NCBI GenBank assembly: GCA_902786345.1
Contig: CADACB010000002.1
Span: 1 to 64,000, forward strand
Length of the DNA stretch: 64,000 bases
Direction: 5' to 3'
Origin: an uncultured Ruminococcus sp.
GTDB lineage: Bacteria > Bacillota > Clostridia > Oscillospirales > Acutalibacteraceae
Part shown: positions 1 to 64,000 of the stretch, piece after piece
Layout of the letters: every line of letters starts with the position of its first letter
Numbering within the stretch: the first letter of the stretch is position 1
The notes under the pieces: model-generated
The model's database searches: none
The model's input: the letters and a program-made list of their open reading frames with translations, nothing else
Told to the model about the DNA's origin: nothing
Made by a program: the position numbers and the translations under genes

Positions 1-133
1 CAATAGTATGGCTGTCAAAATAAGTAGCTTCTTCGCCTGCATCCATTGCATCACGAGCAGAAACTGCTACAGTAGCCATTGAACCAACAAGAGCTGCTGC
101 AAGAGCTATACCAAGAATCTTCTTAGTCTGCAT
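1..133 (-). CDS. Secreted protein, N-terminal fragment (cut by window start)
   Basis: Reads 44 codons from an ATG at 133 to the window edge. The first 26 residues form a clear signal peptide: MQTKK, then a hydrophobic core of Ile/Leu/Ala/Val, ending in a VSA cleavage site followed by RDAMDAGEE. A strong ribosome site (AGGAGGAAG on the minus strand, 141-149) lies 7-8 bases upstream of the ATG and fixes the start. The mature part visible is too short to name. In this family of bacteria such signal peptides front carbohydrate-active or scaffold proteins, but nothing here proves that. Exported protein: confident; function: unknown. Confidence 0.8.
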   Translation of the reverse strand, partial: MQTKKILGIALAAALVGSMATVAVSARDAMDAGEEATYFDSHTI

Positions 134-196
134 TTGAAATCTTCCTCCTATTAAAAAAATATTGTAAAGCCCTTTAAAAGAGCTTTATCTGTAATG

Positions 197-226
197 ATTA
201 TACAACCGAAAAATAAAAAAATCAAG
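197..226 (-). promoter_or_regulatory. Putative promoter of the secreted protein gene
   Basis: On the minus strand a TATAAT (complement of 197-202) is preceded by TTGATT (complement of 221-226) with an 18-base spacer, about 65 bases upstream of the secreted-protein ATG at 133. Confidence 0.5.
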
Positions 227-689
227 CATAAAGTAACAGATTTTTATTTTTTTTATTTTACTTATACACCACTTTTTGTATATAATCACGAACATTTTTT
301 TTGTATTTTTCCAATAAAATAAATTATTATTTTTTATTTGTTTGTTTTAGATAATACTATCTTCAAATAATTAGTCAAAACATACATAGAATTAGTTACA
401 GATTTATTACAAATTTTATTTTGATCCTTTTTTTACAGCGAATTTTCAACCATATTTGATCTGTTAATGTTAAAATGTTGAAAAAACGATGTAAACTCCT
501 TATAAGCGTTTACGTTTAAACTATATAACTCTTGTTGTTATGTTAAAATCTTTCGTCAGTGCATCATAAAGGCGTGTCGGACAGAGAATAACGGATTGCA
601 GTTGATTTTCAAACAGTAAAAGTGTGGTTTACGAACGCGGTCACGCACCGGCAGGTTTCCTCCGTTCACGCGGGCGAAAAATAAAGTGT
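227..689. other. AT-rich intergenic region
   Basis: No credible gene in either strand. It separates two divergent genes. Part is extremely AT-rich (240-420). A small dyad GTAAAC at 491-496 and GTTTAC at 508-513 is the only structure I see. The stretch 590-680 is richer in GC than the rest and carries no reading frame I trust. Confidence 0.5.
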
Positions 690-718
690 TTGACAACCAT
701 CTTCATTATATATATAAT
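690..718 (+). promoter_or_regulatory. Promoter of the zinc-ribbon membrane protein
   Basis: Consensus -35 TTGACA at 690-695, exactly 17 bases, then -10 TATAAT at 713-718. It lies 31 bases before the ATG at 750, leaving a short leader with a GAGGAAAG ribosome site. Confidence 0.85.
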
Positions 719-749
719 GAATGAATAAAAAAAGAATTGAGGAAAGCAA

Positions 750-1259
750 ATGAAATACTGTCCAAAATGCAAAAGAATATATAACTCAGACGAACCGCAA
801 AATTGCCTGATCTGTGCCCGGAAGCTCATAAATGACCCAACCCGCTATTCACCGGTAAATATCATAACCGCCAACGGCTTTGAGCTTGAACGCATAAAGG
901 CTGCTCTTACAGATTCAAAAATTCCATTTTCCGTTCAGGAAACCGCTAAGGATACCGGAATACAGATTCTTAACGCTGCACCGCCTGAAAACTGTTCCGT
1001 GTTTGTTCCCCTTGGCTTCTATACAGAAGCCTGTGAACTTCTGACAGGTATCGGTGCTATGAAAGAAGCGGAAGAGCTTAACGAAGATGACAAAAAAAAA
1101 CTGAAAGAAGAGTGTGAGAAATCCGAATCTGAATTCTCAGACAAAAGCAATTCTTTTTTATCAAAGCTTCTTTTTATTATTATGTTTGCAGCTATGATCG
1201 CAGCAGTTGTTTTTGTTGCCGATCTTCTCATACCAATTTTGAATCCACATTATCAATAA
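750..1259 (+). CDS. Zinc-ribbon membrane protein with DUF2007-like domain
   Basis: 169 residues. The N-terminus has a two-pair cysteine zinc ribbon (CPKC at about 4-7 and CLIC at about 19-22). The middle (about 38-100) resembles the small DUF2007/putative signal-transducing fold, with a characteristic pattern of an early helix that starts FELERIKAAL and a later ACELL helix. A charged, Glu/Lys-rich helix follows (105-130), then one membrane span close to the C-terminus (about 140-162). Probably cytoplasmic domain tethered to the membrane by the C-terminal anchor. Monocistronic: own promoter at 690-718 and a strong terminator right after the stop. No function can be assigned; a stress or envelope-associated role is only a guess. 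Confidence 0.75.
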   Translation: MKYCPKCKRIYNSDEPQNCLICARKLINDPTRYSPVNIITANGFELERIKAALTDSKIPFSVQETAKDTGIQILNAAPPENCSVFVPLGFYTEACELLTGIGAMKEAEELNEDDKKKLKEECEKSESEFSDKSNSFLSKLLFIIMFAAMIAAVVFVADLLIPILNPHYQ

Positions 1260-1262
1260 GTC

Positions 1263-1309
1263 AAAAATCAGGTACGCTAATCTCTCACAGATCACCGTAC
1301 CTGATTTTT
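1263..1309 (+). terminator. Rho-independent terminator (probably bidirectional)
   Basis: A 13-base perfect stem, 1263-1275 against 1297-1309, AAAAATCAGGTAC pairing with GTACCTGATTTTT. The arms themselves supply T-runs on both strands, so it can end both the plus-strand gene at 750-1259 and the minus-strand pullulanase gene. Confidence 0.85.
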
Positions 1310-1391
1310 ATATTCCTGTACAATTATACAATTAATAAAATACTCATATTTTTTATCGAGTATAAACACTTAATATTTCAGTCAAAATATA

Positions 1392-4300
1392 TCAGGATAT
1401 TTTTTTCCTTTTGCGTGCCGCTGCAATTGAAACTGCTGCAACACCTGCCAATAAAGCAGAACCTCCTACTATAAGTGCAATGGTTTTTGTGGACTTTTCT
1501 TCCTGAACAGGTATTTTCTCGTAGCTGTAGATAACATATGCCGGAGTTTCACTGTATTCTCCGCTTGTGTTTGCAGTCTTCGCAAAAAGCTGCAGCCCAT
1601 CAAACCTACCCTCCGAAGTCGTATAGGTTTCTCCTGTCTTACCTGACAAAACATCTGTTTTCAATATATTTCCCGAAGGATCAGTATGTATAACGTTAAT
1701 CTTTCCGCTATATTTTACGTCAGTACCGTTTATCCACACTTCATTATGCACCTTACAGCCGCTGCTGCCAAAGGTATTATCCTTGCTGCCATCTTCTCCG
1801 CTAAACAGCGCATAGAGAGAATCTCTTGTACCGATATTTTTTATTGTCAGAGTATACCAGCCTTCTCCAAGTTCACTGTCAGCCTTCATAGCATCTCCAT
1901 GTGCATCGGTATATTCTGTTATATCATCGCCGTCTTTTCTGTATACATATACATCTATTTTTTTCCAGTCATTTGAATTGTAATAATGCAGAACAAGATC
2001 AGCTTCCTCAAGCTCCTTATAATAGTAAGTAACGGTTATATTTTCCTTGCCTGCCTTACCTACAGCATTAGACGGAAATTTTGAAATATCCGTTTCCATT
2101 CCGTCAATATTTTTTATTACCGCTGTATACTCACTGCCCTCTCTTATTTTTTCAGTTATACTCGGAGCAACCGCTTCTTCCTCTTCGTCAGTCATTTTGT
2201 TTGCTTCTTTTAAATAATTAACAGTCAGATCAACAATTTTACCGTTAAACCTCTTATAATAATAAGTAACTGTCTGTATATCCTTTGTGAACTTGCCATC
2301 GACATTTCCTTCAACACGGTCAAAATCATATTCTGTATCAAGTGATTCGTCTTTACTTGTTGCATAAACCGAACCGGCTGTTCCTTTAAAGGTTTTTTGG
2401 GAAAGAACTTCATTTGTATCGCTGTCCTTATGTTCAACCCTTAAAGTACAGCTTTCCGACTTCAAGGAAAGTTTGTCAAAACTTTCCTTGTCTGCAAGGA
2501 TCATAGCAGTTCTCGGCGGTAATACAACAGAGCTACCCTTTACCGTTCCCAATTCATTCAGACCAGCCTCTGTTTTATTCGCAATAATAGTCCACTCAGC
2601 AGGCAAGTTTTTTCCTTCCGGTCCCATCAGCTTAACTTCAGCCTTATCATCGTTAGAGTTGACAAGCACAGCAACATTTTTCCATTCCTTATCATTAGTA
2701 ATGGAATTTTCAATTGTATAAGCAATCACTCCGCTGTCAGTATCAGCGAAATTTACAAGCTCAGCGGATTTCATAGACGAGTCTCTGAACGGCTTATAAT
2801 GTTTTCTTATGTCTATCAGACCGATATAATATGATAAAAGATCAGCATATTTTTCTGTATTGTTCCAATTCAGCTGGTTGATTTCTGTTGACGAAATATA
2901 GCTGTTTTCATCGCCCAGCTTGGTTCTGGCAAACTCCTCGCCGGCCTGCATAAAACTAATACCCTGAGATGTAAATGTGAGTGCAGCGGCAAGCTTGTTC
3001 ATATCAACAAGCTGCTCATCTCTTACATCATAACTCATATCATTCTTTACCGAAAGAACAAGCTTATCATACAATGTATAGTTATCGTGAGCAGAAGTAT
3101 ATGTTACAGTTTGTGAGGGCTGTGCCGACCACTTGTTATCAATAGTGTTTCCTGTAATCGCAGCTCTCAGATTTCCCTTGTTGCTGCCATTCTGTACAAA
3201 ACCCTGATCACGTCCGTTAAATACGTGTCCTTTTACAGCATCTCTAAAATCATCGTTAAAAGCACCGATCCTTTTGTCAAGAAGCCTGATATTGCTCTTT
3301 ACTGCTGTCTGTTCTTTTGTTGCAAGGCTGCCGCCTGTCCACGGCTCACCGTACATTATTATTTTCTGACCTCCGCTTACACGAGTATCAAGCGCCTTAC
3401 GTATTTCATTCATGGTAGTTACATCGTGAACACCCATAAGATCAAACCGAAAGCCGTCAACATGATATTCGTTTGTCCAGTATAAAACAGAATCTATCAT
3501 ATATTTTCTGTACATAAGGTGGTCGCTTGCAGTTTCGTTTCCACAGGCAGAACCGTCGCTGAATGTACCGTCATCCCTCATTCTGTAATAATATCCCGGA
3601 ACGGTCATCTCAAACCAGCCGCCCTCAGCTGTAAACGTATGGTTGTATACCACATCCATAATAACACCTATGCCTGCTTCGTGCAAGGCCATAATCATCT
3701 GCTTGAATTCGTTTATTCTCACATCACCGTGGAACGGGTCTGTTGAATAAGAGCCTTCCGGAACATTATAATTTTTTGGATCATAACCCCAGTTAAACTG
3801 ATCAGATGTATCAGACTCATCAACTGTTGCATAGTCATATACAGGAAGAAGCTGAACGTGTGTTATACCAAGCTTTTTAAGGTAATCTATACATGTTGAA
3901 TATTTTCCCTTATCTCCAAGCGTTGTACCCTTTTCTGTAAATGCAAGATACTTTCCCTTATGCTTAAGAGAAACACCGGAAACCTCACTGCTTGAGAAAT
4001 CCTTTACATGAACCTCCCACACCACAGCATCCGTGGGATCATCATAAAGGATATGCTTATCATTTTCCCAGCCCTCCGGATTTGTAGAGGCAAGGTCAAC
4101 GATCATACTCCGGTTGCCGTTAACCCCCGCTGCCTTTGCATATATATCAGCTGTTTCTCTTGTAACTCCGTTTATAGTAACAAGGTATGTATAATACAGG
4201 TTCTTTTTATCCCCCTCTACCTTTGCACTCCATACTCCGTTGTCACCCTTTTTCATGGACGTAGTAGAAATATCCTGAGCACCTTCTTCCTCAGAACTTC

Positions 4301-4544
4301 CGGTGGCATATATCTTCACCGCTACTCTTGAGGCAGTAGGTGCCCACACCTTAAACGTTGTCGCATTTTTTGTATATGTTGCGCCAAGATCATTTCCGTC
4401 ATATGCCTGTGCATCAAGCTCGTGTGTATACTGAATTTTATTTTCTCCCGGCTTATTTTCATTTACCGCATTAGCCATCATACTTCCTCCCGTTATTATT
4501 GTAATCGCAAGAACGCATCCTATTATCTTTCTTAATTTCAGCAC
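1392..4544 (-). CDS. pulA: Secreted type I pullulanase with C-terminal membrane anchor
   Basis: 1050 residues; hydrolyses alpha-1,6 branches of amylopectin and pullulan outside the cell. Order: signal peptide (1-26), CBM48-like domain (about 50-145), GH13 catalytic barrel (about 165-600), C-terminal beta domain, two MucBP-like repeats ending in VTYYYK (about 700-765 and 775-843), a starch-binding-like module (about 848-945, LVLHYYNSNDWKKIDVYVYR), another MucBP-like repeat (about 947-1010) and a membrane span plus RKRKK tail (1020-1050). Pullulanase hallmark NWGYDP at 251-256; conserved regions DVVYNH at 297, nucleophile Asp368 in GFRFDLMG, acid Glu400 in YGEPW, and Asp487 in SAHDN are all present. 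No LPXTG motif, so anchoring is by the membrane helix rather than sortase. Start is GTG behind GGAGGGG. Single gene between terminators. Confidence 0.93.
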   Translation of the reverse strand: MLKLRKIIGCVLAITIITGGSMMANAVNENKPGENKIQYTHELDAQAYDGNDLGATYTKNATTFKVWAPTASRVAVKIYATGSSEEEGAQDISTTSMKKGDNGVWSAKVEGDKKNLYYTYLVTINGVTRETADIYAKAAGVNGNRSMIVDLASTNPEGWENDKHILYDDPTDAVVWEVHVKDFSSSEVSGVSLKHKGKYLAFTEKGTTLGDKGKYSTCIDYLKKLGITHVQLLPVYDYATVDESDTSDQFNWGYDPKNYNVPEGSYSTDPFHGDVRINEFKQMIMALHEAGIGVIMDVVYNHTFTAEGGWFEMTVPGYYYRMRDDGTFSDGSACGNETASDHLMYRKYMIDSVLYWTNEYHVDGFRFDLMGVHDVTTMNEIRKALDTRVSGGQKIIMYGEPWTGGSLATKEQTAVKSNIRLLDKRIGAFNDDFRDAVKGHVFNGRDQGFVQNGSNKGNLRAAITGNTIDNKWSAQPSQTVTYTSAHDNYTLYDKLVLSVKNDMSYDVRDEQLVDMNKLAAALTFTSQGISFMQAGEEFARTKLGDENSYISSTEINQLNWNNTEKYADLLSYYIGLIDIRKHYKPFRDSSMKSAELVNFADTDSGVIAYTIENSITNDKEWKNVAVLVNSNDDKAEVKLMGPEGKNLPAEWTIIANKTEAGLNELGTVKGSSVVLPPRTAMILADKESFDKLSLKSESCTLRVEHKDSDTNEVLSQKTFKGTAGSVYATSKDESLDTEYDFDRVEGNVDGKFTKDIQTVTYYYKRFNGKIVDLTVNYLKEANKMTDEEEEAVAPSITEKIREGSEYTAVIKNIDGMETDISKFPSNAVGKAGKENITVTYYYKELEEADLVLHYYNSNDWKKIDVYVYRKDGDDITEYTDAHGDAMKADSELGEGWYTLTIKNIGTRDSLYALFSGEDGSKDNTFGSSGCKVHNEVWINGTDVKYSGKINVIHTDPSGNILKTDVLSGKTGETYTTSEGRFDGLQLFAKTANTSGEYSETPAYVIYSYEKIPVQEEKSTKTIALIVGGSALLAGVAAVSIAAARKRKKIS

Positions 4545-4650
4545 CCTTACCCCTCCGCCGCTGACTGTATTTTATATTTTAATTTTATCACACATCACCA
4601 TAAAATTACAATGCCTTTTTAAAATTATTGTTAATTTACTGCTCATTACC

Positions 4651-4697
4651 ATAAAAAAACGGGTACAGTAAACTCTGAACGAATACTGTACCTGTTT
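4651..4697 (-). terminator. Terminator of the AI-2E family gene
   Basis: Stem of about 14 bases between 4657-4670 and 4684-4697 (core GGGTACAGTA/TACTGTACC). On the minus strand it is followed by a run of seven T (complement of 4653-4659), downstream of the permease gene ending at 4773. Confidence 0.75.
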
Positions 4698-4772
4698 GTT
4701 TTACGTCAAATCCGAATTCTTGTTATATTTCAGCATAATGTGCATAAAGTCATCGCACGTCAGTTCTCTACA

Positions 4773-6107
4773 CTACTTACGTCTTTTTTTTGAAGCAATT
4801 TTGATTTTTTTTGCTAAAAACTTTTTTCCGGAGATAATCTCAGATTTAAAATAAGAAGGACGTGCAGGTTCTTCCTTTACACCGTCTATCTCCTTTTGAA
4901 GTTGCTGGACCTCCTCCTCATATTCATCCTGCTCGTCATAGCGTGCTTCATATTTCCTTCGAGGAATATTTCTTTCTTTTATTCTAAGATATACAAATCT
5001 TCTGATAAGAGTATAAATAACATAGGTGACAGGTCCGCTGACAAGAAGTCCTATGATACCAAAGAAATTACTGAACAGAACTATTGCGGCGATAAGAACA
5101 ATTGGCGGAAGACCTATCTTTGAACCCACAACCCTTGGAAATATAAGGTTTCCCTCTATCTGCTGCAGGATAACCATAAATATAGCAAACCATAACGCCT
5201 GCATAGGGTCTACCGTCAGCAGGAGTATTGCCATTATAGCCGTACCGATACCAATACCAAACATAGGCACCCATGACATAATTGCAAGTACAACTCCTCC
5301 GAGCGCCGCATATGGAAAACCGAATATTGTCATTCCCAAAGCCGTAAGCGAACCTATAATAAGACATTCTATCATCTGTCCTGTGATACTGTTGTAAAAC
5401 GATTTGTTTGTAAGATGACCCACCTCACACACAAAATCTGCTGCCTTACGCGGAAACACTGAATAAACAAGCTTTTTAATATCAGAAGAAAGCTTTTCCT
5501 TTTTCATAAGAACATAAATAGCCATAACTATGCCAAGGAAAACATTTACTACCGTACTTATAAGCGACGAAACTACTCCGAACAGGGAACTTGCAAGATT
5601 TGTACCATTATCCTTAAGGAAATTAACAGCCGTATCCGTCAGCGTCTTCCAATCTATAGACATACCGTCAACAATCTGCTTTACTGTATCATTTTCCTTA
5701 CTCATTTCATTCAACCAGTCCTGAATGTTCTTAAGAACTCCCGGAATACTCTCTGCAATAGTGGTAAGGCTCTTGGCTATCTCAGGTATAATAATTATCA
5801 AAAATGCACCTATTACAATAACAAAAATTATCATCGAGAGGATTATGGCAATAGGCCGTCTTGCACTTTCCTTAAAAGCACTCACAGGCTTTCCGTCTTT
5901 AGGACGGAAAAGATGCTTCTCTATAGCCTTCAAAGGAACATTCAGCAGGAATATAACAACACCCGCTATAATAAACGGAGTAAACACTCCTAAAAGCCAA
6001 TTCAGAAACGAAAAGACAATGTTCATATGCCCGAAAGCAAGATAAACAAGTATCACACTCACCGCAAGGAAGAATATCTTTATTATATTTTTCCTGTTAA
6101 GCTCCAA
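4773..6107 (-). CDS. AI-2E family transporter (PerM/YdbI-like permease)
   Basis: About 444 residues with the usual AI-2E layout: two N-terminal membrane spans, a large amphipathic middle with a long Ile/Leu-rich soluble part, then five to six spans with the family signature around QQIEGNLIFPRVVGSKIGLP and a Pro/Gly-rich following helix pair. The C-terminal tail (from about 385) is long and charged, with acidic then Lys-rich stretches, ending KKRRK. I place the start at a TTG at 6107 because GAGGTG sits 7 bases upstream; the ATG at 6122 lies before that site and has no ribosome site of its own. Family members export small molecules or ions; substrate here is unknown. Transcribed alone, terminator follows. 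Confidence 0.85.
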   Translation of the reverse strand: MELNRKNIIKIFFLAVSVILVYLAFGHMNIVFSFLNWLLGVFTPFIIAGVVIFLLNVPLKAIEKHLFRPKDGKPVSAFKESARRPIAIILSMIIFVIVIGAFLIIIIPEIAKSLTTIAESIPGVLKNIQDWLNEMSKENDTVKQIVDGMSIDWKTLTDTAVNFLKDNGTNLASSLFGVVSSLISTVVNVFLGIVMAIYVLMKKEKLSSDIKKLVYSVFPRKAADFVCEVGHLTNKSFYNSITGQMIECLIIGSLTALGMTIFGFPYAALGGVVLAIMSWVPMFGIGIGTAIMAILLLTVDPMQALWFAIFMVILQQIEGNLIFPRVVGSKIGLPPIVLIAAIVLFSNFFGIIGLLVSGPVTYVIYTLIRRFVYLRIKERNIPRRKYEARYDEQDEYEEEVQQLQKEIDGVKEEPARPSYFKSEIISGKKFLAKKIKIASKKRRK

Positions 6108-6347
6108 TGTACCACACCTCATTCAGCATCAACGCAACACACTTCATAACCTCAAAATTCAAAGACATTCCTGCAAAGTGCAATAATGCACATTAAGGAC
6201 GAGTTCCACCGTGTGTCCCACGATTCTTGTTTTTTAATTTAAACTCTGGCTAAAAGTTATTTCAAATTATAATACACCCATTATTTAAAGTCAACAAGTA
6301 TATCACAGGTTTTTCAACTTTTTTACATAAATATAACATACATAAGC

Positions 6348-7424
6348 TCAGAGTACAATAAGCTCCTTCGGCAGTGCAGCAAGGTTAATGCAGCCGTCTT
6401 GTGTAACAACCACCATATCCTCAATACGCACACCGAATTTTCCCGCGAGATAGATACCCGGTTCAACAGTAACGACCATTCCGCTTTGCAGCACAAAATT
6501 ATTTCCCGGTGATACCGAAGGTGCTTCGTGTATCTCAAGCCCCACCCCGTGACCGGTTGAATGCCCGAAATATCCCTGAAAACCTGCCTGATCAATAAAG
6601 TTTCTTGCTGCCATATCAACCTCAGCACAGGTAACGCCGCTTTTTACTGCCTCAATCCCTCTCAACTGGGCACTAAGGACAGTATCGTACACTCGCTTCA
6701 TTGATGCATCAGCCTTGCCATATGCATATGTTCTTGTCATATCACTATGATAGCCGTCAACTGTTGCACCTATATCAAACAAAACGAAATCGCCGAAGCT
6801 GACTTTGTGATTTGACGGAACCCCATGCGGCATAGAGGTGGTTTCGCCGCTTAGTACGATAAGGTCAAAGGATACACCGTCTGCACCGGCTCTGCGCATT
6901 CTGAATTCAAGTTCCAGCGCAAGCTCACGCTCACTTACTCCCTCTTTTATCAGCTTAAGAGTTTCACTGAGAGCATCCTCCGTAATCCGCTGAGCCTTAC
7001 GCATTTTTTCTATTTCATCGGCGGTTTTGATTATTCTCATTTTGTTGATGAGCTCGTCAAGCTGTCTGTTCTTTATCAAAGAAGCTCCTGTGGAGCTTAT
7101 AAGCTGATCTGTTTCAGATGCATTATTAAGGGTAAAAGCAGAACCCTCAAGCAATATATTTTTCAGAGTTTCGCTGTTAATTATGTCACACAATGCATCA
7201 CGCAGACGTTTGAAGGGGACTACCTTACAATTTTTTGCCTGATTTTTTGCAGCCTCCTCATAACGTGAGTCAACCAAAAGATACGACTCTTTTCTTGTTA
7301 CCAGAAGATAGCCAAGCGAGGAAACAAAATCCGTAAAATAGCGTCTGTTTTCATTCGAGATAATAAGTGCTGCATCAATACCGTCCGGCAGCATATACGC
7401 AAGCGTTGAAAGTCTCTGATCCAT
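6348..7424 (-). CDS. M24 family Xaa-Pro aminopeptidase
   Basis: 358 residues, normal for the short form of aminopeptidase P/prolidase. N-terminal creatinase-like domain (1-125) followed by the pita-bread catalytic domain. All five dinuclear metal ligands are visible: Asp217 (FDIGA), Asp228 (HSDMTRT), His292 (STGHGVGLEIHE), Glu321 (VEPGIY) and Glu335 (VRIEDMVVV). It removes N-terminal residues preceding proline from peptides in the cytoplasm. Last gene of a minus-strand run, 10 bases after aroQ, with GAGGAAG before its ATG. In many Firmicutes the order is aroQ - M24 peptidase - efp; no efp follows here, the next gene being the AI-2E permease after a 240-base gap. Confidence 0.93.
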   Translation of the reverse strand: MDQRLSTLAYMLPDGIDAALIISNENRRYFTDFVSSLGYLLVTRKESYLLVDSRYEEAAKNQAKNCKVVPFKRLRDALCDIINSETLKNILLEGSAFTLNNASETDQLISSTGASLIKNRQLDELINKMRIIKTADEIEKMRKAQRITEDALSETLKLIKEGVSERELALELEFRMRRAGADGVSFDLIVLSGETTSMPHGVPSNHKVSFGDFVLFDIGATVDGYHSDMTRTYAYGKADASMKRVYDTVLSAQLRGIEAVKSGVTCAEVDMAARNFIDQAGFQGYFGHSTGHGVGLEIHEAPSVSPGNNFVLQSGMVVTVEPGIYLAGKFGVRIEDMVVVTQDGCINLAALPKELIVL

Positions 7425-7434
7425 TTTTCTTCCT

Positions 7435-7872
7435 CTATTTCTCTAAAATTTTAAGCAATGCACAAAGTCCAAGATAGTAGCTTGTTTTTCCAAAGCCTGC
7501 AATTGAACCCGCACATACCGGCGATATAACGGATTCGTGTCTGAACTGCTCACGAGCATATACATTTGACATATGTGTTTCAACTGTAGGTATACGCACA
7601 GCTTCAATGGCATCGCGCAGAGCATAGCTGTAATGTGTAAGTGCACCTGCATTTATCATTATTCCATCCTTATTTCCGTAGGCGGAATGTATTTTATCAA
7701 TGATGTCGCCTTCGTGATTAGACTGATATATTTCAAGCTCCAGTCCAAGCTGTTCAGCCTGCGCCTTTACTTCCTCATTTATGCTTTCTGCTGTTTGTGT
7801 GCCATATACCTCTTTATGCCTTATACCTACCATATTAAGGTTAGGACCTAAAATAAAAAGTATTTTTTTCAT
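7435..7872 (-). CDS. aroQ: Type II 3-dehydroquinate dehydratase
   Basis: 145 residues, full length for the type II (dodecameric) enzyme, which dehydrates 3-dehydroquinate to 3-dehydroshikimate in the shikimate pathway. Family signatures in order: LGPNLN (8-13), catalytic Tyr in KEVYG (about 23), SNHEGDIID (about 51-59), the substrate-binding loop INAGALTHYSYALRDA (about 73-88), ETHMSN with the catalytic His (about 98-103), and REQFRHES (about 107-114). Two small departures from the common consensus: NAGA rather than NPGA and ETH rather than EVH; the catalytic residues remain. ATG at 7872 follows GAGG with 7 bases. Sits between the small gene at 7882 and the M24 peptidase, likely cotranscribed. 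Confidence 0.95.
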   Translation of the reverse strand: MKKILFILGPNLNMVGIRHKEVYGTQTAESINEEVKAQAEQLGLELEIYQSNHEGDIIDKIHSAYGNKDGIMINAGALTHYSYALRDAIEAVRIPTVETHMSNVYAREQFRHESVISPVCAGSIAGFGKTSYYLGLCALLKILEK

Positions 7873-7881
7873 ACTTATACC

Positions 7882-8226
7882 TCATTTTCTGTCATTATCC
7901 GCATTCACAACGGCATATCTGAAATTAATACCTCTTTCCTTAAGCTGACGCTTTCCTGCTTCAAAAACAGTTAAAGCTTTTTCTGAATACTGATACTTGA
8001 ATTCTATCTCTATTCTGAATCCATCAAAACTTCTGCTTCCGTATTTTTTTTTATAGCCCCCGGCTTCTATATATCTGACATAATTATTTATCTTTGCCTG
8101 TAGCGCTTTCAGGTGATCATATTCCTGCACCGACCATGTATATGGATCCACAATAAGCAAAACAAGCGTGTTAGTACTATCCTCAATGCCTATAGCATCA
8201 ATTATCTCTGTTTCTTTAACTGACAT
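7882..8226 (-). CDS. Small conserved protein, DUF6572-like
   Basis: About 114 residues. The N-terminus reads as a beta strand pair ending VLLIVDPYTW, followed by a helix (EYDHLKALQAKINNYVRYIEAG) and more strands; this pattern matches small DUF6572-type proteins as I remember them, a family without known function. The start is taken at the ATG at 8226, because AGGGTG stands 6 bases upstream; the earlier ATG at 8241 is inside that leader. It overlaps the end of yqeG by 11 bases and precedes aroQ by 9 bases, so the three are translationally packed. Soluble, no signal peptide. Function unknown. Confidence 0.7.
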   Translation of the reverse strand: MSVKETEIIDAIGIEDSTNTLVLLIVDPYTWSVQEYDHLKALQAKINNYVRYIEAGGYKKKYGSRSFDGFRIEIEFKYQYSEKALTVFEAGKRQLKERGINFRYAVVNADNDRK

Positions 8227-8731
8227 TATTCTCACCCTCATTATGAAGCTTTATTTTCTTTCTGACTCCAACCTCCATTTTCCGTCTTATCATAACAGAA
8301 ATACCGTGTTCCTCCGACCTTGGAACAAGAAGTATTGATCTCATTCCGGCAAGATTAGCCCCAAGTATGTCAGTATATATCTGATCACCCACAACAAGAA
8401 CAGACTGAGGTTTTTCACGAAGCTTTCGTTTAGCCCTGTTAAATCCAAAAGGGAATGGCTTAAGGCTCATTGAAACACAGTCCAACCCAAGCTTGTCAGC
8501 AAAAGGCTTCACCCTTTTTTTATAGTTGTTAGAACATATTACAATATGTATACCTTTTGACTTTATCAGATCTATCCACTCTTTTACGCCTTCGTACGGT
8601 ATATGAGACGACGGGGGCGCAAGAGTATTATCAACGTCAAGAAGTATAGCATCAGTTCCAAGCCGTTCCAAAAGTGCAGGACTTATATCCGTCACATTTC
8701 TGAGTGCAGCTGTAGGTTTTAACAAGCTCAC
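8216..8731 (-). CDS. yqeG: YqeG family HAD-type phosphatase
   Basis: About 171 residues. HAD superfamily IIIA phosphatase: motif I DVDNTLAP with both catalytic Asp, motif II in VICSNN, Lys in the SLKPFPFGF region, and motif III/IV VVGDQIYTDILGAN. YqeG proteins in Firmicutes commonly sit beside yqeH or aroE/aroQ-type genes, as here. I favour the GTG at 8731 (GGAG nine bases upstream), because the resulting N-terminus, VSLLKPTAALRNVTDI, fits the usual family start; a TTG at 8761 is an alternative adding ten residues. Overlaps the next gene by 11 bases. Substrate not known. Confidence 0.88.
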   Translation of the reverse strand: MSLLKPTAALRNVTDISPALLERLGTDAILLDVDNTLAPPSSHIPYEGVKEWIDLIKSKGIHIVICSNNYKKRVKPFADKLGLDCVSMSLKPFPFGFNRAKRKLREKPQSVLVVGDQIYTDILGANLAGMRSILLVPRSEEHGISVMIRRKMEVGVRKKIKLHNEGENNVS

Positions 8732-8856
8732 ATTATCACGCTCCGCAGACTTATATAACAAAAAAGGATATTTCCTGTGCAGCTCAGGAATGCTTAAAGC
8801 AAACCCGACTCTCTCACATAACGGAAATACCCTTAAATTTCTGTGTAAAATACAAA

Positions 8857-9033
8857 TTATTTGTACTTACGCTTACGAGCAGCTTCAGACTTCTTTTTAC
8901 GTTTTACAGAAGGCTTTTCATAAGCTTCTCTTTTACGAACCTCGGCGATGATACCGCCTCTTGCACACTGCTTTTTAAATCTTCTGAGTGCACTCTCAAG
9001 AGATTCGTTATCCTTAATACGGATCTCAGCCAT
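8857..9033 (-). CDS. rpsU: Ribosomal protein bS21
   Basis: 58 residues, [19 protein letters not shown]... through a Lys/Arg-rich tail ending AARKRKYK, the standard length and sequence pattern for bS21 of Firmicutes, a component of the 30S subunit head near the 16S 3-prime end. ATG at 9033 follows a strong GGGAGGGAAG. A consensus promoter lies 60 bases further up (9091-9120). Downstream, 125 bases separate it from yqeG on the same strand, with no convincing terminator, so read-through into the yqeG-aroQ-peptidase run is possible. Confidence 0.97.
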
Positions 9034-9090
9034 TTATCTTCCCTCCCATCCGCCCTAAGGCAGGGGTTTGTGTCATTACGATACCTATAC

Positions 9091-9120
9091 ATTATACCTC
9101 AACGTATCATACTTTGTCAA
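9091..9120 (-). promoter_or_regulatory. Promoter of rpsU
   Basis: On the minus strand TTGACA (complement of 9115-9120), an 18-base spacer, then TATAAT (complement of 9091-9096), placed about 58 bases before the rpsU ATG. Confidence 0.85.
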
Positions 9121-9240
9121 CAAGTAAAATGCAATAAATTTAAACAATCATCTATGTTAACATTGCATAATTAAATCTCATTGTATTCAAGCACGAAGCA
9201 AGCTGCCGCACCCAATTTACAACTCAATAATATCCTTTTA

Positions 9241-9462
9241 AGGCAACACCGCATAATTGCGAAGTCATTGAAAATATGATATAATAAAAACATGAACAGA
9301 CAGATGACACTGGCAGAAATGAATGATGAGTTTGGGCAGCAGCTTACCCACGTTCAAGTTATTGTAATTATGGAAGTTTTTAATTTGTCAATTATCTATT
9401 ATCTAACAAAGATCCGATTCCTAAGGCATGTATGTAAAGAGAAACCACAGACATTTAACTGA
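9241..9462 (+). mobile_element. Possible left-end remnant of an insertion sequence
   Basis: An end-like GC-rich stretch GGCAACACCGCATAATTG (9242-9259) is followed by a TATAAT-containing spacer and an ATG at 9292 opening MNRQMTLAEMNDEFGQQ, which has the flavour of an IS4/IS5-type transposase N-terminus. After roughly 28 codons the sequence stops resembling anything and a TGA comes at 9460. I see no matching right end in the window. Read as a degraded fragment; the family call rests on memory of similar IS ends and is weak. Confidence 0.35.
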
Positions 9463-9521
9463 ATTATTACAAAGTCAGGGCGAGCGTAAGCTAAAGCAAT
9501 CATAAATTGAGTTGCAGTGGC

Positions 9522-9550
9522 TTGATGTATAAGGAAAGCTATGATATAAT
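9522..9550 (+). promoter_or_regulatory. Promoter of the membrane HNH gene
   Basis: TTGATG at 9522-9527, 17 bases, TATAAT at 9545-9550; 35 bases before the ATG at 9586. Confidence 0.7.
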
Positions 9551-9585
9551 ATAAGCGGAAAACAAACAGAAAACGGATCACTAAT

Positions 9586-10224
9586 ATGAAAATCAGAATT
9601 TATATGGGTTTTTTTCGTCGTTTATTTTATAGCCGACGAATGAAAAAGATGAGATTTTATTTCAAAAAAGATAAAGGATTAAAATACTACCAAAAGCATA
9701 TTGACGATAAGAATGAAACCGAGTTGATAGCCGTAAGAAAATTCTGTAGAGTCAGGCTTTTAAGATACAGCATTCTTGACGACCGTATGGAACGCAGTTC
9801 AAGCTACAGAATACGATTTCTCAAAGAAAAAAGAGGAATCTTTGGATCTGATATATTCATTTGCGCATATTGCGGAAGACCTGTACCTCTTAAAAAATTA
9901 AAAATAGATCATATTGTTTCTGTCTATAATGCCGGAAACAGTAAGGTATACAGAAAAATACTAGCCCTCAGAGGAATTGAAAACGTAAATGACATCCGTA
10001 ACCTTGCTCCAAGCTGCAACAAATGTAATGCAATAAAAAGCTCAAGCGGCGGCTTATGGATCATAAGAGGGATGTTCGGCAGGTCGTGGATAAGAAGTCT
10101 TTTAAAAGAAACAGTTTTGTTGGTTCTGGGTGGCTTTGCTTTGTATTGGTGGTATAATTGGCTGAGAAATTCAGTTGATTATCACACTATAATAATGTAT
10201 ATAAACTCTCTCATAAACAAGTAA
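9586..10224 (+). CDS. HNH nuclease-like protein with C-terminal membrane helix
   Basis: 212 residues. Basic N-terminus (many Arg/Lys in 1-85), then a complete HNH zinc-finger module: CAYC (93-96), IDHI (107-110, the His that starts the ββα-metal motif), a run of Asn including NDIRNLAPSCNKCN with second CxxC at 144-147, and Lys151. After this, a hydrophobic span of about 18 residues (176-193, TVLLVLGGFALYWWYNWL) and a short tail. HNH enzymes cut DNA and are normally soluble, so membrane attachment is unusual. Own promoter at 9522-9550; the ribosome site is weak (GGATC). Lies beside an IS-like remnant, suggesting accessory DNA. Target and role unknown; a defence or DNA-uptake role is speculation. 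Confidence 0.75.
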   Translation: MKIRIYMGFFRRLFYSRRMKKMRFYFKKDKGLKYYQKHIDDKNETELIAVRKFCRVRLLRYSILDDRMERSSSYRIRFLKEKRGIFGSDIFICAYCGRPVPLKKLKIDHIVSVYNAGNSKVYRKILALRGIENVNDIRNLAPSCNKCNAIKSSSGGLWIIRGMFGRSWIRSLLKETVLLVLGGFALYWWYNWLRNSVDYHTIIMYINSLINK

Positions 10225-10303
10225 GTTTTTTGGAAAAATTACGATAAAATGCACCTTGGTTTTTAGCTAATGTGATAAAAATTTCGGAAATTATTTAAAA
10301 ATA

Positions 10304-10332
10304 TTGACTGTAAAGGTAAGTTATAATATAAT
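10304..10332 (+). promoter_or_regulatory. Promoter of the zinc-ribbon/starch-binding gene
   Basis: TTGACT at 10304-10309, 17 bases, TATAAT at 10327-10332, about 80 bases before the ATG at 10412. Confidence 0.7.
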
Positions 10333-10579
10333 TGTATGTATATAAGTGTGCGTATCGTACATTATGGTACATATTTATTTTCAAAAAAATTGACATAGAG
10401 GAGATTTTGCTATGGCATTGGTAATAAATTGCCCCGAATGCGGAAAACCCGTTATTAACAACGGTCAGGATTGTCCTTTCTGTTCCTATAGCTTCAAAGA
10501 AGGTAAAACCAGAGCACAAATGGAGCAGGAGCTTTTAGAAGCAGAAGAAGCTCTTCGTGCTGAAGAAGCGGCTAAAGCA

Positions 10580-10730
10580 GCTGAACAGGCAAGAATTGCT
10601 CAGGAACAAGCAAGAGCTGCCGAACAGGCAAGAATTGCTCAGGAACAAGCAAGAGCTGCCGAACAGGCAAGAATTGCTCAGGGCAAAAGCCGTTGAACAA
10701 GCAAGAATTGCCCGAGAACAAGCAATGGCA
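10580..10730 (+). repeat. 39-bp tandem repeat, four copies, third one 5 bp short
   Basis: Units start at 10580, 10619, 10658 and 10692, each encoding A-E-Q-A-R-I-A-Q-E-Q-A-R-A. The third unit is 34 bp rather than 39: five bases of CAGGAACAAGC are gone, which causes the first frameshift. The fourth is diverged. Confidence 0.9.
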
Positions 10731-11249
10731 GCCGCAGTTCAACAGGCTGCTAAGGGAAGCAATATATTTGCAAAGTTCCAACAGAAAACTATTCAGAGAA
10801 CTCCTCAGGTTGACATAAGCGAAAAAGTCAATGATATAGACAATCTGCCTGAAATACCAGAAAACTCGGACAAAAGCTCTCTTCCTCCGATGCAGCTTGA
10901 TGCACCTGTACCGCTCGCAAAGATTGCAAGCACGCCGGCAGTTCCTCTTACACCTATAGAAAAGCAGAAGGAAAGCTCTGTGCTACCCCCGATGCAGCCG
11001 GAACGTGAAGTGACTATTGAAGAAATACAGAATACACCGGCAGTTCAGCTCACTCCTATACAAGGAGAGAATATTACTGATGCTCTTCCAGATATTTCCA
11101 GCCCCGAGGCAGCTCCTCCCAAAAGTGCACAGACACAAATAGAAGTGGAGATTCCTCAGAGCACCAATAATGTTATAAGAAATAAACAGCAGGTAGGTCA
11201 GTGGTCTCCATCACTTGATCAGCAAAGGGCAACTCAAACAAGGCCTCAA

Positions 11250-11411
11250 CAGCCTGTTGCTCCCGTACAGCCGCAGGTATCTCAACAGCCTGTTGCTCCT
11301 GTACAGCCGCAGGTATCTCAACAGCCTGTTGCTCCTGTACAGCCACAGGTATCTCAACAGCCTGTTGCTCCCGTACAGCCGCAAGTATCTCAACAACCTG
11401 TTGCTCCTGTA
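11250..11411 (+). repeat. 36-bp tandem repeat, four and a half copies
   Basis: Units begin at 11250, 11286, 11322, 11358 and 11394 (partial), each encoding the 12 residues QPVAPVQPQVSQ with only synonymous third-base changes. Confidence 0.9.
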
Positions 11412-11745
11412 CAGCCTCAAAGACCCCAGCCAACTGTTGCTGTAAACACTCAGCAGCCTGCACCTCAACGTACACAGCCGCCCAAAAGACAATGGTCGTC
11501 TAACCCAAATGAGTTTAAAACACAACAGCCTGTACAGTCTCAGCAGCCACCTGTACAGCCTCAAAGACCTCAGCCGACTGTTGCTGTACATAATCAGCTG
11601 CCTGTACCTCAGCGTACACAGACACCAAAAAGACAATGGTCGTCTAACCCGAATGATTTTAAAACACAACATCCTGTACAGCCTCAGCAGCCACCTGTAC
11701 AGCCTCAAAGACCTCAGCCGACTGTTGCTGTACATAATCAGATCT
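11412..11745 (+). repeat. 144-bp tandem repeat, two copies plus a truncated third
   Basis: Units begin at 11412, 11556 and 11700 (48 residues each: a Pro/Gln segment, then KRQWSSNPN, then more Pro/Gln). The third unit stops after about 45 bp, just where the second frameshift occurs, so the break coincides with the repeat edge. Confidence 0.88.
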
Positions 11746-12567
11746 CAGAATACTCAGGGAAGACCCCAGGCTCCTCAGAACAGACCTCAGAATCAAGGAA
11801 GACCTCAGCAAAGACGCCCTCAGCACGGCGGTAAAATAGAACTTCAGCCAATTGAGCAAGAGCAGACTGAATACACTGCAACAGGCGAAAGACTGGAAAA
11901 TCTTCCCCCTCAGCAGACACCTACAAATCCTAATTTTGATACAGAATCGTACGTTCACAATCTCAAAAGACAAATAAGAGAGGATCAGTCTCTTTCTCAG
12001 CAAAACAGACAACACGATGATGTTATAAAGAATGCCGAACAGGTAGAAGTAAAGCCTATGAAATTTGACGGAAAGCCAATTAAGGGCGCAACCGTAAATG
12101 TAGTAAAGGCACCTTCCGGTTCACACAAAGCACTGGCTCCGATAATCATTGTCGTGATACTTGTACTTGCGCTGCTCGGAATCGTTTTCTATATATTCTC
12201 AAGCGGTATACTCAACCCGAAAACGGCAAACATCTCATTTACAAAACCGGACAGTTGGGACGATGAGGTTTATGTATATGTGTTTGACGGAAACAATAAG
12301 AATGCAGAACGACCTGGTCAGAAAATGACAAAGGGCGATGGAAAGACATACACATATGTCGTAGATGAAAATCTTACTAACGGTAAGCTTATATTCAGCG
12401 ACGGCAACAAACCAAATTCAAACAGATACCCCTTGACTGATGATGAAGCTTTAACGGTTGAAAAAGATAAGACCTATACCACAAGCAGCAAAAATGCAAC
12501 CAATACAGCATCATCAAAGAGCAGTGCGTCAAGCAGCAGTCAGGCAAGTAAATAAAACCAAAGCAGC

Positions 12568-12607
12568 AAAGGCTGCCGCAAAAGGTAAAATTTTGCGGCA
12601 GCCTTTT
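12568..12607 (+). terminator. Rho-independent terminator
   Basis: Perfect stem of about 16 bases, 12568-12583 (AAAGGCTGCCGCAAAA) against 12591-12606, loop of seven, running into T6. Ends the zinc-ribbon/starch-binding gene and abuts dpaB on the other strand. Confidence 0.9.
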
Positions 12608-12608
12608 T

Positions 12609-13181
12609 TCAGCATAAAACAGGCTGAAGCTGTTTTCCCTCAAGAGCATATTCTACTGAAGGTACGATTTGAGAAAAGTCAGCAACAAGAGAATTTGGCT
12701 TTATCAAGGGATCATCCTGCTTGAAAGGCACAAAATAAAAATGACGTGTATTAAGAAGCTTTCCTATATTTTGAGCTGATGCACCCAGTGCATCATTTGT
12801 AGCTATACATATTACCACCGGTCTTGCTCCGCGAAGATGAGATTTAACCGCCATAGTGACCGGCGTATCCGTTACAGCATTTGCAAGCTTCGCAGCGGTG
12901 TTTCCTGTACATGGTGCCACAACCATAATATCCGTCATTTTTTTTGGTCCTATTGGTTCAGCAGAAGAAATATCAGATATTATTTTCCTGCCGCAGAGAT
13001 CTTCTATACGTTTATTAATTTCTGCAGCCTTTCCGAATCTTGTGTCAGTGGTATATGCATTAAATGACATTATCGGTATAACATCATATCCACACTTTAT
13101 AAGCTCCTCCATTTGAATCAATGCTTTGCTGAATGTGCAGAACGAACCACACATTGCAAAGCCGACACGGATGCCGGTCAT
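12609..13181 (-). CDS. dpaB: Dipicolinate synthase subunit B
   Basis: 190 residues, the usual length of the flavoprotein-like B subunit (SpoVFB). With DpaA it makes dipicolinic acid from a lysine-pathway intermediate in the mother cell during sporulation. Seen here: an N-terminal VGFAMCGSFCTFSKAL flavoprotein-type motif, GPKKMTDIMVVAPCTGNTAAKLANA, and the conserved LRGARPVVICIATNDALGASAQNI. Its ATG overlaps the dpaA stop by four bases (ATGA), so the two are translationally coupled. Marks the host as a spore former. Confidence 0.95.
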   Translation of the reverse strand: MTGIRVGFAMCGSFCTFSKALIQMEELIKCGYDVIPIMSFNAYTTDTRFGKAAEINKRIEDLCGRKIISDISSAEPIGPKKMTDIMVVAPCTGNTAAKLANAVTDTPVTMAVKSHLRGARPVVICIATNDALGASAQNIGKLLNTRHFYFVPFKQDDPLIKPNSLVADFSQIVPSVEYALEGKQLQPVLC

Positions 13182-14026
13182 AATTGTTCCTCCCTGATGA
13201 TATTATAAACGGCGTTTTTGATTATCATTCCGGATGTTTTCGGAGCAGCTTTTCCCGGAAGCGACAGTGCGTGTACAACTTTTATCCCTAACCGCTCAGC
13301 AGCTTCAAAGTCAACTCCTCCGGGACTTGAAGCAAGATCAACAACCAGTGCTCCGGAAGCGATCTTTGCAAGTGTATATGAATCAAAAAGCATGTGTGGA
13401 ACTGTGTTGAAAATAATATCATATCTTCCGCACAGTGCCTGAGAGGATATTGCATTAAAACCTCTTGATCGTATAAATGCCATATCCTTAAGACTTCTCG
13501 CACTCACTGTCACCCTTGCTCCGATCCCTGCAAGCATATCGGCAAGCACACGTCCGATCCTTCCGTATCCTGCCACAAGACACTGTGAAGAATTGATGGT
13601 TCCGTCATATTCATGCATTGCGATCTCTATTGCACCTTCGCTTGTAGGCACAGCATTTTCTACAGCAAATTCCTCTCTATTGCTGTAATCATACACCTGT
13701 CCGCACTGAAAAGGAAGTTTATTTTGCATACCGCAGAAAACCGGCTTATTTCCAATAAGTCTTTCAGTCTTATCGTCAATTATGATACCGCAGTCCGAAA
13801 ATGGTGCATTGATATTCTTTCCGTCACGTGAGCAGGGCAGCGGCAGAATGATAGCGTCAGATTTTTCTATAATCTGGTCAAGCTCCAGCTCTAAAAGCTC
13901 ATTGAAGCTGTCACGTTTTTCAAAGCCACATATGCTCACACTATAACCGTCTTCTGCAATTGACCGCGCACAGTACAGCTGACGCTTGTCACCTCCGATT
14001 ATACCAAAACTTTTTATATTAAACAT
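13178..14026 (-). CDS. dpaA: Dipicolinate synthase subunit A
   Basis: 282 residues, matching SpoVFA. N-terminal domain followed by a Rossmann NAD(P)-binding domain (AGYGRIGRVLADML, about residue 150) and a late conserved DLASSPGGVDFEAAERLGIKV segment. I place the start at the ATG at 14026 because CCGGAGGAGATT lies directly upstream; the longer frame from 14068 covers that ribosome site. A weak sigma-E/K style -10 (CATAATAT, complement of 14105-14112) stands upstream, consistent with mother-cell expression but not proof. Partner dpaB follows with a 4-base overlap. Confidence 0.94.
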   Translation of the reverse strand: MFNIKSFGIIGGDKRQLYCARSIAEDGYSVSICGFEKRDSFNELLELELDQIIEKSDAIILPLPCSRDGKNINAPFSDCGIIIDDKTERLIGNKPVFCGMQNKLPFQCGQVYDYSNREEFAVENAVPTSEGAIEIAMHEYDGTINSSQCLVAGYGRIGRVLADMLAGIGARVTVSARSLKDMAFIRSRGFNAISSQALCGRYDIIFNTVPHMLFDSYTLAKIASGALVVDLASSPGGVDFEAAERLGIKVVHALSLPGKAAPKTSGMIIKNAVYNIIREEQL

Positions 14027-14187
14027 AATCTCCTCCGGATCATCAGGAATTGTAAAGCATGGTTTCACTTTTTGCTTTACGGAATAATGTTCGCCTGTAC
14101 TTACATATTATGCAAACTGTAAGAATTTGTTATGGAAAATTCCTGATCCCTGTCAATATCACATTCAATATATATTTTATTATTTCT

Positions 14188-14216
14188 TTGACAAGTGATG
14201 ATATATAGTTTATAAT
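14188..14216 (+). promoter_or_regulatory. Promoter of the HNH_2 nuclease gene
   Basis: TTGACA at 14188-14193, 17 bases, TATAAT at 14211-14216, a near-ideal sigma-A promoter 92 bases before the ATG at 14308. Confidence 0.85.
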
Positions 14217-14307
14217 ATGTGTGTAATCTTCTCTATCGCTTGGCAGAAAATACTGAAGTTCAAAAAGGCAACTGTAACAGATAAAAAATAAAAAGGAGAT
14301 TTTTATA

Positions 14308-15039
14308 ATGGCTAAAGAAAATAAGATTACATACCTATCTGAAATAAAACAGGCTTTAATATATTTAGGCGGAAGCGGATCATTAAAGGAGATCAATCAA
14401 GTCATCAGCAAAAGAGATAAGTTACCTGCAATACATACAAATCCGAATTGGACAAGTAATGTTTCTGCGGAAATACAAAGGCATTGCAAGGATACAAAAT
14501 CATATAATGGTTCAGAAGATATATTTTATTCAGTATACGGATTGGGAGAAGGCTTTTGGAGGTTGAAGAATTTTACATTTATTGAGTCTCCCAAAGCTAA
14601 TATTGAAAAACGGATCTGCAATGTAATATTAGAAAATACTCATTTGAATACCACCGAAAAACAAATGATTATAAAAGCAAGAAACGGTCAGGGCATATTC
14701 AGAGACAAAATCATTAGTAAATATCACAAATGCATCATAACCGGAATTTCAGATAAAAGGCTTCTTATTGCAAGCCACATTCACCCTTGGCGTTCTGCCA
14801 ACAACGAAGATCGGCTTAGTGAAGAAAACGGATTATTGCTATCACCCTTGTATGATAAGCTGTTTGATAAAGGTCTTATCTCTTTTAATAAGGATATGAA
14901 ACTTATAATCTCAAAGGATATGCAGCAAGATGACATAAAGAAAATCGGATTTAACACAGACGAAATCTATATTCACTCACCCTCTCAGGAGTTGAAAAGA
15001 AATATGGAATATCATCGGGACAAAATATTTAAAAGATAA
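14308..15039 (+). CDS. Lone HNH_2-type restriction endonuclease-like protein
   Basis: 243 residues. The C-terminal half shows the HNH_2 signature found in type II/IV restriction nucleases: ARNGQGIFRDKIISKYH, CIITG, then SHIHPW with His157, NGLLLSPLYDKLFDKGLISF with Asn174 and Asp183. The N-terminal half (about 8-90) reads as a winged-helix domain of the kind seen in HARE-HTH or Mrr-type modules: YLSEIKQALIYLGGSGSLKEI, then WTSNVSAEIQRH and GEGFWRL. Strong AAAGGAG ribosome site and its own consensus promoter. No methyltransferase or partner gene beside it, so it could be a methylation-dependent enzyme, a stranded restriction gene, or a single-gene defence; this is inference. Confidence 0.8.
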   Translation: MAKENKITYLSEIKQALIYLGGSGSLKEINQVISKRDKLPAIHTNPNWTSNVSAEIQRHCKDTKSYNGSEDIFYSVYGLGEGFWRLKNFTFIESPKANIEKRICNVILENTHLNTTEKQMIIKARNGQGIFRDKIISKYHKCIITGISDKRLLIASHIHPWRSANNEDRLSEENGLLLSPLYDKLFDKGLISFNKDMKLIISKDMQQDDIKKIGFNTDEIYIHSPSQELKRNMEYHRDKIFKR

Positions 15040-15057
15040 GATAATGATTTTGTATAT

Positions 15058-15095
15058 AAAAAAGGACCTCCACTATTTATCATAGCCAAGGTCCT
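15058..15095 (-). terminator. Likely terminator of the ylmH run
   Basis: Stem AGGACCT/AGGTCCT between 15063-15069 and 15089-15095; on the minus strand it runs into six T (complement of 15058-15063). Short stem, so only moderate confidence. Confidence 0.6.
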
Positions 15096-15186
15096 GTAAA
15101 TGTCCAATATTATTTCAGCTGAAAAAACATATAGTTTTTATTAAATTATAACTTATAGCAAAAACAGAACTGTTTCCTCTTTAACC

Positions 15187-15954
15187 TCAGACTTTCCTCT
15201 TGATTTCTACAAAAAGCCGTCCCTTCCTGCTTTTTCCTGTAATATCGGCTACCTCAATCTTACCCTTTCCGCGGAGTGATATTTTATCTCCGCTTTTTAT
15301 CTCTCTTGATATATCAGGTGAGATAAGCCAGTTTACTGCTACAGCTCCCTTTTTTATGAACTCAGCTGCTTTACTGCGTGAAATATCAAAGCTTTCGGCT
15401 GTTACAGAATCAAGCCTCATAGAACTTACGTTTATCGTTTTAAGCTCAAATTTCTGTTCTGGTAATTCAAGCATAGTGCAGCGTGAAACCTCTGCATTAT
15501 ATCGTCCTATTTTACTTAAATTGAATTCTATGTAATCGGCAGCATCGGCATAACAGAAAAAACGTGGTGTATTTTTATCCGGTAAAATATCACCGATCAT
15601 TTCACGTTTGATTCCCAATCCCATAAGAGAACCAAGTACATCCCGGTGAGACAGTTCTGCATTATGTACCACTGCTTTCATAAGTACAACAGGCGAGCCA
15701 CTATCTTGACAGTATTCGTCCGCCGAAGCCCGACATATACGTCTTTCGGCATCAACATAACCTCCGTCAAAGGAAATATATCCATAGAACTCACTTATTC
15801 CTGAGATCAACGACTGCTGCACAGGATCAAGAAAATGAGAATAGACAGCTGCATATTCCCTGCGACTTTTGTTTATCAGATCGTTTATTTTTCTAAGAAG
15901 TATTTTCTCATCATTATCAACAGTATATTTTGAAGTAAAATCCGTTACTATCAC
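15187..15954 (-). CDS. ylmH: YlmH family S4-domain RNA-binding protein
   Basis: 255 residues. C-terminal S4 domain (RLDSVTAESFDISRSKAAEFIKKGAVAVNW, about 178-208) after a YlmH-type N-terminal domain (HFLDPVQQSLI..., GYISFDGGYVDAERRIC, DVLGSLMGLGIKREMIGDI). In Bacillus, YlmH lies in the division cluster and has been tied to ribosome-associated quality control by binding stalled 50S subunits; here it is away from ftsZ/divIVA genes. GTG at 15954 is the only reasonable start I see, though its ribosome site (GGGAG) is too close to be convincing. Lies 14 bases after the degenerate M15 gene. Confidence 0.88.
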   Translation of the reverse strand: MIVTDFTSKYTVDNDEKILLRKINDLINKSRREYAAVYSHFLDPVQQSLISGISEFYGYISFDGGYVDAERRICRASADEYCQDSGSPVVLMKAVVHNAELSHRDVLGSLMGLGIKREMIGDILPDKNTPRFFCYADAADYIEFNLSKIGRYNAEVSRCTMLELPEQKFELKTINVSSMRLDSVTAESFDISRSKAAEFIKKGAVAVNWLISPDISREIKSGDKISLRGKGKIEVADITGKSRKGRLFVEIKRKV

Positions 15955-15968
15955 TCCCGCACTGTAAT

Positions 15969-16802
15969 TTATCTTGAGTTGAGATATATAATATATTCAT
16001 CAAGGCACATATTAAGCGTTTTCATCTTCAATGCATTATCCTTGCCTACATATCTGAAAAGTGACGGATTAAAATCTGTATCGGTATATCTTTGCTTATT
16101 TTCAGGATAACGCAGTATAAATCCGTATTTATATGAATTTTTTAAAAGCCATAGGTATTCCTCGCTTTGGGAAAACTCAAAAGTTTTAGCCGATGAAAAC
16201 GTTATTGATAAGCCGAGCTGAGTATCTGCGTGATTGCCCATAGGTACCGTCAGTTCAGCATCCTCTGCCGCCCTTGCACTGCTCTGTCCCTCTCTTGCCA
16301 TAAGACGTCTAACTTCATCCTCATAAAGCTCATTCTGCTCAGCCGCCGATATATAGCCTGATTTGATCTGTAATGCAAGTTTTTCTTTTTTTGCATCCTC
16401 CATAAGTTCATTCAAAGCTTCCATCAATATTTCATCTGCCTTGATTCCACCATATTCATCAAGTGACGGCTTATAAGATCCCGATAAAGGATTTTTAGGT
16501 GAGACAATCATCAGAAGCTTTTCATTATCCTCTTGTTCAGAAACAGTATAACTGTTTTCATACTCAATTTTTTTGTCAGGTATCCTTACTGATGAAATCC
16601 GGTTAAACCCTATTACCAGGACAGTAACTATAACAGCAATAACTAACAAAGGCATAGAAATTATAAGCACCTTCAAAACTGAGAGAGTGTAGTTTTTAGG
16701 CTGCAATTCCTTAGAGGCAGAGTGTTTTTTTCGTCTTTTTGATGCCCTGTCCTTCCCCAGAGTGGAATGTACAGAAATAATTTTATTTTTTATACTGCTC
16801 AC
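15969..16802 (-). CDS. VanY/DacB-like M15 protein with zinc ligands lost
   Basis: 277 residues: basic cytoplasmic tail (1-40), one membrane span (about 42-66), then an extracellular D-Ala-D-Ala carboxypeptidase-type domain. Recognisable M15B landmarks are SGYISAAEQNELYEDEV (148-164), MGNHADTQLGLSITF (188-202), and GFILRYPENKQRYTDT...FNPSLFRYVG. In active members the second reads SEHQLGLAVD and the last EPWHFRYVG. Here the two His and the Asp that hold zinc are replaced (Thr194, Leu248, Thr201), and the base Glu by Asn245. So the fold is kept and the chemistry is apparently gone. Probably binds peptidoglycan or acts as a scaffold/regulator; this is inference. Between ylmH and the Nudix gene on the same strand. 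Confidence 0.85.
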   Translation of the reverse strand: MSSIKNKIISVHSTLGKDRASKRRKKHSASKELQPKNYTLSVLKVLIISMPLLVIAVIVTVLVIGFNRISSVRIPDKKIEYENSYTVSEQEDNEKLLMIVSPKNPLSGSYKPSLDEYGGIKADEILMEALNELMEDAKKEKLALQIKSGYISAAEQNELYEDEVRRLMAREGQSSARAAEDAELTVPMGNHADTQLGLSITFSSAKTFEFSQSEEYLWLLKNSYKYGFILRYPENKQRYTDTDFNPSLFRYVGKDNALKMKTLNMCLDEYIIYLNSR

Positions 16803-16815
16803 CTCATTTTTTCAG

Positions 16816-17304
16816 TTAAATATCATCCAGATAATTGAGCAAAAATCTTTTTGCAAGGCTTTTCGGCATAATACTGTTTCTTGCTTCCTCAAACGTAAAC
16901 CAACGTGCTTCATCAACCTCTTCTGTATTCATTCCGTCAAGAGCTTCCGTGTCAGCAACACACGAATAGTTGAGCATAAGGGTATTGGTTTTTGGAAAAT
17001 ATTCACTCTTATTAAATCGAAGCTCCCCTACCCTCAAACCAATCTCTTCATATGCCTCACGTATAACTGCATTTTCTGCATTTTCTCCCTTGTTGATATA
17101 ACCTGCCACAAGAACGTTATTGCCCGTTCCATACTGTTTTATAAGCAATATTTTGTCTTTTGACGGGTTATGGATTATCATACTCACAGCACTTGAAAAA
17201 ATAGGAAATCTGAAAGCTTCGCATTTACTGCAATATGGTATCATACCCTCTTTTTTCAAAGGCTTATCAACGAGCAAGGTTCCGCATTCAAAACAATATT
17301 TCAT
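16816..17304 (-). CDS. Nudix hydrolase with N-terminal zinc ribbon (NudC-like)
   Basis: 162 residues. Zinc ribbon CFEC (4-7) and CSKC (about 25-28), then a Nudix fold with an intact box: GYINKGENAENAVIREAYEEIGL, matching G-x5-E-x7-RE-x2-EE-x-G. This domain order is that of NAD-capped-RNA/NADH pyrophosphatases, but it is shorter than NudC and lacks the SQPWPFPxS signature after the box, so substrate is uncertain (nucleoside diphosphate derivative). Its ATG overlaps the stop of the upstream membrane gene by four bases, and the M15-like gene follows 13 bases later, so it is part of a compact minus-strand operon. Confidence 0.88.
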   Translation of the reverse strand: MKYCFECGTLLVDKPLKKEGMIPYCSKCEAFRFPIFSSAVSMIIHNPSKDKILLIKQYGTGNNVLVAGYINKGENAENAVIREAYEEIGLRVGELRFNKSEYFPKTNTLMLNYSCVADTEALDGMNTEEVDEARWFTFEEARNSIMPKSLAKRFLLNYLDDI

Positions 17305-18230
17305 TCAGAAGCTCCTTTATACAGTTTTTTTACAGTCAGTTCCGATACTATGATCAATACAGCACAACCAAACATAACCTCAAATGGATAAGGCGGGAGT
17401 TGATCTGTTGTGATTATAAGCGGCAAAAGTGACAATGCACAAGCTGGTGGAAACGGCGTATTTATCATCATCATAAAATAAAATACTGAAACAGAAATTA
17501 TTAATGCTGCGGCTGTCAGCGGAAGATGCAGCATATCACACAGCATAAGACGCATACACGTACCGAAGCATGCACACAGTCCTGTCAGGAAAAACATTAT
17601 AAACGGAGTCTTTGCCGGCTTGCTGTCTTTTTGCATAAATTCACACAACAACACAATTAGCGGAGGAGCAAGTATAAACGATGCTCCTGAAAATTCAACA
17701 GCTAGCGCCATAAAAACAACCAAAGAAAAAATCACAAGCCATTTTTTCACATCAGTTTTAAGGTCAAAAATCACCGGACAAAATCTTACAGGCTTTCTGA
17801 TTTTTTTTATTTCCATAGCATACTGAACTATAATTATTATTGCCGACAAAATCATAACCGATACAGGATAGAACACCGATTTTACATTTGTCATTATGGG
17901 AAGTATGCAGGCAGAAATAAGAGGAAACAACGTACACTTAGATAAAATCAGCAATATAAGGCAAATTGCAAAACCTATAATGATCTTTATACACAAAAAT
18001 GTACTCAAAAAAGCAGATATGATCCATCCGACAAAAGCTGACACCGTCATACACACAACTATTCTTGAACGATCCGTATTCCACGGCTGTTTACCGGTTA
18101 TCCATGCACCCATAACAAGAGCCGCCGCCTCAGGAAATATCATTTCTGTCTGACCGGACAGCTCTGCAATGAAGACCATCAATGTAACCATCACTGCAGA
18201 TGCCAATATCCTTAAGTTTTTGATAATCAT
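17301..18230 (-). CDS. Polytopic membrane protein, HPP-like, with internal duplication
   Basis: About 309 residues and roughly ten membrane spans. The two halves look alike: FPEAAALVMGAWITGKQPW then a bundle ending LFPLISACILPI in the first; LAPPLIVLLCEFMQKDSKP then a bundle ending FPPACALSLLPLI in the second. The PPA motif with a preceding charged loop recalls HPP-family integral membrane proteins, but I cannot confirm membership. Start ambiguity: GTG at 18233 or ATG at 18230, both next to GGGGGAG; I use the ATG. Four-base overlap with the Nudix gene suggests coupling. Substrate unknown. Confidence 0.7.
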   Translation of the reverse strand: MIIKNLRILASAVMVTLMVFIAELSGQTEMIFPEAAALVMGAWITGKQPWNTDRSRIVVCMTVSAFVGWIISAFLSTFLCIKIIIGFAICLILLILSKCTLFPLISACILPIMTNVKSVFYPVSVMILSAIIIIVQYAMEIKKIRKPVRFCPVIFDLKTDVKKWLVIFSLVVFMALAVEFSGASFILAPPLIVLLCEFMQKDSKPAKTPFIMFFLTGLCACFGTCMRLMLCDMLHLPLTAAALIISVSVFYFMMMINTPFPPACALSLLPLIITTDQLPPYPFEVMFGCAVLIIVSELTVKKLYKGASE

Positions 18231-18383
18231 CACTCCCCCGAACTGTTTGTCACACCAAAAAAGATACAGCTTTCAATAAATCAGAATACTCATTACAGTA
18301 CCACACATCTGTATAGGCATTAATATATACACAAGTTTTAATACGGCACACGTATTCATATTCAAAACTGATATATTCTATGT

Positions 18384-18419
18384 AAAAAGGCTGCCGCTGA
18401 TATTTTTTCTGCGGCAGCC
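18384..18419 (-). terminator. Terminator of the ilvA-ridA operon
   Basis: Stem GGCTGCCGC/GCGGCAGCC (18389-18397 and 18411-18419), followed on the minus strand by TTTTT (complement of 18384-18388), 16 bases past the ridA stop. Confidence 0.9.
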
Positions 18420-18435
18420 GATTCCATTCAACTGA

Positions 18436-18810
18436 TTAACATTCTGCAATTACTTCAACTTCACAAAGAACATTTTTTGGAAGGGTCTTTACTGCAACAC
18501 AGGAACGTGCAGGTTTGCCTGTGAAATATTTGCCATATATTTCGTTGAAAACTGCAAAATCATTCATATCAGCAAGAAAACATACGGTCTTGACTGCCTT
18601 TTCAAGAGATGAACCTGATGCCTCAAGAAGATTGCTGAGGTTTTTCATTACCTGCTCAGTCTGACCTTCAATTGAATCTGCTTCAACGTTTCCGGTTTCA
18701 GGATTAATAGCTATCTGACCTGAAGTGAAAACAAGTCCATTAACTTTTATAGCCTGTGAGTAAGGTCCTATTGCGTCTGGCGCTTTTTTTGTATATACTG
18801 CTTCTGCCAT
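18436..18810 (-). CDS. ridA: RidA family enamine/imine deaminase
   Basis: 124 residues, standard for RidA (YjgF/YER057c/UK114). It hydrolyses reactive enamine/imine intermediates such as 2-aminoacrylate released by PLP dehydratases. Signature residues visible: PYSQAI (16-21), VFTSGQI (27-33), and the C-terminal PARSCVAV with the active-site Arg, followed by LCEVEVIA. Lies 39 bases downstream of ilvA in the same direction, with GGAAG before the ATG: the classic pairing of the enzyme with the very deaminase whose by-product it clears. Confidence 0.96.
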   Translation of the reverse strand: MAEAVYTKKAPDAIGPYSQAIKVNGLVFTSGQIAINPETGNVEADSIEGQTEQVMKNLSNLLEASGSSLEKAVKTVCFLADMNDFAVFNEIYGKYFTGKPARSCVAVKTLPKNVLCEVEVIAEC

Positions 18811-18849
18811 AGAAAAAACTTCCTTTCAATATACTTATTTTTTAAATAA

Positions 18850-20046
18850 TTATCCTACTATTTTATATCCGTGTTTTGCAAGCTCATCCTTGATTTTTTG
18901 TATATGCTCGTGATTTCTTGTTTCCAAGGATAGTCTGAGATAACAAGAGTTAATGTCTGTATTCAAGTCAGCACGGTCGTGACTTACAGCAACTACATTG
19001 GCTCCAAGCTTTGATATTATTCTGGAAACAGTCTGAAGTTCACCGGGCTTATCGGTGAGTGCTATAGTAAATTCCGCAAGTCTGCCTGTTTTTTGAAGTC
19101 CTCGATCAATGACCCTTGAAAGTATTGTAACATCAATATTACCACCGGACACAAGGCAGCAAACCTTCTTACCTTTGATCGGGAATTTATCAAACAATGC
19201 CGCAGCAACCGAAACAGCACCTGCACCCTCTGAAATCAGCTTTTGCTTTTCTATCAATGAAAGTATTGCAGTTGCAACCTCATCATCGGTAACTGTCATT
19301 ATTTCATCAACATATTTACTGCAAAGGTCAAATGTAAGTTCACCCGGAGTCTTGACGGCAATACCGTCAGCAAATGTATTTACACTTTCAAGTGTTTCTA
19401 TCTGCTTATGAGCAATTGAAAGATACATTGAAGGTGCGCCTGCCGACTGTACACCATATACCTTAACATCAGGATTCAGCGACTTTACTGCATATGCAAT
19501 GCCGCTTATAAGTCCGCCTCCGCCAATAGGAACGATTATAGCATCAACATCGGGAAGCTGCTCTAAAATCTCAAGACCTATAGTGCCCTGCCCTGCAATA
19601 ACCATTTCATCATCGAACGGATGAATAAAGGTTGCACCTGTTTCCTTTTGAAGCTCGACCGATTTATCGTGTGCATCATCATATGTACCTTCTACAAGGC
19701 ACACCTCTGAGCCATAGCTTTTCGTAGCCTCAACCTTAGAAATTGGTGCGGAATCCGGCATACATATAAGTGATTTAATGCCGTATTTCTGTGCGGCACG
19801 GGCAACTCCCTGTGCGTGATTGCCTGCCGAACAGGCTATAACACCCTTTGCCCTTTCCTCATCAGAAAGCTGTGAGACCTTATAATATGCACCTCTTGCC
19901 TTAAATGCACCTGTAACCTGAAGGTTTTCGGTTTTGAGATAAAGCTCGCAGTCATTTGAAAGATTTGTTGCATTGATCATATCGGTCGGTCTTATTACAT
20001 CCTTAAGTACATAAGACGCGTGATAGATCTTATCGAGAGTCAGCAT
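18850..20046 (-). CDS. ilvA: Threonine ammonia-lyase with C-terminal ACT domain
   Basis: 398 residues, the shorter form found in Clostridia. Converts threonine to 2-oxobutanoate and ammonia, feeding isoleucine synthesis or catabolism. The PLP lysine is Lys49 in TGAFKARGA; the phosphate-binding GGGGLISG lies around 176-183; SAGNHAQGVA and the SEGAGAVSVAA segments are in place. An ACT domain at about 327-398 (FTIALTDKPGELQTVSRII) suggests allosteric control by an amino acid. First gene of the ilvA-ridA operon, ending in the terminator at 18384-18419. Confidence 0.95.
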   Translation of the reverse strand: MLTLDKIYHASYVLKDVIRPTDMINATNLSNDCELYLKTENLQVTGAFKARGAYYKVSQLSDEERAKGVIACSAGNHAQGVARAAQKYGIKSLICMPDSAPISKVEATKSYGSEVCLVEGTYDDAHDKSVELQKETGATFIHPFDDEMVIAGQGTIGLEILEQLPDVDAIIVPIGGGGLISGIAYAVKSLNPDVKVYGVQSAGAPSMYLSIAHKQIETLESVNTFADGIAVKTPGELTFDLCSKYVDEIMTVTDDEVATAILSLIEKQKLISEGAGAVSVAAALFDKFPIKGKKVCCLVSGGNIDVTILSRVIDRGLQKTGRLAEFTIALTDKPGELQTVSRIISKLGANVVAVSHDRADLNTDINSCYLRLSLETRNHEHIQKIKDELAKHGYKIVG

Positions 20047-20269
20047 TTAAATATCCCCTTTTTACGGAATCTTTTCTTGTTATTTCTTTACTATAATAAA
20101 ATACCGCTTTTTCAACAAAAAGTCAAGGATTATGCGAAATATCCGGAGAATATCTGTTAATTGGTCTGTTGCTGTATGATCAGAAAGCCTTTTACAAAAT
20201 CTATCAAATATTAAGCTGCCGTATGTTATGTCAAAAATTACAAAAAAACTGCCAATTATTACAAATCAG

Positions 20270-20297
20270 TTGACTTGAAAATCTTTACAGTTATAAT
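20270..20297 (+). promoter_or_regulatory. Promoter before the TPR/RCC1 gene
   Basis: TTGACT at 20270-20275, 16 bases, TATAAT at 20292-20297; 32 bases before the ATG at 20330, which is preceded by AAGGA. Confidence 0.6.
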
Positions 20298-20329
20298 TGA
20301 ATTAACAAGTATAAGTAAGGATGTTGAAA

Positions 20330-21981
20330 ATGGTAAGATGTAATAATTACAGAAGCTCAAGCAGGAAAAGTCTCCGGAAAAGAAGAAATCCAGAGGAAAG
20401 CTTATTGCCATAATTACACTAATTGCTGTTTTTGCTATTGGCATAGGTATAGCTTTGCTTATATTCCTTATGAGCGGTACAGGTGCACCTTCATTTCAGG
20501 AACAGCTTTCTCTTGGAGAAAAATACTTAAGTGAAGAAAGATATGACGATGCTATTGACGCATTCAAAAAGGCTATTGAATTAGACCCGATGAATCCTGA
20601 TGCCTACATAAAGCTTGCGGATACATATATTGCAAAGGGCGACTATACAAAAGCACTCGAAGTGCTAAACACTGGCTATGAAAAAACTAAAAATCAAAAA
20701 ATAAAAACAAAAATTGATGAGTTTAGCGTCAACCAATCTGAAACTAATGATAATAAGGAATCAAGCGAATCATAACCAGAAACACAGAATGTCCCGAATA
20801 AGCAGATGAAATTCAGAAGTTTCTGTTCAGATTACAGAACAGAAGTTGTAACAAAGTCAGGCGACCTTTATATGTGGGGTGAAAACAATTTAGGGACAGT
20901 CGGGAATGGTACAACAACATCTCAGTTAACTCCCCAAAAAATAATGAGTAATGTTAAGGAAGCAGGTATTGAGTCTGTCACCAGCTATGCAATAACTGAA
21001 AACAGTGATTTGTATATGTGGGGGTATAATAATCTTGGATCAATTGGCAACGGTACAAAAGAAATTCAACAAACTCCACAAAAAATAATGAGTGCAGTAA
21101 AGACAGCAGGTACATATAAACACACAAGCTATGCAATAACCGAAAACGGCGATCTATATATGTGGGGAATTAATATTTATGGAACAATCGGCAACGATAC
21201 AACAAATGATCAGCTAACTCCAATAAAAATAATGACTAAAGTCAAGGAAATAGGTATAAATAACAACACAAGCTACGCAATAACCGAAAGCAATGACTTA
21301 TATATGTGGGGGTATAATAAATCCGGTCAAATCGGTAACGGTACAACGAATAACCAACTAACTCCAATAAAAATAATAAGTGAAGTAAAAGAGGTAAGTA
21401 TTGACTATACCACAAGCTATGCCTTAACTCAAAACGGTGATCTATACATATGGGGAGATAATAGCTACGGTCAAATCGGTAACGGTACAACGAATAATCA
21501 ACTAACTCCAATAAAAATAATGAGTGAAGTAAAAAATGCAGGAATAAATAACAACATCAGCTATGCCATAACAGAAACCAGTGATTTATATATGTGGGGA
21601 TATAATAATTTTGGATCAATTGGCAATGGTACAACAAATGATCAGCTAACTCCAACAAAAATAATGGGTAATGTCAAGAAGGCAGGTATATCCAAAAATA
21701 CATATCCCACAAGCTATGCAATAACCCAAAACGGCGATCTATATATGTGGGGTGATAATAAATCCGGTCAAATCGGCAACGGTACAACAGAGAATCATCT
21801 GAATCCCCAAAAAATAATGAGTAATGTAGAAACAGCAGCTATATATAGTAGCTCTACAAGCTATGCCATTACCGATAACGGCGACCTATATATGTGGGGA
21901 AATAATAAAAACGGTCAAATCGGCAATAGTACAACGGACAATCAACTCACCCCATACAAAATTGAGCTTGATGCCGGATGA
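20330..21981 (+). pseudogene. TPR plus RCC1-repeat membrane protein, frameshifted near the start and interrupted by an in-frame stop
   Basis: From ATG 20330 the frame runs MVRCNN then goes wrong; from about 20347 the adjacent frame continues as a basic tail (KLKQEKSPEKKK), a membrane span (LIAIITLIAVFAIGIGIALLIFL), two TPR motifs (about 20500-20680), then a TAA at 20773-20775. Beyond that stop the same frame continues unbroken through PETQNVPNKQMKF into eight RCC1-type units (each with DLYMWG and IGNGTT) to 21981. One missing base near 20343 and one CAA-to-TAA type change would restore a single protein of about 550 residues: cytoplasmic tail, membrane helix, extracellular TPR and a beta-propeller. 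Promoter and ribosome site are intact. Real decay or sequence error cannot be separated here. Confidence 0.72.
20842..21970 (+). repeat. RCC1 repeats, eight units of about 144-153 bp
   Basis: Each unit encodes a stretch like ITENGDLYMWG...IGNGTTNDQLTP. The fourth and fifth units are nearly identical at DNA level across some 60 bases (around 21325-21390 and 21469-21534), pointing to recent copying between units. Seven full units plus a shorter last one would fit a seven-bladed propeller. Confidence 0.85.
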
Positions 21982-22148
21982 TAAAGCAAGATGATTAATA
22001 CCTATTTTTGATTTTTTATAAATTTTTCCAAAAAATTCAAAAAGATACTTTATATTTTCTAAATTTTATTGTATAATAATTAAAAGAGTGTGCAGGTCAA
22101 AAGACAGGGCATACGAATTAAATTTATTTTTTTTGGAGCGTGATTACA

Positions 22149-23015
22149 ATGGCATTGGTAAATGCAGCAGAAATGCTTAAAAAAGCAAAGGCAGGTCACT
22201 ATGCAGTAGGTCAGTTCAACATCAATAACCTTGAGTGGACAAAGGCTATCCTTCTTACTGCTCAGGAACTTAACTCTCCCGTTATCCTCGGTGTTTCAGA
22301 GGGTGCAGGAAAATATATGACAGGCTTCAAGACTGTTGCGGCTATGGTTAAGGCTATGGATGAATCGCTGGGTATTACAGTTCCGGTTGCTCTTCATCTT
22401 GACCACGGTACATATGAGGGCTGCTATAAGTGCATCAAAGCTGGCTTTACATCTATTATGTTTGACGGCTCACACTACCCCTTCGAGGAAAACCTTGCAA
22501 AATCAAGCGAGCTTGTAAGTGTTGCTCATAACCTCGGTCTTTCAATAGAGTGTGAGGTTGGATCTATCGGCGGCGAAGAAGACGGCGTTGTTGGTATGGG
22601 TGAATGTGCAGATCCTGAGGAGTGCAAGGTTATTGCAGATCTTGGCGTTGATATGCTCGCAGCAGGTATCGGCAATATCCATGGTAAATATCCGGACAAC
22701 TGGCAGGGACTTTCATTTGAAACACTTGATGCTATCCAGGCTAAAACAGGTGAAATGCCGCTCGTTCTCCACGGCGGTACAGGTATCCCCGCAGATATGA
22801 TAAAGAAGGCAATATCACTGGGTGTTTCAAAGATCAACGTTAACACAGAGTGCCAGCTCTCATTCCAGGAAGCTACAAGAAAGTACATTGAAGAAGGCAA
22901 GGATCTTCAGGGCAAAGGCTTCGATCCCAGAAAGCTTCTCGCTCCCGGCTTTGAGGCTATCAAGGCTACAGTAAAAGAGAAGATGGAGCTTTTCGGTTCT
23001 GTTGGAAAAGCTTGA
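22149..23015 (+). CDS. fba: Class II fructose-1,6-bisphosphate aldolase
   Basis: 288 residues. Zinc-dependent aldolase of glycolysis/gluconeogenesis. Metal ligands and signatures are visible: LHLDHGTYE (around residue 80-88), IMFDGSHYPFEEN, VGSIGGEEDGV, AAGIGNIHGKYP, and VLHGGTGIP, followed by SKINVNTECQ. Start taken at the ATG at 22149 (MALVNAAEML), with GGAG ten bases upstream; a GTG nine bases earlier is too near that site. Codon use is strongly biased to well-translated codons, as expected of a glycolytic gene. A TATAAT at 22072-22077 may be its -10. Monocistronic. Confidence 0.96.
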   Translation: MALVNAAEMLKKAKAGHYAVGQFNINNLEWTKAILLTAQELNSPVILGVSEGAGKYMTGFKTVAAMVKAMDESLGITVPVALHLDHGTYEGCYKCIKAGFTSIMFDGSHYPFEENLAKSSELVSVAHNLGLSIECEVGSIGGEEDGVVGMGECADPEECKVIADLGVDMLAAGIGNIHGKYPDNWQGLSFETLDAIQAKTGEMPLVLHGGTGIPADMIKKAISLGVSKINVNTECQLSFQEATRKYIEEGKDLQGKGFDPRKLLAPGFEAIKATVKEKMELFGSVGKA

Positions 23016-23760
23016 TCCCAGATTCTTTGCTCAATTATATATATATAGTTTCTTCTGTATTTTGGTGCAAATACAATATGGTATTAACATCCGTATGTTG
23101 AATACGAGAAATGTTTGATCTCTTTTTTCATAGCAATAACCCCCTTATGTTTTTGGTAATATAAGTCCAAATCTTTACCATTAAACGTAAGGAGGTTATT
23201 TTTTCTGTCGGAAAAACCAGATTTTATTCAATATAAAGATATAAAAATAACGGCTGAAACAGTGGTTTTCTTATCCTCTTGATTTCAGCCGTATTCTATT
23301 TATTTAAAATATATTAATAAATTATCATTATAAATCAGAATACAATCACATAAAAAATATTTTACATTTTGTTAGTTATAAACGACTGGCTAATCTATAA
23401 TATTCACAAAAGAAGTCTGATAGCGTGCTTAATTTAGCATCAACTTCTTGAAACAGTTTTCTGTTTATTATTCCATTGCAGCTATTCTGAGCAGTTTTCA
23501 TAAGAATTCGGACAAATAAACAGCTTCTTGCGTGATTGGGGATTAAATAGATAAAAAACAGTTATAGTGATCGCCGTATCTCATTATCAGAATATTATTT
23601 CGTAATATTCATCCTAAAAAACCTTTAAAAATTTAAATATTTCAGATACAAAATGTTAAAATTAAGTTTACAGCAAGTTTTCCATATTCTACTTGAAAGA
23701 TAGGTTTAAGTTTGGTAATATATTTGTAATAAAACATTGAAGCTTGAAAGGGTGATGAAA
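23016..23760. other. 745-bp intergenic region with two hairpins
   Basis: No firm gene. Two structures: an imperfect 18-19 bp inverted repeat, 23135-23153 against 23182-23200, ending in T6 on the plus strand with a smaller GGTAA/TTACC pair inside its loop; and ACGGCTGAAA/TTTCAGCCGT at 23250-23259 and 23283-23292. Either could be the fba terminator. A minus-strand frame of about 55 codons (around 23390-23560, containing LFVRILMKTAQN) has no start signal I trust and resembles nothing I know. Confidence 0.5.
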
Positions 23761-24150
23761 ATGGGAAGAACGTCAAATAAAGATGCAAAAAGTGCGTTTG
23801 AAGATTATTTTAAAAGAGCAACCAGCCCGATGATGACTCTTTTGCTCCTTAACGAGAAACCTATGTATGTTTATAATCTGTCGCAGGAGCTTGAAAAGAG
23901 AAGCAACAGCACATATAAAATGAACTTTCTTTATCCTGTTCTTTATCGCCTGCAGCAACAGGGATATGTAAGAGAATACTCTCAGGAAATAACCGAAAGT
24001 CACAGAACACGCAATTACTATTCAATAACAGATGAAGGCAAGGAATACCTTAAATTTATGCTGAAAAAATACAGAGAGCTTCTCAACGCTGTAGATACAG
24101 TTATTGAAAACGGGATAACTCCCGATACCGATAGCTTGGAAAAAGACTGA
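23761..24150 (+). CDS. PadR family transcriptional regulator
   Basis: 129 residues. PadR winged helix-turn-helix: an N-terminal helix, TSPMMTLLLLNEKPMYVYNLSQELEKRS, recognition region MNFLYPVLYRLQQQGYV, and the wing REYSQEITESHRTRNYYSITDEGKEYL, then a short C-terminal dimerisation helix. Start chosen at the ATG at 23761 (GGGTG 6 bases upstream). PadR proteins usually repress a neighbouring transporter or stress gene; the neighbours here (fba upstream, rubrerythrin convergent) are not obvious targets, so it may act on itself or elsewhere. Its 0.7 kb upstream region has room for operators. Confidence 0.88.
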   Translation: MGRTSNKDAKSAFEDYFKRATSPMMTLLLLNEKPMYVYNLSQELEKRSNSTYKMNFLYPVLYRLQQQGYVREYSQEITESHRTRNYYSITDEGKEYLKFMLKKYRELLNAVDTVIENGITPDTDSLEKD

Positions 24151-24219
24151 TCATAATCATCTGAAACATTTATAATATACTGTAACATTAGTAACGATAT
24201 ACAAATTACTGCATAACGC

Positions 24220-24256
24220 AAAGGACCGATGAAAGCCTGTACTTCATCGGTCCTTT
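24220..24256. terminator. Bidirectional terminator between padR and rubrerythrin
   Basis: 14-base stem AAAGGACCGATGAA (24220-24233) with its complement at 24243-24256, nine-base loop, followed by T-rich sequence on both strands. It lies between the convergent ends of the two genes. Confidence 0.85.
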
Positions 24257-24293
24257 TCAATATTTCAATTTATAGTGCTGCTTTTTCAGGAAA

Positions 24294-24941
24294 TCAATAA
24301 TTTTCAGCGTTAACCTCAAAGAAAGACTGAGGATGTGCACAAACAGGACATACATCAGGTGCCTGTGTACCAACGACAATATGACCACAGTTGCGGCATT
24401 CCCATATCTTAACCTCGCTCTTCTTGAACACTTCCTGCATTTCAACGTTTCTCAAAAGTGCTCTATAGCGTTCCTCGTGGTGCTTTTCTATTGCGGCAAC
24501 ACCTCTGAACTTTGCAGCAAGCTCAGGGAAACCTTCTTCCTCAGCAGTTTTTGCAAAATCCTCATACATATCTGTCCACTCATAATTTTCACCATCAGCA
24601 GCTGCTGCGAGGTTTTCGGCTGTTGAGCCTATGCCGTTAAGTTCTTTGAACCAGAGCTTAGCGTGCTCCTTCTCGTTGTCGGCTGTTTTTAAGAACAAAG
24701 CTGCAATCTGCTCAAAACCGTCCTTTTTTGCCTTAGATGCAAAATAAGTATACTTATTTCTTGCCTGAGATTCTCCGGCAAACGCTGCCATAAGATTTTT
24801 TTCTGTCTGAGTGCCCTCATACTTATTTTTTTTGGGTTCTTCAACAGGTTTCATCACACCCGGCTGCTTACATTTCGGACAGACCTCAGGTGCTGTATCG
24901 CCTTCATAAACAAAACCGCATATTGAACATACAAATTTCAT
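24294..24941 (-). CDS. rbr: Rubrerythrin with rubredoxin domains at both ends
   Basis: 215 residues. Detoxifies hydrogen peroxide in anaerobes using a diiron site reduced through rubredoxin iron. Here an N-terminal rubredoxin-like domain (CSIC at 5-8, CPKC at 21-24) precedes the four-helix diiron domain (about 45-170, with the ExxR/ExxH type ligands in [17 protein letters not shown] and [11 protein letters not shown]), and a second rubredoxin-like domain closes the protein (CRNC and CPVC, about 180-205). Classical rubrerythrin has only the C-terminal one and reverse rubrerythrin only the N-terminal one. Own promoter at 24993-25021 and CGGAGG ribosome site. No PerR-type operator recognised. 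Confidence 0.94.
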
Positions 24942-24992
24942 AACTAAAACCTCCGTATATCTTTATTATAAACAAAGAGTTTACTAAAAAAA

Positions 24993-25021
24993 ATTATAAC
25001 ATATTTACATTATAATTGCAA
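24993..25021 (-). promoter_or_regulatory. Promoter of rubrerythrin
   Basis: Minus strand TTGCAA (complement of 25016-25021), 17 bases, TATAAT (complement of 24993-24998), about 52 bases before the ATG at 24941. Confidence 0.75.
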
Positions 25022-25091
25022 CTATATCACCAAAATATATTGATATATACTCAGGTTTATATATTTGATATATGGAGACTTTGTTTTTTTA

Positions 25092-26801
25092 TTATTTAAG
25101 GACGATCACACTGCATGCAGGAAGCTTTACCTTTTGATCTTTCACAGTGATCTGAGGATTATCATATGTTGCTTTTGCACTATCATCCTCTATCTCTGCA
25201 TCATCACCGGCAGCAAGCAGATAGCCTCTTACCTCTTTGATCTCAAATGTATCTGAGGGGACATCTATTTCAGCAGCCTTATCACCAAGATTGTATATTA
25301 CCATAACCTTTGATCCGTTATATTCTGATACATAGCCGGCAGTAGATTTATCTTTGAATTCTACTGCATTAAGAGTACCTCTTGCTATTTCCGGATTCTG
25401 GTTTCTAAGTGCTATAACTCTCTTGTAGAAAGTAAGCAGTGAATTCTTGTCCTTCAGAGCATCTTCAACAGACTGATCAGGAACAGATTTATTCGATGTA
25501 TCAGGAATTCTCTCTACATATCCCGTTGTATCTGTCTTGGACCAATACATACCTCTGCGTTTTTCAGGATCATTCTGTGAGCCCGTCATCACAATCTCTT
25601 CACCGTAGTATATAAACGGATTTCCGGGAGATGTGAGATATAATGCGGCATTAAGACGCCTTCTTGTATCAGAAAGCAAATACCCTCCGCTTCTTGCAGT
25701 GTCGTGATTTGAAAGGAACTGTGCATCAATGGCATTTGGATTACTAGTTCTCATCTCATTTTGCCAGCTTTCAAGATATTCTACAAAAGCCTTTGCATCC
25801 TTTCGTCCGGCACAATGATTGATATGACCCGTTGCACCCTGAACATAGAAATTGAAGAAGCTGTCAACACCCGATTGATAGAATTGTTTAATAGTAGCGG
25901 AGTCCTTCCAGCATTCGCCTACCATATATACATCTTCTTTTATGGTTTTTGCATAATCATAAAGCCACTTAAGATCCTCCACTGATTTATCTGTACCGAT
26001 TTCACTTTCAAACCAATATACAGCATCTAGTCTGAAGCCATCAACTCCCATATCAAGCCAGTATTTTACTATTTTCTGTATTTCTTCACGAACCTTTTCG
26101 TTCTTCAGATTAAGGTCGGGCATGTCAACATCAAACTGACTTTCATAATACCAGTCGCCTACTGTTGTTTTGGTCCAACCGCTTGCCTTATGTCCCTCTT
26201 TGAAATTATAGTATTGAACATAGCCGTCAGTTTTACCTTCCTTAAGCTCCTCAATAGCCTTCTGATACCACTGGTGTTTACGCGAAGTATGATTGATAAC
26301 AAGGTCTATAATAACGTCTATGTGGCGCTTATGTGCTTCATCAAGCATTTTTTTGAAATCCTCATTAGTACCATATATATCGTCAACAGTCATATAATCA
26401 GCAACATTATATTTATGGTAAGAAGGAGACTCCATTATTGGCATAAGCCAAATACCATCAATTCCAAGGTCATCTGTTGTTGAAGCATCGCCATCGTTAA
26501 GATAATCAAGCTTTTTTGTTATTCCGTTTATATCACCAACGCCGTTACCGTCAGAATCATAGAATGAATAAGGAAATATCTCATAATATGTTCTGTATTT
26601 ATCCTCCGAAAAATTATATGTTACCGAGGTAAAGCCGCCGTCCTTTGGCAAAGCCAGACCATCGGCAGAATTTACAGAAGATGTTGTGCTTACTGTACCT
26701 GTTGATGCTGCATTATTATTTGATGATCCACAGCCGCAAAGTGCAGCTGAAACAATTATACTGCCTGCAAGAGCAAGTGAAATTATTTTATTTTTTGACA
26801 T
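25092..26801 (-). CDS. Lipoprotein alpha-amylase family glycosidase (GH13)
   Basis: 569 residues. Signal peptide with lipobox LCGC puts Cys24 as the lipidated first residue, followed by a Ser/Thr/Asn linker, so the enzyme is tethered to the outer face of the membrane. GH13 barrel: calcium-site DSDGNGVGDING (about 82-93), region I DLVINHT, region II GFRLDAVYW with the nucleophile Asp, region III VGECW with the acid Glu, region IV FLSNHD. The wide catalytic half and closing beta domain are complete. It should cut maltodextrins next to the importer. Last gene of the malE-malF-malG-amylase operon, 68 bases after malG; AAAGGAG before the ATG. Exact specificity (amylase or neopullulanase-like) cannot be read off. 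Confidence 0.93.
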   Translation of the reverse strand: MSKNKIISLALAGSIIVSAALCGCGSSNNNAASTGTVSTTSSVNSADGLALPKDGGFTSVTYNFSEDKYRTYYEIFPYSFYDSDGNGVGDINGITKKLDYLNDGDASTTDDLGIDGIWLMPIMESPSYHKYNVADYMTVDDIYGTNEDFKKMLDEAHKRHIDVIIDLVINHTSRKHQWYQKAIEELKEGKTDGYVQYYNFKEGHKASGWTKTTVGDWYYESQFDVDMPDLNLKNEKVREEIQKIVKYWLDMGVDGFRLDAVYWFESEIGTDKSVEDLKWLYDYAKTIKEDVYMVGECWKDSATIKQFYQSGVDSFFNFYVQGATGHINHCAGRKDAKAFVEYLESWQNEMRTSNPNAIDAQFLSNHDTARSGGYLLSDTRRRLNAALYLTSPGNPFIYYGEEIVMTGSQNDPEKRRGMYWSKTDTTGYVERIPDTSNKSVPDQSVEDALKDKNSLLTFYKRVIALRNQNPEIARGTLNAVEFKDKSTAGYVSEYNGSKVMVIYNLGDKAAEIDVPSDTFEIKEVRGYLLAAGDDAEIEDDSAKATYDNPQITVKDQKVKLPACSVIVLK

Positions 26802-26825
26802 TGTTATTCTCCTTTGTATAAGAAT

Positions 26826-26856
26826 AAAGCAGGGAGCGTACCTGCATCCCTGCTTT
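26826..26856 (-). promoter_or_regulatory. Hairpin between malG and the amylase gene
   Basis: Perfect 10-base stem AAAGCAGGGA/TCCCTGCTTT (26826-26835 and 26847-26856). On the minus strand it is followed by only a broken T run, so partial termination or mRNA stabilisation between cistrons is more likely than full stop. Confidence 0.5.
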
Positions 26857-26869
26857 TTAATTCTGTAAA

Positions 26870-27757
26870 TCAGCCCTTTACGGCACCGCCTGTTACACCT
26901 GCAACATAGAATCTTTGCATTATTACAAACAAAATTGTGATCGGAACTGCAATAAGCACAGCACCTGCACAGAAGTTTGTGAACTGCTTGTTAACGGATT
27001 CCGGTTCGAGCATAAGGTAAAGACCTCTTGCGATTGTATAGTTCTCGCTCTTGTCACCCATAAAGTAACTTACGAAAATGTAATCTGCCCACGGACCGAT
27101 AAAGGTTGTAAGTGCAGTATAAACGATTATAGGCTTTGAAAGCGGAAGTATTATCTGCCAGAAGATCTGATTTCTTGTAGCACCGTCAATTTTTGCAGCT
27201 TCATCAAGAGAACGGGGAATGGTATCAAAGAATCCCTTTGCAACCTGATAACCCAGACCAGCACCTGCCGAATAAACGATAACAAGTGCAAAAAGGCTTT
27301 TCTCAAGACCAAATATCTGCATAATGTTTGCAGTAGCAACCATTGACATAAAGCCGGGGAACATACCAAGTATCAAACCAAAATTAAGGAAAGTTTTACG
27401 CAGTTTGAAACGAAGACGTGAAAATGCGTAGCTTACCATCAATATAAACAACGTTGAAATAACGCATGATAAAACAGCTACAAAGAAAGTGTTAAGCATC
27501 CATTGACCATAAGGATACTGCTGGCTGTTTTCCTCACTGAACAGTGCTTTATAATGATCCAGTGTAAAGCCCTGGGGGAACAGATGAGTAGACATACCTG
27601 TTTCTGTATTAAACGACTGCAATATAAGCCATACGATCGGGAAGATCCATATGATAACCATAATAGCAAGAATAGCATATACAATTCCATTGACGATTGC
27701 TCTCTTCCGTGCATAGCCCGTACGCATCGCATTCTGTGAGCTTGTCTGATTTGTCAT
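26870..27757 (-). CDS. malG: Maltodextrin ABC transporter permease, MalG-like
   Basis: 295 residues with six membrane spans. The ATPase-docking EAA loop is clear: DEAAKIDGATRNQIFWQIILPLSKP (around 190-215). The C-terminal end GVTGGAVKG is the sugar MalG-type ending. Works with the larger permease encoded just upstream (27754-29316; start and stop overlap by four bases) and the lipoprotein binding protein. No ATPase gene lies in the cluster; in Firmicutes such importers usually borrow a shared MsmX-type ATPase encoded elsewhere. Confidence 0.94.
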   Translation of the reverse strand: MTNQTSSQNAMRTGYARKRAIVNGIVYAILAIMVIIWIFPIVWLILQSFNTETGMSTHLFPQGFTLDHYKALFSEENSQQYPYGQWMLNTFFVAVLSCVISTLFILMVSYAFSRLRFKLRKTFLNFGLILGMFPGFMSMVATANIMQIFGLEKSLFALVIVYSAGAGLGYQVAKGFFDTIPRSLDEAAKIDGATRNQIFWQIILPLSKPIIVYTALTTFIGPWADYIFVSYFMGDKSENYTIARGLYLMLEPESVNKQFTNFCAGAVLIAVPITILFVIMQRFYVAGVTGGAVKG

Positions 27758-29316
27758 GAGAATTCCTCCTCATTCTTTGATGCTTTAGACATATTAAATG
27801 TGATAAGAGAACCGATAGCACAAATAACGAATATAAGAATACCGATAACCGCAGCAAGGTTGTATGCTTTTTCTGTACCTATGGTCAGCTTATACAACCA
27901 GTTAACGAGAAGGTCGGTCTTCGTCGCGACGTAATATCCCTCGGCAGACTCTGACATACCGGTAAGGAAGAAGATAACGTTGAAGTTATTGATATTTCCT
28001 ACGAAGGTAGTGATAAGATACGGAGTTGTTACAAAGAAAATATAAGGGAATGTGATCTTTGTGAACTGCTGGAAGGCATTAGCGCCATCAATACGAGCAC
28101 TCTCATAAAGATCCTCAGGAATATTCATGAGAAGACCCGAGCTGATAAGCATTGTATATGGGATACCAACCCACATATTTACAACAATAACCGTAATTCG
28201 TGCTATATTCGGGTCTGTAAGGAACCTGACAGAAGGCAGTCCTATTCCCGATATAAGCGAGTTGATAGCACCGTGGTCATCAAGAAGAAGTCTCATAATG
28301 AGAAGTGTAACGAACTGGGGAACTGCTGCTGTAATAACGAACATTGTTCTCCAGAAGCCTTTGAATTTAATTCCCTTCTTGTTGATAAGCAGAGCAAGAA
28401 TAATACCGAAAATATAGTTTGTAAAGGTTGCAAAGAACGCCCATACAAGTGTCCAAAGCAAAACCTTACCAAATGTTGCCGACTTCTTAGGGCTGGAATA
28501 GAATACTTCTGCAAAGTTCTTCAAGCCTACCCATTGATAGAGGTTACCCGGCGGCTGGTGGTTCTTATCATAATTAGTAAATGCCATAAATATGGTAAAG
28601 ATAATCGGAAGAACCGTAAATAACAAAAGAAGGATTATCGGGAGAGTAAGAAGTGTTACATGGAAACGCTCGTCAAGATATGACTTTATTTCATTTCCGA
28701 AAGACTCCGGCTTTTTACCACTCTCGATTATTTTCTGAGTTGCATAAGCACTCTTGGTATTTGCAATATATACGCCAATGAATGCAACTGTTACAAGAAC
28801 CGTAAGAATGAAAAACAAAAGAATTTTGTTCGAGTTATCATACGGTATTGCTTCGTTGATTTTATCAACACCTGTACGAGGATCCTCGGTAAACGTAGCA
28901 ACTACTCTTCCGACTGTTGCTGTACCATACTGCATACCGTCTCTTGTGACTTTTGATGAAAGAAGTACAAGATCACTCGTAAAGATTCTTGAAATATAGA
29001 ATGAACCGAAGGTTATCATAAAGTATATATATGCAACCTCAGCTGCAAGGAATATGAGGCCCTTCATAAACTGCTTGTGCATCATATTTCCTGCGCCCAT
29101 AATTATGTACGACAGCTTTGTTCCGGCATCACCGTTAGCAAACCTTGAGCCGTAGTTTTTGAAAAAATTACCTATACCTACAAAAAATTTCTTGATAAAG
29201 TATCCGATTGCCATAAAGAATTTCTTTATGGCACCCGGAATACTCGTAAAAAACGACTTTATCTTGTAAGCAAGGCGTTGTCCTTTGGTCATCTGGACAT
29301 AGTCAAGATAATCCAT
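27754..29316 (-). CDS. malF: Maltodextrin ABC transporter permease, MalF-like, long N-terminus
   Basis: 520 residues. Before the usual MalF core there is an unusual N-terminal part (1-55) rich in Lys/Phe (repeated IKKFF and IGYF/IGNF elements), looking like amphipathic helices lying on the membrane, followed by a span and an extracellular loop (about 95-165). The transport domain has six spans with the EAA loop ESARIDGANAFQQFTKITFPY near 430. Imports maltodextrins with MalG and the binding protein. It follows malE after 122 bases that can form a hairpin, a common place for the drop in expression between binding protein and permeases. Confidence 0.93.
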   Translation of the reverse strand: MDYLDYVQMTKGQRLAYKIKSFFTSIPGAIKKFFMAIGYFIKKFFVGIGNFFKNYGSRFANGDAGTKLSYIIMGAGNMMHKQFMKGLIFLAAEVAYIYFMITFGSFYISRIFTSDLVLLSSKVTRDGMQYGTATVGRVVATFTEDPRTGVDKINEAIPYDNSNKILLFFILTVLVTVAFIGVYIANTKSAYATQKIIESGKKPESFGNEIKSYLDERFHVTLLTLPIILLLLFTVLPIIFTIFMAFTNYDKNHQPPGNLYQWVGLKNFAEVFYSSPKKSATFGKVLLWTLVWAFFATFTNYIFGIILALLINKKGIKFKGFWRTMFVITAAVPQFVTLLIMRLLLDDHGAINSLISGIGLPSVRFLTDPNIARITVIVVNMWVGIPYTMLISSGLLMNIPEDLYESARIDGANAFQQFTKITFPYIFFVTTPYLITTFVGNINNFNVIFFLTGMSESAEGYYVATKTDLLVNWLYKLTIGTEKAYNLAAVIGILIFVICAIGSLITFNMSKASKNEEEFS

Positions 29317-29438
29317 TCATACACAACTCCTTTATAAAACAACATTCAATATGCTCACGGGGAAAATACGAGCTGTCAGCATATAAATGCGGCAACCCGT
29401 ATTCTAACACCCGAAAACGTTAATTTGCGGAGAAAATA

Positions 29439-30839
29439 TTATTTAAGGTTAGCTACAACGTCAGCAAGTCTCTGCTTGATCTTTGCTTCGTTCCATTTAC
29501 CCTTATCAACAACGATGTCACCGCCGAGAGTACCAACGCCCATTGCCCAGTACTTACCGCTTACGCTTGAGCCCTGAGGATGTGCATGACCGTCCTTAGC
29601 CTGTTCTTCAATAGCCTTGAATGCAGGATCGTCCTTAACCTTCTGGCCATCTATTTCTGCCTCTGAAGCCTTTGTATTTGTCGGGAGAAGACCTCTTGTC
29701 TTGTATCTCTCAACCTGAGATTCCTCTGCACCAAGATAATATGCAAGAACATTTGCACTGAATGAGAACTTTGTGAACTTGTTAACACCGATCAGCTTAT
29801 AGCCGCCGAAGGAATCAAGCTGCTTCTGCTTGCCATCCATAAGAACTGTAGGAAGCTTAGCTGCACCAAGATTTTCAGCACCTATTGCAGCCTTTATGTC
29901 AGGTCCTACCCATGTACCGATAACAGCAGCTGAGAACTTGCCATCCTTAAAGCCCTGAACAACAGCAGCGTTATTTCCTGCAGTACCTGCGCTGCCCTGG
30001 AAACCGTCATCTGCATGTTTAGCAATCTCACACATAGCCTGAATAGCCTTTACACCGTTGTCTGTATTGAGATTTGCAACCTGCTTACCGTCTTTGTATG
30101 AGATCTCACAGCCTGCTGTAAAGAAGAAGCCTGTAGCATACCAAGCATCACCAAAGTTCATGAAAGCAACCTTGCCCTTTTCCTTAGACTTTGCGATAAT
30201 TGTATCAAAGCTCTTTACATCATCCTCGGTAAGATCCCTCTTATCATAATACAGGAAGTAACCGTTATCAGATGTTTTAGGATATGCATATACAGTATCA
30301 TCAACTGTACAAACATCAATAGATTCCTTGCTGTTTTCAGCAACAACATTTGCCTTGAAGAAGCTGGGAACCTTTGCTATTGCACCTGCGTCAACAAGTG
30401 ATGAAAGCTGGTCATCAGCAAAATTAAATACGTCAGCACCGTTTTCAGGATCGTCAACGATCTTGCCGCCTGCATCACCTTCACCAATAGTACTTCTTAC
30501 ATCGACCTTAAGCTCATAGCCGGAATCTGAGAACATCTTTTCAAACTCAGCTGCACGTGATTTCTCAAATTTACCGTCATCACTTGAACACCATACCTTA
30601 AGGGTAATCTTACCGTCCTTTGCCTCTTCCTTCATCAGTTCCTTGATCTGCGAAACTGTTCCACTATCTTTCAGATCAATAGTTGAGGTTTCAGCAGGGG
30701 TTGAACCACTTGTAGCACCCGAACCGCTGGATGTTTTAACATTAGCAGTCGGATCACCGCTGTTACAGCCTGCGAGAGCTGTTGCTGCCATCATAGAGGA
30801 AAGGAGAAGAGCAATAATTTTCTTTGATTTACTTGCCAT
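29439..30839 (-). CDS. malE: Maltodextrin-binding lipoprotein (ABC substrate-binding protein)
   Basis: 466 residues. Lipobox LAGC gives Cys25 as anchor, then a Gly/Ser/Thr linker of about 40 residues and a two-lobe sugar-binding protein of the MalE class: LKVWCSSDDGKFEK, NFADDQLSSLVDAG, VAFMNFGDAWYATGFFF, and VIGTWVGPDIKAAIG stand at the usual places. First gene of the operon; the ATG at 30839 follows GAGGG. Upstream lie a TTGAAA/TATTAT promoter and a palindromic LacI-type operator, so maltose or catabolite control is likely. Codon use is highly biased, matching an abundant protein. Confidence 0.94.
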   Translation of the reverse strand: MASKSKKIIALLLSSMMAATALAGCNSGDPTANVKTSSGSGATSGSTPAETSTIDLKDSGTVSQIKELMKEEAKDGKITLKVWCSSDDGKFEKSRAAEFEKMFSDSGYELKVDVRSTIGEGDAGGKIVDDPENGADVFNFADDQLSSLVDAGAIAKVPSFFKANVVAENSKESIDVCTVDDTVYAYPKTSDNGYFLYYDKRDLTEDDVKSFDTIIAKSKEKGKVAFMNFGDAWYATGFFFTAGCEISYKDGKQVANLNTDNGVKAIQAMCEIAKHADDGFQGSAGTAGNNAAVVQGFKDGKFSAAVIGTWVGPDIKAAIGAENLGAAKLPTVLMDGKQKQLDSFGGYKLIGVNKFTKFSFSANVLAYYLGAEESQVERYKTRGLLPTNTKASEAEIDGQKVKDDPAFKAIEEQAKDGHAHPQGSSVSGKYWAMGVGTLGGDIVVDKGKWNEAKIKQRLADVVANLK

Positions 30840-30905
30840 AATAATGACCCTCTTTCATAAAATTTTTATTTTTGCACGTCTGTGCCAAAGGCGTAAAATG
30901 CCGAC

Positions 30906-30919
30906 TGCAAGCTTTTGCA
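30906..30919 (-). promoter_or_regulatory. Putative LacI-family (MalR/CcpA-like) operator
   Basis: TGCAAGCTTTTGCA, arms TGCAA/TTGCA around a four-base centre. It resembles the CcpA cre pattern except for CT instead of the central CG. It lies between the promoter and the malE start, 67-80 bases before the ATG, a road-block position. Confidence 0.5.
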
Positions 30920-30957
30920 CAACAGCAAAAGCCGGACATTACTCCGCCGCTGTATTA

Positions 30958-30986
30958 ATAATATCATACGAAAAAGCTGATTTCAA
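30958..30986 (-). promoter_or_regulatory. Promoter of the mal operon
   Basis: Minus strand TTGAAA (complement of 30981-30986), 17 bases, TATTAT (complement of 30958-30963), about 120 bases before the malE ATG. Confidence 0.6.
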
Positions 30987-31095
30987 CGGCTTATTGTCAT
31001 TTTTATCCATATTCATAAATACAGACGTTTTATTTTGTTGATTATAACATATGTTTTTTTAACATTTGTATAATATGTATAATTTCAACAAATAA

Positions 31096-31140
31096 TTATA
31101 TCAAACTTGCACATTTTGTTTTTGTGCAAGTTTGATATAA
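31096..31140. repeat. Perfect 18-bp inverted repeat upstream of the mal operon
   Basis: Arm TTATATCAAACTTGCACA at 31096-31113 and its exact complement at 31123-31140, nine-base loop, followed on the plus strand by GCTTTTTT. The rest of 30987-31410 is very AT-rich with no gene. It could end a plus-strand transcript, but no plus-strand gene lies nearby; on the minus strand it would sit between ytaF and malE without a proper T run. Confidence 0.85.
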
Positions 31141-31410
31141 GCTTTTTTAATCAATTTTAAATTTTTTTGAAAATCGGTAAAAAATTAATTAAATTTTTGT
31201 TAATAATCGTTGTGATTTCTCAAACTCCGGCATTTTTATGTCAAAATACACAAAGTATATTTCTTTCAGAATTTCATTTTATTGTATAAGATTTCACATA
31301 ATATTTTGTGCAATAAATTTAAAATTTCTTGAATAAACCTTGAATTTATCAGGTTCTTTGTTTTTGTGCTCTTTTATTAATTTTATTAAAAATTTACAAT
31401 TAGTATAATT

Positions 31411-32028
31411 TCAGAATATTATTCTGAACAACGCAGTGATTATTAGTATAATGCCTGCCCCTACAGTAAAAAAATTCTCACTAACGCTGCTTATCCTTCG
31501 TATACCGGAAGCCGTTTTTTCACCTATATATAAAAACAGCAGCTGAAAAACTCCACACACTATCGGAACAAATATTGCTTCACCGCCGCTTATTCCTGCA
31601 CTGATGCCTGCTGCAAATGAATCTGCCGAAAGTGCTATTCCGATAATTCCCGCCTCTTTGGTATCTATCGTCTTCGAGCGGTCAATATCACATCTTCCGG
31701 GATCACCTATAATTTTTGCAGAAGCCGCAAGCAGGCTGTGCTCCCCCTCTTTTTCATTCTTCTTTCTGCCGGATACACCCCAAATCATATATAATCCAAG
31801 CGTCGCCAAAAGCACTGCCCCGATAATCTTACCCACAATCTCCGAAACAGTTCCGCTCAATATTTGACCGATCATTACCGCCGCCGCTGTTATCATAACC
31901 GAAACCACAATTATTATCGTTCTTGGCAGCAAATGTATTTTTATTCCGCCAAATCCACATGATGCCCCTATGCTAAGTGCATCTATACTCAAAGCTGCAC
32001 TTAACAGCACAGCCTCTGTTAAACGCAT
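31411..32028 (-). CDS. ytaF: Sporulation membrane protein YtaF (MntP-like fold)
   Basis: 205 residues, six membrane spans in two three-helix halves. The halves each carry the MntP-like signature with Asp in the membrane: ALSIDALSIGASCGFGG near the start and ALSADSFAAGISAGISGG near 130-150. Between them is the YtaF hallmark, IIGDPGRCDIDRSKTIDTKEA. YtaF is a sporulation protein related to manganese exporters. GGAGGTGAAAAG before the ATG. Consistent with dpaAB in making the organism a spore former. Stands between the P-type ATPase and the mal operon, all on the minus strand. Confidence 0.88.
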   Translation of the reverse strand: MRLTEAVLLSAALSIDALSIGASCGFGGIKIHLLPRTIIIVVSVMITAAAVMIGQILSGTVSEIVGKIIGAVLLATLGLYMIWGVSGRKKNEKEGEHSLLAASAKIIGDPGRCDIDRSKTIDTKEAGIIGIALSADSFAAGISAGISGGEAIFVPIVCGVFQLLFLYIGEKTASGIRRISSVSENFFTVGAGIILIITALFRIIF

Positions 32029-32142
32029 CTTTTCACCTCCGGAATCATATACTCTTACATTATATGCAATACCGTATATAATCCGTTACCGACATTATCG
32101 GTGAAGGTTAAAGATCGTTGCCCTCACCCCCTTCCGTTATAT

Positions 32143-34821
32143 TCAGCTTCTTACGTGATTGACTACAACAGCCAGTTGTGAATCAGATGCCGCAGAACTC
32201 TTACCGATATATTTTTCTACCTCAACAACAAGCAGTGGTAAAAGGGAAAGAATACCAACAATTACCCACTGTAGAGGGGTAAGAGGGATTGTGCGAAATG
32301 CAGCCGAAAGAAATGGCACAGAAATAACAGAGATCTGCATTATTGCCCCCACTGCAAACGCACCAACTAATTTCATATTTCCGGTTATACCTGTTTTAAA
32401 AAGCGAGTGACTGCTCCGCAAGTTAAATGAATGCACAAGCTGACTGAAACTTAATACCGCAAATGTCATTGTACGGCCTGTGACAGGTTCTCCTGATCCG
32501 TCAAAAAAAATCCGTCCTATCGTAAAAGCAAGAAAAGCAAGAGCACCTATAAAGCAGCCCTCTATAACTATACTCCTACCTGCACCCCCACCGAATATTG
32601 AATGCGTATCCTTCGAGGGTTTTCTTTCCATAATATCGGGCTCGGCAGGCTCCGCTCCCAATGCAAGTGCCGGCATAGAATCTGTTACGAGATTTACCCA
32701 TAAAAGCTGCATCGCAAGCAGCGGTGAAGGCAAACGCATCAAAAAAGCACAAAGCACAGTCAGTATCTCACCTATGTTGCTTGAAAGAAGGAAATGAACC
32801 GTTTTCTTTATATTTTCAAATATTCCTCTTCCTTGTTCAACCGCTTCAACTATTGTTGAAAAATTGTCATCAGTTAATATCATATCAGCGGCGTTTTTTG
32901 CAACATCTGTTCCACTCAATCCCATAGCACAGCCTATGTCTGCACATCTAAGAGCCGGCGCATCATTTATGCCGTCACCTGTCATCGCAACAACCGCACC
33001 TCTTGACTGAAACGCTTTTACAATTCGTACCTTATGTTCAGGCGATACTCTGGCAAACACTGAATAGGAATAAATCTTCCTTTCCAGCTCCGGCTGAGTC
33101 AGCTTATCAAGCTCACCTCCCGTTATCGCCATACTGCCCTTAGTATATATTCCAAGCTCCTCTGCAACTGCCTTTGCAGTCGCAATGTGGTCACCGGTTA
33201 TCATAACCGGTAGTATGCCTGCCCTTTTGCAGCGTAAAACAGCAGTCTTTGCCTGTGGACGCGGCGGATCAGTCATACCAATAAGACCACAGAATATAAG
33301 GTTCTTTTCAGCCTCTCCTATATCATCCGGAGGAGTTGAACAATCCTTATAAGCAACAGCTATCACCCTCATTGCCTTTCCTGCAAGCGATTCATTAACG
33401 GAAAGAATCCTGCGTTTTTCATTCTGACCAAGTGATGTATTTCCCGAATCGCCATGAATATTTGTACAGAGTGACAATAAAATATCGGGTGCACCTTTAG
33501 CTATAACTCTATAACCGCCAGTGGGAAGCTTGTGTACAGTGATCATACGCTTTCGCTTTGAGTCAAAAGGTATCTCGCTGACTCTTACAAATTGTTCATC
33601 GAGTCGGTTTTTCAGCTGTCCTATACCGGCAGCTGCATATGCTATAGCTGTTTCGGTAGGATCTCCGCTTGCTTTGAAGCCATCCGACTTTTTTGTGATT
33701 GTACAGTTGCAGCAAAGTGAAGCAAGCATAAGTATAAAGCTGCCTGACGGAGAATGTGCACTCACTGTTCCCGAAGATGATGATATGTTTGTAACCGTCA
33801 TCTTATTCTGCGTTAGCGTACCTGTTTTATCTGAGCATATAACACCTGCACTTCCAAGCGTTTCAACCGCAGGCAGATGTCTCACTATTGCCCTGTGAAG
33901 CGCCATTTTTCTTACACCAAGAGCAAGAACGATTGTCACCACAGCAGGAAGTCCCTCGGGAATTGCCGCAACCGCAAGACTTATCGAAATCATAAACATT
34001 TCAAGCGGCGGTATACTCTGAAGCATTCCGAGAACAAAAATTACAACACATATTCCAAGAGCAGCTATCCCAAGTATCTTTCCTGTTTTTGCAAGACTTT
34101 TTTGTAAAGGCGTTTTAGGACTTTCTTCATTGTTTATCATCCGTGCTATCCTACCCACCTGAGTATTCATTCCCGTTTCAGTTACAATTGCCCTTGCGTG
34201 ACCGGTTGTAACAAACGACGAAGAAAATATCATATTGCTTCTGTCGGCTGGAGCCACATCCTCAGGAGAAATAACATCGTGACGCTTATCGGAAGGAACC
34301 GATTCACCCGTCAATGCGGCTTCCTCTGCTTTAAGAGATGTGCTCTCAATAAGTCTTGCATCAGCACATACAAGATCACCCGCTTCAACGCATAATATAT
34401 CTCCCGGCACAAGCTCTTCCGATAGAATTCTGATTTTTTTGCCTCCCCTTATCACAGAAGCGTGAGGAGCTGAAAGCTTTTTCAATGCATCTATCGCGTG
34501 CTCCGCACGGCATTCCTGAACCGTACCCACAACTGCATTAAGAACTACTATTAGCAATATCATTACGGGTTCAGTGTAATCTCCGTCTCCTGCTGCTGCG
34601 GTAAAAAAAGAAATTCCGGATGCAGCCAGAAGAATAAGCACCATAAAATCCGAAAACTGGGAGATAAATTTTATAAATATACCGCTGCGTTTTTTGGAGC
34701 TTATAACATTTTTTCCGTACTTATCAAGACGTGACTTTGCCTCTGCCGACGTAAGACCACTGTTCTCATCAGATCCAAGAGCGGATATGGTCTGTGAACA
34801 GGTCATATTGTGCCATTCCAT
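32143..34821 (-). CDS. Calcium-type P-type ATPase (P2A)
   Basis: About 892 residues, complete P2-type pump: N-terminal actuator preface, TGES in the actuator domain, AAIPEGLPAVVT in the fourth span (calcium-pump style), DKTGTLTQNK with the phosphorylated Asp near residue 331, nucleotide-binding domain with the KGAPD motif, TGDGINDAPALRCADIGCAMG hinge, and NLVTDSMPALALGAEP in the sixth span. Exports calcium (possibly manganese). ATG at 34821 (MEWHNMTCSQ) has GGAG nine bases upstream; the ATG at 34836 has none. A structured-looking leader of about 200 bases precedes the gene, see 34837-35040. Confidence 0.93.
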   Translation of the reverse strand: MEWHNMTCSQTISALGSDENSGLTSAEAKSRLDKYGKNVISSKKRSGIFIKFISQFSDFMVLILLAASGISFFTAAAGDGDYTEPVMILLIVVLNAVVGTVQECRAEHAIDALKKLSAPHASVIRGGKKIRILSEELVPGDILCVEAGDLVCADARLIESTSLKAEEAALTGESVPSDKRHDVISPEDVAPADRSNMIFSSSFVTTGHARAIVTETGMNTQVGRIARMINNEESPKTPLQKSLAKTGKILGIAALGICVVIFVLGMLQSIPPLEMFMISISLAVAAIPEGLPAVVTIVLALGVRKMALHRAIVRHLPAVETLGSAGVICSDKTGTLTQNKMTVTNISSSSGTVSAHSPSGSFILMLASLCCNCTITKKSDGFKASGDPTETAIAYAAAGIGQLKNRLDEQFVRVSEIPFDSKRKRMITVHKLPTGGYRVIAKGAPDILLSLCTNIHGDSGNTSLGQNEKRRILSVNESLAGKAMRVIAVAYKDCSTPPDDIGEAEKNLIFCGLIGMTDPPRPQAKTAVLRCKRAGILPVMITGDHIATAKAVAEELGIYTKGSMAITGGELDKLTQPELERKIYSYSVFARVSPEHKVRIVKAFQSRGAVVAMTGDGINDAPALRCADIGCAMGLSGTDVAKNAADMILTDDNFSTIVEAVEQGRGIFENIKKTVHFLLSSNIGEILTVLCAFLMRLPSPLLAMQLLWVNLVTDSMPALALGAEPAEPDIMERKPSKDTHSIFGGGAGRSIVIEGCFIGALAFLAFTIGRIFFDGSGEPVTGRTMTFAVLSFSQLVHSFNLRSSHSLFKTGITGNMKLVGAFAVGAIMQISVISVPFLSAAFRTIPLTPLQWVIVGILSLLPLLVVEVEKYIGKSSAASDSQLAVVVNHVRS

Positions 34822-34836
34822 AGCTTCACTCTCCAT

Positions 34837-35040
34837 AGACTTTTTCTTATAAAGTATATAGAGTATGAAGCTTAAATATGATATTCTTATCTTATACTAT
34901 TATCACTTTAAACGACAGATATTGTCAGTGCTTTACCTTCAGCTCCACTTTTTGGGTTGTCAGGTATCGCCCCTTGAAATCTGCAGCAAGGACGCAATCC
35001 CTACACCCGTTTTGTATGCTGCCATACAAATAATAATACT
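34837..35040 (-). promoter_or_regulatory. Possible structured leader of the P-type ATPase gene
   Basis: Gene-free, locally GC-richer than its surroundings. On the minus strand it can form an 8-base hairpin TTTGTATG/CATACAAA with tetraloop (35011-35018 and 35023-35030) and a CCTTG/CAAGG pair (34971-34976 and 34987-34991) within a conserved-looking block ACCTGACAACCC. Calcium/manganese P-ATPases are known targets of the yybP-ykoY manganese riboswitch, but I cannot match that consensus by eye. A small RNA is another option. Confidence 0.3.
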
Positions 35041-35056
35041 ATATACATATAAACAC

Positions 35057-35087
35057 AGACGGCAACAGATTTTTTCCGTTGCCGTCT
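35057..35087 (-). terminator. Probable terminator after the small membrane protein pair
   Basis: Perfect 10-base stem AGACGGCAAC/GTTGCCGTCT (35057-35066 and 35078-35087), seven bases past the stop at 35094. The T run after it on the minus strand is poor. Confidence 0.6.
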
Positions 35088-35093
35088 ATAAAA

Positions 35094-35411
35094 TTATGCG
35101 TTTACTGTTTCAGATTCATCCTCTGACAGCTCAGCCTCAACTGATGAATCCTCTGTAAGCTCTCCACTATTTCTTCTTTCCAATATATAGGTTACAAAAA
35201 GCATAACAAGCATAGCCAGCGATATACCTCTGAGCACCCATCCATAGTTTCCGCTCATAAGGTCTACTTCAACAAACTGATTTGCTAACCACCAACAGCC
35301 TGCAAATACAAAGTACCCGGATAAAATATATACTACCCGGCTTTCGTTTTTAAACTTAAAAAACAGAAGCCCAGCCATTATAAACCAGAGCACAGCATAA
35401 ACATATCCCAT
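35094..35411 (-). CDS. Small membrane protein with acidic tail
   Basis: 105 residues: three predicted spans (about 3-18, 28-46, 58-75) and a C-terminal acidic tail (Glu/Asp/Ser-rich, about 80-105). It starts at an ATG with AAGGAG upstream and is 20 bases downstream of another small membrane protein of comparable length and span pattern; the two may be distant paralogues forming a heteromer. Nothing identifies a function. Confidence 0.65.
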   Translation of the reverse strand: MGYVYAVLWFIMAGLLFFKFKNESRVVYILSGYFVFAGCWWLANQFVEVDLMSGNYGWVLRGISLAMLVMLFVTYILERRNSGELTEDSSVEAELSEDESETVNA

Positions 35412-35431
35412 ATATTTTTCTCCTTTTAAAA

Positions 35432-35725
35432 TCAGTCTTTTTTTCTTTTTTCAGATATTTTATCTTTAAGTTTTTCCTTTGATCCGAAAAGAATACTGAG
35501 AATAAGATATACCATAAGGATTATAAGTCCGACATAATGTATAATCATCATAAAAACATTATCCGGTGATATTTGTCTGAAAATATAGTCAAGCAGCAGC
35601 CATACACCCTCATAAAGAAATATTAGTCCCACAGGTCTGTAAAACTGAAAGCTTCTCATTCTGGGCGTATACATCAATGTTGCAGCTGCCAAACATACAG
35701 CAGCACAAATAATCGCAAGCAGCAT
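35432..35725 (-). CDS. Small three-span membrane protein
   Basis: 97 residues from the ATG at 35725, chosen because TAAGGAG stands upstream; a longer frame to 35854 has no ribosome site. Spans at about 2-17, 30-46 and 60-80, then a strongly basic tail (KEKLKDKISEKRKKD), the opposite charge of the acidic tail of its neighbour at 35094-35411, which may mean the two tails interact. Function unknown. Confidence 0.6.
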   Translation of the reverse strand: MLLAIICAAVCLAAATLMYTPRMRSFQFYRPVGLIFLYEGVWLLLDYIFRQISPDNVFMMIIHYVGLIILMVYLILSILFGSKEKLKDKISEKRKKD

Positions 35726-35888
35726 AAGCCAACACTCCTTAAAGCATATAGTATTATTATACTTGCTGACAACAAAAATTTCAAGAATAGAATAACACAA
35801 ATCAGTTAAGACATAAGATGTTTTTTTCTTATAATATAACAAAAAAACGGACAAAAAACTGCCCGTTTTTATATTAAGCCTGTTGAGC

Positions 35889-37136
35889 TTAGTGATATGT
35901 TACATCCTCAGATACACCATCAAGAACATAAATATTTACATTTCTCAGACCCCAGTTGCAGCATTCATCATATGTAGGGAAGAACACGTCAACAAGGACA
36001 TCGGTATAGTAGATAAATCCGCCTGTATCTCCGGCTACTGCATAACCGTATACATAACCGTCATCTGATACAATATAAAGAATAGAACCATAAGGAATTT
36101 CATCAGGGTCAACAGCCACTACGCCATAACGTGCAAGACGGCCTGTTGCTGTGCCTGCACCCGGCTCTGCATAATATGCTGTAGCAGGACCTGAAAGTAC
36201 ACGTGAATACTTAACCTGATTACCGTTCATATCTGTAAGTGTCTGTGTGCTCTCATTATCCGTTACTGTACCATAGCCAGTATCAACTCTTTCTTCCTTC
36301 TGTGCAGTGCCCTTAAGAACAACCTTGTTTACAGGCTTCTTTGTTACTTCATTGCTTACCTGCTCTGTAGACTCAAATACATCATTTACATACTTTTCTT
36401 TTTTAATGATTGTACGTTCGCCCTCAACACCATTTGTTTCTACTGAAGTTTCTCCCTCATAAAGTGTTTCCGTTTCCTTATAAACAATGTCATAATCTAT
36501 TGTTTCAGTTTCCTTTACAGTCTTATACTTAACATTCTTTATAACGATTTTAAGACCGTCCTCAACTTCCTGATTAAGGTCAACATCTATAATATCATTT
36601 TTGCCAAGCTTTATATTGAGATATTCAAGAGCTGATTTTACAGTACCAGCCGGAACCTCTTTATTGACCTTTCTGCCTCTGAGATCAATGTTAAGCTTGA
36701 AACGTGCAAGCTTAATCTCAGTTTCAACAGTTGATGCCTCTACAGCAGATGCAAGAGAAGCTGATTCACTGCGGCTGAGAGTCATACCTGCTGTAAGGAA
36801 AGACTCTGAAGCTGAGCTTTCTCTGAGCGGAAGTGTCTTATCCTTATTAACGGTATCCATTGCAACACCTCTGAGTATAGAAATGTTAACACCATCGCTG
36901 CCGTCATCTGTACGAACAAGCTTATCGTTATCACCGAGAACCACACCTGTTTTATCAAGTATAGCGTTTGTATCAGGATTAATAGTATTTATTGTCATTT
37001 TCTTGTCGCCGTCTGTAACAGTTACAGTTTTTGACATTGAAGCTACCGAAACAGCTGCCGTCAAACATATCGCACACATAAGTGATACTGATATTATTTT
37101 CTTTAAAGCTGAACGATTCTTTTTCTGACTGTTCAT
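35889..37136 (-). CDS. yabE: YabE-like cell-wall protein: DUF348/G5 and 3D domains
   Basis: 415 residues. N-terminal signal anchor (KKIISVSLMCAICLTAAVSVA, about 13-33), DUF348-like and ubiquitin-like segments (about 40-200), a G5-like region (about 205-290, with KETETIDYDIVYKET and ETSVETNGVEGERTI), then a C-terminal 3D domain (about 315-405): ATAYYAEPGAG, VVAVDPDEIPYGS, AVAGDTGGFI, VLVDVFFPT, each carrying one of the Asp residues that name the fold. Family members are lytic transglycosylase/Rpf-like muralytic enzymes. Preceded by a consensus promoter and a leader with a long-range CCTGCAA/TTGCAGG pairing just above the ribosome site AAGGAG. Confidence 0.9.
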   Translation of the reverse strand: MNSQKKNRSALKKIISVSLMCAICLTAAVSVASMSKTVTVTDGDKKMTINTINPDTNAILDKTGVVLGDNDKLVRTDDGSDGVNISILRGVAMDTVNKDKTLPLRESSASESFLTAGMTLSRSESASLASAVEASTVETEIKLARFKLNIDLRGRKVNKEVPAGTVKSALEYLNIKLGKNDIIDVDLNQEVEDGLKIVIKNVKYKTVKETETIDYDIVYKETETLYEGETSVETNGVEGERTIIKKEKYVNDVFESTEQVSNEVTKKPVNKVVLKGTAQKEERVDTGYGTVTDNESTQTLTDMNGNQVKYSRVLSGPATAYYAEPGAGTATGRLARYGVVAVDPDEIPYGSILYIVSDDGYVYGYAVAGDTGGFIYYTDVLVDVFFPTYDECCNWGLRNVNIYVLDGVSEDVTYH

Positions 37137-37156
37137 AATAAAATCTCCTTAGACTT

Positions 37157-37207
37157 ACCTGCAATTAAAAATTTGTAACCATTTAATTCGTTATAATGTT
37201 TGCAGGT
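37157..37207 (-). promoter_or_regulatory. Structured 5-prime leader of the yabE-like gene
   Basis: ACCTGCAA at 37157-37164 pairs with TTGCAGGT at 37200-37207, enclosing a second stem AATTAAA/TTTAATT (37163-37169 and 37182-37188). The outer stem ends about 10 bases before the ribosome site, so it could modulate translation. The leader is short, and I recognise no known riboswitch. Confidence 0.4.
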
Positions 37208-37226
37208 TGTTTTAGTTGATGGTGCT

Positions 37227-37255
37227 ATTATAAACCGTTTCTTCGTTATTGTCAA
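37227..37255 (-). promoter_or_regulatory. Promoter of the yabE-like gene
   Basis: Minus strand TTGACA (complement of 37250-37255), exactly 17 bases, TATAAT (complement of 37227-37232), giving a leader of about 85 bases. Confidence 0.88.
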
Positions 37256-37783
37256 AAGAATTTTACCGATTTTTTTGTTAATTATGCACAATCAGCCTAC
37301 TTGATTCGACACCATAAGTGCAATTCACTTGCACTTATTTCCTTTATTTTTGTCTTTAAGAAAAAAACAGCAATTTTTTTATGTGCAAATCGTAAAAACT
37401 TGATTACAAGATTGTAACAAAAATAAGAAAATATTATTATTGTGTAGATATACAATCACATATAAAAGTATAATTTGTTATTTATTCCTTATATAATCAA
37501 GGTTAACACAAAATTATATATGTAAGTCATTATCTCATTATATCTTGACACTGCTCGTCGCAAGCTGTTATTTTTAGCATATTTAATTCACTTTTTAAAA
37601 TAAATATTCGCTTTTTATCGGCATTTTTCGTCATATATCTATTTTTTTACAACTAATCCTCTGAGCGGTCATATGATTACAACCCCCTTGTGAACTTTAT
37701 TACAAAATTGAAATCTTTTTTAAATATAAATGCACGATATTCATTATCAGAACATCGTGCATTATTATCATATTAATAAAAAC
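37256..37783. other. 528-bp gene-free AT-rich stretch with two hairpins
   Basis: No reading frame worth reporting. A perfect 10-base hairpin ATAAGTGCAA/TTGCACTTAT with a five-base loop is at 37314-37338, followed by T-rich sequence on the plus strand. A second, TGCACGAT/ATCGTGCA (37731-37738 and 37754-37761), lies just past the stop of the ThyX-like gene and may be its terminator. The rest is low-complexity AT. Confidence 0.5.
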
Positions 37784-38404
37784 TCAGTCAGAACAAACTA
37801 TCAGTTCCTCTCCATATGGAAGAGAACGAATATAGTCACAGAATACATGCCATTCGTCAAGCTTGTGGTTTTTTCTTGAATAATAAATACCTATAAGGTT
37901 TTCATAATTCAGCGTACAGGTTCTCATCTGATTATAGCTTGACGGAAGAAGCTGTATTATATCGTACCAAAGCTGCTTATCCTTAGTTTCAAGATATTTT
38001 ACTCTGAGTGCTTCAAGCTTTTCTATTATATAGTTCATCACCTCAATAGTCTGTGAATCCATTTTATCACAGCTGAACTGCGAAATATCGAAGGGTACAG
38101 ACGCGATTTTATGCATAGTGCTTGTTGAGTTAGCAACAGTACCAACCTTATATGTATCGAATTCCTTCCACCAATACATCGGTGCGGTAATATCCACGGA
38201 TACAAACACTTGCCTCAGAAATTTTCTGTGATCACTTCCCGCTTTCCTGAGCCGTACCGCAAGAGAAAGGTCATTCTCTCCGAGTATGAACACGCCATTT
38301 TCATCATAATAGCTGTCCGACCTGCTCCAACTGTTCATGGGGTTTCTTGCGCCCCTGATAGCATTTTTTAAATTCATAACCTCTGAATTTTTTACTGTCA
38401 GCAT
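37784..38404 (-). CDS. ThyX-fold protein lacking the catalytic RHR motif
   Basis: 206 residues. The order of segments follows flavin-dependent thymidylate synthase: AIRGARNPMNSWSRSDS near the start (compare AVRAARVSF), DHRKFLRQVFVSVDITAPMYWW (compare the strand that ends in KAPIFVARQW), EFDTYKVGTVANSTSTMHKI where ThyX has FRHRxxSxNExSxRY, and LLPSSYNQMRTCTLNYENLIGIY...LDEWHVF (compare [22 protein letters not shown]). The RHR signature that binds dUMP and flavin is absent, so thymidylate synthesis is unlikely. Small conserved proteins of this sort occur in Clostridia and phages without function. Third gene of tatD - SDR - this gene, 12 bases after the SDR; GAGAGG precedes the ATG. Confidence 0.75.
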   Translation of the reverse strand: MLTVKNSEVMNLKNAIRGARNPMNSWSRSDSYYDENGVFILGENDLSLAVRLRKAGSDHRKFLRQVFVSVDITAPMYWWKEFDTYKVGTVANSTSTMHKIASVPFDISQFSCDKMDSQTIEVMNYIIEKLEALRVKYLETKDKQLWYDIIQLLPSSYNQMRTCTLNYENLIGIYYSRKNHKLDEWHVFCDYIRSLPYGEELIVCSD

Positions 38405-38416
38405 ACTATTTACCTC

Positions 38417-39169
38417 TCAATATTTTTTCTTTTTCTGAAATTTATAGCAGAACTGTGTTACAACTTTTTCCGGAAGAAGCCTTTTTACAAGCTTCAGTGC
38501 TTTGATTTTTGCCGATGGGATAACATACAGCTTTCCTTTCATAACGCCGTCAAGTCCTTGAACCGCAACCGTCCTGCTGTCAAGCGGAGCAGCCGAAAAA
38601 CTTACACTTGCAACCTTATTGAATTCTGTATCAACAGGTCCGGGACACAGTGCACATATATGAACATTACTGTTTTTTCTTTTCAGTTCTTCATAAATAC
38701 CGCCGGTAAGACTTACAACATAATTTTTCGTCGCATAATAGGTAGCCATCAAAGGTCCTGAGAAGAAACCTGCTATCGAGGCAACGTTTAGAATATAACC
38801 CTTATTTTTTTCTACAAAATCCTTAAGAAAAAGCTTGGTGAGAACGTGAACAGCAATTATATTTGTATCGATCATTTGCAGTTCGGTTTCCATTGAGGTC
38901 TCAACAAATTCTCCGCACAAACCAAACCCTGCACAGTTCACAAGCATTTCTATATTTTGACTTTGCATAACCTCGTAAAGCTTTTTACATTCCTCAAGAT
39001 GTGATACATCACATCTCACACACTGTGCGTGTTTGCCAAGCTCCTTTTTTAGTTCCATAAGTCTGTCGGTTCTTCTTGCAACAAGTATAACATCCCAACC
39101 TCTTGAAACCAGCTCTCTTGCAATATCTCTTCCTATTCCAGAGCTTGCGCCTGTTACCAAAGCTTTCAT
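38417..39169 (-). CDS. Short-chain dehydrogenase/reductase
   Basis: 250 residues, classical SDR. Cofactor motif TGASSGIG at 6-13, basic residues after the second strand (ARRTDRL) favouring NADPH, NCAGFG around 83-88, catalytic Ser in NVASIAG, and the Tyr-Lys pair in YYATKNY. C-terminal part ends with a basic KKKKY tail. Closest in style to DltE/YqjQ-type SDRs with a hydrophobic end that may touch the membrane. Substrate unknown. Sits 37 bases downstream of tatD and just upstream of the ThyX-like gene. Confidence 0.92.
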   Translation of the reverse strand: MKALVTGASSGIGRDIARELVSRGWDVILVARRTDRLMELKKELGKHAQCVRCDVSHLEECKKLYEVMQSQNIEMLVNCAGFGLCGEFVETSMETELQMIDTNIIAVHVLTKLFLKDFVEKNKGYILNVASIAGFFSGPLMATYYATKNYVVSLTGGIYEELKRKNSNVHICALCPGPVDTEFNKVASVSFSAAPLDSRTVAVQGLDGVMKGKLYVIPSAKIKALKLVKRLLPEKVVTQFCYKFQKKKKY

Positions 39170-39206
39170 TTTACTCCCTCATTTCATTGAATTCACCTAT
39201 AATAAT

Positions 39207-39968
39207 TTATATTATATTGTATACCTTTTCTGCATTGAATTTTGTAATTTCGAGCACCTCATTTACAGGCACATCAATTATTTCCGAAATACATTCAGCA
39301 GTATACTGTATCATTCCCGAATGATTTCTCTTTCCCCTGAACGGCACCGGAGAAAGATAAGGGCAGTCAGTTTCAAGTACAATATGCTTCAAAGGAATAT
39401 TTTTTACAACCTCCACAGTTTTTCTCGCATTCTTGAAAGTAACAACACCGCCTATACCTATATACATACCAAGCTTTACAATTTCCTTTGCCATTTCAAG
39501 GCTTCCCGAAAAACAATGAAGTATACCGCACGGCTTATACTTTTTCAGAAACTCCAGCATATCTCCGTGTGCCTCCCTGTCGTGAATATTTACCGGCATA
39601 GAAAGCTTGTTTGCAAGCTCCAATTGACTCGCGAAAAGATCCTGCTGTATTTTTCTTGGTATATCATAATAGTAGTCAAGGCCTATCTCACCTATTGCAA
39701 CTGCCTTTGAATGAGCTGCAAGTTTTTCTATTATATCAAGCTTTTTTATACTGTTCTCATCTGCACATTCAGGATGAATACCAACTGCCGCATACATACC
39801 TGAAAACTTATCTGCAAGTGCTATACTATAATTGGCACTGTCTATATCTGTTGCCTGATTCACGATACCGCACACTTTATCGGCAAACAGTTTCTGAAGA
39901 AGCTCTTCACGATCTTCATCAAAAGCCTTATCGTCATAATGTGCGTGTGTATCAAATATCATTCCCAT
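39207..39968 (-). CDS. tatD: TatD family metal-dependent hydrolase/DNase
   Basis: 253 residues from the ATG at 39968 (MGMIFDTHAHYDD), which has AAGGAAAG upstream; a longer frame to 40016 lacks a ribosome site. Metal ligands: His-x-His in DTHAHYDD, Glu in AIGEIGLDYYY, His in VNIHDREAH and HCFSG, and Asp in LETDCPYLSP. TatD proteins are 3-prime exonucleases/DNases involved in DNA repair. First gene of a three-gene minus-strand group with the SDR and the ThyX-like protein. Confidence 0.95.
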   Translation of the reverse strand: MGMIFDTHAHYDDKAFDEDREELLQKLFADKVCGIVNQATDIDSANYSIALADKFSGMYAAVGIHPECADENSIKKLDIIEKLAAHSKAVAIGEIGLDYYYDIPRKIQQDLFASQLELANKLSMPVNIHDREAHGDMLEFLKKYKPCGILHCFSGSLEMAKEIVKLGMYIGIGGVVTFKNARKTVEVVKNIPLKHIVLETDCPYLSPVPFRGKRNHSGMIQYTAECISEIIDVPVNEVLEITKFNAEKVYNII

Positions 39969-40324
39969 AAGCACTTTCCTTTTCAATATCTTTACTACAT
40001 TATAAAGTATTCTCAAATCCTTGTCAACGTACAGCCGTCCGGCAAGCTGTTGTTTGGACTGTTTTATTGCAGCTTTTGGATTTACTGCTTTAATTTCAAT
40101 ACCTGCTGATTTATCTAATCAATAATTAAAAGCTGACTGCGTACACAGTTTCTCGCGATATTCAGCCTTAATTCCGTATTCCAATTACAATTCCAATTTT
40201 CACTTTTCAAATTCCACATTAAATCACATTATGTTTACATTCTGTCTAATTAAAGTACCAAATTTTAAATACATAAAATTCTTATAAACAGGAACACGAA
40301 ACCTGAAAATTATTTTTTTAGGGA

Positions 40325-40354
40325 TTGTGCATAATCAGGAAAGTGTGTTATAAT
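40325..40354 (+). promoter_or_regulatory. Promoter of the two-component/HtrA operon
   Basis: TTGTGC at 40325-40330, 18 bases, TATAAT at 40349-40354; 80 bases before the response-regulator ATG. The remainder of 39969-40324 holds no gene. Confidence 0.6.
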
Positions 40355-40434
40355 TAATAAAATAGGTGCAGTATGCAGTTCTTTGATAACTATATAACAA
40401 ACTGTAATTTCAAAAAAGCGAGGGTGACACGGAT

Positions 40435-41142
40435 ATGAATATGGGAAAAATATTGGTAGTGGATGACGACATCAATATCTGTGAGTTGTTAAGACTTTAC
40501 ATTGAAAAAGAAGGCTATGAAGTGGTTATCGCAAACGACGGAGGTCAGGCTGTAACCAAATTCAAAACTGAAAAACCGGATCTTGTTATGCTTGATATAA
40601 TGCTGCCCATACTTGACGGATGGCAGGTATGCAGAGAAATAAGAAAAACCTCTCAGTGCCCGATTATAATGCTGACAGCAAAAGGTGAGGTTTTTGATAA
40701 GGTGCTCGGTCTGGAACTTGGAGCTGATGACTATGTTGTAAAGCCATTTGAAACAAAAGAAATAGTCGCAAGGATCAAAGCCGTTTTAAGACGTATGGGC
40801 AGCAACAATTCCTCAACTGATACAAACGAAAACAAACAAAAAGAGGTCCGTTACGACGGACTTGTCATAAATCTGACAAACTACGAATTGAAGGTCAAAG
40901 GCGAACAGATCGATACACCGCCTAAAGAAATGGAGCTTATCTATCATATGGCAAGCAATCCCAACAGGGTATTTACAAGAGATCAGCTTCTTGATGAGGT
41001 TTGGGGCTTTGATTACTACGGCGATTCAAGAACGGTTGATGTTCACATTAAAAGGCTGAGAGAAAAACTTGAGGGTGTTTCTGATAAATGGGCACTCAAA
41101 ACTGTATGGGGAGTAGGTTATAAGTTTGAAACTAAAGAATAG
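40435..41142 (+). CDS. OmpR-family response regulator
   Basis: 235 residues. Receiver domain with acidic pocket DDD (10-12), phosphorylated Asp54 in VMLDIML, and Lys in VVKPFE (about 104); C-terminal OmpR winged helix (about 140-233) with YELKVKGEQIDTPPKEMELI, RDQLLDEVWGFDYYGDSRTVDVHIKRLREKL and VWGVGYKFE. GAGGGTG precedes the ATG. The downstream sensor kinase start overlaps by 17 bases and an HtrA-type protease follows, the same arrangement as CssRS/HtrA secretion-stress control in Bacillus; equivalence is inferred from context. Confidence 0.95.
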   Translation: MNMGKILVVDDDINICELLRLYIEKEGYEVVIANDGGQAVTKFKTEKPDLVMLDIMLPILDGWQVCREIRKTSQCPIIMLTAKGEVFDKVLGLELGADDYVVKPFETKEIVARIKAVLRRMGSNNSSTDTNENKQKEVRYDGLVINLTNYELKVKGEQIDTPPKEMELIYHMASNPNRVFTRDQLLDEVWGFDYYGDSRTVDVHIKRLREKLEGVSDKWALKTVWGVGYKFETKE

Positions 41143-42649
41143 ATTATTCTCCGGAAAATCACTCTTTCTTAAATATATGAATGTCAGCGTGCTTATTGTT
41201 TTTTTTAGCTTTCTCGTTCTGGGTATAATACTTACAATGACTATTTCAACATATTGGTCCAATGAGAAAAGAACAATGCTTGAAACACGCTCAGTGAACA
41301 TAGCTGAATATGTACGTCCGAATATCAGAAGCAGACAATATGTCCCTGAAAAAGAGAATGAACTTGTATGGCTTAACAACAGTTATACCGAATATATGAA
41401 AAACTTTCTTATAATGTATTCTTCGGATGTAGGTGTTGACATACTGATAACCGATATTAACGGAAATACCGTACTTATGATCCAATCAGAAAAGGGCATA
41501 CTTGATGAAAATGCAGTAATATCATCCGATATTATCAACGGAACCATAATAAGATCTGAATATTACGGAAAGGGCACTCTTGGGGGATTATACAGTAATG
41601 AAAGATATTTCTCTGCAAACCCCATATACAGCAGTACAACAGGCGGAGTAATAGGTACTGTTATCGTCACTATGGATACAAGCAATGTTGACAATGTAAC
41701 AAATATGGTGTTTCAGATCTTTATACTTGCAGCAATTGCAACACTTTCAATGTCCATTCTTGCCATAGGTTTATTCTCTTATAATATGGTGAAGCCGCTA
41801 AAGCAGATGGCTAAGGCTGCAAAGCAGTTCGGAAAGGGTGACTTCAACATAAGAGTAAGCAGCTCTTCAAATGATGAAATCGGCGAGCTTGCAGCTGCAT
41901 TTAACAATATGGCGGAATCCCTTTCTTCTTCTGAGATTACAAGAAAAAGCTTTGTTGCCAACATATCTCATGAGTTAAAAACACCCATGACAACAATTGC
42001 AGGTTTCATAGACGGTATTCTTGACGGTACTATACCTCCGGAAAAACAGGATTATTATCTCCATATTGTATCGGATGAAATAAAAAGACTCTCAAGGCTT
42101 GTACGTTCTATGCTCGACCTCTCAAGAATAGACAGCGGTGAGCTTAAGCTTAACTATCAGCAGTTTGATCTTCTTGACACCCTTGTCACGATCATCATAA
42201 CCTTTGAAAGAGAAATAGAAAATAAAAATATAGAGATCAGGGGACTTGACACCATAACTCCCAAACAGGTATACGGAGATAAGGATCTTATCCATCAGGT
42301 CGTATATAATCTTATAGAAAATGCCGTTAAATTTACAAACGATGGCGGTTATATAGAATTCAATATAATTGAAAGCCTTGAACAGTTTGATTTCATAATC
42401 AAAAACAGTGGTATAGGTATAAAGCAATCGGAAATAGATCTTGTATTCGGCAGGTTCTATAAGACAGACAAATCCAGAAGCAAGGACAAAAAAGGTCTTG
42501 GTCTGGGTTTATATCTTGTAAGAAGTATTATAAGACTTCACGGAGGAGATATAAAAGCCAGAAGCATATATGGAGAATATTGTGAATTCGACTTCTATAT
42601 ACCAAAAAAACAACAAACTAAGAAGGGCTTGCCCGGAACTTCAAAGTAA
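41126..42649 (+). CDS. Sensor histidine kinase
   Basis: 507 residues. Two membrane spans (about 17-40 and 194-218) flank an extracellular sensing domain of about 150 residues; HAMP linker (219-270, ending ELAAAFNNMAESL), HisKA with phosphoaccepting His282 in NISHELKTPM, and a HATPase domain with N-box NLIENAVKF, G1 NSGIGI and GLGLGLYLV. The start is a TTG inside the end of the regulator gene (AGG eight bases upstream), so the pair is translationally coupled. With HtrA downstream, a role in sensing envelope or secretion stress is likely. Confidence 0.93.
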   Translation: MKLKNRLFSGKSLFLKYMNVSVLIVFFSFLVLGIILTMTISTYWSNEKRTMLETRSVNIAEYVRPNIRSRQYVPEKENELVWLNNSYTEYMKNFLIMYSSDVGVDILITDINGNTVLMIQSEKGILDENAVISSDIINGTIIRSEYYGKGTLGGLYSNERYFSANPIYSSTTGGVIGTVIVTMDTSNVDNVTNMVFQIFILAAIATLSMSILAIGLFSYNMVKPLKQMAKAAKQFGKGDFNIRVSSSSNDEIGELAAAFNNMAESLSSSEITRKSFVANISHELKTPMTTIAGFIDGILDGTIPPEKQDYYLHIVSDEIKRLSRLVRSMLDLSRIDSGELKLNYQQFDLLDTLVTIIITFEREIENKNIEIRGLDTITPKQVYGDKDLIHQVVYNLIENAVKFTNDGGYIEFNIIESLEQFDFIIKNSGIGIKQSEIDLVFGRFYKTDKSRSKDKKGLGLGLYLVRSIIRLHGGDIKARSIYGEYCEFDFYIPKKQQTKKGLPGTSK

Positions 42650-42670
42650 ATACTATAGGGAGGGTCGATA

Positions 42671-44128
42671 ATGCCGGATAGTTTTGAAGATACATATAAA
42701 AATACACAAAACGAAGAATCCCAGAATAAAAATATTGCATCAGGCATCGGCTTTGCAGACAGCGAACCGATTACTGAACCAATGCGGTATTCTCAGGATA
42801 CACAGACCACATGCGGAAATTTTCAGCCGGATCGCGAAAACCGTGATACAAAATACAGCAATAATCCATATGGCAGATTTCTCGAAAACGATTCGTTTGT
42901 TCCGCCGTCACAGCTTACCGTTAAGCCTCAACGACCGTGGCTCACAAAAATTATCCTTTGGCTGACATCAACAGCTTTTATTGCAATATGCACTTTTCTT
43001 ATCCTCACGGTTATGAACAAAAATAATCCTGAAACAAACAACGAAAAGGATGACAGCAGAATTCCGTATAACGGTAACATCGAAACATCATATGCAGCTG
43101 ATAACTCCCTTCCTGACGCGCCGGAGGCTTCAGCAGATCCTGACGGTCCTCAGATCTCAACAGGAAATCCTGATGAAAAAGTTGAGGGAAATATCGCAAA
43201 TGAGGCATTTAAAAAGGCTTCACCGTCCGTGGTATGTATAACTGCATATCCTTCGGGAACGGATTATACCCTGACGCAGTCAGGCGAAGGCTCAGGAATA
43301 ATTTTATCAGAAGACGGTTACATAGCAACCAACAGTCACGTTGTTAACGATAATATGGGAACGGGTGTAATGGTAACACTGAATAACAACACACAGTATC
43401 TTGGAACGCTCGTCGGTATAGATCCTAAGACTGACCTTGCTGTTATAAAGATCGCTGCAAACGATCTTACACCGGCAGACTTTTCAAACTCTGATTCCCT
43501 GTTTGTCGGCCAGGAGGTATATGCCATAGGCAATCCGGGCGGATCAGCTTTTTCAAACTCCCTGACAAGAGGAACTGTATCTGCAATTGACAGAATACTT
43601 TCCTCTAACGGATATGTAAAATATATACAGACCGATGCTGCGATCAACCCGGGAAACTCCGGTGGTGCGCTGATAAACAGTAAGGGTGAAGTGATAGGTA
43701 TGAACACTTCAAAACTTGTCGGAACTGATTACGAAGGAATGGGCTTTGCAATACCAAGCAATAAGGTTGCAGATATTGTAAACAAGCTTATAAAATACGG
43801 TTATGTAAACGACAGAGGAACCTTAGGCATAGAAGGTACAACGTGCAGCCTTTATCAATCACGCAAGAACAACGTACCTCAGGGTATGGTTATTACTAAA
43901 ATAAACAACTACAGTCCGCTTTTTACTTCTCAGGCAAAAGAAAAGGATATTGTAACGGCAGTAAATGACGTTACCGTAAAATCCTCATATGAGTTTATTG
44001 AGCAGCTCGGCAAATATAAACCCGGTGACACCATAAAACTGAAGCTTTTCAGAGCACCGGATACAGCCTCTTCACAGGTGCTCAGCTTTGAGATTGAAGT
44101 AACCCTCATTGAAGACAATGCATCCTGA
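42671..44128 (+). CDS. htrA: HtrA/DegP-family membrane-anchored serine protease
   Basis: 485 residues. Disordered cytoplasmic tail (1-88), one membrane span (about 90-114), acidic linker, trypsin-like domain (about 175-380) with the triad His223 (NSHVV), Asp255 (KTDLAVIK) and Ser330 (NPGNSGGAL), and a C-terminal PDZ domain (about 390-480). It degrades or refolds misfolded exported proteins outside the membrane. Third gene of the regulator-kinase-protease operon, 21 bases after the kinase with GGGAGGG upstream; likely regulated by its own two-component system. Confidence 0.95.
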   Translation: MPDSFEDTYKNTQNEESQNKNIASGIGFADSEPITEPMRYSQDTQTTCGNFQPDRENRDTKYSNNPYGRFLENDSFVPPSQLTVKPQRPWLTKIILWLTSTAFIAICTFLILTVMNKNNPETNNEKDDSRIPYNGNIETSYAADNSLPDAPEASADPDGPQISTGNPDEKVEGNIANEAFKKASPSVVCITAYPSGTDYTLTQSGEGSGIILSEDGYIATNSHVVNDNMGTGVMVTLNNNTQYLGTLVGIDPKTDLAVIKIAANDLTPADFSNSDSLFVGQEVYAIGNPGGSAFSNSLTRGTVSAIDRILSSNGYVKYIQTDAAINPGNSGGALINSKGEVIGMNTSKLVGTDYEGMGFAIPSNKVADIVNKLIKYGYVNDRGTLGIEGTTCSLYQSRKNNVPQGMVITKINNYSPLFTSQAKEKDIVTAVNDVTVKSSYEFIEQLGKYKPGDTIKLKLFRAPDTASSQVLSFEIEVTLIEDNAS

Positions 44129-44267
44129 TTTCAGGTCAGCCCTTAACGGGTAATTTCCAAGCATTTGTACAGTATCAGACTGACTTTCTCACGGTGTAAA
44201 ATTATTAAGTAAGTTTCGGTTTTTAACTGCAACTATCACTTAACATAAAAATCTTTACCAAAGCACC

Positions 44268-44395
44268 AAGGTTTGTGTGGAAGTGAGAACTGCGAACACT
44301 GAGTGTATTGTTACAAGAACAGAGTGAGCACAATCGAAAGGCTGATCGGAAGTCCGATCTATGCACAGACAGTCATTGCCGGAAGCTTGCCAAAA
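44268..44395 (+). repeat. Dispersed repeat, family A, copy 1
   Basis: Shares CAAGG-x-TTGTGTGGAA, AGTGTAT and AGAGTGAGCA in the same order and spacing with 49640-49785. Degenerate, about 120-130 bp, without reading frame. It lies in the gene-free 44129-44635 stretch between htrA and purL. Confidence 0.65.
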
Positions 44396-44422
44396 AAATC
44401 ATTTTTTCAAATATAAAAGTTA

Positions 44423-44545
44423 GAATTTTGCAAACTCATCTTTTTTAAAAATGTTCAGCACTTTTAGGAAAGAGGGGGCCTCGTGTAACCGCACACCAAA
44501 ATTAAATTCCATGGGCAGCTTGTTGGCGGATATTGAAAATTGATG
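44423..44545 (+). repeat. Dispersed repeat, family B, copy 1, with tail shared by family A copy 2
   Basis: ATTTTGCAAACTCATCTTTT, then TTTTAGGAAAG, GTGTAAC and AATTCC-x-TGG match 56010-56137 in order. Its last part (44512-44541, GGCAGCTTG...GATATTGAAAATTG) matches the end of the copy at 49640-49785, so the elements are mosaics. Confidence 0.7.
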
Positions 44546-44635
44546 GACTATATGTTAGAATGATTATTATGAATATTTGAGTGTTGTCAGCGGTAAGCAA
44601 TTAAAAAAGTAAACTGCTGAAGACAGGAGGACATT

Positions 44636-47600
44636 ATGGCTGATGTAAAAAGAATTTTTGTTGAAAAACGCGATGGATTTGATGTTGAGGCAAAAAATTT
44701 ATGTGCCGATCTCAAAAGCAATCTCGGTCTTAAGAAAATTGAAAAGGTAAGAATAATAAACCGGTATGATATAAGCGGTCTTGACGAAGAAAATTTCATA
44801 AGAGCTGAAAAAACGATCCTCAGTGAAACAAATGCTGATTTGGTTTATGAGGAGAAAATGCCTGAGGCTGATGATTATCGCGTGTTCGCAATGGAATATC
44901 TGCCGGGACAATACGATCAGAGAGCAGATTCAGCTGCACAGTGTGTTCAGCTTCTGACACAGGGAGAAAGACCTCAGGTTGTCAGTGCAAAAATAGTTGC
45001 TGTTAAAGGAGATATTACAGACGAGGAATTCATAAAAATACAGAATTACCTTATCAATCCGGTTGAGTCAAGGCTTGCTTCACTCAACAAGCCCGAATCA
45101 CTTGATATGAAGGCTGACAGACCTGATGATGTTGCTGTTATAAACGGTTTCATAGGCTGGAATGACGATGAAATGCAAAAATACTACTCTTCAATGGGTT
45201 TTGCAATGACGCTTGCTGATCTGAAATTCTGCCGGGATTATTTTCGTGATGATGAACACAGAGATCCTACAGTCACAGAGCTGAGAGTAATAGATACATA
45301 CTGGTCAGACCACTGCCGCCATACTACATTCCTTACAAGACTCGAGAAAATTGAAATAGAGAAAGGTGAACTTTCAAAAACCATAGAAGATGCTTTGCAG
45401 CTCTATTATGACAGCCGTGACGAGATATATGGCAAGGATACCAACAAAGATGTTTCACTGATGGATATGGCTCTTGCAGGTATGAAACTGCTAAAAAAGA
45501 GAGGACTTATTCCCGATCTTGATCAGAGTGATGAAATTAATGCCTGCTCTATTGAAGTTCCCGTTACAATTGACGGTAAAACTGAACAATGGCTTGTGCA
45601 GTTCAAAAATGAAACACATAACCACCCAACAGAAATTGAACCTTTCGGCGGTGCGGCAACCTGTCTTGGCGGTGCAATAAGAGACCCTCTTTCGGGCAGA
45701 GCATACGTATATCAGGCAATGCGTGTAACAGGCTCTGGAGATCCCACATTACCGTTTGAAAAAACATTGGCAGGAAAGCTCCCCTCAAGAAAAATAACAA
45801 CAGGAGCTGCCGCAGGCTACAGTTCTTATGGCAATCAGATAGGTCTTGCAACAGGTCAGGTAACAGAGCTTTATGATCAAGGATATGTTGCAAAAAGACT
45901 TGAGATTGGAGCAGTTATCGGTGCATCTCCTAAGGCTAATGTTGTTCGTGATGTTCCTGCTCCGGATGATGTCATTGTGCTGTTGGGCGGCAGAACCGGA
46001 CGTGACGGCTGCGGCGGTGCTACAGGCTCATCAAAGGCACATACAACAGATTCAATTGAAACCTGCGGTGCAGAAGTCCAGAAGGGTAATCCTCCTACAG
46101 AGAGAAAGATTCAGCGCCTTTTCAGAAACAGCAAGGTTTCTACAATGATAAAACGCTGTAACGACTTTGGTGCAGGAGGTGTTTGCGTTGCAATCGGTGA
46201 GCTTGCTGACGGTCTTACAGTTGACCTTGATAAGGTAACAAAGAAGTATGATGGACTTGACGGAACAGAACTTGCTATTTCCGAATCACAGGAAAGAATG
46301 GCGGTAGTTCTAGATCCGAAGGATGTTGAAGAATTTATTGCAGAATCTGACAAAGAAAATCTTGAAGCAACAGCCGTTGCGGTTGTAACAAAATCACCAA
46401 GACTCACTATGCAGTGGAGAGGTAAAACAATTGTTGACCTCAGCAGAAAATTCCTTAATACAAACGGTGTAACACAAACCGCTCAGGCATATATTATTGC
46501 TCCAAACAAAGACAAATGCTATCGTATGCACGCCCCCGAGACTCTTTCGGGAATGACAACAGCTGAAGCCTTCAAGGCAAATCTGTCCAGACTTGAGGTA
46601 TGCTCACAAAAAGGTCTTTGTGAACGCTTTGACTCCAGTATTGGTGCAGCTACGGTACTTATGCCTTTCGGCGGCATCACACAGCTTACGCCTCAGGATG
46701 CAATGGCTGCCAAGCTTCCGCTTCTTGAAGGTGAAACCGATGATGCTACAGCTATGGCATACGGATATATACCAGGTGTTTCAAGATGGAGTCCATTCCA
46801 TGGCTCAGCATATGCCGTTGTTGAGTCATTGTCGAAGCTGCTTGCGATAGGTGCAGATCCGCTTACGGCAAGACTGACATTCCAGGAGTATTTTGAACGT
46901 TTGCATGATGTTCCGTCAAGATGGGGTAAACCTGCCGCAGCACTGTTAGGGTCACTTGAGGCTCAGATAAAGCTTGGACTTCCTTCTATCGGCGGCAAAG
47001 ACAGTATGTCCGGATCATTTGAAGATCTTGATGTTCCTCCAACTCTCGTAAGCTTTGCAGTTGCTATGACAAAGGCATCAAAAACTGTTTCCGCAGAATT
47101 CAAAAAATGCGGTTCAAGAGTAATATACGTACCTGTTCCGGAAAACAAGGAAACGCTTATGCCCGACTGGGAGAAACTCAAGGCAATGTATAAGGCTGTT
47201 TACAGTCTTATGAACAGCGGAAAGGTTCTTGCTGCATCAACGGTACGCGAGGGCGGTGCTGCTGCTGCTGTTGCAAAAATGAGTTTCGGCAATAAAATCG
47301 GCTTTACTTTTGCAAACACTCTCACAAATGACGAGCTTTTTGCTCCTTTAAGCGGTTCGCTTGTAATTGAGCTTGCAGACGGTGCAGAGCCGGATGATAT
47401 ACTTTACTATGAACTCGGAACAACCACCGATAACGAAAATATTACGATCAACGGTACGGCTCTCTCTCTCAACGAACTGATCGAAAAATGGACAGGCAAG
47501 CTTGAGGGCGTGTTCCCTGTTAAGGCTGACTGTCCGGAAAATAAGTTTGAAGTACCGCTCTATAATGAGCGCAACAGCTCCTCTCCGACAATACACACAG

Positions 47601-48400
47601 CTAAACCCAAGGTGTTTATACCTGTATTTCCCGGTACAAACTGTGAGGTAGATACAGCAAGAGCCTTCGCTAAAGCCGGTGCAGAACCACAGCTTCTTAT
47701 TGTAAGAAATCTTACTCCTGCTGCTATTGAAGAAACAATTGATGAGATGGTTCGTATGATAGAACGGTCTCAGATGATAATGCTTCCGGGTGGATTTTCC
47801 GGTGGCGACGAACCTGACGGTTCGGGTAAATTTATAGCAACAACCTTCAGAAATCCCCGTGTTTCCGAAGCTGTCAACACACTACTGAAAAAGCGAGACG
47901 GTCTGATGCTCGGTATCTGCAATGGATTCCAGGCACTAATAAAACTGGGACTCGTTCCTTACGGAGAAATCACAGACCTTAATGAAACCGATCCTACGCT
48001 TACCTTCAACACAGTGGGCAGACATATTTCAAGAATGGCATATACAAGAGTTACATCTGTAAAATCGCCATGGTTCTCAAAGGTAAATGCAGGAGATATT
48101 TTTGCAGTACCGATCTCACACGGCGAAGGCAGATTTGTGGCAAATGATGAAATGCTCAAAACGCTTATTGCAAACGGACAGATTGCAACACAGTATGTTG
48201 CTCCTGACGGAAGTGTTGCGTGTGACATTGAATACAATCCGAATGGTTCGGTATGTGCTATCGAAGGCATTACAAGCCCCGACGGACGTGTACTCGGTAA
48301 AATGGGTCACTCTGAACGTAAGGGCGATAATCTTTACTTCAACGTGCCATTTGAAAAGGATCAGCAGATATTTGAAAGCGGCACAGCATACTTCAAATAA
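44636..48400 (+). CDS. purL: Phosphoribosylformylglycinamidine synthase, single-chain
   Basis: 1254 residues, the large single-chain form. Step four of purine synthesis: formylglycinamide ribotide plus glutamine and ATP to the amidine. N-terminal PurS-like domain (1-150), linker and two AIRS-type ATPase halves (SDHCRHTTF near 220, NETHNHPTEIEPFGGAATC, GKPAAALLGSLEAQIKLGLPSIGGKDSMSG) and a C-terminal glutamine amidotransferase with PGTNCEVDTARAF, the nucleophile Cys in LGICNGFQAL (around 1095) and ISHGEGRF. CAGGAGG before the ATG. Stands alone, not with other pur genes; dispersed repeats fill its upstream region. Confidence 0.96.
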   Translation: MADVKRIFVEKRDGFDVEAKNLCADLKSNLGLKKIEKVRIINRYDISGLDEENFIRAEKTILSETNADLVYEEKMPEADDYRVFAMEYLPGQYDQRADSAAQCVQLLTQGERPQVVSAKIVAVKGDITDEEFIKIQNYLINPVESRLASLNKPESLDMKADRPDDVAVINGFIGWNDDEMQKYYSSMGFAMTLADLKFCRDYFRDDEHRDPTVTELRVIDTYWSDHCRHTTFLTRLEKIEIEKGELSKTIEDALQLYYDSRDEIYGKDTNKDVSLMDMALAGMKLLKKRGLIPDLDQSDEINACSIEVPVTIDGKTEQWLVQFKNETHNHPTEIEPFGGAATCLGGAIRDPLSGRAYVYQAMRVTGSGDPTLPFEKTLAGKLPSRKITTGAAAGYSSYGNQIGLATGQVTELYDQGYVAKRLEIGAVIGASPKANVVRDVPAPDDVIVLLGGRTGRDGCGGATGSSKAHTTDSIETCGAEVQKGNPPTERKIQRLFRNSKVSTMIKRCNDFGAGGVCVAIGELADGLTVDLDKVTKKYDGLDGTELAISESQERMAVVLDPKDVEEFIAESDKENLEATAVAVVTKSPRLTMQWRGKTIVDLSRKFLNTNGVTQTAQAYIIAPNKDKCYRMHAPETLSGMTTAEAFKANLSRLEVCSQKGLCERFDSSIGAATVLMPFGGITQLTPQDAMAAKLPLLEGETDDATAMAYGYIPGVSRWSPFHGSAYAVVESLSKLLAIGADPLTARLTFQEYFERLHDVPSRWGKPAAALLGSLEAQIKLGLPSIGGKDSMSGSFEDLDVPPTLVSFAVAMTKASKTVSAEFKKCGSRVIYVPVPENKETLMPDWEKLKAMYKAVYSLMNSGKVLAASTVREGGAAAAVAKMSFGNKIGFTFANTLTNDELFAPLSGSLVIELADGAEPDDILYYELGTTTDNENITINGTALSLNELIEKWTGKLEGVFPVKADCPENKFEVPLYNERNSSSPTIHTAKPKVFIPVFPGTNCEVDTARAFAKAGAEPQLLIVRNLTPAAIEETIDEMVRMIERSQMIMLPGGFSGGDEPDGSGKFIATTFRNPRVSEAVNTLLKKRDGLMLGICNGFQALIKLGLVPYGEITDLNETDPTLTFNTVGRHISRMAYTRVTSVKSPWFSKVNAGDIFAVPISHGEGRFVANDEMLKTLIANGQIATQYVAPDGSVACDIEYNPNGSVCAIEGITSPDGRVLGKMGHSERKGDNLYFNVPFEKDQQIFESGTAYFK

Positions 48401-48593
48401 TAAATAAAGTGTTGTTTTCCTTATTGGGATACAGAACTTATTTTCACTTTCGAGTTATATGTAATTAAAATGTTACGAATTTTATATAACAATTACATTA
48501 TTTTTCATTGAAATAATGAAAAAAATCATTCATAATAAAAATATATTAAAAATGTCGTTTATCGGCTTATTAAAAATTCAAGGAGGAATCTAT

Positions 48594-49352
48594 ATGCAAC
48601 TTTTAAGAAAATGTTTAGCTGAATGTATCGGTACATTTGTACTCGTATTGTTCGGATGCGGAACTGCTTGTGCAGTAAAATGCGTTGGAACAGTGCCGAA
48701 TGCGGCTTACCTTATGACAGCACTTGCTTTTGGTCTTGTAATTGTCGCAATGGCATATTCGATCGGCAATATTTCAGGCTGTCATATCAATCCGGCTGTA
48801 TCTATCGCAATGCTTGTAAGCAAAAAGATGACACTGAAGGAATTCTGTGCTTATGTAGCTTCTCAGTTTATCGGTGCAATTGCAGGAGGCGCAATACTTC
48901 TTGCGATATTCGGCAAGGAAAGCGGACTTGGCACAAATGCTGTTTATGACAACAATATATGGACTTCACTGCTTATTGAAGTAATCCTGACATTTGTTTT
49001 TGTAATTGCTATTCTCGGAGTTACATCCAAAACAGAGAACAGTGCCGTTGCGGGCATTGTTATAGGTCTTTCGCTCACACTTGTACACATTTTCGGCATA
49101 TATTTTACAGGAACATCCGTAAACCCTGCAAGGAGCTTCGGACCTGCAATTTTTGCCGGAGGTGACGCATTCACAAATGTATGGATATTTATAGTTGCCC
49201 CATTAATTGGAGGTGTACTTGCTGCACTGGTTTACAGCTTTTTATCAAACGGATATTGTAAAAACATTGAAGAAGCAGCTGATACAACTTCGGCGAGAGC
49301 AAGTGTAAACAAGCCGAGTTCCAAATCAACCCCCAAAAAGAAAAGACGTTGA
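48594..49352 (+). CDS. Aquaporin (MIP family)
   Basis: 252 residues from the ATG at 48594, which follows AAGGAGGAA; an earlier frame start at 48516 lacks that site. Six spans and both NPA loops: CHINPAVSIAM (first) and TSVNPARSFGPAIF (second, with the selectivity-filter Arg). The narrow-pore residues look like a water channel (AqpZ-type) rather than a glycerol facilitator. C-terminal tail is Ser/Lys-rich. Gene stands alone between purL and a terminator; upstream 48401-48590 contains a weak TGTAATT/AATTACA dyad. Confidence 0.93.
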   Translation: MQLLRKCLAECIGTFVLVLFGCGTACAVKCVGTVPNAAYLMTALAFGLVIVAMAYSIGNISGCHINPAVSIAMLVSKKMTLKEFCAYVASQFIGAIAGGAILLAIFGKESGLGTNAVYDNNIWTSLLIEVILTFVFVIAILGVTSKTENSAVAGIVIGLSLTLVHIFGIYFTGTSVNPARSFGPAIFAGGDAFTNVWIFIVAPLIGGVLAALVYSFLSNGYCKNIEEAADTTSARASVNKPSSKSTPKKKRR

Positions 49353-49375
49353 GCCAATCCTATAACTTAACTGAT

Positions 49376-49408
49376 AAAAGCAGCAGATCAAAAGTCTGCT
49401 GCTTTTTT
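49376..49408 (+). terminator. Terminator of the aquaporin gene
   Basis: Stem AAAAGCAGCAGA (49376-49387) with TCTGCTGCTTTT (49395-49406), seven-base loop, ending in a run of T. Confidence 0.9.
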
Positions 49409-49639
49409 CGCCTGCGGCAATGCGGAATGCTGCTTTCAAAATGATACCTCTGCCTTTCGTAAAAGTTCACATTTTATCATCTTGATTTACGATATAAACG
49501 CAGTTTTCTGGAAAGGGTATTACTTCGATACAACTAACCTACTAAAATTGATTTTTATATCACTATAAAAATGGTGTAAAGTAAATATGGGATTTTTTGC
49601 AGTTATCTGCCCGTTCACGCAGAACCCCTTCCGAAAACA

Positions 49640-49785
49640 CGACGCAAGGATTGTGTGGAAAGAAAAAACGCAATCAGTGTATGCTCGGTTTGAATAGACA
49701 GAGTGAGCATAAGCGAGCACGGTCGCGAAAACGGGAGCGGCAACTTGCCGCCGATATAAAATTGGGGCTTTTATAATTGGTTGTA
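49640..49785 (+). repeat. Dispersed repeat, family A, copy 2
   Basis: Matches 44268-44395 over CAAGG-x-TTGTGTGGAA, AGTGTAT and AGAGTGAGCA, and its tail (GGCAACTTGCCGCCGATAT, then AAAATTG) matches the end of the block at 44512-44541. Includes a small dyad CGGCA/TGCCG. Ends about 85 bases before the M16 gene. Confidence 0.65.
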
Positions 49786-49868
49786 TTGTGGTATAATATA
49801 AGGGAATATATAAATTTCTTAGATATGTCCTTTGGTAAATATATTTAATATGGTTTGGAGATGCTAAA

Positions 49869-51131
49869 ATGTCTGATTTTGTACGAAACGAGATCTGCGA
49901 AGGTGTTGCATTCAACAGTATCGTGGATACAAGATTTAAAATAAGCCGTATAAGTGCAAGTCTTGCAGCTCCGCTGAACAAAAAAACAGCGGCAGCAAAT
50001 GCTCTACTTTCGTGCGTGCTTACACGCTCATGTAAAAAGTTCCCCGATTTTACTGCACTCAGCCGCGAACTTGATGCTCTATACGGTGCGTCTCTTTATC
50101 CTTCTGTCAGAAGATTCGGGGATTTTCAGGTTATTACAATTTCCGCTGCAGGTCTTGATGATCGTTATTCACTTGACGGTGAATCTGTTTCTTCACAGCT
50201 TACAGAGCTTCTCTGCTCTATACTTTTTGAGCCTAATCTGAAAGACGGTCTTTTCAATGAGGATGATGTGGAACAGGAAAGACGACAGCTAATCGAAAAT
50301 ATAGACGCTGAATTCAATGATAAACGTACCTATGCAATAAACCGCTGCATTGAAACAATGTGCAGAAACGAACCTTTTTCGGTTGGACGCTTCGGCAGCC
50401 GTGAAGATGTAACTGCCCTTACTCAGGAAAGCATATTTAACTCGTGGAAACAGTTGCTTGACAACTCAAGGGTAGAGCTTGCAATGTTAGGAAGTGCTGA
50501 TCCGGAAAATGCATATCAGGGCTTCAAAAAATATTTTGCCGATAAGCCAAGAAAAACAGGCGGTACAACAACGGTTGTTAAAGATATACCTGAAATAAAG
50601 CGTATAACCGAAACAGAAGAAATCTCTCAGTCTAAACTTGTTATGGGCTTCAGAGCAGCATATCCCGAAAATAAAACCCAGCTTGTCGCAAACTCGCTGA
50701 TGTCGGCAATTCTCGGAGGAACACCTACCTCAAAGCTCTTTACAAATGTACGTGAAAAGCAAAGTCTTTGCTACTACTGTGCAAGCCGTGTTGATAATTC
50801 AAAGGGAATTATGCTTATTGACAGCGGTGTTGAAATTAAAAACATTGAAAAAACTGAAGAAGCTGTTATGGAACAGCTCCGCTTGCTCAAAAACGGATGT
50901 ATTACCGATGATGAACTGAATTCCGCTAAGCTTGCGATCAAAAACGCATATATATCGTCACTTGACAGCCTTGGTGCATTACAGAGCTTCTATATTAACG
51001 GCATTCTTCTTGACAAAGCAATGTCACCCCTTGAGGCCGCCGCAATAGTTGATGACATATCAAAAGATCAGATAACAGAGCTTGCTAAACAGATAAAACT
51101 TGACACTGTGTTCTCACTTATAGGAAATTAA
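49869..51131 (+). CDS. M16-family peptidase-like protein without HxxEH (YmfF type)
   Basis: 420 residues. Shows the M16 two-lobe pattern (LSRELDALYGASLYPSVRRFGDFQVITI, YCASRVDNSKGIML, LNSAKLAIKNAY) but no HxxEH zinc motif in the N-terminal half, so it is the inactive partner of a pair. The active partner is encoded next (51141-52439), ten bases downstream. In Bacillus the equivalent ymfF/ymfH pair is linked to peptide processing. Start ATG follows TTTGGAGATGCTAAA. Likely forms a heterodimer. Confidence 0.87.
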   Translation: MSDFVRNEICEGVAFNSIVDTRFKISRISASLAAPLNKKTAAANALLSCVLTRSCKKFPDFTALSRELDALYGASLYPSVRRFGDFQVITISAAGLDDRYSLDGESVSSQLTELLCSILFEPNLKDGLFNEDDVEQERRQLIENIDAEFNDKRTYAINRCIETMCRNEPFSVGRFGSREDVTALTQESIFNSWKQLLDNSRVELAMLGSADPENAYQGFKKYFADKPRKTGGTTTVVKDIPEIKRITETEEISQSKLVMGFRAAYPENKTQLVANSLMSAILGGTPTSKLFTNVREKQSLCYYCASRVDNSKGIMLIDSGVEIKNIEKTEEAVMEQLRLLKNGCITDDELNSAKLAIKNAYISSLDSLGALQSFYINGILLDKAMSPLEAAAIVDDISKDQITELAKQIKLDTVFSLIGN

Positions 51132-51140
51132 AGAAAAGAG

Positions 51141-52439
51141 GTGCAAACCGCAAACTGCGGCATAGAAATGAACTTTACCGAAATAACCAATGAACGCTTC
51201 GGCGAAAAATATTATAAGCTTCATCACAAATCCGGACTTGACATTATAATCTGCCCGAAAAAGGATTTCAACTCCTCCTATGCATTAATAGGCACACATT
51301 TTGGATCTATAAATTCCAAATTCATTCATAATGGAAAAAAAGTAACCGTTCCCGACGGCACAGCACATTATCTTGAGCATAAGCTTTTTGAAAGTGAAGA
51401 AGGCGATGCATTTACGCTTTATGCCAAAACAGGTGCATCCGCCAACGCATACACATCCTTTGACGTCACCTGTTATCTATTTTCCTGTACTGATAAATTC
51501 GATGAATCTCTCGAAATACTTTTTGATTTGATACAGTCTCCATACTTCACTCCCGAAACAGTCGCCAAAGAACAGGGCATAATCGGTCAGGAAATAAAAA
51601 TGTATCAGGACAGCCCTGAATGGAAGGTGACAATGAATCTTCTTCAGGCACTCTATCATAATCATCCGATCAATATTGACATTGCAGGAACAGTAGAAAC
51701 CATTGCTGAGATTACCCCCGAAATACTTTATGAATGCTATAACAGCTACTATAACCTTAACAATATGGTTCTTTGTATTGTAGGAAATGTTGATCCGGAA
51801 AGGGTCATAGAGATTGCAGACAACAAGCTGAAAATAAACGAACCCGTTCATACGGAAAGTATATTTCCAGATGAACCCTACGAGGTAAAACAAAGCTATA
51901 CGGAACAAAAACTTCCTGTTGCAGTTCCGCTGTTCGCACTTGGATTCAAAGAAAAAGCTCCCAAAAGCTTTGCCGGCACAAAGGAGCTTATTTGCACAAG
52001 TATAATTTTGAAGGCGTTCGCCGGCTCAGGGTCATCACTCTACAGACGTCTGCTTGACGAAAAGCTTATAAATTCAAGCTTCGGTACAGAATATATGGAG
52101 GGCTGCGGATACAGAACAGTAATATTTGAAGGTGAGTCAAGAGACCCCGAAAAAGCTGCCGAAATTATCAAGGAAGAAGTTATAAAGCTGCATCAATCTG
52201 GAGTCTCAGAGCAGGATCTGGAAATAGCAAGACGATCTGTATATGGTGAGATTGCATACAGCTTTGACAGTCCCTCGGCAATTGCAAGTGAGGTTATTAA
52301 TGCAGAGTTCACAGGCAGAAAAATATCTGAGGCATCAAGTATAATTGCCGAAATAACTCTTTCAGATATAAACGAACGTCTTAAAGACCAGCTTGACACA
52401 GGCAACTGTTGTCTTTCTGTTATCAAGGGAATAGATTGA
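51141..52439 (+). CDS. M16-family zinc peptidase (YmfH type)
   Basis: 432 residues. The inverted zinc motif is present: HYLEH (76-80) with a downstream Glu in the EGDAFTLYAKTGASANAYTS block. Second half contains the R/Y motif region (SGSSLYRRLLDEKLINSSFGTEYMEG). Start uncertain: GTG at 51141 or ATG at 51168; between them lies a CCGCAAACTGCGG dyad. Works with the inactive partner encoded just upstream. Probably processes small peptides, perhaps signal or ribosomally made ones; the substrate is not evident from the context. Followed by lgt after 23 bases. Confidence 0.9.
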   Translation: MQTANCGIEMNFTEITNERFGEKYYKLHHKSGLDIIICPKKDFNSSYALIGTHFGSINSKFIHNGKKVTVPDGTAHYLEHKLFESEEGDAFTLYAKTGASANAYTSFDVTCYLFSCTDKFDESLEILFDLIQSPYFTPETVAKEQGIIGQEIKMYQDSPEWKVTMNLLQALYHNHPINIDIAGTVETIAEITPEILYECYNSYYNLNNMVLCIVGNVDPERVIEIADNKLKINEPVHTESIFPDEPYEVKQSYTEQKLPVAVPLFALGFKEKAPKSFAGTKELICTSIILKAFAGSGSSLYRRLLDEKLINSSFGTEYMEGCGYRTVIFEGESRDPEKAAEIIKEEVIKLHQSGVSEQDLEIARRSVYGEIAYSFDSPSAIASEVINAEFTGRKISEASSIIAEITLSDINERLKDQLDTGNCCLSVIKGID

Positions 52440-52462
52440 TATATCAAAACGGAGGAATGTAA

Positions 52463-53371
52463 ATGTATAATGTCAGCTTTCCCGGACTTGGGCTTGAACT
52501 GACGGTAAATCCCGTTGCCCTCACTATCGGCAGCTTTAGTATATATTGGTATGGTATCATAATAGGAATAGGCTTTGCATTAGCACTTGCCTTTGCGGTA
52601 AAAAATCTGAAACGCTTTGGCATTCCGGTTGATGGCTTTATCGACTGTGTACTTGTAGGACTTGTGTGCGGTATTGTTGGGGCGAGACTTTATTATGTTA
52701 TATTCAGGTGGAACGAATATTACTCACAACATCTCAATGAGCTTTTCTCCATTCATAACGGAGGTCTTGCAATATACGGCGGAGTTATTGGCGGACTTCT
52801 TGGAGGTTGTATTGTTGCAAAAATAAAAAAGCTTCCTATACCGGCGATACTTGACATAGCGGTTATGGGCTTTCTTATCGGTCAGGGACTCGGAAGATGG
52901 GGTAACTTCTTTAATCAAGAAGCATTCGGAACACCAACCGATCTGCCGTGGAGAATGGTAAGTGAAAATACAAACGGTGTGGGAGTTCATCCGTGTTTCC
53001 TGTATGAATCCTTGTGGTGTCTGCTCGGCTTTGTTTTGCTATATATTTTCAGCAGAAAATGGAGAAAATATGACGGCCAGATTTTCCTGATGTATCTTGT
53101 ATGGTATGGTATGGAACGTATGCTGGTTGAGGGACTACGAACAGATAGTCTATATACTCCATTGTTCGGTCTGCGTGTTTCTCAAATACTTGCCGCTGCA
53201 ACTATGATAGCAGGAATAGTACTTCTGATAATATTCAGAAAACGAACACTTAAAGCAGTTGATTCAATAAATGAATCAGATAATGCTTTAAAACAAATCA
53301 CCAAAGCCGTTGATTCAACAGGCGAATCCGATCAGACTTTAACAGACAACACCCAAAACGGTAATATATAA
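52463..53371 (+). CDS. lgt: Prolipoprotein diacylglyceryl transferase
   Basis: 302 residues, seven membrane spans. Attaches diacylglycerol to the lipobox cysteine of prelipoproteins (for example the binding protein and amylase of this window). Hallmarks: GARLYYVIF, NGGLAIYGGVIGG, and GRWGNFFNQEAFG with the catalytic Arg/Asn segment, then a conserved MERMLVEGLRTDSLY. The C-terminal 40 residues are a polar extension with a repeated AVDS-I/T-NESDNALKQ/GESDQTLT element not found in typical Lgt. GGAGG ribosome site. Lies in a loose plus-strand row with M16 pair and folD. Confidence 0.95.
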   Translation: MYNVSFPGLGLELTVNPVALTIGSFSIYWYGIIIGIGFALALAFAVKNLKRFGIPVDGFIDCVLVGLVCGIVGARLYYVIFRWNEYYSQHLNELFSIHNGGLAIYGGVIGGLLGGCIVAKIKKLPIPAILDIAVMGFLIGQGLGRWGNFFNQEAFGTPTDLPWRMVSENTNGVGVHPCFLYESLWCLLGFVLLYIFSRKWRKYDGQIFLMYLVWYGMERMLVEGLRTDSLYTPLFGLRVSQILAAATMIAGIVLLIIFRKRTLKAVDSINESDNALKQITKAVDSTGESDQTLTDNTQNGNI

Positions 53372-53421
53372 CATTCGAAAACCAGTGACTTTTAAAACTT
53401 AAATATAAAGGAGTGCTTAAA

Positions 53422-54276
53422 ATGGCAGTAATCATAAGCGGCAAAGAGGTTTCCGCAAAGGTAAGAGCAGAAGTAAAGGCAGAATGCGAACAGCTTAAGT
53501 CAAAAGGTGTAACTCCCGGACTTGCTGTTATTATTGTAGGCGACGACCCTGCTTCAAGAGTATATGTAAACAACAAGAAAAAAGCCTGTGCAGATGTGGG
53601 CTTTGTTTCAGAAGAATATGCACTTCCTGCACATACAACTCAACAGGAGCTTCTCTCTCTTATTGACAAGCTTAACAATAAACCTGAAATCAACGGCATT
53701 CTCTGTCAGCTGCCTCTGCCGAAGCACCTTGACGAAAAAGCAGTCATAAATGCCATTTCACCATTAAAAGATGTTGACGCATTTCATCCCTCAAATGTAG
53801 GAAGAATTATGATTGGTGATTATCATTTTCTCCCTTGCACACCCGCAGGTGTTATGGAGCTTATTCACTCGGCAGGAATCGAAGTCAGCGGAAAGAACTG
53901 TGTTGTTATCGGCAGAAGTAATATTGTCGGCAAACCTATGGCAATGCTTCTTCTTCACGAAAACGGTACAGTTACGATCTGTCACAGCAAGACAAAAAAT
54001 CTTAAGGAAATTTGCAGCAATGCAGACATTATTGTTGCAGCTGTGGGCAGACCTGAATTTGTCAAGGATGATATGGTAAAGGACGGTGCTGTTGTACTGG
54101 ATGTAGGTATTAACAGAGATGAAAACGGAAAGCTGTGCGGCGATGTTGACTTTAAAGCGGTTGAACCTAAAGCATCATATATTACACCCGTCCCGGGCGG
54201 CGTAGGTCCTATGACTATCGCTATGTTAATGAAGAATACACTCAAGGCTGCAAAGCTCCAGAATAACATCGAATAA
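53422..54276 (+). CDS. folD: Bifunctional methylenetetrahydrofolate dehydrogenase/cyclohydrolase
   Basis: 284 residues. Interconverts methylene-, methenyl- and formyl-tetrahydrofolate, supplying one-carbon units including for purine synthesis (purL lies nearby). FolD signatures: VGDDPASRVYVNNKKKAC with the catalytic Tyr and Lys, LPLPKHLD, DVDAFHP, CTPAGVMEL, VVIGRSNIVGKPMAMLL and PVPGGVGPMTIAMLM. Start at ATG 53422 with GGAG seven bases upstream; an ATG-like frame three codons earlier is not used. Followed by the aminotransferase gene after 29 bases. Confidence 0.96.
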   Translation: MAVIISGKEVSAKVRAEVKAECEQLKSKGVTPGLAVIIVGDDPASRVYVNNKKKACADVGFVSEEYALPAHTTQQELLSLIDKLNNKPEINGILCQLPLPKHLDEKAVINAISPLKDVDAFHPSNVGRIMIGDYHFLPCTPAGVMELIHSAGIEVSGKNCVVIGRSNIVGKPMAMLLLHENGTVTICHSKTKNLKEICSNADIIVAAVGRPEFVKDDMVKDGAVVLDVGINRDENGKLCGDVDFKAVEPKASYITPVPGGVGPMTIAMLMKNTLKAAKLQNNIE

Positions 54277-54305
54277 GATTATTCCGGTAAAGGGAGGAAT
54301 AAAGT

Positions 54306-55511
54306 ATGATGAAGATTCCGTTTTCTCCGCCTGATATTGGTGAGGATGAAATCAATGAAGTAATTGACACACTGAAAAGCGGATGGATCACAACCGGCCC
54401 AAAAACAAAAAGATTCGAGAATCAGCTTACGGCATACTGTATGAGCGAAAGAACCGTGTGTCTTGATTCCTGCACCTCGGCACTCGAAATGACATTACGC
54501 ATACTCGGCATTAAAAAGGGTGACGAAGTTATTGTACCTGCATACACCTATACTGCAACAGCAAGTGCCGTTTGTCACGTAGGTGCAAAGCCTGTAATGA
54601 TTGATTGTGCACCAAACTCTGTACAGATAGACTATGACCGTCTGCCTTATCTTATAACAACTCACACCAAGGCTATTATTCCTGTCGATCTGGGCGGAGT
54701 TCCCTGCGATTACGACAGAATATTTGACGCAGTTATCAGCAAGCGTGCACTTTTTATACCATCAAGTCCTCTTCAGGAAATATTCGGAAGAATTGTTGTA
54801 CTTGCAGATTCAGCACACGGTCTGGGAGCAAGGCGAAATTTCATCAAAACAGGTGCCCTTGCTGACTTCACCGCATTTTCTTTTCATGCTGTTAAAAACC
54901 TCACAACAGGGGAGGGTGGAGCTGTAACCTGGAAAAAACATTCAGACCTTGACAGTGATGAATTATACCATCAGTTTATGCTTCTTTCACTGCATGGTCA
55001 GTCAAAGGATGCTCTTGAAAAAACTCAACTCGGCTCTTGGGAATATGATATTGTTGGTCCGTATTTCAAGTGCAATATGACTGATATTGCCGCTGCAATA
55101 GGTATCGCTCAGCTCAAGCGTTTTCCTGCGATGCTCAAACGCAGACGAAAGCTCATTGAGTTTTATAACCGTGAACTTTCCGATCAGACTGTTTCTGTAT
55201 TGCAGCATTATTCTGATAAAGAAAAATTTGCATCCAGCGGACACCTTTATCTTGTAAAGCTTATGTGGCAGGACGAGGAATACCGCAACAACATTATAAA
55301 AAAGCTTGCAAGTTATGGAGTTGCTTCTAACGTGCACTACAAGCCCTTACCTATGATGACAGCATATAAGCGTATGGGTTATAACATAAAAGACTTTCCT
55401 AATGCATATGATATGTATAAAAACGAAATAACATTGCCGCTTTATTCTAAGCTAACGGATGAAGAGGCTCAATATGTTGTTGACAGCTTCAAGCGCGCTC
55501 TGAAAACATAA
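54306..55511 (+). CDS. DegT/DnrJ/EryC1 family PLP aminotransferase
   Basis: 401 residues. Fold type I aminotransferase of the sugar-nucleotide class. PLP lysine Lys197 in SFHAVKNLTTGEGGAV, preceded by DSAHGLGA with the PLP-binding Asp; opening segment GWITTGPKTKRFENQL and CTSALEMTL are typical, as is KPLPMMTAYKRMGY. Usual role: transfer of an amino group to a keto sugar in cell-wall or exopolysaccharide synthesis. No sugar-nucleotide genes accompany it here, so it stands outside its normal neighbourhood. GGGAGGAATAAAG precedes the ATG. Confidence 0.92.
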   Translation: MMKIPFSPPDIGEDEINEVIDTLKSGWITTGPKTKRFENQLTAYCMSERTVCLDSCTSALEMTLRILGIKKGDEVIVPAYTYTATASAVCHVGAKPVMIDCAPNSVQIDYDRLPYLITTHTKAIIPVDLGGVPCDYDRIFDAVISKRALFIPSSPLQEIFGRIVVLADSAHGLGARRNFIKTGALADFTAFSFHAVKNLTTGEGGAVTWKKHSDLDSDELYHQFMLLSLHGQSKDALEKTQLGSWEYDIVGPYFKCNMTDIAAAIGIAQLKRFPAMLKRRRKLIEFYNRELSDQTVSVLQHYSDKEKFASSGHLYLVKLMWQDEEYRNNIIKKLASYGVASNVHYKPLPMMTAYKRMGYNIKDFPNAYDMYKNEITLPLYSKLTDEEAQYVVDSFKRALKT

Positions 55512-55541
55512 TATATGACTTCATAAAAACTATCCACCACT

Positions 55542-55594
55542 GTTTTATACAGTTGGTATAAATATTTGCGTCGTTTATACCAACTGTATAAAAC
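55542..55594. repeat. Perfect 21-bp inverted repeat before the 5S rRNA promoter
   Basis: GTTTTATACAGTTGGTATAA plus A (55542-55562) and its exact complement (55574-55594), 11-base loop. It ends seven bases before the -35 box. No T run follows, so not a classical terminator. Confidence 0.9.
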
Positions 55595-55600
55595 AAACAC

Positions 55601-55629
55601 TTGACAAATCATCAATTATTTGGTATACT
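55601..55629 (+). promoter_or_regulatory. Promoter of the isolated 5S rRNA gene
   Basis: TTGACA at 55601-55606, exactly 17 bases, TATACT at 55624-55629; the transcript would start about 20 bases before the mature 5S. Confidence 0.88.
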
Positions 55630-55658
55630 TTAAAAGTCGTTGAGAAACGATATAAAAA

Positions 55659-55774
55659 GTTGGTGTTGATGACGTTGAGGGTCCACCCGTTCCCATACCG
55701 AACACGGAAGTTAAGCTCAATGGTGCCGAAAATAGTTGCCTGGTGACGGGCCGTGAAGATAGGAAGATGCCAAC
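55659..55774 (+). rRNA. rrf: 5S ribosomal RNA
   Basis: 116 nt with the diagnostic internal stretch ACCCGTTCCCATACCGAACA and CGGAAGTTAAGCTC. The ends pair (GTTGGTGTT with GATGCCAAC), giving helix I. The 3-prime end is followed by a terminator. No 16S or 23S gene is within the window, so this is a stand-alone 5S gene with its own promoter. Confidence 0.96.
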
Positions 55775-55781
55775 ACTTAAA

Positions 55782-55812
55782 GCAGCCACCCAATAGGGTG
55801 GTTGTTTTTTTT
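55782..55812 (+). terminator. Terminator of the 5S gene
   Basis: GCCACCC/GGGTGG stem around a four-base AATA loop, followed by eight T (from about 55804). Confidence 0.85.
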
Positions 55813-56009
55813 GATTTAGCAAAATAACACACACCTATGTTCAGCTGTACCTGCTCTGTACTGTGTTGTTTATTTTAGTCTTATAATGCTCTCATAATGA
55901 ACTGATACAGCGTAAATTATAAATGGCAGTCATAACTAAAAGCCGTAATAAAAATGAATGTTATGCAAAATCATATCTCGCGGAAACTAATCTTTTAAAT
56001 CTGACAATT

Positions 56010-56137
56010 GAAATTTTGCAAACTCATCTTTTTTGAAAATTGCTTTGTGAGCTTACAACCACAAATCTGGGAAATGTCCAGCGGTTTTAGGAAAGGGGTT
56101 ACCCGTATAACTGCCCGGCAAAAATTGAATTCCTTGG
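56010..56137 (+). repeat. Dispersed repeat, family B, copy 2
   Basis: Matches 44423-44515: TTTTGCAAACTCATCTTTTT, TCCAGCGGTTTTAGGAAAGG, CGTATAACTGCC, AAAATTGAATTCCTTGG, with extra sequence in the middle. Lies about 85 bases before prfC. Confidence 0.7.
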
Positions 56138-56223
56138 ATAAACCCTAAATAATTCTTGATTATTAGAGGAGTTTGAGGTACAATTATATTTCAGAATGAA
56201 TGAAAAGATTTGGAGGAAATATC

Positions 56224-57813
56224 TTGTCTACTGATAACAGAGAACTGATTGAGAAAAGAAGAACCTTTGCGATTATCTCGCACCCTGATGCCGGTAAAAC
56301 TACACTTACAGAGAAGTTACTTCTCTATACCGGAACTATACAGCTTGCAGGCTCTGTCAAAGGTAAAAAAACAGATAAGCACGCTGTTTCTGACTGGATG
56401 GAAATTGAAAAGCAGAGAGGTATTTCCGTAACCTCATCTGTTATGCAGTTTAATTACAATGGATATTGCGTGAATATAATTGATACACCAGGACACCAGG
56501 ACTTCTCGGAAGATACTTACAGAACTCTTATGGCTGCTGATTCAGCTGTTATGGTAATTGATGCATCTAAAGGTGTTGAGGCTCAGACAAGAAAGCTGTT
56601 TAAAGTATGCCTGCTTCGTGACATTCCTATATTTACATTTATAAATAAAATGGACAGAGAAGCCAAAAGCCCTTATGAATTGCTTGAGGATATAGAAGAT
56701 GTACTCGGTATACACACGTGTCCTATGAACTGGCCTATCGGCTGCGGCCGCGACTTCAAGGGCGTTTATGAATTTGCAAGCAAGGAAATTCTTGCATTTA
56801 CGGCAAACAACGGTCAGCGTGAGGTTGAAACTGATAAACTCACCATTGATGATCCACATCTTGATGAAAGGCTTGGAGATACTTTAGCACAAACTCTCAG
56901 AGACGATGTAGAACTTCTTGAAGGTGCAGGTGATGAGCTTGATCTTGATGCAGTACGTCACGGTAAACTGACACCTGTATTCTTTGGATCAGCTCTTACA
57001 AACTTCGGTGTCGAACCATTTCTTGCAGACTTCTTAAAGATGACTACTCCCCCACTTCCAAGAAATACGGTTGACGGTGAGGTTGACCCGTTTGAAGATA
57101 AATTTTCCGCATTTGTATTTAAAATACAAGCAAATATGAATAAAGCACATCGTGACAGAATCGCATTTATGCGTATCTGCTCAGGAAAATATGAAAAGTC
57201 TATGGAAGTCTACCACGTTCAGGGAGATAAAAAAATGCGTCTTTCACAGCCTCAGCAGCTTATGGCACAAGACCGTGAGGTTATTGATGAGGCATATGCA
57301 GGCGATATTATAGGTGTTTTTGATCCGGGAATCTTCTCAATCGGAGATACTGTTTGTTCACCGTCAAAGAAGGTACGCTTCGAGGGAATTCCCACATTTG
57401 CACCGGAACATTTCGCACAGGTTCGTCTTAAAGATACAATGAAACGTAAGCAGTTTGTAAAGGGTATTACACAGATAGCACAAGAGGGTGCTATACAGAT
57501 TTTCCAGAATCTTGGCGGAGGTATGGAAGAGGTTATTGTCGGAGTTGTAGGTGTGCTCCAATTTGAGGTACTTGAATACAGGCTGAAGAACGAATACAAT
57601 GTAGATATTATTCTTGAAAGTATGCCATATGAGCTTATACGCTGGATAGATAACGAAAATCTTGATCCTAAAAAACTGAATCTTACATCAGATACAAAAC
57701 GAATACAGGATCTTAAAGGCAAGCACCTTCTTTTATTTTCGAGTGAATGGAACATTACGTGGGCACTTGAACACAATAAAGAGCTTATACTTACAGATTT
57801 CAGTAAAAACTGA
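56224..57813 (+). CDS. prfC: Peptide chain release factor 3
   Basis: 529 residues. GTPase that recycles RF1/RF2 after termination. G1 SHPDAGKTTLTEK, G2/G3 RGISVTSSVM and DTPGHQDFSEDTYRTL, G4 INKMDREAKSP, and the RF3-specific domain III with VGVLQFEVLEYRLKNEYNV. Start: TTG at 56224 with GGAGG seven bases upstream is better than the ATG at 56200, which has no ribosome site. Terminator follows at 57818. Confidence 0.95.
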   Translation: MSTDNRELIEKRRTFAIISHPDAGKTTLTEKLLLYTGTIQLAGSVKGKKTDKHAVSDWMEIEKQRGISVTSSVMQFNYNGYCVNIIDTPGHQDFSEDTYRTLMAADSAVMVIDASKGVEAQTRKLFKVCLLRDIPIFTFINKMDREAKSPYELLEDIEDVLGIHTCPMNWPIGCGRDFKGVYEFASKEILAFTANNGQREVETDKLTIDDPHLDERLGDTLAQTLRDDVELLEGAGDELDLDAVRHGKLTPVFFGSALTNFGVEPFLADFLKMTTPPLPRNTVDGEVDPFEDKFSAFVFKIQANMNKAHRDRIAFMRICSGKYEKSMEVYHVQGDKKMRLSQPQQLMAQDREVIDEAYAGDIIGVFDPGIFSIGDTVCSPSKKVRFEGIPTFAPEHFAQVRLKDTMKRKQFVKGITQIAQEGAIQIFQNLGGGMEEVIVGVVGVLQFEVLEYRLKNEYNVDIILESMPYELIRWIDNENLDPKKLNLTSDTKRIQDLKGKHLLLFSSEWNITWALEHNKELILTDFSKN

Positions 57814-57817
57814 TATT

Positions 57818-57855
57818 GACCGCATACATTCGTTGTAAAATGTATGCGGTCTTTA
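57818..57855 (+). terminator. Terminator of prfC
   Basis: 13-base stem GACCGCATACATT/AATGTATGCGGTC (57818-57830 and 57839-57851), eight-base loop, T-rich tail. Confidence 0.9.
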
Positions 57856-58028
57856 CTATTTATTTTAATGTACATTTTGTATAATATATTTGATTTATAC
57901 GAAGTGTATTCTAAGTCTTGCTCCACATATTGATGCTGCATAAGAAATTATTTTAATTAAATTTAATAATCTGAAAAATATTCATAATAAAACATAAATA
58001 AAGTTAAAGTACAGAGAGGATAATTACA

Positions 58029-59432
58029 ATGAACAACAATAACAAAAACAATATTGACAATGACTTCGGGTTTATAGGAGGTTATAATCCCTTTGACAAA
58101 GACTATACAAATAATGATTTTTTTTCTGACAACTATAACATCAACTCAAACAATAACACTGATCCATATGTATCAGACCCGGAGCTTTTTACAGAAGATA
58201 ACAATTATATAAACTCATATGATAATAATACATATTCCTCTGCTTCATCTGCAAGATATTCACATACAAAAAACTCTGCGTCTAAAAAACCGATTGACAA
58301 GCCTGTTATTGGTGTAATTTTGTTTTTTGCATTATGTATGTTTTTAGGAGCGTTCGTTACACTGATGAGTACCACTCCCAGAAGCAGCGAATATAACAGT
58401 TTTATGTCAAACGCAGTTGAAATTATTGCAAAATGCAGCAACGTGCAAGTAGTCCACGGAAATTACAATTACGATCATTACGCTGATATTTCTTACACCT
58501 ACAACGGTCAGATATATACCGATAAGCACGTCCTCATTGGACACGAGGTTTCAAACGGCGAATCAATTAAGCTATTTATTGATCCGGCAAATCCAAAAAG
58601 AGTTATAAAAGACGGTAATCAGACAACCACTTTTAAAATAGAATTTACAATTGGATATGTTCTCCTTGCAATAGGCACTTTACTCACCATAGTTGTCATT
58701 GCAGCCATCATATACAACATCAGGTATAAAAGTCTTTACGGCAGTAATTATGAAACTACATTTAAGCGAACTTTACCACGAAAACCAGCTATTAAATCAT
58801 ATAATAGATATGACAAAAGTAACAACCATCAAAAATCATATTCCGACAACACCCTTATGAAGACAACAAATATAACAACAAAAAACATCGACAATCCAGA
58901 TCACATTTACAATGATAGCTATACAAACAAAAACAGAACAGATTCCGTGCAAAAGGACTCTGCATCCAGCAAAAGTGTAAGAAAAATGGTAATCATAATC
59001 GTAATAATCGCTATTACCGTATTCAGCATTTTAAACGGAATACATATATTTCCGGCAATATTTACAAAGCTTGACAATGATAAATTTATGGAAACTGCCG
59101 TTGCCGCCGAAGGCGAATGTACATATGTAAGAGTAGAAAAGGTACACCGTGATCGCACGACAAGATACACATACTATGCAAGGATAAGTTATAATTATAA
59201 TGGACAAAACTACGTCAGCCAAGAATTAATAATACCGAACGGTATTGCTAAAGGAGAAAAATATACTGTATATATTGATCCTCAAAAACCTGTAGACAGC
59301 AGAATTCCTTATGTATTAAATATGTTTGATGTCTACACATACTCTGTTTCTATGGTTGTAGAATTGGTCATTGGCATCGCCATAATTATAGTAACCATAC
59401 GTTCAGGTAAAAACAACAAAAAAAATAATTAA
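58029..59432 (+). CDS. Asn-rich membrane protein with two DUF3592-like modules
   Basis: 467 residues. N-terminal 90 residues are extremely rich in Asn, Asp, Tyr and Ser. Then a pair of repeated units, each a span (about 95-115 and 320-342), a soluble beta domain, and a second span (about 205-232 and 435-457). The beta domains match each other: NYDHYADISYTYNGQIYTDKHV...GESIKLFIDPANP and RTTRYTYYARISYNYNGQNYVSQEL...GEKYTVYIDPQKP. That IDPxNP-type ending is the DUF3592 mark. Unknown function; a sensor or envelope protein is likely only by topology. Monocistronic; upstream AGAGAGG ribosome site. Confidence 0.82.
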   Translation: MNNNNKNNIDNDFGFIGGYNPFDKDYTNNDFFSDNYNINSNNNTDPYVSDPELFTEDNNYINSYDNNTYSSASSARYSHTKNSASKKPIDKPVIGVILFFALCMFLGAFVTLMSTTPRSSEYNSFMSNAVEIIAKCSNVQVVHGNYNYDHYADISYTYNGQIYTDKHVLIGHEVSNGESIKLFIDPANPKRVIKDGNQTTTFKIEFTIGYVLLAIGTLLTIVVIAAIIYNIRYKSLYGSNYETTFKRTLPRKPAIKSYNRYDKSNNHQKSYSDNTLMKTTNITTKNIDNPDHIYNDSYTNKNRTDSVQKDSASSKSVRKMVIIIVIIAITVFSILNGIHIFPAIFTKLDNDKFMETAVAAEGECTYVRVEKVHRDRTTRYTYYARISYNYNGQNYVSQELIIPNGIAKGEKYTVYIDPQKPVDSRIPYVLNMFDVYTYSVSMVVELVIGIAIIIVTIRSGKNNKKNN

Positions 59433-59495
59433 AAATCAGATATTCATCTCTTGCCTTTCATTCATTCTTTACCACCTCAAATATTGATCCAGACC

Positions 59496-59534
59496 AAAAA
59501 AGACACGGTAAAACAAAAATACCGTGTCTTTTTA
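59496..59534. terminator. Bidirectional terminator
   Basis: AGACACGGTA (59501-59510) pairs with TACCGTGTCT (59520-59529); A6 lies before and T5 after, so it ends both the DUF3592 gene and the minus-strand peptidase gene. No gene in 59535-59665. Confidence 0.88.
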
Positions 59535-59665
59535 TAAATAATCAAAAAATTATCCGATACTGTTTCATTTTAAAACAGAAACAAATCTAAGCAAAACAAT
59601 ACCGGTCGCTGCTCGCAAGCGGCGGAATTACCTGTATATACTATCTAAAGTGATAATAGTATGAA

Positions 59666-62359
59666 TCAAACATCTCCCCTCACCTGTTCTACCCAGACTG
59701 TTTTTGACTCCATAAATATCTCACCATTGCTTGACTTGGCTTTCACTAAAATTTCATACGGTCCATATTCATCCGGCAAATTGAATTCGCAGCTTTCGCT
59801 TGCGGTATAATCCTGAATTATTGTTTCCTGTCCGTATTTTATATAAGAATAGCTGTACTCATACGTTAATCCCGGGTCATCAAGATTTTCTGCTTTAGCA
59901 GATGCTTTTATACGCTCTCCCTTTCGAGCACTGTTTTCTGGTGTAACTTTAAACTCTTTCAAATTCATACCGGTATCTTCAGTAATATTAAACATCAAAG
60001 TCTTATAGCTATATTCTCCATTAGCATCGATTCTTGAAATAATGGCACAATATCCGCCACTTGCCGGAGGCACCCACTCAATATAATACTGACACGTTTT
60101 TAATTTTTGGTTCCGCCATACTATTGTTTTATCAATTATGAAACTAACTTTTTTTGAAAATACCACCTTATTGAAATACATTATATCCAATTTGTAACCG
60201 CAATTATTAGGTTCCATATTATTATTTTTCGTTTTTGCAATAAGCTTTATAGGCCTAAGCAATGATATGTCATCTTTTCCGTCTTGAATATAAAAATCCG
60301 TAAATGTTAACGGCTCATCCTTTATTTCAACATCAATACTTTTTTTTCGTATGCCACCCGATGAGTCCATCGCAAACACAGAAATTTCGTAATTTCCTTC
60401 TTTTTCATAAACATATTGATCAAGCAAATTGGTATTTGCATCCGGCTCTTTATATTCTGATTCCGCTTCTATACGATTTGTATTTTTTTCTTTGATTACA
60501 TACTTATATTTTAACGGTTCATAACCGCTTATGTATTTTACTGTATAACTATCCTCAACTCCAACATCGGATGTTCCGGTTAATAAATTACTCAACTCAA
60601 AATCAATGGGCTCCCCAACATTTTCAGTTATAAAGTAATTTTTTCCTTTGACTGCTCTATATCCATTTCCATTGTTATCATCCCATACGCCACTTCCGTT
60701 ACCAAAACGTATAGTTGCCTGTGAAGCTGTACCTAAGGGAATAACAATTCTGTTGACATAACCATACATATCTGTGTCATATTCCATAGGTTTGTTAATC
60801 TCTGTATATGAATTATTGATTTTATAGCTAATAACAGGATTTTTATATCCTCTGTAATATACGATAGCATTATTGCCTTCAACGCCATTATGGAAATTTA
60901 TAGTTTTGGAATCTCCGCATGCTGTTACAGGAAACTCACTGTCATTTCTTAATGTTGTTCCGCTTTGGTCATCATAAATAACGCAATCCTTAAGGGTTAT
61001 GGAATTTTTATTTCCGCCTTGAGAGGAATATACTTCAATCTCCCAGTCAACCTCATTTATATCTGTGCAACCTATGGGATCCATAATATACCCAAGATCA
61101 AAAGCAAAGGTTCCTTCAGTTTCATTATTGCTTCCATCATAGCCAACTGTATCAAAGCCCCAGTTAGTCCATGGTATTATTTTTTTCTGCTCAAATGTCT
61201 TGTCTTCCCAGGTTCCCTTTATTTTCACGTTTGTATGGTATCTGTCCTTAGTACTTGTAGTAACCTTTACAAACTTATGCGGTACATAGGATTCAGGCAT
61301 AACCTCAAGCCTGCTTACATCTGTAAACATTTGAATTCTTTTCTCTGCACTTATCACTTTATCTACCACGGATTTTTTATTTAAGGCGTCATATGCAGCC
61401 CAAACAAAACCTTTGTTACAATAATCCGGTCCGTGTGAATTTGCGATTTTAAAAGCGCCCATCTCACCTCTATCAATAACATTGTTATTATTTATGTCCG
61501 ACCATATGCTATCATCATAGCCGACGATCGTCATTTCGTGGTCTCCCTCCTGACCATCGCAGCTTATAACAACTTCTTCTCCTACAACACCGTTATTATA
61601 TCCTGAATTGTTACTTTTTAACTTAGAATAATTAAAAGAATTAAAGTATGTTTTAAACGGCAATACATCTCCATTTGAAAGTGCGGTTTTAATTGCCAAA
61701 ATATCATCGTCATCAGTAGATGTGATAATTTTTCCATCAATTCCTACATTTTCTAATACTTCAAATTTTTTAACTTTATGTTTAGCTGCACTTTTATAAG
61801 CTTCTTCGTTTGTAGGCCATATAGAATAATCTCCGTTATATGGAAATTCTTCATTTGTAACACAGCCTATTTTTTTCAAAAAATCAGCAAGATAAATAAA
61901 TGGGGTTCCACCCTGTGACATATTATTATTTGAAAAGTTAAATAAAAATCTTGGTGAAAAAGAATTCTCATAGGTTGCTGTACGATCTCTGGATTTATTA
62001 TACGTATAGCTAAGTGTATAGTAAGCTGTTGCCCAGCTTGCACAAGAACCTATCCCACCCTGACTTGCAATCGGCGGAAAATATTTGTTTGCACTGTTGT
62101 CTACTTTTGAGGGGAGGGATGATGCTCCATACATAGCAAACTCTTTTTCATTAACATTTGTTATATATTCATCATTAATATATGTTTCTTTTTTAGTTTC
62201 TTCCTGATAATTTTTATCCTTGATATTTCCGGTCAAAGATGAATCAGTTTCCTGATAATCGTTCGCATTTCCCGATATTGATCCAACCGATAATGAAATG
62301 ACTGATGCTAACAATAATGATATTATTTTTCTTGGTTTTTTGTAAAATTTTTTATTCAT
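59666..62359 (-). CDS. Secreted papain-family (C1) peptidase with CBM25-like module and Ig-like repeats
   Basis: 897 residues. Signal peptide (1-32), propeptide-like linker, then a C1 peptidase (about 82-345): Gln100, catalytic Cys106 in GSCASWATAYY, His274 in GDHEMTIVGYD, Asn307 in IANSHGPDY. Between His and Asn is a perfect EF-hand loop DINNNNVIDRGE (288-299), probably a calcium site. Residues about 496-578 (IVYYRGYKNPVISYKINNSY ... GNGSGVWDDNNGNGY) follow the CBM25 starch-binding pattern. The rest is two or three Ig-like domains (from about 600) related to those of the next gene. AGGAGG before the ATG. Role inferred: a surface or secreted protease that docks on starch granules or starch-bound proteins. 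Confidence 0.85.
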   Translation of the reverse strand: MNKKFYKKPRKIISLLLASVISLSVGSISGNANDYQETDSSLTGNIKDKNYQEETKKETYINDEYITNVNEKEFAMYGASSLPSKVDNSANKYFPPIASQGGIGSCASWATAYYTLSYTYNKSRDRTATYENSFSPRFLFNFSNNNMSQGGTPFIYLADFLKKIGCVTNEEFPYNGDYSIWPTNEEAYKSAAKHKVKKFEVLENVGIDGKIITSTDDDDILAIKTALSNGDVLPFKTYFNSFNYSKLKSNNSGYNNGVVGEEVVISCDGQEGDHEMTIVGYDDSIWSDINNNNVIDRGEMGAFKIANSHGPDYCNKGFVWAAYDALNKKSVVDKVISAEKRIQMFTDVSRLEVMPESYVPHKFVKVTTSTKDRYHTNVKIKGTWEDKTFEQKKIIPWTNWGFDTVGYDGSNNETEGTFAFDLGYIMDPIGCTDINEVDWEIEVYSSQGGNKNSITLKDCVIYDDQSGTTLRNDSEFPVTACGDSKTINFHNGVEGNNAIVYYRGYKNPVISYKINNSYTEINKPMEYDTDMYGYVNRIVIPLGTASQATIRFGNGSGVWDDNNGNGYRAVKGKNYFITENVGEPIDFELSNLLTGTSDVGVEDSYTVKYISGYEPLKYKYVIKEKNTNRIEAESEYKEPDANTNLLDQYVYEKEGNYEISVFAMDSSGGIRKKSIDVEIKDEPLTFTDFYIQDGKDDISLLRPIKLIAKTKNNNMEPNNCGYKLDIMYFNKVVFSKKVSFIIDKTIVWRNQKLKTCQYYIEWVPPASGGYCAIISRIDANGEYSYKTLMFNITEDTGMNLKEFKVTPENSARKGERIKASAKAENLDDPGLTYEYSYSYIKYGQETIIQDYTASESCEFNLPDEYGPYEILVKAKSSNGEIFMESKTVWVEQVRGDV

Positions 62360-62465
62360 TGTTATCCTCCTGTTTTAGTGTATATTTATTTAATTTTACA
62401 CTGAATTGATTAAAAAAACAATCTATAAAATCAATAAAATACGATTTAAATATTGTGCATTTAGT

Positions 62466-62512
62466 CAAAAAAAACGGTCAAAAATCCTCGCCATAGGGTT
62501 TTCAACCGTTTT
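62466..62512 (-). terminator. Terminator between the two large secreted-protein genes
   Basis: AAAACGGT/ACCGTTTT (62471-62478 and 62505-62512) with an inner A/T and TCC/GGG extension, followed on the minus strand by about nine T. Separates the downstream peptidase gene from the partial gene upstream. Confidence 0.85.
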
Positions 62513-62538
62513 CTCCTCAATTGTTGAATTTCAAAGCG

Positions 62539-64000
62539 TCATTCCTTTTTATAAAGACACTTGTCTCCGCTGTATTCAAAAATGTATACCGCGTTGCTCG
62601 ATGAAAGAGCTCCGTTTGCTCCGAACCATCTGTCTCCAATGTGGAATTTAAATCCTGTTGCCTGCTTTGGAACTGTAGCTTCATATATATAGAATTTCTG
62701 TGCAGCACCTCCCCAGTATGCAGATCCTACACTTATGTTTTCAGTTTTTCCTGTATTAACACATTTAGCGTCTCCTACAAAGTTATTATTATTCCAATAA
62801 TGAATTTTGTAATCTGCAGAATTAGTTCTGTCGTTAATATAGTATATAATTCCAACTTTAATCTTATAGCTTTCAGGCTCAGGATTCGGATTATATTCTA
62901 CATTTATTTTCTTACTTGCAAATGCAGTCGTACCGTCCTCTGTTGTTATTTTAAGTTTGATTGTATACACGCCTGTATCTGAAGGTCTCCAAGAGGCTGT
63001 TTTGTTACTATTTGCTGTAAGTACAGTTTCTACACCGTCTTTAACTACAGTATAAACATAGTTTTCTGCTGTCAGCGAAGATGCGGCATATTGCACATCT
63101 GCACTGAGAGTTGTTGTCTGTTGAGCCAGTACTGTTGTCTTATCTGTCCTTATATCATTTATATGGGGCTGTTCAAGCCATACGGATTTTACATATAAAG
63201 CCTCTATTCCTGCTGAATCCCTGGCTACGACCTTAATATCACAAGGACCTGTTTCAAACGGCAACTGAATATCATAGCTTGACGAATCAGTAAATTCCTG
63301 GACAATGGTTTCCTTGCCATATCTAATATATGAATATTGATATTTATACTTTCCATCGCCGCCAGATGCTGTTGCTTTCACTTTTAATTTTTCACCCATA
63401 CCAATATTTTCATCAGGTGTAATTGTTACTGAATTAAGTCTTACATCAGATCCAGCTACCGTGAACTTCATCCACTTAAATGCACACTCTTTATCTTTGG
63501 ATACCCTTGAAATGTATGCATAATACTCTCCACCGCATCTCGGCGTCCATCTTACTGTAATCAAAGACCGTTTTAGTGATTCACCAATTATGCAGCCCTT
63601 ACTCATATCAGTTGTTTGTGAATAAATCAATTTCTGGTCCTTATAAATACCGAAGCTATATTTACGATTACCATAGTTTACACCATCGTTCACCGTTTCT
63701 CCTGAAAAAACTATTTCTTTATTTACAGGAAGAATAGCATCATCAGAATCTAAATGAAAATCAGTGAAAGTCAAAGGATCATCCACCACATTCAATTCAA
63801 TGACTTTAGAAGCATATTCTCCCGAAGAATCCCTTGCTACAACAGTTACCTCAAATGTACCTTCTTTTTTAAATTCATATAATCCTGTAAATTGATATTG
63901 GTTAGAATATGAATCAATAAAAGAATTTTCTTCTTTAGATTTTTCATATACAGAATCATACTCGGTTTCACCGGTCTTCTTATTTTTTACAATTATCTTG
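62539..64000 (-). CDS. Large secreted protein, C-terminal part: Ig-like repeats and putative carbohydrate-binding end (cut by window end)
   Basis: Frame stays open to the window edge, so about 487 C-terminal residues are visible. Four to five Ig-like domains; the stretch DDPLTFTDFHL...TVRWTPRCGGEYYAYISR is a clear counterpart of DEPLTFTDFYI...YIEWVPPASGGYCAIISR in the peptidase at 59666-62359, so the two genes are tandem paralogues. The last 100 residues (IHYWNNNNFVGD, AYWGGAAQKFYIYEATVP, GDRWFGANGAL) look like a starch-binding module of the CBM25/26 style. By analogy the missing N-terminus may hold another peptidase domain; unproven. Terminator right after the stop. Confidence 0.8.
   Translation of the reverse strand, partial: KIIVKNKKTGETEYDSVYEKSKEENSFIDSYSNQYQFTGLYEFKKEGTFEVTVVARDSSGEYASKVIELNVVDDPLTFTDFHLDSDDAILPVNKEIVFSGETVNDGVNYGNRKYSFGIYKDQKLIYSQTTDMSKGCIIGESLKRSLITVRWTPRCGGEYYAYISRVSKDKECAFKWMKFTVAGSDVRLNSVTITPDENIGMGEKLKVKATASGGDGKYKYQYSYIRYGKETIVQEFTDSSSYDIQLPFETGPCDIKVVARDSAGIEALYVKSVWLEQPHINDIRTDKTTVLAQQTTTLSADVQYAASSLTAENYVYTVVKDGVETVLTANSNKTASWRPSDTGVYTIKLKITTEDGTTAFASKKINVEYNPNPEPESYKIKVGIIYYINDRTNSADYKIHYWNNNNFVGDAKCVNTGKTENISVGSAYWGGAAQKFYIYEATVPKQATGFKFHIGDRWFGANGALSSSNAVYIFEYSGDKCLYKKE

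Follow-up and report, generated by a model that had tools for sequence, protein, structure and literature searches.

In grain, the starch granule is embedded in protein. To our knowledge, work on the degradation of resistant starch has treated the task almost wholly as one of glycoside hydrolases and adhesins. According to those passages of PMC10162983 that address it, the protein around the granules is a barrier to rumen starch digestion, which added protease relieves, raising digestibility. Peptidases have also been reported near the starch-degrading machinery itself: in Ruminococcus bromii L2-63, Doc14, a dockerin protein annotated as a peptidase (SP PEP A-S Doc, 550 aa), was recovered in the EDTA wash together with amylosome proteins, as given in Table 1 and the accompanying part of PMC9112005. 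A putative cysteine peptidase with a dockerin is likewise described for a polysaccharide complex of R. flavefaciens (RflaF_05439); its authors assign it to the NlpC/P60 superfamily, it comprises two tandem modules and an X-dockerin, and CBM25 is not mentioned in the abstract (PMC3573020). The CBM25 modules themselves are known from bacterial amylases (BhCBM25, 2c3v/2c3w; Paenibacillus polymyxa, 2laa/2lab), and the section of PMC4625611 on BhCBM25 gives H26, W34, W74, N76 and D81 (2C3V numbering) as its ligand residues.

Here, we describe a gene for a papain-type peptidase with a CBM25 module, which lies near the end of the window, i.e., the 64,000-nucleotide stretch of a contig from an uncultured Ruminococcus sp. 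that was analysed. As far as checked, its parts are known, and their combination, its spread and a dockerin-bearing branch of the family are undescribed: none of four family proteins (0/4) has a match over cut-off in NCBIfam, and no description of a papain-CBM25 protein was found in the open-access literature searched. This agrees with the first-pass annotation, made from the sequence alone, whose author was not aware of a described family with this order of domains.

Compared with peptidases of family C1 (papain, PF00112; 3ois, 6a0n, 4ci7/4d59), the window protein has the same Gln/Cys/His/Asn residues and the same overall domain. In contrast to 3ois, it carries an EF-type loop between the catalytic His and Asn, a segment that is gapped in the 3ois alignment, and it differs from the nearest solved C1 peptidases by the beta domain and the CBM25 that follow the papain domain. 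Its CBM25 resembles those of the bacterial amylases in family signature and fold but sits on a protease. As in the R. bromii amylosome, dockerins and CBM26 occur in relatives of the window protein, in genomes that have cohesins, whereas the window protein is devoid of a dockerin (Pfam) and its genome of a cohesin match. One dockerin-bearing relative, L047 (538 aa), is of the same size class as Doc14, which was compared by its published description only. Kinship to the R. flavefaciens NlpC/P60 module was considered and rejected, since the part of PMC3573020 concerned assigns it to a different superfamily.

Architecture of the window protein

The gene, its domains and its neighbourhood are listed in Table 1. 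An AlphaFold2 model of the window protein, based on an alignment of 45 sequences, has a mean pLDDT of 86.8; counting stretches of at least three residues, values below 50 are confined to residues 1-45, 710-715 and 862-864 of the model (model numbering plus 33 gives the protein residue number). The protein is presumably exported via its predicted signal peptide. An inhibitor-I29-type propeptide was not found in it (Pfam, E<=1).

Table 1. Features of the protease gene and its surroundings (positions in the window; residues in protein numbering)
Feature	Position	Strand	Basis or remark
Whole gene, C1-family peptidase with CBM25	59666..62359	(-)	897 aa, ATG start; Pfam
Putative signal peptide, residues 1 to ~33	62261..62359	(-)	Basic start and hydrophobic stretch, judged by eye
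Linker, residues 34-78	62126..62260	(-)	Model confidence low
Papain domain, residues 79-335 (Gln100, Cys106, His274, Asn307)	61355..62125	(-)	Pfam, alignments
EF-type loop DINNNNVIDRGE, residues 288-299	61463..61498	(-)	Hairpin joining catalytic His and Asn strands
Beta domain, residues 336-487	60899..61354	(-)	Alignment to relatives
CBM25 module, residues 495-582; ligand positions S511 / Y518 / W559	60614..60877	(-)	Pfam, model
Tail, beta-sandwich (Ig/MG-like) domains, residues 600-897	59669..60562	(-)	Model, Foldseek
Intrinsic-terminator-like hairpin and T run, 3' of gene	59496..59530	(-)	By eye
Tandem paralogue 2 (1132 aa), C-terminal part; next gene upstream, extends past window end	62539..64000	(-)	
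Unnamed C-terminal domain of paralogue 2; window protease without it	62542..62865	(-)	
Paralogue 3	Beyond window, after paralogue 2		Part of tandem

The terminator-like hairpin is absent from the output of the terminator scan; its loop exceeds the length permitted in that scan.

The beta domain that follows the papain domain aligns at 15-24 % identity with relatives, those from distant phyla included. It has no Pfam match in the window protein (E<=1) and no significant PDB relative in a profile search (best E 0.35). The tail (residues ~600-897) likewise gave no Pfam match in the window protein at E<=1; in paralogues 2-4, PKD/Y_Y_Y or other tail matches occur below the Pfam cut-off. In the model, the tail is all beta except for one short helix, and a Foldseek search with the whole model is dominated by arrays of Ig/MG domains, e.g., those of complement C3/C5. 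The 'Ig-like domains' read from the sequence at first pass are thus plausible on the strength of the modelled fold. Paralogues 2, 3 and 4 extend past the end of the window protein by a further stretch and a C-terminal domain of ~110 aa; this domain, which occurs in three of the four sisters and is missing from the window protein, gave no PDB match in a profile search.

The papain domain and its loop

Residues 82-328 match Peptidase_C1 with an E-value of 8e-8 and 33.1 bits, over the Pfam cut-off of 20.7. Gln100 (oxyanion hole), Cys106, His274 and Asn307 follow each other in the expected order, and the intact Cys/His/Asn set of the first-pass annotation is confirmed at its positions. None of the four residues varies among 45 aligned rows (45/45), nor in a further alignment of 44 papain domains spanning archaea, Chlamydiota, Planctomycetota and others. 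The nearest solved relatives retrieved from the PDB by a papain profile are 3ois (E 2e-12) and Lpg2622 (6a0n, 1e-10), followed in third and fourth place by 4ci7 (1e-7) and 4d59 (3e-7), both named in the PDB as a putative cell-surface-associated cysteine protease; most of the solved chains matched are named cysteine proteases, cathepsins or plant relatives. Judged by these residues, the window protein is very probably an active protease.

Between the strands that hold His274 and Asn307 lies the loop DINNNNVIDRGE (288-299), which follows the 12-residue pattern DxNxNxxxDxxE; position 6, usually Gly in EF-hand loops, is Asn. In the model (AF2/DSSP), strands 273-286 and 300-306 flank the loop and no helices do, and it is therefore of EF type by sequence and not a helix-loop-helix EF-hand. 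The 'perfect EF-hand loop' noted at first pass accordingly stands as regards pattern and place, but not as regards the fold around it. The model presents the loop as an insertion in the hairpin of the His and Asn strands, and calcium may be bound there.

The loop was considered as a special trait of the window protein. This was rejected after a papain-core HMM had been run against 64 genomes from the genus, in which the motif turned out to be general to this papain group. Matches at E<=0.001, weak ones included, were obtained in 32 of the 64 genomes (54 matches). Among the 31 rows from 30 loci of these 54 matches, all 22 rows of at least 200 bits that cover the loop show the motif in a looser form; two of the remaining rows stop short of it, and seven are weak partial rows (26-37 bits) without the motif. 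The sequences from which this profile was made carry the loop themselves. The loose motif is likewise present in each of the 95 full papain domains from named genomes (best 80 of 112 relatives), in a search that used patterns drawn from the loop region; the genus profile search is therefore preferred as a measure of how general the loop is.

The CBM25 module: modelled CBM25 fold, replaced ligand residues

The CBM_25 match (residues 495-582) has an E-value of 1.5e-8 and 35.4 bits, and the module alone scores 39.8 bits, both over the Pfam cut-off of 27.3. AF2 models the module with a pLDDT of 88 as a CBM25 beta-sandwich. In a Foldseek search with this model, the top eight chains are all CBM25 (from 2laa, 2c3w, 2c3x, 2c3v and 2lab; E 1e-5 to 9e-5, TMt 0.68-0.73), and the next is a CBM26 chain. 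Individually, 61 of 65 family modules match Pfam CBM_25 (E<=0.01), and a profile of the modules retrieves the PDB CBM25s 2laa, 2lab and 2c3v with E-values of 2e-22 or better. The stretch that had been called CBM25-style, comprising YYRGY (501-505) and VWDDNNGNGY (558-567), is hence part of a real CBM25 by profile and by modelled fold, and structure prediction and Foldseek find the CBM-type fold on which that reading hinged for residues ~490-580. We regard the predicted CBM25 fold of the module as firm. CBM26 was rejected as its identity, because Pfam gives CBM_25 alone.

The residues that contact the ligand tell a different story. At the BhCBM25 positions, H26, W34 and D81 are replaced (by S511, Y518 and Gly, respectively), N76 is changed to Asp, and W74 is kept (W559). 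The first-pass annotation had named an aromatic platform, alongside a C1 match and a beta-sandwich, as what would support its reading; the latter two are present, the beta-sandwich in the model, and the platform is eroded (S511/Y518/W559). Because the ligand residues are replaced, binding is not implied for the window CBM25, although its fold and profile are those of the family. That the module binds starch has, from its residues, slightly less than an even chance, and targeting of the window protein by its own CBM25 appears doubtful.

Among the CBM25 modules of papain ORFs, the five of the window's own genome included, the H/W/W triad is present in 78 of 110. It is found in 71 of the 76 modules of proteins that show several modules, compared to 7 of 34 in proteins that show one; ORFs ended by contig ends may hide additional modules. 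In the window genome, none of the five modules has the triad: the other four read K/Q/W, R/N/W, S/N/V and R/T/Y, and a second alignment places F and Y at position 2 of paralogues 4 and 5. Multi-CBM proteins with canonical modules and single-CBM proteins with eroded ones together constitute a natural experiment on CBM25 function.

Family spread

Five papain-CBM25 proteases are encoded in the window genome: three in tandem (the window gene and two genes upstream), one on contig C9 and one on contig C31. The four other paralogues are 29-41 % identical to the window protein, and the five proteases account for all five CBM25 matches of the genome. As gauged from sequence, the window protein belongs to an expanded family that is widespread. 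Named genomes were scanned for relatives; the 112 obtained were ranked by their similarity to the window protein, and the best 80 (79 loci) were used. Owing to this ranking, CBM25 bearers are favoured in the set. It contains 99 distinct papain ORFs, 95 of them with a full papain domain, and 58 of the latter carry CBM25 in one to four copies (48 of 80 when only complete ORFs are counted). Within the same best 80 of 112 relatives, 28 of 43 loci with papain and CBM25 are titled ruminant or RUG (counted by eye), the latter presumably standing for rumen genomes.

On a tree of 100 rows, CBM25 is assigned to 63, none was found in 33, and four are undetermined. Leaving out these four, the CBM25 label changes at least seven times (group count 8, 5 forced by starred branches), which indicates repeated gain or loss of the module. 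Eleven rows belong to phyla other than Bacillota, ten of them without CBM25 and one undetermined. The papain core alone is thus not starch-specific, since 33 ORFs show no CBM25, ten of them in other phyla. A sister subclade of ten rows is also without CBM25 as far as found (nine 'none', one undetermined).

In the genus, Pfam CBM_25 occurs in 13 of the 64 genomes. It is confined to those with a strong papain-core match (E<1e-60), 13 of 23, as opposed to 0 of the 41 others (Fisher p 9e-8 if the genomes were independent, which, being related, they are not). The matches correspond to 31 frames, for which contigs and frame lengths were paired by eye: 21 also contain the papain core, one is a stop-interrupted papain gene, and nine are without the core. 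The nine core-less frames are (i) three proteins of G002 with Ig/PKD/Y_Y_Y repeats, one of them with a dockerin and none with a glycoside hydrolase, one frame being cut at its start by the limit of the region analysed; (ii) five frames at or near contig ends (G011, G017, G060, G030), which combine CBM25 with Ig-type repeats, some with weaker CBM26 or CBM53 matches on the CBM25 stretches, and which may be the tail ends of papain genes that are split; and (iii) the only amylase, G024:C43. The last was rejected as a CBM25 amylase: it is an alpha-amylase with CBM26, has no CBM_25 match at E<=0.001 (Pfam), and its match of 20.3 bits, below the cut-off, lies on the CBM26.

Links to starch complexes

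Several relatives among the best 80 of 112 combine the papain domain with the parts of starch complexes: L031, L043, L055 and L071 have papain, dockerin and CBM26, L020 has C1, two CBM25, dockerin and CBM26, and L047 has papain and dockerin. In Pfam, the C1 match of L031 is below cut-off (E 0.051), and L043, L047, L055 and L071 show none at E<=0.001; a profile built on the five paralogues of the window genome detects all five of these relatives at 292-320 bits, the latter four at 292-298 bits. The five genomes that hold the six dockerin loci all have cohesins over cut-off (5/5) and 24-44 CBM26 matches, as an amylosome would require.

The window genome shows ten CBM26 matches, nine of them over cut-off, and three dockerin matches in two proteins. 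One of the CBM26 matches lies within the window, in a pullulanase of the order CBM48-GH13-MucBP-CBM26. The number of cohesin matches in this genome is zero (PF00963, E<=0.01), in a search that a divergent cohesin could escape and that also gave matches in two control genomes. Because there is no cohesin match, a free protease with a module of its own is the likelier form in the window genome.

Proposed function

As a whole, the observations are in our view best explained by a starch-targeted secreted papain-type endopeptidase of a gut Clostridia family, a reading that we favour with somewhat better than even confidence. The signal peptide would export the protease, and the papain core with its calcium-type loop would cut proteins. 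Anchoring at starch or in an amylosome would fall to the module joined to this core, which is a CBM25 in the window protein and an array of CBM25, a CBM26 or a dockerin in its relatives. There, the likeliest targets of the enzyme would be proteins that coat and embed the granules, i.e., the endosperm protein matrix. Cleavage of the matrix would uncover starch for the CBM26-bearing starch enzymes of the cell and yield peptides. For the family, starch targeting is likely, judging from its domain content; that granule or matrix proteins are the main substrate is a tentative proposal. The starch-directed proteolysis suggested at first pass is supported by relatives, some with CBM25 arrays whose ligand residues are intact and some with a dockerin and CBM26, and is weakened for the window protein by its own eroded ligand residues.

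More speculatively, starch degradation by gut Clostridia may include a proteolytic arm of its own. A large family of papain-type proteases, directed to starch through CBM25 arrays or CBM26, or into amylosomes through dockerins, would strip granule and endosperm-matrix proteins before the amylases act; CBM25 in this genus could then be mainly a protease tag. If true, proteases with starch modules and dockerins would name bacterial enzymes for the protein-removal step, which could then be tested in simple assays of binding and digestion, with uses in feed and resistant starch.

The main rival is a non-targeted protease with a decayed CBM25. The enzyme would be a general secreted scavenger whose peptides feed the cell, and the CBM25 of its clade a spacer without starch binding, as might be expected from the non-canonical triad in five of five window-genome modules and in 27 of 34 single-module proteins, and from the sister subclade in which no CBM25 was found. 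However, the module keeps its fold and family signature, presents one Trp and one Tyr at the stacking positions, and is retained in all five paralogues, which makes this explanation rather unlikely. A processing protease that trims or matures starch-bound or surface proteins made by the cell itself is improbable: it is suggested by the third and fourth solved relatives of the papain profile, 4ci7 and 4d59, which we take to be Cwp84, a protease that processes the S-layer precursor of C. difficile, but five paralogues as divergent as those of the window genome suit varied outside substrates better.

We consider it highly improbable that the protease is directed by its module, in predation or competition, to alpha-glucan carriers of other kinds, such as the glycogen of competitors or the amylopectin granules that rumen ciliates store; the ruminant and RUG titles of the papain-CBM25 loci would fit, whereas L020 joins the same modules with a dockerin and CBM26. 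Equally remote is a papain fold that is inactive or serves another reaction (ligation, amide hydrolysis). The unlisted I29 propeptide might speak for it; the complete and invariant Gln/Cys/His/Asn set and the cysteine proteases, cathepsins and plant relatives that prevail among the matched solved chains speak against it.

Separately, two partial matches to C1 peptidases were obtained in a plasmid search.

Carbohydrate-binding modules and papain-type proteins

The C-terminal domain of paralogue 2, the papain-type protein encoded next to the window protease, resembles a CBM26-type module as judged by eye, with no credible Pfam family match and no relative in the PDB search. Among the 64 genus genomes, 14 contain a total of 22 matches to this domain; by visual assessment of the frames, 19 share theirs with a papain hit, one lies in a stop-interrupted gene and two are in short frames lacking such a hit. 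CBM25 also occurs outside papain proteins: at two loci (L203 and L204), it is borne by Ig/PKD/Y_Y_Y repeat proteins, one of these papain-less proteins having a dockerin.

One papain relative (L053:2218-5163) carries Kelch repeats and a CBM5/12 module; it shares the protease core with the window protease and has a different polysaccharide module. Three archaeal papain relatives (L073, L077 and L078; Methanosuratincola and kin) keep the EF-type loop motif; in L073 and L077, a PKD domain is present, and no CBM is among the domains listed.

Other starch-related and dockerin-bearing proteins

Coordinates of features in the window
Feature	Position	Strand	Basis or carrier
Aromatic-rich C-terminal domain (HYW ... 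FKFHIGDRWF), about 110 aa	62542-62865	(-)	paralogue 2
CBM26 ORF, 348 aa	11509-12552	(+)	Pfam
CBM48-GH13-MucBP-CBM26 pullulanase	1392-4544	(-)	Pfam

The CBM26 ORF, whose sole Pfam domain at E<=0.001 is the CBM26, is a possible starch adhesin without hydrolase. For the pullulanase, Pfam lists no dockerin, in contrast to R. bromii Amy12, which has one according to Table 1 of PMC5814915. An M60 (enhancin-like) peptidase (L012:3987-7994) bears two dockerins, and the cohesin search in its genome gave no match; the cohesins may be divergent or the dockerins orphans. The 2567-aa protein at L011:3570-11273 combines three X25 starch-type domains with a subsequent long Y_Y_Y/Ig repeat array.
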